The notes under the pieces were generated by a model. That model searched no databases. It saw nothing but the letters and a program-made list of their open reading frames with translations, and was not told the DNA's origin. A stretch of 32,067 nt of DNA from Bacteroidetes bacterium HGW-Bacteroidetes-13 (lineage in GTDB: Bacteria; Bacteroidota; Bacteroidia; Flavobacteriales; Flavobacteriaceae): NCBI GenBank assembly GCA_002841025.1, contig PHDQ01000005.1, positions 1 to 32,067 of the forward strand. The letters run 5' to 3'. Below, piece after piece: positions 1 through 32,067 of the stretch (position 1 is its first letter; each line of letters opens with the position of its first letter). A program made the translations under genes and the position numbers.

Positions 1-1
1 A

Positions 2-2071
2 ATTCCCATCAGACCCAACAACCTTGATTTTATCAAATACATCTCGGACGAACAAATCAAGAAAAAGTTGGAAAGCACCCGATTGATTGACCAGGAAGCT
101 ATCCAAATGATGCCTTCGGGAGAAGTTCCTAATTTCATTTTTAAAGGAAACGGGGAAAATGATTTTGAAGACAAATCAGCTGTTTGGATTCCGCAAACCC
201 CTTCCAATTCCAACGGCTCGGCTTATGCCGACTTAGACAATGACGGCGATTTGGACTTGGTGGTCAACAACCTGAACAACGCGCCTTATCTATTAAAAAA
301 TAAATCGAATGGGAATTTTTTGAAAGTAAAGTTCGACTATGACAAACCCAATTCATTCGGAATTGGAACCAAAGTTGCGCTCTATGCTAAAGGCAAACTC
401 CAGTATCAACAACTTTTCACCACCAAAGGGTTTCAATCTTCATCTGAGCCCGCATTATTCTTCGGATTGGATACGGTTGCTAAAATAGATTCGCTGTTGG
501 TTATCTGGCCGGATCGAACCTATCAAAAATTATTAAACGTCAAAAGAAACCAAACATTAATCATCAAACCGGATGTAAAACGTGATACTTTCCACGGATT
601 TGCCTCAAAAAGCACCAAAAAATGGTTTGCTGTCGCGGAAGATAATTTCGGTTTGGTCTATGATCACAAAGAAAATGAATTCAACGATTTTGACCGTCAA
701 AAATTGATTCCTTATCGAATTTCAGATCGAGGTCCGGCAGTAGTTGTCGGCGATGTGGATGGCAATGGTTTGGAAGATGTGTTTTTTGGCGGAGTAAAAT
801 TTGACCCTGCTCAACTATTTCTTCAAAAAAAAACCGGATTTGAAAGGGTAGAGAATCTATTTCCAAAAGAAGAAGATGGCGTAGAAGAAACCGACGCTTG
901 TCTGGTTGATGTCAATGGCGACGGCGCGTTAGATTTGTTTGCCGTCTCGGGCGGAGGCGAGTTTTACGCTAAGATGAATCCGCTGCTCGACCGATTGTTT
1001 TTGAATGACGGAAAAGGAAATCTCATCAAACAAGCAGATTTTCCAAAGTATTTTGAAAACGGCACAGTGGTTCGCCCGATAGATTTTGACAAAGATGGCG
1101 ATGTAGATTTATTCGTGGGTTCGGGAGCGTTTTCCTATGATTTCGGAAAAATACCGGACAGTTATTTGCTGGAAAATAAAGGTGGAAAATTTGAAATTAA
1201 AAACGAAAACGCCTTTAAAAATTTAGGCATGATTACCGATGCCGTTTGGACGGATTTTGACGGAGACGGCAGCGAAGATTTGATAGTGGTCGGCGAATGG
1301 ATGTCGCCCGTTTTCTTAAAAAACAACCAAAGTAATTTTGAAAATGTCTCTAAAACCTATCTCGCAAACCCAACGAATGGCTTGTGGCAAAGCATTTTAG
1401 AGTTTGATTTGGACGGAGATGGCAAATCGGAATATCTTTTAGGAAATTGGGGATTGAACACCAAATTTACGGCATCAGAAAAATATCCACTTAAAATGTA
1501 TTACGGCGATTTGGATGAAAACGGCAGCAAAGAAACCGTGGTAGCGATTGCTCGAAAAGATAAATATTTTCCCATTCCCGGTTTGGACGAGTTGTCCGCT
1601 CAGATGGAATCCTTGAAGAAAAAATTTACCGACTACCATTCGTTTGCCGGAAAAACCATCGAAGAAGTTTTTGGCAACACTTTAGCAAAAGCAAATCTAT
1701 TGACTGTAAACGAGTTGGCATCCGGTTATCTTAAAAAAATCAATGAGAAATATCAATTTTTTCCTTTTGAAAAATCTTTGCAAACTGCGCCGATTACCAA
1801 AATGCTCGCATTCGACTTCAACCAAGACGGGAAAAAAGAAGTTTTGTTAGGGGGAAATTATTTTGGCGTGAAACCTTATCATGGTCGGTTTGACAGTTTT
1901 GCCGGTGCAATTTTAAGTTCGGGCGGAAAAATAATCCATGCGACTGAATTGGGAATCAATTTCGCCCAAAAGCAAGTAAGAGGCTTGAACATCATAAAAA
2001 TAAATCAGGTTGATTATTTGTTAGTGACCTTCAACAACCACGAAACGGAACTTTATAGTCTTGTAAAATGA
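2..2071 (+). CDS. CRTAC1-like FG-GAP/VCBS repeat protein with ASPIC/UnbV-type domain (5' truncated by window)
   Basis: Frame stays open to position 2 (IPIRPNNLDFIKYISDEQIKKKLESTRL...). Repeated DxDxDGxxD blades (DLDNDGDLDLVVNN, DVDGNGLEDVFFGG, DFDKDGDVDLFVGSG) and an ASPIC-like stretch (FGIGTKVALYAKGKLQYQQLFTTKGFQSSSEPALFFGL). Confidence 0.88.
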   Translation: MPIRPNNLDFIKYISDEQIKKKLESTRLIDQEAIQMMPSGEVPNFIFKGNGENDFEDKSAVWIPQTPSNSNGSAYADLDNDGDLDLVVNNLNNAPYLLKNKSNGNFLKVKFDYDKPNSFGIGTKVALYAKGKLQYQQLFTTKGFQSSSEPALFFGLDTVAKIDSLLVIWPDRTYQKLLNVKRNQTLIIKPDVKRDTFHGFASKSTKKWFAVAEDNFGLVYDHKENEFNDFDRQKLIPYRISDRGPAVVVGDVDGNGLEDVFFGGVKFDPAQLFLQKKTGFERVENLFPKEEDGVEETDACLVDVNGDGALDLFAVSGGGEFYAKMNPLLDRLFLNDGKGNLIKQADFPKYFENGTVVRPIDFDKDGDVDLFVGSGAFSYDFGKIPDSYLLENKGGKFEIKNENAFKNLGMITDAVWTDFDGDGSEDLIVVGEWMSPVFLKNNQSNFENVSKTYLANPTNGLWQSILEFDLDGDGKSEYLLGNWGLNTKFTASEKYPLKMYYGDLDENGSKETVVAIARKDKYFPIPGLDELSAQMESLKKKFTDYHSFAGKTIEEVFGNTLAKANLLTVNELASGYLKKINEKYQFFPFEKSLQTAPITKMLAFDFNQDGKKEVLLGGNYFGVKPYHGRFDSFAGAILSSGGKIIHATELGINFAQKQVRGLNIIKINQVDYLLVTFNNHETELYSLVK

Positions 2072-2142
2072 CGATTCCATTTTTATGAATCCTGAAATCA
2101 AAAACAAATAACATATAACGTATAACATCTCACCTAAAAAAC

Positions 2143-3471
2143 ATGAAAAAAGCACTTTTAACCTTCGTTTTTATGCTTGCAATTCTTTCCTGTGAAAAGG
2201 ATTACAAACCCATTACAGTTTCACCGGAAGACTTCCACAGCGCGGTTGACAAAATCACCGAAGTGATGATTCACGATATTTTTTCACCGCCGGTTGCCAG
2301 CCGGATTTATATGTATCCGAATGTGGCGGCTTATGAAATTATGGCACAGAACAATCCAAAATACCAAAGTTTAGCCGAGCAGTTGCACGGTCTTACTGCC
2401 ATTCCTGCTTTAGACACAACAAAAGCAATTCAGCCCGAAGTTGCCGCCTTGGTAGCCTACTATGAGCTTGGCAAAGAGTTGATTTTTTCTGAAAAACGAA
2501 TTACCGATTATCGCGACAGCATCTATGGTGTTTGGGGGAAAATCAATCCGAAAAGCTTTGAAGCTTCCAAAACCTACGGGCTTTCGGTGGCGGCACACAT
2601 CAAAAAATGGATGGACGAAGATAACTACAAACAGACCCGAACCATGCCAAAATATTCTGTTTTTTCAGATGATCCATCGCGTTGGCAACCCACGCCTCCC
2701 GATTACATGGATGGCATCGAGCCGCATTGGAATAAAATTCGCACCCTTGTTTTAGACTCTGCGGCACAATTCAAACCCATTCTACATGCTACATTTTCAT
2801 TGGATAAGAAATCAGCATTTTACAAGCAACTTCAACAGGTATATGATGTTAGTCTCGAAATAAGCAAAAAAGGAGATGAATCCGAAGAAATTGCCATTGC
2901 TCAATTTTGGGATTGCAACCCGTATGTTTCCACCCATCGCGGACATCTGATGTTTGCCACCAAAAAAATTACACCCGGTGCGCATTGGATTGGCATTTCT
3001 AAAATCGCCAGCAGGAAAGTCAATGCAGACTTTGCGGAAACTGTTCACAATTACACCAAAACATCTATCGGCATTTTTGATGCGTTCATCAGTGTTTGGG
3101 ATGAAAAATACCGAAGCAATTTGGTGCGTCCGGAAACACTCATCAATAAATTCATCGATGAAGAATGGAAACCTATCTTGCAAACTCCGCCTTTTCCGGA
3201 ATACACCAGCGGACATTCGGTAGCATCGGGTTCGGCTTCCACCATACTCACTGATATTTTCGGTGATAATTTTTCGTTTGATGACGACACCGAAACTCCT
3301 TATGGGCTTCCCGTGAGAAGTTTTGAATCTTTCTACAAAGCTGCCGACGAAGCCGCCATCAGTAGGTTGTATGGTGGGATTCACTACATGGATGCCATCA
3401 CCAATGGTGTTGTACAAGGTAAAAATGTAGGGAATTGGGTGGTGCAAAACTTAAAAATGAAAATTAACTAG
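2143..3471 (+). CDS. Vanadium-dependent haloperoxidase / PAP2 superfamily lipoprotein
   Basis: Lipobox-like LAILSCEKD N-terminus; PAP2/haloperoxidase motif EYTSGHSVASGSASTILTDIFG followed by SRLYGGIHYMDAITNG. Confidence 0.87.
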   Translation: MKKALLTFVFMLAILSCEKDYKPITVSPEDFHSAVDKITEVMIHDIFSPPVASRIYMYPNVAAYEIMAQNNPKYQSLAEQLHGLTAIPALDTTKAIQPEVAALVAYYELGKELIFSEKRITDYRDSIYGVWGKINPKSFEASKTYGLSVAAHIKKWMDEDNYKQTRTMPKYSVFSDDPSRWQPTPPDYMDGIEPHWNKIRTLVLDSAAQFKPILHATFSLDKKSAFYKQLQQVYDVSLEISKKGDESEEIAIAQFWDCNPYVSTHRGHLMFATKKITPGAHWIGISKIASRKVNADFAETVHNYTKTSIGIFDAFISVWDEKYRSNLVRPETLINKFIDEEWKPILQTPPFPEYTSGHSVASGSASTILTDIFGDNFSFDDDTETPYGLPVRSFESFYKAADEAAISRLYGGIHYMDAITNGVVQGKNVGNWVVQNLKMKIN

Positions 3472-3538
3472 TATTTTTGATCGATTTTTTAAAAACTGAA
3501 TTCCTAACAAACCAAAAAACACAAACGAAAACAAAACC

Positions 3539-4465
3539 ATGGCAAAAATTAATAAATTAAAAACACTCCTTTTAGCCCTTGCAATCGCGGTTGTCGGTTA
3601 CCTAATTTGGTATTTTCTCATTATTCCTTATGACTATGCGATTAGTTTTTATGTAAAAACTACTCCCGGTACTGTTTATGAAGAAGTTGCCGATTGGGAT
3701 AAATGGGACAATTTCGCCGCTGAAAAATCTACAGTTGTTACCTCCAAAAAACCCTATTCGGAGATCGATCAACTTGTGCCGCTCAACAATACCGATTTGG
3801 GTTTACATTGGACTTTCAAGGGTGTAAACGATTCGACAACGAGGGTTCGCGTGGAAATAAAAGACTTGAAAAACAGTTTTAAGAACAGGCTTACAATCCC
3901 CTTTTCAAAAACAGAATTTGAAGATGTCATGCGATTCAAAATTGTCAATTTTAAGAAAAAAGTCGATGCCTTCGCGCACAGAGAATTCAGAGTTAAAATT
4001 GAAGGTGAAGCAGAAAGCCCTGCATCATTTGTGGTTTACGTTCCGCTCAAAAGCAGCATGAAACAAAAGGCATTCAACATGATGAGCAATGACGGTTTCC
4101 TGCTGCGTTATATTGATTCGATGAAATTGAGGAAAAATGGCAATCCCATCATCGAAGTAACCAATTGGAATGTTGAAAATGACAGCATCGAATACATTTA
4201 TGCGTTCCCGATTTCCAAAACGGATTCGCTTCCGCAAAGCGACCTGTTTAAATTCAAAAAAATACCTTCCCGAAAATCCATCAAAGCAACATTCAACGGA
4301 AATTACAGGATTTCGGACAAAGCTTGGTATGCCATCTATGATTACGCCTTGCGAAATAACATCAAAATAGACAACAAAGTATTTGAAACTTTCTTAAACA
4401 ATCCGCATAATGGTGGAAACAATTTGGATTGGGAAGCTGAAATATACATACCTATTAAAGACTGA
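3539..4465 (+). CDS. Membrane-anchored SRPBCC/polyketide-cyclase-like protein
   Basis: Single N-terminal TM, then VYEEVADWDKWDNF as in the SRPBCC family; complete ORF with ATG start. Confidence 0.6.
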   Translation: MAKINKLKTLLLALAIAVVGYLIWYFLIIPYDYAISFYVKTTPGTVYEEVADWDKWDNFAAEKSTVVTSKKPYSEIDQLVPLNNTDLGLHWTFKGVNDSTTRVRVEIKDLKNSFKNRLTIPFSKTEFEDVMRFKIVNFKKKVDAFAHREFRVKIEGEAESPASFVVYVPLKSSMKQKAFNMMSNDGFLLRYIDSMKLRKNGNPIIEVTNWNVENDSIEYIYAFPISKTDSLPQSDLFKFKKIPSRKSIKATFNGNYRISDKAWYAIYDYALRNNIKIDNKVFETFLNNPHNGGNNLDWEAEIYIPIKD

Positions 4466-4534
4466 TGTTATTCGTGAAATTGGTTTCGAATAAATTTAAA
4501 ATTTGAATAAACCGAAAAATTTCACATTCGGCTA

Positions 4535-4565
4535 TTTGTAAATAAAATTTATAGTTGTAGATTTG
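4535..4565 (+). promoter_or_regulatory. Bacteroidota-type promoter of the rplM-rpsI cluster
   Basis: TTTG at 4535-4538, 19-nt spacer, TAGATTTG (TAnnTTTG) at 4558-4565; rplM starts 48 nt downstream. Confidence 0.65.
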
Positions 4566-4612
4566 CACCCCGTTATTCGAGAAGAATTATAGTTATCATA
4601 AAATTATTTAGT

Positions 4613-5068
4613 GTGAACACATTAAGCTACAAGACAGAATCAGCCAACAAAGCCACGGCCAATAAAGCATGGGTTTTGGTAGATGCCGAAGGACAAACAT
4701 TGGGTCGATTTGCTTCCAAAGTTGCAAAACTGCTACGAGGCAAACACAAAACAAACTTTACCCCACACGCCGATTGCGGTGATAACGTTATTGTTATCAA
4801 TGCAGAAAAAATCGCGTTGAGCGGCAAAAAATTTGATGAAAAAGTTTACATCAGACACACAGGTTATCCGGGTGGGCAACGTTCACTTACAGCAAAAGTA
4901 ATGTATGAAAAAAACCCGTCAAGAATCGTTGAGAAAGCGGTAAAAGGAATGTTGCCTAAAAACAAGTTAGGCGCTGAACTTTTCAGAAACTTGAACGTAA
5001 ACGTCGGTTCTTCACACAAACACGAGGCTCAAAAACCCACAACCATCAATCTTAACGAATTCAAATAA
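4613..5068 (+). CDS. rplM: 50S ribosomal protein L13
   Basis: WVLVDAEGQTLGRFASKVAKLLRGKHKTNFTPHADCGDNVIVINAEKIALSGKK; GTG start; followed directly by S9. Confidence 0.97.
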   Translation: MNTLSYKTESANKATANKAWVLVDAEGQTLGRFASKVAKLLRGKHKTNFTPHADCGDNVIVINAEKIALSGKKFDEKVYIRHTGYPGGQRSLTAKVMYEKNPSRIVEKAVKGMLPKNKLGAELFRNLNVNVGSSHKHEAQKPTTINLNEFK

Positions 5069-5454
5069 TGGCGACCATACATAAAATAGGCAGAAGAAAA
5101 ACAGCTGTAGCCAGAATCTATTTGTCAGACGGTAAAGGAAACATTACTGTAAACAACAAATCATTGGAAAATTATTTTCCAACGGCTATTCTACAATACA
5201 AAGTAAAACAAGCCCTTACGCTTACAGATCAAGCGGATTCGTTTGACGTGAAAGTTACAGTTCAAGGCGGCGGGAGTACCGGACAAGCTGAAGCAGTTCG
5301 CTTGGCTATTTCCAGAGCTGTTTGCGAAATCAATCCAGAAAATCGTTTGACACTCAAACCAGAAGGATTGCTTACCCGCGACCCGAGAATGGTGGAAAGA
5401 AAGAAATTCGGTCAGAAAAAAGCCCGTAAAAAATACCAGTTCTCCAAACGTTAA
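5068..5454 (+). CDS. rpsI: 30S ribosomal protein S9
   Basis: IGRRKTAVARIYLSDGKGNITVN...KKFGQKKARKKYQFSKR; start overlaps the rplM stop by one base (TAATG). Confidence 0.98.
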   Translation: MATIHKIGRRKTAVARIYLSDGKGNITVNNKSLENYFPTAILQYKVKQALTLTDQADSFDVKVTVQGGGSTGQAEAVRLAISRAVCEINPENRLTLKPEGLLTRDPRMVERKKFGQKKARKKYQFSKR

Positions 5455-5491
5455 TCATCATTACCCGTTCATAATTTATTGTATCAACCTG

Positions 5492-5564
5492 TTGTCGATT
5501 AGTTTAGCATCTAAATGGACGAGGCGCGCAGAAAGTCTGCAACCACTCACCCATTGCTACGCAA
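5492..5564 (+). promoter_or_regulatory. Candidate structured 5' leader of rpsB
   Basis: Three consecutive short hairpins with 3-nt loops: TTTAG-CAT-CTAAA, GCAGA-AAG-TCTGC, TTGC-TAC-GCAA. The first is enclosed by TTGTC/GACGA pairing. Confidence 0.45.
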
Positions 5565-5587
5565 CGAACGTAAACTATTAAAAAAAA

Positions 5588-6412
5588 ATGGCAAACATTG
5601 AAGTAAAAGACCTCTTAGAGGCAGGTGTGCATTTTGGCCACCTTACCCGCAAATGGAATCCGAACATGGCTCCTTACATTTACATGGAGCGCAACGGAAT
5701 TCACATTCTCAATCTTTACAAAACAGCCGCTAAACTTGAAGAAGCTTGTGCCGCAATCAAAAAAATCTCTGCTTCAGGTAGAAAGATTTTGTTTGTAGCT
5801 ACTAAAAAGCAAGCCAAAGACGTTGTTTCTGAAAAAGCAAAAAAAGCAAACATGCCCTACATTACCGAGCGTTGGCCCGGCGGTATGTTGACCAATTTTG
5901 TAACCATTCGCAAAGCGGTTAAAAAAATGGCTTCGATTGACCGTATGAAACAAGACGGCACTTTTGATACCCTTTCCAAAAAAGAAAAATTGCAAGTTAG
6001 CCGCCTCAGAGAAAAATTAGAAAAAAACTTAGGTTCCATATCAGATATGTCTCGCTTGCCGGGCGCACTATTTGTGGTTGACATTCTTGCTGAACACATC
6101 GCTGTCAAAGAAGCTATCAAATTAGGTATTCCAATTTTCGCGATGGTTGATACCAATTCAGACCCAAGAAACATTGATTATGTGATTCCTTCAAACGATG
6201 ATGCATCTAAATCAATCGATAAGGTTTTGTCATTTATCACCGATGCCGTAATTGAAGGATTGACGGAGAGAAAATCTGACAAACAAGACGATGAAGATCA
6301 AGAAGTTTCAGAAGCTAAGCCAAAAAAGACCAGAAAAACAGTGGTTGCTGAAGAAGTTGCTGAAGTAGAATCGGCTCAAGTTGCAGATACAACTTCGGAC
6401 GAAGAAGAATAA
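5588..6412 (+). CDS. rpsB: 30S ribosomal protein S2
   Basis: VKDLLEAGVHFGHLTRKWNPNMAPYIYMERNGIHILNLYKT and RWPGGMLTNF; charged C-terminal tail. Confidence 0.98.
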   Translation: MANIEVKDLLEAGVHFGHLTRKWNPNMAPYIYMERNGIHILNLYKTAAKLEEACAAIKKISASGRKILFVATKKQAKDVVSEKAKKANMPYITERWPGGMLTNFVTIRKAVKKMASIDRMKQDGTFDTLSKKEKLQVSRLREKLEKNLGSISDMSRLPGALFVVDILAEHIAVKEAIKLGIPIFAMVDTNSDPRNIDYVIPSNDDASKSIDKVLSFITDAVIEGLTERKSDKQDDEDQEVSEAKPKKTRKTVVAEEVAEVESAQVADTTSDEEE

Positions 6413-6480
6413 ATCGAAACAAAACATTAACCGACAGGTGGAGCTTAAACGCCACTTTTCAACAATAAACACTTACTATT

Positions 6481-7305
6481 ATGGCAGCCATTACAGCAGC
6501 GGACGTAAACAAACTCCGACAAATAACAGGCTCAGGAATGATGGATTGTAAAAAAGCATTGGTAGAGGCCGATGGAGATTTTGACAAAGCCATTGAAATC
6601 CTAAGAAAAAAAGGACAAAAAGTAGCCGCAAACCGCGCCGACCGTGATTCATCAGAAGGCTTGGTTTTGGCAATAATCAATGATACGCAAACAACCGGAA
6701 CATTGGTTTCGTTGAACTGCGAAACAGATTTCGTAGCCAAAAATGATTCTTATGCAAAACTTGCACAAGATTTCGCAAACCTTGCCGCCAAATTTGAGAC
6801 CAAAGAAGAATTTTTAAATGCTGATTTCAACGGCATAACCGTCGCTGAAAAACTCATCGAACAAACCGGTGTCATCGGAGAGAAAATCGAAATAGGTGAC
6901 TTTAGAAAACTACACGCACCCTACGTCGGACACTACATTCACGCAGGCAGCAAAATCGGAACACTTGTTGGACTTTCCGCAAAAGTTGCAGGTGTAGAAA
7001 TTGTTGCGAAAGATGTGGCCATGCAAGTTGCCGCCATGAGCCCAATCGCGCTCGATGCCGATCAAGTTGATCAAAGCATCATCGAAAAAGAGATTGAAAT
7101 TGCAAAAGATCAATTGCGTCAGGAAGGAAAACCAGAAGCCATGTTAGACAACATTGCCAAAGGAAAACTAAACCGATTCTTTAAAGATAACACCTTGGTA
7201 AACCAAGATTTCATCAAAGACAACAAATTGACCGTTGCCGCTTACGTAAAATCACTTGATGCAAGCCTGAAAGTGACTGCATTCGAGAGAGTTGCTTTGG
7301 GATAA
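6481..7305 (+). CDS. tsf: Translation elongation factor Ts
   Basis: VNKLRQITGSGMMDCKKALVEADGDFDKAIEILRKKG and LNCETDFVAKND. Confidence 0.98.
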   Translation: MAAITAADVNKLRQITGSGMMDCKKALVEADGDFDKAIEILRKKGQKVAANRADRDSSEGLVLAIINDTQTTGTLVSLNCETDFVAKNDSYAKLAQDFANLAAKFETKEEFLNADFNGITVAEKLIEQTGVIGEKIEIGDFRKLHAPYVGHYIHAGSKIGTLVGLSAKVAGVEIVAKDVAMQVAAMSPIALDADQVDQSIIEKEIEIAKDQLRQEGKPEAMLDNIAKGKLNRFFKDNTLVNQDFIKDNKLTVAAYVKSLDASLKVTAFERVALG

Positions 7306-7324
7306 TTCATGTACAAACAATCAA

Positions 7325-7357
7325 AAAGGCGAGATCATTTCGGTCTCGCTTTTTTTA
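7325..7357 (+). terminator. Rho-independent terminator after tsf
   Basis: GCGAGATC-ATTTC-GGTCTCGC hairpin followed by a T-run (CTTTTTTT). Confidence 0.85.
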
Positions 7358-7462
7358 TGACTAAAATTTAAAAAATCACTTGAATATCCTTTCCCTTTTG
7401 TGAAATATTTTATGGAACTTTGTTTAATCGACCTTCTATCGATCTCATATAAATCCATAAAA

Positions 7463-9382
7463 GTGAAAAAACGCTTCGTCTATATCACTCTTTTTTTAAG
7501 CTTTGCACTTCATGGGCAAGAAGCAATCGGTATCGAAGGACGCATTTTGGCCAAAGTAGTGAATAACAATACCGGCACGCTTTTGGTGGCGACTTCCAAA
7601 GCAACTTATGGCATCAACGCAACTACACATCAGCTTGAATGGAAGCAAGACGAATTAAAAAAAGTCGATTTTTCATCTTATACCGAAATCGAAAATTCAC
7701 CCTACATCGTTTTTGAGACCAAACAATTGATCAATTCCAAATTGCTGTCCGGCGCACTCAATACCCAAGGTTCATCGGTCATTCTGATGGACATCAACAC
7801 CGGAAATATTCTTTTTGATTCAAAAGAAGCAGGTTACAAATCGGTCAACAAAACCTTGATTATGCCCGACAACAAATCTGTTTTGGTGAATGGTGTCAAA
7901 GACAGAGAACTCACCGTCGGAAAATTTGAATGTCAAACCGGAAAGCAGGTTTGGGAAACTCCTTTGGATAAAAACAAATTTTTGGATGCATTGAAACGCA
8001 ATTTACTCGGAAATGAAAAAGTTTTTTTGGACAAAGACGGCAACATTCTTTGGTTTAATTATGGGCAATTTGTCAAAATAAACAGCCTCAACGGTGAAAT
8101 TTTACACGAAGCCAAAGACATCTCCGACATTGAATATGAGAAACAAAAAAACATCCTTTTCTTTTTTACAGACAAACTCAAAGCCGCCAAACTCACCCAG
8201 GAAACTGCAGTGTACGCCACAGACGCAACTAGCCTGAAAACCGTTTGGAAAGACACCCTCAGAGTCTATGGAAACATCACGAACACAGCCATCGATTCGA
8301 ATAAATTGATTGCCATCACTTCCAAAGGATTTAATGTCATCGATGTAAATACCGGACTCAAACAATGGGAGAAATCCGAAACCCTTCCGCTCATCAAAAG
8401 AATCATACCGACCGAAAATGGCTATTTGGTTGCACAAGAACAATACCTCACCGCTATCAATCAAACTGGTCAAAAAAAATGGAACAACGAAGTCAAAATT
8501 TCCAAAACGGACGACAATGGCACCATCTTCTTGGAAGAAAAAAATGGTACAATCTTGAGTGTCACGCCTTCATTTATCCATAAAATTGATTCCAAAACAG
8601 GCGCGAATATTTGGGAAGAGCCGCTTGTGTTGAATTCCGCTACCTACCTCGACCGAAGTCTGAAACTGTCAAAAAACCGTTATCAAGTTTGGTATGACAA
8701 GCAGGCCGAAACCTATTTGGTATTTTCCAACAACCTGATGTATGCGGTCAGCACTTCGGACACACTCAAACCGAAACTGCTCTATTCTTTTGATTCCGAA
8801 CAAATTCCGAATTTAGAAATTCGAGCGAACGGGTATTTCGTCTTTCAAAAAAACAATTTTTACTTTTTTGAAAAAAACGGACAAACCTTGTATGAAAAAA
8901 AATATGCTACCACCGACAATTCAACCTTTTTCGGGAAGACAAAGGATTTTGGCGGACGCGGATTCGACACCTACAAAGCCACACTCTTGTTTGTGCCCAA
9001 TCAAATCAACAACACCTTCAAAAGCGTGTTGGTTTCAACCGATTTGGGTTTTGTATCTTCTACCACCGGATTTATCTACGGAAATTACCAGAGTTATATG
9101 GGCATTTATGCCAAACTGACGGATGTCAACAGCATCGCCGTTGGATCCAATTTAGAAAACATGCTCAAACGCACCGAAAAAGGAAAGAAAAATGATTTGA
9201 GTCTTATCTTGGTCATCCCGGAAGATACCCAACTCAAGGTAGTCGAACTCATCAAAGACAGCGGGGAAGTAAAACACTTAAAAACCATCGCCACCGATTC
9301 CAAAGATTTTGTCATCGATCAGGTTGAGAAAATACTTTATCTATTTGATAAAAATAAGGTGGTGGTATATCCGTTGGAGTGA
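7463..9382 (+). CDS. Secreted PQQ/WD-like beta-propeller protein
   Basis: Blades such as IDVNTGLKQWEKSE, IDSKTGANIWEEPL, CQTGKQVWETPL. The GTG at 7463 gives a clean signal peptide (VKKRFVYITLFLSFALHGQ), so the listed ORF start at 7400 looks too far upstream. Confidence 0.8.
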   Translation: MKKRFVYITLFLSFALHGQEAIGIEGRILAKVVNNNTGTLLVATSKATYGINATTHQLEWKQDELKKVDFSSYTEIENSPYIVFETKQLINSKLLSGALNTQGSSVILMDINTGNILFDSKEAGYKSVNKTLIMPDNKSVLVNGVKDRELTVGKFECQTGKQVWETPLDKNKFLDALKRNLLGNEKVFLDKDGNILWFNYGQFVKINSLNGEILHEAKDISDIEYEKQKNILFFFTDKLKAAKLTQETAVYATDATSLKTVWKDTLRVYGNITNTAIDSNKLIAITSKGFNVIDVNTGLKQWEKSETLPLIKRIIPTENGYLVAQEQYLTAINQTGQKKWNNEVKISKTDDNGTIFLEEKNGTILSVTPSFIHKIDSKTGANIWEEPLVLNSATYLDRSLKLSKNRYQVWYDKQAETYLVFSNNLMYAVSTSDTLKPKLLYSFDSEQIPNLEIRANGYFVFQKNNFYFFEKNGQTLYEKKYATTDNSTFFGKTKDFGGRGFDTYKATLLFVPNQINNTFKSVLVSTDLGFVSSTTGFIYGNYQSYMGIYAKLTDVNSIAVGSNLENMLKRTEKGKKNDLSLILVIPEDTQLKVVELIKDSGEVKHLKTIATDSKDFVIDQVEKILYLFDKNKVVVYPLE

Positions 9383-9482
9383 CGGGAAAAAATAGTATTG
9401 TTACTAATCCGAATTAAGAGTTGATTTACCTGATTCCGAAGGCATCACACGTTCATAACTTACACTTTAAAGACAATTCTAC

Positions 9483-9497
9483 GACCCCGACGGGGTC
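9483..9497. repeat. REP-like palindrome GACCCCG-A-CGGGGTC
   Basis: Perfect 7-bp inverted repeat with a 1-nt spacer in non-coding DNA. Confidence 0.5.
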
Positions 9498-9837
9498 AAA
9501 CAAGCATATTCAAATGTTGCGTCAATGAGCGTTTAATCCCTCCGAAATTAGAATTAGCCTGAATGACAAAGGCGGGCTTGATTCGCGTGACTAATCAGTT
9601 TATTTTTAATACTCATTTACTCCAAGACACTCGCAAACAACGCAAAGCAAACTAATTTAGGAAACCGAAATGAATTACAATCAAGCATAAGATTTGTATG
9701 CAAACAGTAGCCAGCACACGCGCGGTTAAAAATTATATATTACATTCCAATATCGATTTAACAACGACATCCAACGGGTGCATCAACCCATCAAGCGATG
9801 TGTGAAAGAATTTCAAGAGATTTGTAAAAATGAAAAA

Positions 9838-9871
9838 TTGAATAAAGTCATTCATTTTTGTGTTATATTTG
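9838..9871 (+). promoter_or_regulatory. Bacteroidota-type promoter for the membrane protein at 9924
   Basis: TTG at 9838-9840, 23-nt spacer, TATATTTG at 9864-9871. Confidence 0.5.
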
Positions 9872-9923
9872 ATTCAATCTTTCTTTGAAGATTCTTTTGC
9901 CTCATAAACCAACTTTCTATTCA

Positions 9924-10589
9924 ATGAACAACCACATCCGTCTTTTTGGCTACTTGGGATTGTTAGCAGCCGTGATGGTGGGAATCGGCGAATTTTTATT
10001 GCACTTCAACCCGAATGGCTTCGACTCGGATATTCCTTTTGGTTATTTTTTGGGCATCCCCCAAGATCGACTTACGTTGGGTCACTATATTTTGGTGCCG
10101 TTTATTCCTTTCTATATTTTCGGCTATTGGCACATCTATCAAGCCTTGCAAACGGGCAGCAAAAACCTCGCTTTCGCCGTGTTGACTCTGGGAATTTTCG
10201 CTTTTGTCATCGGTGGAATTTGGGTGGGCTCGCGGGCAAATTTGGGTGTGATGGTTCAATCACTACACGAAGCCAACACACCGGATTTGGCTCAAAAACT
10301 CATTGCATCCTACGAATTGCACTTAGAAAATTTGGTGCAAATCTTGCGAATTATCATCTTATTGCTATCCGTCTGTTTTGTTTGGGCCATCTTGAAAGGC
10401 GGAACGCTCTACCAGAAATGGATGGCGTTTTTCAACCCGATTTTACTCCTGTTGATTGTCTTTGCGTTGTTCTTCTTGGTTCGTCCCATCGGACAATATT
10501 TGGCACCGACAGCGATGAATGTCGCCCATTTTGGCTTGTTTACCGCTTCCTTGATAGCACTCAGAAACAAAAATCTACCGCATCAATAA
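9924..10589 (+). CDS. Multipass integral membrane protein of unknown function
   Basis: About six hydrophobic segments (LFGYLGLLAAVMVGIGEFLL...; ILRIIILLLSVCFVWAIL; ILLLLIVFALFFLV). ATG at 9924 follows the promoter. Confidence 0.75.
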   Translation: MNNHIRLFGYLGLLAAVMVGIGEFLLHFNPNGFDSDIPFGYFLGIPQDRLTLGHYILVPFIPFYIFGYWHIYQALQTGSKNLAFAVLTLGIFAFVIGGIWVGSRANLGVMVQSLHEANTPDLAQKLIASYELHLENLVQILRIIILLLSVCFVWAILKGGTLYQKWMAFFNPILLLLIVFALFFLVRPIGQYLAPTAMNVAHFGLFTASLIALRNKNLPHQ

Positions 10590-10605
10590 ACTCAAAATTT
10601 ATCCC

Positions 10606-12294
10606 ATGAAAAAAATTCTCATCGCCGTTGGTTCAGTCATCATCATCGCCGTCATCTTTGTTTTGTGGTTTTTCAAATCCGATGCTTCCAATCCCTATCA
10701 GGATGTTCAATGGGGCAGATTTGCCGGAACTTGCGAAGGCAACGAAGTGCCGGACAAAGATTATGGGAAAAAATTTGCATCCTGCGATTACAGTATTTCG
10801 GAGGAAGAAATTCCTTCTTTTAATCAAATCCCCTTTGCTTTTACCAATACTTTTGACAATAAAAAGTCATTGCCATTGATGGCTTCCGCTTTGATCGACA
10901 TCGACAATGACGGCATCGACGAAGTATTTGTGGGTGGCGGCGTGACGCAGGAAGATGCGCTTTTCAAATATACAACAAACGGTTTTGTGGATATCTCCAC
11001 ACAAGTGAATCTGCCTAAAAAACCCAAGCAAACCACCACGCTCGGCGCAGTTTCTTTTGACTTGGACAAAGATGGGCTGACCGATTTGCTCCTGACCGGA
11101 GACTACGGTATTTTGTGGTATCGCAACACCGGAAAGTCGTTTGAAGCACAAAAAATAGATGTCAAATTGGATGACAAATCCACGGCGGCAACACTCACCA
11201 TCGGTGATTACAACAAAGACGGACACGCCGATATTTTTCTGTGCAATTACATCCCGTTGAACAAAATGGAGGGACAAACCATTTTTAAAGACTTCAACTA
11301 CGGCGCATCGAGTTTGCTGTTGCAAAACAATGGCGACAACACCTTTAAAGATGTTACCAAAGAAGCAGGCCTAGCCTACACGCACAACACTTTTCAGGCA
11401 ATTTTTGTCGATATTGACAACGACAGTTTGTTGGATTTGGTGGTGGCTTACGACACCGGCGAAGCCAAAACTTATAAAAATCTTGACGGCAAAACTTTCC
11501 AAATGATGCCCAATCCTCTCACCGGAAAATACGCCTATCCGATGGGAATTGCCATGGGCGATTACAACAACGACGGACTGATTGATTTCTTTTTCTCCAA
11601 TACCGGAAGTTCTGTTCCGCCCTTTTTGGCACGAGGTGATTTGGCAAAAACGGACGAGTTTGTCGGCGAATGGGTCTTGTTCCGAAACGACGGTAATTTC
11701 AAATTTACAGACACCGCCAAGGAAACCAAAATTGCGGATTTTGAATTTTCATGGGGTGCCGTTTTTCAGGATTTTAACTTAGATGGATTGCAGGATTTGG
11801 TCGTAGCTGAGAATTATGTGGATTTCCCACCGCACAAATTGTTCAAACTGCCTTGCCGCTTTCTCCTTCAGCGTCCCGACGGCACTTTTGGAGCTACGGA
11901 AGACCAGTCGGGAGTCATCAATAAAAACTACGCCATCACGCCTTTGACCAGTGACTTCAACTTAGACGGCTATCCCGATTTGATTTACACCAACTTAAAC
12001 GGGCCTGTTCAAGCACACATCAACAAAGGTGGAACACATCATTACCTCTGCGTTCGTTTTCCGGAAAACGTGGATTATGTGGGCGCAAAAGTGAGTGTTG
12101 AAACCATAGACGGGAAAACGTTGACCGATGTGTATGCCATCGGCGAAGGTCTGAGCAGCGACCAAACTGCCACCTTGACTTTTGGTTTGGGCAATGCCAC
12201 AAGCGTTAAAACGATGAAAATCACTTTCCCATCAGGTCAGGAAAAAACCATCGAAAAGCCCGGTATCGACCAAGTGCATTTTGTGCAGATGTAA
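10606..12294 (+). CDS. CRTAC1-like FG-GAP/ASPIC-UnbV repeat protein
   Basis: Blades DIDNDGIDEVFVGGG, DLDKDGLTDLLLTGD, DYNKDGHADIFLCN, DFNLDGLQDLVVAEN; C-terminal ASPIC-like segment VGAKVSVETIDGKTLTDVYAIGEGLSSDQTATLTFGLG. Confidence 0.88.
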   Translation: MKKILIAVGSVIIIAVIFVLWFFKSDASNPYQDVQWGRFAGTCEGNEVPDKDYGKKFASCDYSISEEEIPSFNQIPFAFTNTFDNKKSLPLMASALIDIDNDGIDEVFVGGGVTQEDALFKYTTNGFVDISTQVNLPKKPKQTTTLGAVSFDLDKDGLTDLLLTGDYGILWYRNTGKSFEAQKIDVKLDDKSTAATLTIGDYNKDGHADIFLCNYIPLNKMEGQTIFKDFNYGASSLLLQNNGDNTFKDVTKEAGLAYTHNTFQAIFVDIDNDSLLDLVVAYDTGEAKTYKNLDGKTFQMMPNPLTGKYAYPMGIAMGDYNNDGLIDFFFSNTGSSVPPFLARGDLAKTDEFVGEWVLFRNDGNFKFTDTAKETKIADFEFSWGAVFQDFNLDGLQDLVVAENYVDFPPHKLFKLPCRFLLQRPDGTFGATEDQSGVINKNYAITPLTSDFNLDGYPDLIYTNLNGPVQAHINKGGTHHYLCVRFPENVDYVGAKVSVETIDGKTLTDVYAIGEGLSSDQTATLTFGLGNATSVKTMKITFPSGQEKTIEKPGIDQVHFVQM

Positions 12295-12308
12295 ATATTT
12301 GGTTGAAA

Positions 12309-12338
12309 CTTCTATCAATTTAATTAATTTGATAGAAG
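12309..12338. terminator. Inverted repeat between convergent genes, possible terminator
   Basis: CTTCTATCAA / TTGATAGAAG, 10-bp perfect stem with AT-rich 10-nt loop; no clear T-tract. Confidence 0.35.
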
Positions 12339-12387
12339 CATCATCTTGCTGTTTGTAATCTTTTCCCACTATTGTAAGGGATATTTT

Positions 12388-12855
12388 CTACAACCGCATC
12401 GCTGCTGCCAATTCTCTTTCGGTGTATTTTGAAAGCACGCCTTCGCGAATAATATTCCAATCTTCATTGCTTGAAACACCTTGGTTATTAACCTGCCTGA
12501 TCCACAAAACATTGATGGTATTGGCACTGATTGAGGAAAGCATAAAGGTTTGCGTTTCAGACCAAACCTCTCCCTTGTTTTGCCAACTAAAAACAAGGTT
12601 GTTTTTTAAGTTGCTGAAAATTTCTTTGTCATGGTTGACAAAGTAAAACTTATCTTCGGCTTTTCTGTACTCAATTTGCCTTGCCTTGCCTTCTGAAACA
12701 TAAATCATCAGGAGTAAATCTTTGCTATCTCCATATAAATCGTCGCGGTCGGAAATCATCCCTGCCCAATAACCATCGGTGGCGAAATTTTGCGCAAAAG
12801 AAAATGTAAAAGAAATCATCACCACGCAGATGATGAATACACGAATCGTTCTCAT
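12388..12855 (-). CDS. Small secreted protein of unknown function
   Basis: Signal peptide MRTIRVFIICVVMISFTFSFAQ; complete ORF with no strong competing frame. Confidence 0.65.
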   Translation of the reverse strand: MRTIRVFIICVVMISFTFSFAQNFATDGYWAGMISDRDDLYGDSKDLLLMIYVSEGKARQIEYRKAEDKFYFVNHDKEIFSNLKNNLVFSWQNKGEVWSETQTFMLSSISANTINVLWIRQVNNQGVSSNEDWNIIREGVLSKYTERELAAAMRL

Positions 12856-13100
12856 AAATATAGTTTTTAGTTAGTTTACATAATCAGTTAAATTTATATT
12901 GCATAAATATTTTTTTAATTATATTTTGAGCTTATCAATATATAATTAACTTAATTTAACTTTTATGTGGGTAAATGTATGTTATAATTTTATTACACGC
13001 AATACCCTTCATTAAAGAATTCAATCCGTGACACAAACATCTCTTTTCGTATTAAAAATCTGTTTTAAAATAAATAGATAAAGTGATTGATTAATTTTTT

Positions 13101-13333
13101 GTAACTATTCAGCCATTCAAATAAATTTCTTTTTAACCGTCACTTCGCGTGGTTTTTAATAGTAAGGCGACAGCTTTACTATTAAAAATTGCCTGTCTGC
13201 CACAGGCAGGTATCGAGAAGCTTGGAATTGTATAGTTCTCGATACGTTTTATTAAAAAAAGCTATCGCATTTTTCAATAAAACATTCGAACAGACGAAAT
13301 TTGTGTCGATTTTTTATTAAACTGAATAGTTAC
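13101..13333. mobile_element. Putative IS66-type MITE (non-autonomous, 233 bp)
   Basis: Perfect 12-bp TIRs GTAACTATTCAG (13101-13112) and CTGAATAGTTAC (13322-13333). Perfect 8-bp direct repeats AATTTTTT at 13093-13100 and 13334-13341. No ORF; four internal hairpins. Confidence 0.75.
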
Positions 13334-13433
13334 AATTTTTTAAAAGAAAATGTATTTAATACTATTTGCACAGCTTAACGATAAACGCTTATCGATAACG
13401 AAAAACAAATGGTCACACAATCTAAAAAAGTGA

Positions 13434-14471
13434 TTAGATGGAATTGCCGTAATATTTCCCCTTCAACCAGAAGGCAACCCTGACCAACAAAATGAGTGCA
13501 GGCACTTCTACCAAAGGTCCAATAACGCCTGTGAAAGCTTGTCCGGAATTCAGCCCAAAAACGGCTATCGCAACAGCAATGGCTAACTCAAAATTGTTGC
13601 CAGCTGCCGTAAAGGCTACAGCTACATTTTTATCATAGCTTGCACCACTGGCTTTTGTTACAAAAAATCCAATGAAAAACATCACGGTAAAATAGATTAG
13701 CAGTGGAATAGCAATTGTTAATACATCCTTTGGGATTTGAACTATTAATTCTCCTTTGAGTGAAAACATCACCACGATGGTAAATAACAAAGCAATCAGT
13801 GTTAGCGGTGAAATGGTTGGAATAAATTTGATGTTATACCAAGTTTCACCTTTTAATTTGACTAAAATCAATCGGCTTAAAAGCCCCATCAAAAAAGGAA
13901 TCCCAAGATAAATAGCAACACTTTCTGCAATCGTCGCGATGGAAATATCGACCAAAGCCCCTTCAAACCCAAAATATGGAGGTAATACAGTAATAAAAAT
14001 CCATGCGTAAAAACTGTAAAAAAACACTTGAAATATGCTGTTTAATGCCACCAATCCCGCGCCGTATTCGCTGCTGCCTTCTGCCAAATCGTTCCAAACC
14101 AGCACCATGGCAATGCATCTGGCAAGGCCAATCAAGATAAGGCCTACCATGTATTCGGGATAGTTGTGTAAAAAAACAATCGATAAGACAAACATCAGTA
14201 TAGGTCCGATTACCCAATTCAAAATCAAGGAAATGGATAAGATTTTGACATTTTTAAATACTTTGGGCAACAGCTTGTAATCTACTTTGGCCAAAGGCGG
14301 ATACATCATCAAAATCAATCCAATCGCGATGGGAATGTTGGTTGTGCCACTGCTGAACGAATCAATCACAGTAGCTGAAGAAGGATAAAAATAGCCGATC
14401 GACACACCGATTGCCATCGCCATAAAAATCCAAAGGGTGAGGAATCGGTTTAGAAAACTTAAATGCTTCAT
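13434..14471 (-). CDS. arsB: ACR3-family arsenite efflux permease
   Basis: Ten-TM-like protein with ACR3 signatures: [60 protein letters not shown]. Last gene of the ars operon. Confidence 0.93.
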
Positions 14472-14517
14472 GGTTTTTGATAAATTAAGTTTTGAGTATT
14501 TAGTTACAATCTAAAAT

Positions 14518-15123
14518 TTACATTTTTATTCTCGAAAAAACCCAATGCATTTCGGATGCGATTTGCATAGAACATTCATCGTATTTTTGGGCTTCTTGCG
14601 GAGTGTTGTCATATGATTTTGGGTCTTCATACCGAATGGGGATGCGCATCTCAGCACCGATTACAACCGGACAATTTTCATCGGCATGTGCGCAAGTCAT
14701 GACAGCGGCAAAATCGGAATTCGGATTGATGGGGTCATCCACCAATTTTGAAAAAGCGAGCAATGGACTTTTTCCTTTCTCATAAAAAACCTGATAAATC
14801 GGATTGTCCGGATGTTCGTTTTCTTCAACCTGAAAACCCGCTCTGATAAGCGAATCTATTGTTCTTTTGTTACATGCTGTTACTTCGACACCCCCAGAAA
14901 AACACCGGATTTCTATGCCAAAATAACACGCCATGGTTTGCGCCCAAATTTGAGCCAACTGGCTTCTTCTGGAATTGTGTGTACAGATAAAATGTAGATT
15001 TACAGGCAACTTCCGGTCAATTTTAAACTGAATATAATCGACCAAAATTTGTAGGCTTTCTGAGCGATGCTTCGACGGTCTAATCTTCGAAATGTTTTTT
15101 ATAAAAGATTGCAAATCAATCAT
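14518..15123 (-). CDS. arsC: LMW-PTP-fold arsenate reductase / protein-tyrosine-phosphatase-like protein
   Basis: FICTHNSRRSQLAQ (CX5R) loop; SGGVEVTACNKRTIDSLIRAGF; CAHADENCPVV. Located in the ars operon. Likely ATG at 15123 (MIDLQSF). Confidence 0.82.
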   Translation of the reverse strand: MIDLQSFIKNISKIRPSKHRSESLQILVDYIQFKIDRKLPVNLHFICTHNSRRSQLAQIWAQTMACYFGIEIRCFSGGVEVTACNKRTIDSLIRAGFQVEENEHPDNPIYQVFYEKGKSPLLAFSKLVDDPINPNSDFAAVMTCAHADENCPVVIGAEMRIPIRYEDPKSYDNTPQEAQKYDECSMQIASEMHWVFSRIKM

Positions 15124-15164
15124 TAAAGCAGACTTATGCAAACCCATCTGAATACGTTTTAAAG

Positions 15165-16049
15165 TTAACAGCAACCCGAATTGGGTGCGCATTTTGTTTT
15201 TGAAATTTCGGAAATATTGATTTTTTGTTTATCCGTTAGACCTGCTTTTTTTCCGAAAACCGTGATACTGAAAATGCCGTGCTCACGTTTTTGAAAGGCT
15301 TCTAATTCTTTAGGATTGAGATATTTGTCGAGTATGTCATCGGGTAGCGAAATGGTTTTTTCTTTTTGAATGGAAATTTCCCTAAATCCCGCATCTTGTA
15401 GGTATTTTAAATAGGTGTCTTTTTGAATCGCTCCCGCAACACAACCGGCATACATTTCGGCATCTTCACGAAGTGCCTTGGGCAAATCGCCGACCAACAC
15501 GATATCTGAAACGCTGAAATGACCACCGGGTTTGAGGACGCGGTACATTTCACTGAATACTTTGGGTTTGTCGGGAACTAAGTTTAATACACAGTTGCTC
15601 ACCACCACATCGATGGTTTCGCTTGAAACGGGTAAATTATCGATATCGCCAAAGCGAAACTCTACGTTGTTGAAGCCTAACTTGTCGGCATTAAACCTCG
15701 CCTTTTCGATCATCACGTCTGTAAAATCAATGCCGATGACTTTACCGGTTTCTCCGGTTTCATGGCGGGCGACAAAACAATCGTTTCCCGCACCTGAACC
15801 CAAATCGAGAACAGTGTCACCGGGCATAATTTTTGCAAATTGCGTTGGCAATCCGCACCCCAAGCCCAAGTCGGCATCATCTACATAACCTTCTACTTTC
15901 GTGTAATCATCCATCATAATATTATAAACCTTATTGGATGTATTTCCAGCGCCACAACAAGAGGCTTGGTTAAAGGATTTGGGTTGCTCCGCAATCAACG
16001 CGTACTTTTTTTGCACGATTTTTTTGAGTGCTTCTTCATTCGTTTTCAT
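15165..16049 (-). CDS. arsM: Arsenite S-adenosylmethionine methyltransferase
   Basis: SAM motif VLDLGSGAGNDCFVARHETGETGKVIGIDFTD; Cys at SCCGAG, LGLGCGLP, VVSNCVLNLVPDK and YAGCVAGA. ATG at 16049 (MKTNEEALKK) preferred over the ORF-track start. Confidence 0.93.
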   Translation of the reverse strand: MKTNEEALKKIVQKKYALIAEQPKSFNQASCCGAGNTSNKVYNIMMDDYTKVEGYVDDADLGLGCGLPTQFAKIMPGDTVLDLGSGAGNDCFVARHETGETGKVIGIDFTDVMIEKARFNADKLGFNNVEFRFGDIDNLPVSSETIDVVVSNCVLNLVPDKPKVFSEMYRVLKPGGHFSVSDIVLVGDLPKALREDAEMYAGCVAGAIQKDTYLKYLQDAGFREISIQKEKTISLPDDILDKYLNPKELEAFQKREHGIFSITVFGKKAGLTDKQKINISEISKTKCAPNSGCC

Positions 16050-16116
16050 GATAGTAAAATTTATAGTGGCTGGTGGATGGTTGCTGGTTTGAAAAACTTC
16101 CGACTTCCGACTCCCA

Positions 16117-16452
16117 TCAACAACAGTCTGAATTATTTGTATATTGATATTGATTGAAAAATTCTTCAAAAAGCACTTGTATTTCTTTCCATTTTTTAGG
16201 ATAAATACAATAGTTTACCGAAACTCCTTCGATGGTTCCTTGGATGAGGCCAATTTCTTTCAATTCTCGCAAATGCTGGCTGATGGTGGGTTGCGCCAAA
16301 CCCAATTCTTGCACCAAGTCGCCGTTGATGCAGGCGTTGGCTTTCAACAAATACTGAAGAATTGCCACGCGCGCCGGATGCGCCAAAGCTTTTGCCATTT
16401 GTGACAGTTCGTTTTGCTCTTTGGTAAATAATTCTTTCTTGGTAAGGCCCAT
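16117..16452 (-). CDS. arsR: ArsR-family transcriptional repressor
   Basis: Winged-helix LAHPARVAILQYLLKANACINGDLVQELGLAQPTISQHLRELKEIGLIQGTIEGVSVNYCI; first gene of the ars operon. Start MGLTKKELF at 16452. Confidence 0.92.
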   Translation of the reverse strand: MGLTKKELFTKEQNELSQMAKALAHPARVAILQYLLKANACINGDLVQELGLAQPTISQHLRELKEIGLIQGTIEGVSVNYCIYPKKWKEIQVLFEEFFNQYQYTNNSDCC

Positions 16453-16462
16453 GGTTGTATTT

Positions 16463-16486
16463 ATATATTGCAATATTACGATATAT
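16463..16486. promoter_or_regulatory. Candidate ArsR operator
   Basis: ATATATTGCAATATTACGATATAT matches its own reverse complement at 20 of 24 positions; lies 10 bp upstream of the arsR start. Confidence 0.6.
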
Positions 16487-16561
16487 AAAATTACCCTTAA
16501 AAAAAATGGATGATTTTTTTTTAAAATTTTTAACGGATTAATTCTTATCCTTCCTCCGAAA

Positions 16562-16903
16562 TCACAAATCTCGATTGGTTTTAAGTTCCAAACAAGGATT
16601 CCAAAAATGTTTTGAAAAATTGACTATTTTGTCATTTTTGACTGTCAATCCTTCCGATTCTAAAAGTTGTTGCATCAGATTGGTGCCGGAAAAATGATGT
16701 TTACCGCTAAGCAAACCGATTCGGTTTACGACCCGATGTGCCGGGACATCTTCCAAGGCGTGTGCGGCGTTCATCGCCCAACCCACCATGCGTGCTGATT
16801 TTCCGGTTCCTAAATAGGTTGCGATGGCGCCGTAGCTCGTGACTTTGCCTTCCGGAATTTGCCGAACAACCTCATAAACCCGATTGAAGAAGTTAGCTTC
16901 CAT
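16562..16903 (-). CDS. MGMT-related alkyltransferase-like (ATL) protein, active-site Cys absent
   Basis: YEVVRQIPEGKVTSYGAIATYLGTGKSARMVGWAMN, then VPAHRVVNRIGLLSG where MGMT has PCHRV. Confidence 0.88.
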   Translation of the reverse strand: MEANFFNRVYEVVRQIPEGKVTSYGAIATYLGTGKSARMVGWAMNAAHALEDVPAHRVVNRIGLLSGKHHFSGTNLMQQLLESEGLTVKNDKIVNFSKHFWNPCLELKTNRDL

Positions 16904-16909
16904 CCGTGT

Positions 16910-17530
16910 CTATAATAGTTTAAACAAGGTTGCCAAAGCGGCCAAAGCAGCGATAATCCCGATAATCAAATTCATGTTTTTGGTAAATCGCTCACTTTTT
17001 GATGCGATGTTGTTGGCAAATAAAATATAGACATACAGCATCAAAAAAGTACCGACAGAAGTTCCAACCACAAAGGCGGAGGTATTGGGTTGTTCAAACA
17101 AAAACCAACTGTAAGACACCATGGTTACACTGATGAATGCATAGAATGGAATGGGAAACACATTGACAACCGAAAGAAAAATACCCAACAAAAACCGGCT
17201 TCTTTTGCTGCGAACGAGTTTGCTCGCCGGTTTTTTACGCTGATAGGATGCTACGGTCAAAAAATAGATAGCCAGAATCACCAATATCAACAGCCCAAAA
17301 CGTTGTAGGTTGTCCACCCAATCGGTTCGTCGGTTAAGAAATTTGGCGAAGAAAAGTCCGATGGTGGCTTGGATACTCACCACCAAAGATGCGCCCGAGG
17401 CGAACATCAAGGCTCTGGATTTGCCGTCTTTGATGGTTATTTTGGCTGCATTCATATTGAGCAATCCGGGCGGAATAACGCCGATTCCGGACAAAACAAT
17501 TCCCAATAGAAAATGCCAGATAAGATTCAT
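16910..17530 (-). CDS. LysE-family translocator
   Basis: Six-TM-like protein with N-terminal GIVLSGIGVIPPGLLNMNAAKITIKDGKSRALMFASGASLV. Confidence 0.8.
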   Translation of the reverse strand: MNLIWHFLLGIVLSGIGVIPPGLLNMNAAKITIKDGKSRALMFASGASLVVSIQATIGLFFAKFLNRRTDWVDNLQRFGLLILVILAIYFLTVASYQRKKPASKLVRSKRSRFLLGIFLSVVNVFPIPFYAFISVTMVSYSWFLFEQPNTSAFVVGTSVGTFLMLYVYILFANNIASKSERFTKNMNLIIGIIAALAALATLFKLL

Positions 17531-17532
17531 AT

Positions 17533-18207
17533 TCAATCGAGTTTAAATCGGATGTAAGTGATGGCTTTTTTTTGTTCCAAATACTGTTGCTCATAAAAAG
17601 TCTGAACCGAAGTCACAATTTCGGGGCTTTCGGTATTGTTGTAAACATCGTGGTGTGCATAACTGATATTTAAACCAAGACCTTGCAAGATACCCAAAGT
17701 GTAGCCGTGCATAAATTCGCTGTCAGTTTTCAAATGCATTGTTCCCTGCGGTTTTAAAATCCGTTTGTACAAATCTAAGAAAACAGGATTGGTCAATCGG
17801 TGTTTGCTGCGTTTGTATTTGATTTGCGGGTCGGGAAATGTAATCCAAATTTCTGAGATTTCATCCGTTGCAAAAATCTTATCTATCAGCTCAATTTGGG
17901 TTCGCACAAAAGCAACATTGGTTAAATTCTCTTCCAAAGCCGTCTTTGCACCCCGCCAAAAGCGCGCACCTTTGATGTCGATGCCGATAAAATTTTTGTC
18001 CGGATATTTTCGGGCCATGGCAAGGGTGTATTCTCCTTTTCCGCAACCCAATTCAAGTACGATATCTCCCTGATTTTTAAAAAACGCCTGTTGCCAATTC
18101 CCCTTTATCGTGAACTGATTAGATTCCAAAAGCGATCTTTCGGGTTGAATGACGTTTGAAAAGGTTAAATTCTCCTTGAATCGCTTAAGTTTATTTTTGC
18201 TTCCCAC
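17533..18207 (-). CDS. trmB: tRNA (guanine-N7-)-methyltransferase
   Basis: LELGCGKGEYTLAMARKYPDKNFIGIDIKGARFWRGAKTA; WITFPDPQIKYKRSKHRLTNPVFLDLYKRIL. Confidence 0.95.
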   Translation of the reverse strand: MGSKNKLKRFKENLTFSNVIQPERSLLESNQFTIKGNWQQAFFKNQGDIVLELGCGKGEYTLAMARKYPDKNFIGIDIKGARFWRGAKTALEENLTNVAFVRTQIELIDKIFATDEISEIWITFPDPQIKYKRSKHRLTNPVFLDLYKRILKPQGTMHLKTDSEFMHGYTLGILQGLGLNISYAHHDVYNNTESPEIVTSVQTFYEQQYLEQKKAITYIRFKLD

Positions 18208-18289
18208 GACGTAATTTAAAATTTTGGTAAAATTAAGGAAATATCTGTATGAAAGGAGTCAATTACATTTGTGGATATATTATTTTTAC

Positions 18290-19354
18290 ATGAATTATTC
18301 CAAAACCATCTTGGTAGCACCGCTCAACTGGGGTCTCGGTCATGCCACGCGTTGCATTCCCATCATCAAAGCATTGCTCAAAAACGGTTACCGCCCCTTG
18401 TTGGCATCCGATGGCGTTGCACTTTCTCTGTTGAAAAAAGAATTTCCGGAATTGGACAGCATCGAATTGGCTTCTTACAACATTGAATATGCAAAAAACG
18501 GGAAGTTTTTCAAATCAAAACTCATTTTCGACACACCAAAAATGATTCGAGCAATAATCCGAGAGCGCAAATTTGTCAAACAATTGGTTGATGATGGCGT
18601 CATACATGGGATCATTTCCGACAACCGACTGGGTGTTTACGACAAAAGAGTTCCATCGATCTTTATCACGCACCAGCTCAATGTACTCACCGGCAACACC
18701 ACTTACCTGACCAGCAAGTTGCACCATTGGTTTATCGCGAATTTCAACGAATGTTGGGTGCCAGATTTTGAAGAAGCAGACAACCTTTCGGGCAGACTCG
18801 GACATCTGAAAAACCATAAAATAAATACCAAATACATCGGCCCGTTGAGTCGGTTTGAAAAAAACGATGCCGAAAAAATATATGATTTGATGGTAATTCT
18901 TTCGGGACCGGAGCCGCAGCGTACCATGCTCGAGGACAAACTATTCAATGAAATCAAAAAATATCCGGGCAAGGTTTTGTTTGTGCGGGGAAAAATTGAA
19001 GCCGAACAAGAGGTTTTTAATTTTCTGAATACGACCGTTTATAATTTCATGACTTCCGGCGAACTCGAAAACGCGATAAACGCGAGCGATATGGTACTTT
19101 CCCGAAGCGGTTACACCACCATCATGGATTTGGCAAAATTAGAAAAGAAGGCGTTTTTTATTCCCACTCCGGGCCAATACGAACAGGAATACCTGGCGGA
19201 AAGGCTTAACTTTAAGGGGATAGTGCCTTCGGAGAGACAAGAACATTTTTCCATCAAAAGTTTGGCAAAAGCAGGCTTGTTTAGCGGATTGAAAAACTTC
19301 GGAAGACCGCAGGAAGATTTTGGGCAGTTATTTCACCTTTTCGAGGGTAAATGA
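18290..19354 (+). CDS. MurG-like (GT28-type) glycosyltransferase family protein
   Basis: ILVAPLNWGLGHATRCIPIIKALLKNGYRPLLASDG; NASDMVLSRSGYTTIMDLAKLEKKAFFIPTPGQYEQEYLAERL. ATG at 18290. Confidence 0.85.
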   Translation: MNYSKTILVAPLNWGLGHATRCIPIIKALLKNGYRPLLASDGVALSLLKKEFPELDSIELASYNIEYAKNGKFFKSKLIFDTPKMIRAIIRERKFVKQLVDDGVIHGIISDNRLGVYDKRVPSIFITHQLNVLTGNTTYLTSKLHHWFIANFNECWVPDFEEADNLSGRLGHLKNHKINTKYIGPLSRFEKNDAEKIYDLMVILSGPEPQRTMLEDKLFNEIKKYPGKVLFVRGKIEAEQEVFNFLNTTVYNFMTSGELENAINASDMVLSRSGYTTIMDLAKLEKKAFFIPTPGQYEQEYLAERLNFKGIVPSERQEHFSIKSLAKAGLFSGLKNFGRPQEDFGQLFHLFEGK

Positions 19355-20371
19355 AAATTCGGAACCAACGCCATACTCGCTTTCGATGTATATTTTTTCG
19401 CCGTGAGCCTCAATGATGTGTTTCACAATGGCGAGCCCCAAGCCGGAGCCACCTTCTTCGCGAGAACCGCTTTTGTCCACCCGAAAAAATCGTTCGAAAA
19501 GTCGGGGAATATTTTCTTTTTGGATACCTTCACCATTGTCTGTGATTCTGACAATAATTTTCTTTTTGGTTAAATTTTCTATGCTTATTTCGGTCGTGCC
19601 GTCTTTTTTCCCGTATTTGATGGAGTTAACTACCAAGTTGGTAACTACTTGTTTGATACGTTCTACATCGCCGTTTACCATAATCGGAGTAGGATAATCT
19701 GTGTCGAATGTAAGGGTTATATCGCTTTTGGCGGCTTTCATTTCAAACAATTCAATCACATTTCTGACCAATTCTACGATGTCAAAAGGTGTCCACTTCA
19801 AATTGAGATTACCGGTTTCGAGTTTGGTGATCATGTCCAAATCGTTGACGATGTAGATGAGTCTTTCCACTCCCGAGTTGGCCCTTTTCAAATATTTATG
19901 GATGATTTTTTTGTCTTTGATATTTCCGTCAAGCAGTGTCAATATGTATCCTTGAACAGTAAACAAAGGCGTTTTGAGTTCGTGTGAAATATTTCCGATA
20001 AATTCTTTGCGGTAGCTTTCTCTGATTTTGAGTGCTTCTATTTCGAGTTTTTTGTCAGCCGCAAACTTCCTGACTTCTTTGGTCAGCGTTGCCATATCGG
20101 TCGTGACGGGTTGGCTCTGAAAACTGCTCGACTCGAGCAGCGACACCTCATCGTATATTTTTTTGATCCGCTTGTAAATAAAATTTTCAACCCTGTATTG
20201 GATGACAAAAAAGGATGTGATAAAAATAGCAATACACTGAACCGAAGTATATTTCCAAGAAATTTCTAAGAAAAAATACTGAAAAACCAATGAAGAAAAC
20301 GTCAATATAAGTGTGATAAAAACCGAAGTCCTGAAAGCAAAACGATATGTTCGTTTGAATTTGATGGCCAT
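19328..20371 (-). CDS. Sensor histidine kinase, PhoR-like
   Basis: H-box FIGNISHELKTPLFTVQGY; N-box VVTNLVVNSIKYGK; G-boxes ITDNGEGIQ and GGSGLGLAIVKHI. Two TM helices with a minimal loop. Confidence 0.95.
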   Translation of the reverse strand: MAIKFKRTYRFAFRTSVFITLILTFSSLVFQYFFLEISWKYTSVQCIAIFITSFFVIQYRVENFIYKRIKKIYDEVSLLESSSFQSQPVTTDMATLTKEVRKFAADKKLEIEALKIRESYRKEFIGNISHELKTPLFTVQGYILTLLDGNIKDKKIIHKYLKRANSGVERLIYIVNDLDMITKLETGNLNLKWTPFDIVELVRNVIELFEMKAAKSDITLTFDTDYPTPIMVNGDVERIKQVVTNLVVNSIKYGKKDGTTEISIENLTKKKIIVRITDNGEGIQKENIPRLFERFFRVDKSGSREEGGSGLGLAIVKHIIEAHGEKIYIESEYGVGSEFSFTLEKVK

Positions 20372-20372
20372 G

Positions 20373-21059
20373 TTATCCTACAAACTTATATCCAATGCCT
20401 TTGACTGTTTTGAAATAATCGTCCCCTATTTTCTCTCTCAATTTACGAATGTGTACATCGATGGTTCGTCCGCCTACAACGACTTCGTTACCCCAAACTT
20501 TATCCAATATTTCCTCGCGTTTGAAAACTTTGCCGGGTTTCGAACAAAGCAAGGACAAAAGTTCAAATTCCTTCCGTGGCAATGACAATTCTACTTTGCC
20601 GATACTAATTTTATATTCTTCTCGATTGATGATCAAATCACCGAGCGTCACTATGTCTGAAACTGACTCATCGTTTTCCTTCAATCTTCTGAGCAAACTC
20701 TTCACTTTGCTCACCAAAACTTTGGGTTTGATGGGTTTGGTGATGTAATCGTCGGCACCGGCTTCGTATCCGGCAACCATCGAGTAATCTTCTGACCTTG
20801 CCGTAAAAAAAGTGATGATCACCTCTTTTAATTCAGGTATTTCTCTGATTTTTTCACAAGCTTCAATTCCGTCCATTCCGGGCATCATCACATCTAAAAT
20901 AATGAGGTGCGGCAATTCTTTTTTTGCCTTTTTTACAGCTTCTAAACCGTTGGATGCCGTACTGATTTTATAGCCTTCCGCGGAAAGATTGACCCCTACA
21001 ATTTCCAAAATATCCGGTTCGTCATCAACCAACAGGATTCTGATGTCTTTTTTTTTCAT
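20373..21059 (-). CDS. OmpR/PhoB-family response regulator
   Basis: Receiver ILLVDDEPDILEIV...LIILDVMMPGMDG...YEAGADDYITKPI; wHTH REEILDKVWGNEVVVGGRTIDVHIRKLREKIGDDYFKTVKGIGYKF. Confidence 0.95.
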   Translation of the reverse strand: MKKKDIRILLVDDEPDILEIVGVNLSAEGYKISTASNGLEAVKKAKKELPHLIILDVMMPGMDGIEACEKIREIPELKEVIITFFTARSEDYSMVAGYEAGADDYITKPIKPKVLVSKVKSLLRRLKENDESVSDIVTLGDLIINREEYKISIGKVELSLPRKEFELLSLLCSKPGKVFKREEILDKVWGNEVVVGGRTIDVHIRKLREKIGDDYFKTVKGIGYKFVG

Positions 21060-21409
21060 ATTTCCACAAATTAATTACCGTAATTGGGTAAAACATAGTT
21101 ACTGTTTGCCTAAATGTTGCGTAAAGATAACACATATTGTTTTTTTTTATGCCATTTGTGTTAACATAACTTTATGGTAACGGAAAATTAATGTACCCGT
21201 GAGATCATGAGTAAATGTTGGAATGTAAATATGCGCTTAATTGTAAGAAACCGCTGGCTTTCAGGAAAACTATACTTATGAAACGCAAAACCCTGCATCT
21301 TGTCTAATCGTTTTTAAAATCTTTCCGTTTTTAATTTTTTTGCATCTTCTTATTTGAGACGACTTTTTTTGCCGTAAATTTATACTCCATTAATCCTAAA
21401 AACCTAAGC

Positions 21410-22192
21410 ATGCCATCCGATTTGCTCCATTTGGCACTCATACAAACTTCGCTGTATTGGGAAAATCCGAATGAAAACCTGATTTCGCTCAGTCAAAAAA
21501 TAGATGCACTTCCCGAACAGTTACAATTGGTTGTTTTACCGGAAATGTTCACTTCCGGGTTTACGATGAATCCGGCTGCTGTTGCCGAAAGTATGCACGG
21601 AAAATCTATAGAATGGATGCGGAAAACCGCCATGAAAAAGCAATTGGCATTGGTGGGAAGCTTAGTAATAGCGGAAAACAATCAATATTTCAACCGACTG
21701 GTTTTCGTGCATCCTTCCGGTAATATTGAACAATACGACAAACGGCATCTCTTCACTTTGGCGGGCGAGAACAAGGTTTATGCCTCCGGGAAAGAGCGCT
21801 TGATTGTAAATTATAACGGCTGGCGGATTTGCCCGTTGGTATGTTATGACCTCCGATTTCCGGTTTGGTCGCGGAATACGGAGGCCTACGATTTGCTGAT
21901 TTATGTGGCGAATTGGCCTAAACCGCGCGTTGATGCTTGGGATGCTTTGCTGAAAGCGCGTGCGATTGAAAACATGAGCTACGTAGCGGGTGTAAACCGA
22001 GTGGGTATCGATGGCAACAAACACGAATATTCCGGTCATTCTGCGGTCTATGATGCGCTTGGGAGAATTGTTGTCGTTCCACAAATTGATGAAGAAAAAA
22101 TAGTGACGGCGGTTTTAGATAAAAAATCGCTTCAAACCAACCGCGAAAAACTCAAATTTTTGGACGACCAAGATGCGTTTAGTTTGAAATAA
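21410..22192 (+). CDS. Nitrilase-family amidohydrolase (omega-amidase/YafV-like)
   Basis: VVLPEMFTSGFTMNP (Glu), YDKRHLF (Lys), ICPLVCYDLRFPVWSRN (Cys) catalytic triad context. Confidence 0.92.
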   Translation: MPSDLLHLALIQTSLYWENPNENLISLSQKIDALPEQLQLVVLPEMFTSGFTMNPAAVAESMHGKSIEWMRKTAMKKQLALVGSLVIAENNQYFNRLVFVHPSGNIEQYDKRHLFTLAGENKVYASGKERLIVNYNGWRICPLVCYDLRFPVWSRNTEAYDLLIYVANWPKPRVDAWDALLKARAIENMSYVAGVNRVGIDGNKHEYSGHSAVYDALGRIVVVPQIDEEKIVTAVLDKKSLQTNREKLKFLDDQDAFSLK

Positions 22193-23783
22193 AAGTCTCG
22201 AACACATCCCAATTAGCGCGAATGTCTAATTCTGTCGGGAAATACTCGATGCGTTCGGGTTGTCGTTTTAAGAAGTAATCGCCCGTGTCCCATTTGCCGT
22301 TTTTATTGGTGTCGTAAATGACGCGAATGGTATATTTCATCGGATCTAAAAACAAAAATTCGGCTATTTTGCTTTGAGCAACAACCTGTTCGGTGATTAC
22401 TTTTCCCGCATTGTTGAGCAGTTGAACGACTACGGGGAATTGTTTGACAAACTTCAAATCCAAATTAAGCCTTCCGAAGTCGCGGTCGTTTTTGGTGGCT
22501 ATTTTTATGTTGAGCGAATCGTTTGTGTGGTCATAAAAATCAGTCAAAGCACCTGGCAACAATTTGATGTTGTATCGCTGACCTTCTACTTTTGCAAAAT
22601 CTATCGAAAAAAGTTGGATGCTATCCAATTTTGCCTGAAACGGAATGGGAATAGAATCCCTGTTGAAAACGGATATTTTAGCTGCATCAAATTTTTCGAA
22701 GGGTGTTTCAGATTCTAAATAATACGGTTTGTTGAGCGGCAAATTACCCGAGTAAGTAGGTTTGAGCGACAAGGAGTCCTTTTTCATCTTTTTGAAAGGT
22801 ACTGCAAACGTATCTATTTTCCGTTCGTTGCTCACCTTAAAACGAAGGGTGTCGGCTTCTATATTTTTAAACCAATAATAGAGTGTGTCTTTGGTTTTAT
22901 CGGCTGTGATGCGGTGTTCAAAATCTTTATTTGTGGGTGTGAGTATATCTATTTTCATGTTTTCTGGACTGCCTTCGTAGCCAAAAATCAGGCGATTGGC
23001 ACTTGCTTGTGTCGGTCTTAACGCTTTGAACGTATTGATTTCTTTGAAAAGAGTCAGTCCGTAAACGCTGTCTGTCGGCAGGGTGATAAACTCCTTTTTA
23101 AAGCCGATTTTGTCTGTTTTCTGGTTGTATAGATAATTGTTGTTCTTGTCCTTGAGCGCGGCCAAAAAATAGGTTCCGGGCTTCATGTTTTCAAAGGTAT
23201 AAACAACCGCGCTATCCAACGTACTGGTGATGTAAGTGGGCGGTGATTTATAAATGATAGAGTCGTTGAATTTATCGTCAACTTCATACAACATCACGGT
23301 CACGAAATTGTCGGGTACTTTTAGCAAAGCGTCTTTGATAGTCCCGGTATGGGTCAGTGAATCGAGGTATTCGCCCGTCGAAAACACATATTTGAAAAAG
23401 GAATACGGGTTTCCCTCATTGTTGTCTTCGATGCTCTGTCCAAAATTCATGGTGTAGGTTGTATTTTCAAGCAAGGTGTCCCGAATCAGTATATCGATGT
23501 ATTTGGTGGGCAAGCCTTGCGGTCTTACTTCCGGGAAATACTTCATGGGCGGAGAGATGATGAGTTGCTTCTGAACATCTTTCAAGCGGACGAATTCGTC
23601 AAAGTAGATTCTTATTTTTTTTGCCGTAAACCGGATCGAAAATGTATCGGGGATTGCCTCTGTCATGCGGGGTGGAAGCAAGTCTTTCGGTCCGCCCTCG
23701 GGTGTGCCTCTTTTTGCGCATTGGGCCAAGGTCAATATGACAAACACAAACAGTATGAGTTGGTGCGAACGCGGAAACTTCAT
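22179..23783 (-). CDS. Ig-like domain lipoprotein
   Basis: Lipobox ILTLAQCAKRGTPEGGPKDLLPPRMTEAIPD; beta-rich repeats (FDEFVRLKDVQKQLIISPPMKYFPEVRPQG; IRVIYDTNKNGKWDTGDY). ATG at 23783. Confidence 0.82.
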   Translation of the reverse strand: MKFPRSHQLILFVFVILTLAQCAKRGTPEGGPKDLLPPRMTEAIPDTFSIRFTAKKIRIYFDEFVRLKDVQKQLIISPPMKYFPEVRPQGLPTKYIDILIRDTLLENTTYTMNFGQSIEDNNEGNPYSFFKYVFSTGEYLDSLTHTGTIKDALLKVPDNFVTVMLYEVDDKFNDSIIYKSPPTYITSTLDSAVVYTFENMKPGTYFLAALKDKNNNYLYNQKTDKIGFKKEFITLPTDSVYGLTLFKEINTFKALRPTQASANRLIFGYEGSPENMKIDILTPTNKDFEHRITADKTKDTLYYWFKNIEADTLRFKVSNERKIDTFAVPFKKMKKDSLSLKPTYSGNLPLNKPYYLESETPFEKFDAAKISVFNRDSIPIPFQAKLDSIQLFSIDFAKVEGQRYNIKLLPGALTDFYDHTNDSLNIKIATKNDRDFGRLNLDLKFVKQFPVVVQLLNNAGKVITEQVVAQSKIAEFLFLDPMKYTIRVIYDTNKNGKWDTGDYFLKRQPERIEYFPTELDIRANWDVFETFISN

Positions 23784-24046
23784 GGTCTTATTTTTATACA
23801 AAGAAAAACATTTTTTTGTGAAAACGCCATGACAACGTTATTTCCATAAGCCATAAAACTGACGAAGGTGTTTTTTAGCAAAATATTGAGACCACCGGCT
23901 GCGTTTGCGAAAAACGCATCGTTTAAAAATAGATGCTTTGCAGGAAAATCATAAAAAAGTTGTATATATTTGGTGATGTTTAGTGGTTAGTTGCACATGT
24001 TAGAAATACGTAACATCTATTATTTACATAACTAAAAATAACACTT

Positions 24047-25060
24047 ATGAGAAAAATTTTTGCATTGACAATTTCCCTATTTATTGCTTTAAACATCTTT
24101 GGACAAGAAGAAAACTTGAAAGAATTAATCTCTCAAGGAATTGAAAACCATGATCAGGGTAAATATGAGGAAGCAATTGCTAAATATAAGGCAGCATTAG
24201 AAATTGACAAAAAATCAACATTAGCAAATTACGAATTATCCTACACATACTTCGTTACAAAGCAATATGAAGAAGCAATAAAATATAGCAAAATCGTAAT
24301 TAAACAAAATACAGATAATCAACATGAATCATACGTAATATTAGGTAGTTGTTATGATTTAATTGGAAAACCATCTAAAGCAATAGAAATGTATGAGGAG
24401 GGTTTGTCAAAATTTCCTAATAGCAACTTATTAAACTATAATTTAGCATTGACATGCTACAATCAAAAGGAATATGCAAAGGCAGAAAAAGCAGCAATTA
24501 ATGCAATTGTCTCAAAACCGACGCACGGAAGTAGTCACATAATATTATCTGCAATTATGCGGGAAAAAGGAGAAAGGGTAAAATCAATTCTACCTCAATA
24601 TTACTTTTTAATGTTAGAACCTAATTCAAAACGTTCATTAATAAACTATAATAGTTTGAAAAATCAACTTGGACTAGGAGTTGAAAAAAAAGACAACAAG
24701 AATATTAATGTGAGTATTCCATTTTCTTCATCAACATCTAGTGAATTTGGAGCGGCAGAAATGATGATCAGTTTATTAGCGGCATCGAAATATACTGAAA
24801 AAAATAGGGATAAAAATGACCAAGAATTTTTTGTGGAAACAAACAAAGGAATATTCAGCATTTTAGGAGAATTACAGAAAGACAATAAAGGATTTTGGTG
24901 GGATTTATATGTTACAAAATTCTATGATTTAGTCCAGACTGATAATTATGAGGCATTTAGTTATTATATTTCTCAATCCATAAATAATGAACTGGTTAAG
25001 GATTGGATCGTGAATAATTCTGATAAAATGCAAAAACTTGAAGACTGGTTGAATAAATAA
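24047..25060 (+). CDS. Secreted TPR-repeat protein with uncharacterised C-terminal half
   Basis: Signal peptide MRKIFALTISLFIALNIFGQ; TPR units (GIENHDQGKYEEAIAKYKAALEIDKKSTLANYELSYTYFVTKQYEEAIKYSKI). Visibly more AT-rich than its neighbours. Confidence 0.82.
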   Translation: MRKIFALTISLFIALNIFGQEENLKELISQGIENHDQGKYEEAIAKYKAALEIDKKSTLANYELSYTYFVTKQYEEAIKYSKIVIKQNTDNQHESYVILGSCYDLIGKPSKAIEMYEEGLSKFPNSNLLNYNLALTCYNQKEYAKAEKAAINAIVSKPTHGSSHIILSAIMREKGERVKSILPQYYFLMLEPNSKRSLINYNSLKNQLGLGVEKKDNKNINVSIPFSSSTSSEFGAAEMMISLLAASKYTEKNRDKNDQEFFVETNKGIFSILGELQKDNKGFWWDLYVTKFYDLVQTDNYEAFSYYISQSINNELVKDWIVNNSDKMQKLEDWLNK

Positions 25061-25445
25061 AAAAACACGCGCCCTAACAAGGGGTGTAGCTAATGTGGAT
25101 TTTTAATGGGTTCTCGGAACGGTTTAGCACGTTCTGTACGGATTTTCTCACCGAACAATTTCAAACATCTTTGCGACTACATTTGAGGATTTAAAAGGTT
25201 GTTTTGGACGCCATTCAATGTGAGTTTGAAATATATTGGATATCAACACAAGTCGATAAACAAATTGAATCTTGTAAGAGCAACCGGAATAATTCGATGA
25301 ATCAATTTGACGTATAACCTATTCCGATATGAGCAAGTAGTTAGGTTGAACATTTTAGCCTAATTAAATAATCAAAGGTGTATAAATTAACGTGCGTTCG
25401 ACATTTAATAATTTGGTTTAAAGCAGTTTGAGTTTGACTCATTGA

Positions 25446-25521
25446 CATCTGCGCTGATCTGCGTTATTCGCGGGAGTCTTTTAAAGAATTTTCCCGCTGA
25501 TTCTGAAAATGTATGCAGATG
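25446..25521. repeat. Imperfect palindromic intergenic repeat
   Basis: Two 30-nt arms: CATCTGC-N17-GCGGGA facing TCCCGC-N17-GCAGATG, outer 7 bp and inner 6 bp perfect. Confidence 0.45.
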
Positions 25522-26042
25522 ACTACTTTTTGAAAATCATTGAATGACAGTAATTTGTGTTTAATTTGATTGGAAAGTTTGATTTTCTTAATTCGAACTC
25601 ACGTCAAATTAGTTTTTAAACGAAATAGATCCAAATAACACCGAGGTATTTTTACTATTTAACTTTTTGCAAACCTAAACTGGCCTGTTTTATGAAATAA
25701 TCAAAAAATTTAATTTTTAGAACCCACCTCTAAAGCATACCGGTTTTGTTGTGAGAAAAAATAAATTAATGCAAATGTTTATGTCAATAAAAGAAATGGA
25801 AGAAAGAAACCACCCTTTTCTTTTATATTGAATTCAGCCTTATCATAGATCACCTGTTCCTATTTCCGCGATTTCTTCACACATTTTCAAAAAACATAAA
25901 AATCAATCCGACACACTGATTAGATGTTAATTAACATTGTTGTCGACTCTTCACGATGCCAATAAAAACAGCACGTTTAACCATTTCTTAAAAATATTTG
26001 GCTTATATAAAGATAAAATGCAATAAAAAACGGCAAATATAC

Positions 26043-26073
26043 TTGCATAGTAAATTTCAAAAATTTATATTTG
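26043..26073 (+). promoter_or_regulatory. Bacteroidota-type promoter for anmK
   Basis: TTG at 26043-26045, 20-nt spacer, TATATTTG at 26066-26073; anmK starts about 60 nt downstream. Confidence 0.6.
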
Positions 26074-26134
26074 GAAAATATTTTGTTAAAGGAACCTAAT
26101 TAAGATGTATCTTTTATAACTAACCCATCACAAC

Positions 26135-27334
26135 ATGAATCCGAGTATCAAACGCCTGTTTGAAATTGCTTCCAAACCCAGTCGCCTCCTGATTGGTTTG
26201 ATGAGCGGCACTTCCTTAGATGGTTTGGACATTGCGCTTTGCAGAATTGAGGGACATGGCAAAAATACACGAATTGAAGTCATTCAGTTTGAAACGATAC
26301 CGTATGCATTAACCTTCAAAAAGGAAATCAAAAAAGTTTTTTCCAAGAAAAAGGTCAATCTTGAAAAACTCTGTTTGCTCAATCCTTGGGTTGCTGATAT
26401 TCATGCCGAAATGATTCTTTCATGCCTGAAAAAATGGCAGGTAAACCCGAAAGAAGTGGATGCGATTGCCAGTCACGGTCAAACGATTTACCACGCGCCC
26501 AAATCGCTTCACAAGAAAAAAAAATTTCCGAATGCTACACTTCAAATCGGCGATGGCGATCATTTGGCTGTTAAAACAGGCATCATCACCCTGAGCGATT
26601 TCCGTCAAAAACACTTGGCTGCCGGCGGGGAAGGTGCGCCTTTGGCTGCTTATGGCGATTATCTGATTTTTTATTCGCCAACCGAAAATCGGGTGATGGT
26701 CAATATGGGCGGCATTTCAAATTTCACGTTTATTCCAAAAGACGAAAATGGTTCAAAAGTATTCTGTACCGACACCGGCCCCGGAAACACCTTGATGGAT
26801 GCCTACATACAATTGCATTTTAAAGGGCGATCTTACGATGCCGATGCGGCAATCGCAAAAACAGGAAAAGTCAATCAAACATTATTGAAAGCACTTAAAA
26901 ATCACCCTTTTTTCAAGCAAAATTTTCCAAAAACCACCGGCCCCGAATTGTTCAATCTCGCTTATTTATCAAAAGCGCAAACAGATTCAAAAACCGGTCA
27001 ATTATCTCCTGAAGACGTGATGGCAACGCTCAATCGGTTTAGTGCCGAAACACTGTCGGAAGCCATTTTATCAACTACCGAAAAATCAAAAGACTTCGTT
27101 TTGTACATGAGTGGTGGTGGCATGCACAATCCTTTATTGGTTCAGCATTTAAAAGAATTATTACCAAAAACGAGACTAGAAAACACAGAAAAATTAGGGG
27201 TGCATCCAGATGCCAAAGAAGCAGTTTTGTTCGCAGTTTTGGCCAACCAAACATTGAGTGGCAACAAGCCGTTTGGAAATTCTGAATTGGGAATACCTCA
27301 AGTAAATATGGGGAAAATTAGTTTTCCGAATTAA
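26135..27334 (+). CDS. anmK: Anhydro-N-acetylmuramic acid kinase
   Basis: LIGLMSGTSLDGLDIALCRIEG; IASHGQTIYHAP; LQIGDGDHLAVKTGIITLSDFRQKHLAAGGEGAPLAAYGD; MVNMGGISNFTFIP; DTGPGNTLMDAY. Confidence 0.96.
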   Translation: MNPSIKRLFEIASKPSRLLIGLMSGTSLDGLDIALCRIEGHGKNTRIEVIQFETIPYALTFKKEIKKVFSKKKVNLEKLCLLNPWVADIHAEMILSCLKKWQVNPKEVDAIASHGQTIYHAPKSLHKKKKFPNATLQIGDGDHLAVKTGIITLSDFRQKHLAAGGEGAPLAAYGDYLIFYSPTENRVMVNMGGISNFTFIPKDENGSKVFCTDTGPGNTLMDAYIQLHFKGRSYDADAAIAKTGKVNQTLLKALKNHPFFKQNFPKTTGPELFNLAYLSKAQTDSKTGQLSPEDVMATLNRFSAETLSEAILSTTEKSKDFVLYMSGGGMHNPLLVQHLKELLPKTRLENTEKLGVHPDAKEAVLFAVLANQTLSGNKPFGNSELGIPQVNMGKISFPN

Positions 27335-27412
27335 AAAATATTTTAAATATGAATATATGCAAATTATCAACATAAGTTTCAAAAAAAATATTATTAACCT
27401 TAAACTAATCAC

Positions 27413-30400
27413 ATGAATTACAAAGTTTTACCTGTGAAAAATCTTGCCCGGTTTCTGTACTTTGGCATCTTTTTCTTTTGCTTTGGGCAACTTTTGCATG
27501 CCCAACAGACCTATGTTTTTTCTGGTACGGTCAAAGACGCGAGTGTTGGTCAACCCATCATTGGAGCGACGGTCATTATCGGAGGAACATCCATCGGAAC
27601 GACTTCCGATTTTGATGGAAATTATACGCTTTCGGCTTCACTCAAACCCGGAAATTATAAGTTGATTTTCAGTTACTTGGGTTTTAGTTCACAAACTGTC
27701 AATTTGACGCTTTCCGGCGACACCAACATCTCGACAAATGTTTCTCTTTCTCCGGATTTGATGAATTTGGATGAGGTGATTGTGACTGGAAATGCGGGCA
27801 ATACCAGCAGGAGACAATTGGGGAATTCAATCGGAACCATCAAGGCTGAAGAAATTGCCAATACGGGCTCGGGAAATCCACTATCTGCATTATCCGGAAA
27901 AGTATTGGGAGCACAAGTTACACAAAACTCTGGCGATCCGGCAGGTGGTTTTTCTGTAACACTTCGCGGAACGAGTACTGTTTTTGGGTCGTCCGATCCG
28001 CTTTACATCATTGATGGAGTTATCGTTGACAACAGTTCACAAAATGTCATCAATCTAAATGCGGATGCGCAAGGAACTGGTTTTCAAGCGGGGCAAAACA
28101 GATTGGTTGACATCAATCCAAATGACATTGAAAGAATTGAGGTTTTAAACGGTAGTTCTGCTGCGGCTATTTATGGTTCATTGGCATCCAACGGTGTTGT
28201 ACAAATTTTCACCAAAAGAGGACAAACCGGAAAAACAAGGATAACATTGTCTAACACAACAAGTCTAAACTATCTTAGAAAAAGACTGGAATTCAATAAG
28301 TTTGAAGGAAGATTTGGATTTAAAGGTGATGATAGACTTTCTACTGTTGGCGACCGACTCACCACGATTGCCGATTTACGTCCGGCGGCAGACAAGGCTT
28401 TAAACCCGGGAACAGGTCCGGTAGCATTGGGCGGAAGATTGGTTGAAAACATATATGATGTCAAACGATTTGACTACCAAGACCAAATTTTTAGAGATGC
28501 GGTAGGAACAGAAAACTATATTTCAGTAAGTTCTGGTACTGAAAAAAGCAGTTACTTTTTCTCTGCTTCCTATAATAGAAATGAAGGAATAGTGGATGAT
28601 ACGCATTTTCAAAAATACGGCGTTCGATTTAAAATGGATCAACAGTTGTTCAAAAACTTAAAGCTTACTGCGGGAGGTTCATACAACAACAGTTCAAGTG
28701 AAGACAAACCCAATGGAAACAACTTCTTTAGCCCTGTGAGTACCATGATTATCATTGACAACGTTTGGGATATAACAGAACGTGATGAGTTTGGTAATTT
28801 GCTCCATGTTGAGCAACAGCGCGTCAATCCATTATCGGTTATTGAAGGGTTTGAAATCAAACAAGAAACCAATCGATTTATTGGAAACACCCGATTAGAT
28901 TTTACTCCTATCGATGGATTGAATTTAGCTTATACATTTGGATTAGACAGCTATTCGTTGGTTGGCAATACTTTCCAGCCGAGATTGCCGTACGGACCTG
29001 TAGCTGCCACTTTTTTTCCTGATGGTTATGTGGCAGTCGCAACTGCCAATGTCTTTCAGACAAATAGTGATTTTCTTATAAATTACAACAAAAACATCGG
29101 TGATTTTTCTTCTACTACAACTGCCGGATTTCAATTTTTATTTGAAGAAAACAAATCGACTAAGGCGGAGGGCAGGGATCTTTTAGATTTTATTAAAACC
29201 TTAGATGCTGCGCAAAACTTCTTTACCAATCCTACCGAATCTCGCTCAGAAAGAACAACATGGGGTTATTTTCTTCAGGAAACAATCGGATACAAAGATT
29301 TGGTTTATCTGACTCTGGCAGGAAGAATTGATGGTTCATCGGTATTCAGCACAAGTGAAAGATCGCAATTTTATCCAAAAGTAAGCAGTAGTTTTATTGC
29401 TTCGGATTTAGATTTTTGGAAAAACGGAAGTTTGGGGAAATTTTTCAATACTTTTAAACTTAGAGCATCTTATGGTGAATCAGGAAACCTGACAGGAATT
29501 GGCCCATTTGATCGATTTACAAATGCTACTCCGGTTGTACTGACAGGAAGGGGCGGTTTTATTCCAAGTACCCGTTTAGGTGTTGAAAATATTAAACCAG
29601 AAAATAATGAAGAATTTGAAATAGGTACTGATTTTTCAATTCTTAACAGACGCGTAGGTGTTGAATTTAGTTACTACAAACAAGATGTACAGGACTTGAT
29701 TTTACCAGTCACACTTTCTCCTTCATCGGGTGGTGCTTCCACAATTGCTAACGTAGGAAGTCTTACCAACAAAGGAATCGAACTGAAAGTAAGTGCCACA
29801 CCAATTAACTCAGTTGACTTTAGTTGGAATACATCCGTATTGTTTAGTACGTTCGACAATGAACTTGGAGGAATAGGAAACGGTAGATCAGGTATTTTGC
29901 TTAGAGGCGGCGGTGGCGTTCAAAGTGCTATTGACGGGAGATCTTTGGGAACTTTCTTTGGAACATTTTTCGCAAGAAATGATGACGGTTCTCTTTTGTT
30001 GTCTGCCTTGGGACTTCCACAAGTCGAAAGAGGAAACGATGTAACCGGAGAAGCGCAACGCGATGGAGCAGGTCAACCCACCGGCACTCCTCTTAGAAAA
30101 GCACTCGGCGATCCAAACGCGGATTACACACTCACTTGGGTAAATGAATTCAGGTATAAAAAGTTAAGTTTGAGAATGCAATTTGACGCTTCTCAAGGGC
30201 AAGAAGTTTATAACTGGAATAGCATCACCTCAAATAACGCGGGTAATGGGAAATTGGCGGAAAGAGAATTAAGAGGAGAAGTACCAAGAGGTTGGGTAGC
30301 TGCAATCGGTGGATTCATTGGGCCGAGAATTCAAGAATTTCACGTAGAAGACGGGTCTTTCATTAAACTTAGAGAAGTGTCCGTAAACTACGATTTCGGC

Positions 30401-30586
30401 AAATGGATGTTTTTTGAAAACTTCAACGCTTCTCTCATCGGTAGAAATATTTTCTCACTCGACAACTATACCGGATTTGACCCTGAAACCAACTCAGCCG
30501 GACAAAGCAGTACAGTAAGAGGTGATGACTTCGGAAACGTTCCGATTCCTACAACCATTCAAGTTAAATTTACTTTCTCACTCTAA
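27413..30586 (+). CDS. RagA/SusC-family TonB-dependent outer-membrane transporter
   Basis: Signal peptide; carboxypeptidase-regulatory-like FSGTVKDASVGQPIIGATVIIGGTSIGTTSDFDGNYTLSA; plug LDEVIVTGNAGNTSRRQLGNSIGTI and DPLYIIDGVIVDN; C-terminal beta-barrel. Confidence 0.96.
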   Translation: MNYKVLPVKNLARFLYFGIFFFCFGQLLHAQQTYVFSGTVKDASVGQPIIGATVIIGGTSIGTTSDFDGNYTLSASLKPGNYKLIFSYLGFSSQTVNLTLSGDTNISTNVSLSPDLMNLDEVIVTGNAGNTSRRQLGNSIGTIKAEEIANTGSGNPLSALSGKVLGAQVTQNSGDPAGGFSVTLRGTSTVFGSSDPLYIIDGVIVDNSSQNVINLNADAQGTGFQAGQNRLVDINPNDIERIEVLNGSSAAAIYGSLASNGVVQIFTKRGQTGKTRITLSNTTSLNYLRKRLEFNKFEGRFGFKGDDRLSTVGDRLTTIADLRPAADKALNPGTGPVALGGRLVENIYDVKRFDYQDQIFRDAVGTENYISVSSGTEKSSYFFSASYNRNEGIVDDTHFQKYGVRFKMDQQLFKNLKLTAGGSYNNSSSEDKPNGNNFFSPVSTMIIIDNVWDITERDEFGNLLHVEQQRVNPLSVIEGFEIKQETNRFIGNTRLDFTPIDGLNLAYTFGLDSYSLVGNTFQPRLPYGPVAATFFPDGYVAVATANVFQTNSDFLINYNKNIGDFSSTTTAGFQFLFEENKSTKAEGRDLLDFIKTLDAAQNFFTNPTESRSERTTWGYFLQETIGYKDLVYLTLAGRIDGSSVFSTSERSQFYPKVSSSFIASDLDFWKNGSLGKFFNTFKLRASYGESGNLTGIGPFDRFTNATPVVLTGRGGFIPSTRLGVENIKPENNEEFEIGTDFSILNRRVGVEFSYYKQDVQDLILPVTLSPSSGGASTIANVGSLTNKGIELKVSATPINSVDFSWNTSVLFSTFDNELGGIGNGRSGILLRGGGGVQSAIDGRSLGTFFGTFFARNDDGSLLLSALGLPQVERGNDVTGEAQRDGAGQPTGTPLRKALGDPNADYTLTWVNEFRYKKLSLRMQFDASQGQEVYNWNSITSNNAGNGKLAERELRGEVPRGWVAAIGGFIGPRIQEFHVEDGSFIKLREVSVNYDFGKWMFFENFNASLIGRNIFSLDNYTGFDPETNSAGQSSTVRGDDFGNVPIPTTIQVKFTFSL

Positions 30587-30596
30587 AATAACAATC

Positions 30597-31877
30597 ATGA
30601 AAAAAGTAAAAATTTTAATAGTTATATCCTTTCTAATCTTAGCAGGATGTGAAACAAATTTTGACAACGAAAACAGTCCAACAGAAGATCAAGTCCTAAG
30701 TACACCAAATGGACTTACAGGGCTTATCGTTGGTATTCAAAGCCAATACACACTTGGTGGCGCAAGCGGTTTGTACACAAGTGTGACAGCCTCCGGGCTA
30801 AGCACAGGAGAACTTCGTGTTCTCAATGCAGGAAACGCGGATATTGCTCAAATATCGAACGGCGGTACGAACATTGCACCCAGCAATGCAGTGATTACAA
30901 ACCTCTGGACAAATACTGTTTTGATGCGCAACAATGCAGAAAAATTAATTGCCGGTTCCGAAAGTATAAGCGAGCCTGAATTTTCAAAGGGAGTCCGTGT
31001 GTTTGGTTTGTTTTATCGTGCTTTAGCAATCTCTGTAACAGCACAATTTTGGGAAAGTTTACCGGTTGAAACGGGAACGGCTCAATCTTTTGTCAGCAGA
31101 GCAGAAGCTTTATCTCAGGCGAGTTCAAATGTAGATGAAGCATTGTCGCTCTTGGGTGGTGCAGGGCTTCCGGCAACAATCACAGCAAAAACAGGTACAA
31201 ATATCAACATGAATAATTCACTTCGCGCACTGTCCGCAAGAATCAATATCATGTTGGGAAATTATGACAAAGCACTCTCGATGGCAACATCAGTTGACCT
31301 CAGTAGTAAATCGGTTTTTCTGTTTAACGCTGTTTCTCAAAACCCAATTTTTAGAAGTTCATTGACTACCAATAATGTCTATGATGTGAATGCTGATTTT
31401 GGTCTTATCGGCAGTTTAGCACCGAATCCAAGCGATGAGAGAATTCCGTTTTATTTGACAGCAAATGCAGCAAATGGAAAAGGATTTTTCAAATCAGACA
31501 GCGAAAGCATTCCGGTATATTTACCCGGAGAAATGTTGCTTATAAAGGCTGAAGCACTGGCAAAAACAAACCAACTTACGCTGGCTGTCGATGAATTAAA
31601 CAAAGTATTAACAAAAACGGCGGCACAGGATGCTTTCGGATTAGGCGCAAATCTACCCGCCTATACAGGCCCGATGACACAAGATGCTATTTTGACGGAA
31701 ATATATCGAAACCGAGCTATCGAACTATATATGACCGGCATGAAACTAGAAGACAGCAGAAGGTTTAACAGACCTGGCCCGAATGATGCCAATAAGGAAC
31801 GTACAAGAAATTTTTATCCTTACCCGAATTCTGAAAGAGATAGCAATCCCAATACGCCGCCCGATCCGGCTATTTAA
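30597..31877 (+). CDS. RagB/SusD-family surface lipoprotein
   Basis: Lipoprotein signal MKKVKILIVISFLILAGCETNFD; C-terminal SusD signature LPGEMLLIKAEALAKTNQLTLAVDELNKVLTK and ILTEIYRNRAIELYMTGMKLEDSRRFNRPG. ATG at 30597. Confidence 0.93.
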   Translation: MKKVKILIVISFLILAGCETNFDNENSPTEDQVLSTPNGLTGLIVGIQSQYTLGGASGLYTSVTASGLSTGELRVLNAGNADIAQISNGGTNIAPSNAVITNLWTNTVLMRNNAEKLIAGSESISEPEFSKGVRVFGLFYRALAISVTAQFWESLPVETGTAQSFVSRAEALSQASSNVDEALSLLGGAGLPATITAKTGTNINMNNSLRALSARINIMLGNYDKALSMATSVDLSSKSVFLFNAVSQNPIFRSSLTTNNVYDVNADFGLIGSLAPNPSDERIPFYLTANAANGKGFFKSDSESIPVYLPGEMLLIKAEALAKTNQLTLAVDELNKVLTKTAAQDAFGLGANLPAYTGPMTQDAILTEIYRNRAIELYMTGMKLEDSRRFNRPGPNDANKERTRNFYPYPNSERDSNPNTPPDPAI

Positions 31878-31910
31878 CAGTAAGTGTTTGATTTTTGTTG
31901 TATTTTTATT

Positions 31911-31936
31911 TCGAGGATGCTTTTTGGTATCCTCGA
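31911..31936 (+). terminator. Hairpin terminator after susD
   Basis: TCGAGGAT / ATCCTCGA 8-bp stem with 10-nt loop, flanked by A/T tracts. Confidence 0.6.
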
Positions 31937-32020
31937 TTTAAAATATAATTACATTTGTGCGCGTTCATTTTTCTTGACTTGTTTTCATAAGTATTTTAGA
32001 AGTCATAAAACCCATTTGTT

Positions 32021-32067
32021 TTGAATCCAACTTTAGTACTCTCCGTCATCGCCTTCTACTTCATGCT
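32021..32067 (+). CDS. Possible first codons of a sodium:solute symporter-like gene (cut by window end)
   Basis: Open frame TTG AAT CCA ACT... gives (M)NPTLVLSVIAFYFM, resembling an SSS-family N-terminus. Only 15 codons visible. Confidence 0.3.
   Translation, partial: MNPTLVLSVIAFYFM

Follow-up and report, generated by a model that had tools for sequence, protein, structure and literature searches.

The 233-bp element lying beside an ars operon of Bacteroidetes bacterium HGW-Bacteroidetes-13 is very probably (probability about 0.93) a member of a species-restricted MITE family of the non-autonomous IS66 type, whose ends would stem from an IS66 transposon with tnpC as its only gene and which would have been mobilised in trans by TnpC. 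The observations behind this reading are the ends, the TSDs, the copy number, the matches to full-length IS66 elements elsewhere and the empty orthologous spacer of one copy. We propose that such a single-gene transposon has the 12-bp ends GTAACTATTCAG as its recognition ends, that TnpC supplied in trans, now or formerly, would have brought the element to an AT-rich site between genes, and that its insertion would have duplicated 8 bp (AATTTTTT). The mobilising TnpC would have been lost from, or be missing in, the host assembly. Most of the inner chain of hairpins would be passenger sequence, and hairpin 2 with its U-tract, read on the minus strand, is predicted to end some ars transcripts, probably as a side effect.

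The window is the whole stretch of DNA analysed, 32,067 nt of contig PHDQ01000005.1 (assembly GCA_002841025.1), and all positions count from its start. Its relevant features are as follows.

13101..13333, plus strand (the orientation of the family consensus): non-autonomous IS66-type MITE, 233 bp (alignment of 19 long copies and genome search)
13093..13100: left TSD AATTTTTT (direct reading; perfect 8-bp duplications are found in 17/24 complete family copies)
13334..13341: right TSD AATTTTTT (direct reading)
13101..13112, plus strand: left TIR GTAACTATTCAG (direct reading and repeat analysis; same ends on IS66 elements)
13322..13333, plus strand: right TIR CTGAATAGTTAC (direct reading and repeat analysis)
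13153..13188: hairpin 1, 15/16 pairs, partly an inverted copy of hairpin 4 (inverted-repeat reading, fold, inverted self-matches)
13180..13208, minus strand: hairpin 2 (13190-13208) and its U-tract, resembling an intrinsic terminator; no other block of the family is as conserved (terminator scan, conservation, fold)
13210..13245: hairpin 3, 10-bp stem and variable 16-nt loop (inverted-repeat reading, conservation profile)
13246..13283: hairpin 4, 15/17 pairs (inverted-repeat reading, pair analysis)
12388..12855, minus strand: 155-aa protein without Pfam match, downstream of the element (Pfam)
13434..14471, minus strand: SBF-family transporter (PF01758), taken from its operon context as an ACR3-like arsenite exporter; 101 bp separate its stop from the element (Pfam)
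14518..15192, minus strand: ars operon gene without Pfam match (Pfam)
15165..16169, minus strand: methyltransferase, ArsM-like (Pfam)
16117..16473, minus strand: ArsR-family regulator (Pfam)

In the window copy, the TIRs are perfect across 12 bp and the TSDs across 8 bp; the computed inverted repeat came out at 14 nt rather than 12 because two bases of the AATTTTTT duplication are counted on each side. A sequence-only reading of this DNA had placed the TIRs, TSDs and hairpins correctly to within one base, and all four of its nested hairpins were found, hairpin 3 being one pair longer than it had said. It had also seen no ORF inside, in agreement with our ORF check, in which the longest frame within the element has 43 aa; a transposase gene is absent. 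Hairpins 1 and 4 have common sequence as inverted copies, so that the element is partly a single large, imperfect palindrome centred on hairpins 2 and 3. Folding is strong: the plus-strand RNA reaches -75.9 kcal/mol versus -39.3 for dinucleotide shuffles (z -9.3), with z -10.0 for the minus strand against such shuffles and z -7.7 for single-stranded DNA against shuffles. A search for a Bacteroidetes-type -33/-7 promoter returned no full TAnnTTTG match and one partial, weak-looking match.

The host draft assembly (2.54 Mb in 358 contigs, 82% complete) breaks at repeats. Searching it with the window element yielded 40 main places that carry the long core at 84-97% identity, and searches with the end sequences added ~15 further places, including five short forms of 120-140 bp. 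Relatives of the element occupy ~50 places in the host genome, corresponding to somewhat fewer distinct insertions since contigs often break within copies. The 8-bp flanks are identical in 17 of the 24 two-ended copies and differ by a single mismatch in four more. The 17 perfect TSDs represent 16 different target sequences (86% A+T), whereas random re-pairing of left and right flanks gave a mean of 0.8 perfect TSDs and never more than 6 in 10,000 trials. All sampled copies are intergenic, with mixed orientations of the neighbouring genes. This copy number, the varied TSDs, the lack of coding capacity and an empty orthologous spacer (see below) bear out the MITE label that the element had been given from its letters.

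Its assignment to IS66, first proposed from the letters alone, gains support from full-length PF03050 elements of two phyla that carry the same 12-bp ends; the mobiliser of the host species was not seen. The TIRs start with GTAA and match those of a full-length IS66 element. Scanning the left 20 bp of the MITE against ~85,000 species genomes brought up six places in Clostridium manihotivorum. Four of them are elements of 1703-1705 bp; L110 (3891-6798) is the same IS66-type element with an IS630-like transposase insertion nested inside, 2908 bp long overall and with its TTTTTTTT duplications intact; the sixth place runs beyond the fetched stretch. All five two-ended elements begin and end with GTAACTATTCAGCTATTCAAAT..AGCTGAATAGTTAC and lie between identical 8-bp flanks. 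In L110 and L111, an intact protein of 503 aa combines PF03050, zf-IS66 and DUF6444 domains and is the single PF03050 transposase of the element. With this protein, and without using the ends, we searched 396 Bacteroidota genomes and found a 1630-bp element (L162) in which GTAACTATTCAG and CTGAATAGTTAC enclose a PF03050 gene of 498 aa, with no clear 8-bp TSD. The first 22 bp of the MITE are the same as in the Clostridium elements, the 12-bp ends being identical at 12/12 positions, and no obvious sequence is common to the MITE and the full-length IS66 elements past ~22 bp. The MITE thus has in common with single-gene, tnpC-only (ISBst12-like) IS66 elements its 12-bp ends, 8-bp TSDs and AT-rich targets; it differs from them by its size (233 bp versus ~1.6-1.7 kb), its lack of a transposase gene and its unrelated interior. 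In another MAG (L117, JAJVHT010000155.1, positions 4517-4629), noted together with L113, we found an unrelated MITE of 113 bp that is bounded by GTAACTATTCAG ends; it has an 8-bp duplication and, inside, GC-rich inverted repeats.

The full-length IS66 element with the same TIR that the sequence-only reading had proposed to look for was thus found in C. manihotivorum and in one Bacteroidota genome, but not in the host assembly. No PF03050 transposase was detected in this assembly, which is 82% complete and in which many contigs end inside copies, and no parent IS was found there; the exact 12-bp ends examined all fall in MITE copies. IS66 elements of Flavobacteriaceae in another genome (G106) were rejected: their ends differ (GTATCCA), and their TSDs are of 8 bp. 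The lack of a detectable IS66 transposase in the host would suit a MITE of another family whose ends resemble those of IS66 by chance, and 8-bp duplications are not unique to IS66, being also made by elements of, for example, the ISL3, IS1595 or IS256 type. Such an origin is nevertheless very improbable, since exactly these 12-bp ends border the PF03050 genes of two independent full-length IS66 elements from two phyla, one of which was found without using the ends.

The family appears restricted to its host. We detected no copy in two genomes of the same genus, nor, chance-level end matches aside, in ~250 genomes of the same family and 396 of the phylum (~640 Bacteroidota sampled), and a search of plasmids brought up nothing related to the MITE. 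Matches resembling the ends, in four or five other Flavobacteriaceae, were discarded as chance or as shared promoter-region sequence beside the same two genes, and two matches in the phylum (L147, L148) as coding or non-IS sequence. In three Flavobacteriaceae genera (L094, L096, L099), GTAAATATACAGCTATTCAA occurs in the spacer of the same two divergent genes and is probably a conserved promoter-region motif.

An empty site, which had been suggested as a check, was found for one copy but not at the ars locus. For the copy on C137, a contig of the host, both flanking genes are present in the congener G002, and the spacer between them is normal in length and holds no element. At the ars locus of G002, the genes for an FG-GAP protein and the transporter are only ~45 bp apart, so that the gene for the 155-aa protein (12388-12855) is absent along with the element. 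The missing segment (window 12301-13433) is a whole 1.1 kb, more than the element, and no exact empty site with a single AATTTTTT was seen there. Despite the strong folding, an ancestral regulatory RNA or REP-like palindrome cluster that is not mobile is scarcely credible: perfect and varied 8-bp TSDs at many sites already contradict it, no Rfam match reaches the gathering score, congeners and the other Bacteroidota sampled lack the element, and the stem pairs mostly decay uncompensated across copies, with a compensatory double change in 1 of 75 pairs.

From its perfect duplications, the insertion at the ars locus had been taken as fairly recent. This is doubtful: the duplications are intact, yet 13/233 positions of the window copy depart from the majority consensus, and the mean pairwise identity among 19 long copies is 91.9%. 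The perfect duplications at this site would therefore not mark the insertion as fresh relative to the other copies. Three short forms (C107, C109 and C324) retain about the outer half of each of hairpins 1 and 4 but not the centre with hairpin 2, a structure as would be expected from deletion between inverted repeats.

Two observations concern the surroundings of other copies. The same left flank, TTAGAAAATAC, lies beside a copy on two contigs (G000:C259:4654 and C288:3887), which points to local duplication, overlap or a mixture of strains in the assembly. Another repeat family, ~217 bp long and ending in ACGTGAGTTCGA..TCGAACTCACGT, is present in the window at 25390-25604 (minus strand), nested in L040 (C155, 2979-3195) and in L041/L030 (C188), and also in L032 and, partially, in L020. 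Two IS66-type MITE copies with different TSDs of their own (CTTTTTTT and CTATATTG) carry it at the same position within hairpin 1, suggesting that a composite of both repeats may have moved as one unit.

Conservation within the MITE is uneven. The A-tract and hairpin 2 show 0.7% changes versus 4.3% overall, with ~1.8% in the stems of hairpin 3 and outer hairpin 4, 4-8% in the arms and 10% in the loop of hairpin 3; none of 5000 column permutations gave a 27-column window as low as the observed minimum. The 17-mer of hairpin 2 is intact in thirty-six copies and has one change in four. On the minus strand, the block reads TGCCTGTGGCAGACAGGCA-ATTTTTAATA, in which the hairpin (13208-13190; stem of 7 bp, -11.5 kcal/mol) runs directly into a U-tract (UUUUU; tail AUUUUUAAUA). 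A G+C-rich stem directly before a U-tract is thus present on the minus strand, and none is found on the plus strand. This is the only terminator-like match between the stop of the ars transporter and the gene at 12388-12855, and it is in the ars direction.

One tentative explanation is that the central block is needed for mobility, for instance as a contact for a host factor or the transposase, and is conserved since only competent copies multiplied. It fits the strong local conservation and the excess of long copies with hairpin 2 (~40) over short forms (five). However, short forms devoid of hairpin 2 have TSDs (perfect for C109, one mismatch for C324), indicating that the block is not strictly required for mobility, and the 113-bp MITE of the other MAG has no such block.

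Alternatively, the copies might have been domesticated as distributed terminators, kept as hairpin 2 and its U-tract stop minus-strand transcription, here at the end of the ars operon. We consider this unlikely. It would account for the site on the ars strand, intact in 16 of the 19 long copies, and for the low change rate of the block. Gene contexts do not favour it: among 13 tandem contexts, 3 are in the orientation that would use the terminator and 10 in the opposite one (p = 0.09), and convergent (6) and divergent (5) contexts are about equally frequent. Hairpin 2 is moreover wholly missing from the three short forms described above, and its stem shows no compensatory changes. The terminator or insulator role put forward from the letters alone is possible only as that of an orientation-specific terminator. 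That purifying selection acts on the A-tract/hairpin-2 block once a copy has inserted, making the family a set of ~40 portable orientation-specific terminators or RNA 3'-end stabilisers, one of which would now end the ars operon, seems quite unlikely.

IS66 members with 8-bp duplications include ISPpa5a and ISPpa7 of Paracoccus (PMC3281130). Among bacterial MITEs, MITECca01 of Cardinium is derived from IS982 (PMC9769881), and others are MITEAba12 (PMC6382973) and QMITE2 of Coxiella (PMC10969869). Like these, the IS66-type MITE is short and non-coding, with TIRs, TSDs, AT-rich intergenic sites, many copies per lineage and stable folded transcripts, predicted in our case; it differs from them by its IS66-type ends and its chain of four hairpins. 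The IS982 parent of MITECca01 is present, whereas the host assembly shows no intact parent for the IS66-type MITE. The pneumococcal SPRITE repeats also comprise a hairpin with a sequence resembling a rho-independent terminator (PMC10969869); in contrast, the terminator-like hairpin described here is a component of a larger element that has TIRs and clear TSDs.

In the open-licence papers searched, we found no IS66-derived MITE of this kind. The family is a genuine IS66-type MITE family previously unlisted in the sources searched, and otherwise an ordinary type of element in which one hairpin is conserved more strictly than the rest. Our analysis puts on record a family of IS66-type MITEs that one flavobacterial lineage has in abundance and its congeners lack, and the uneven internal conservation provides a concrete lead on whether hairpins of bacterial MITEs are kept for mobility or for the host.
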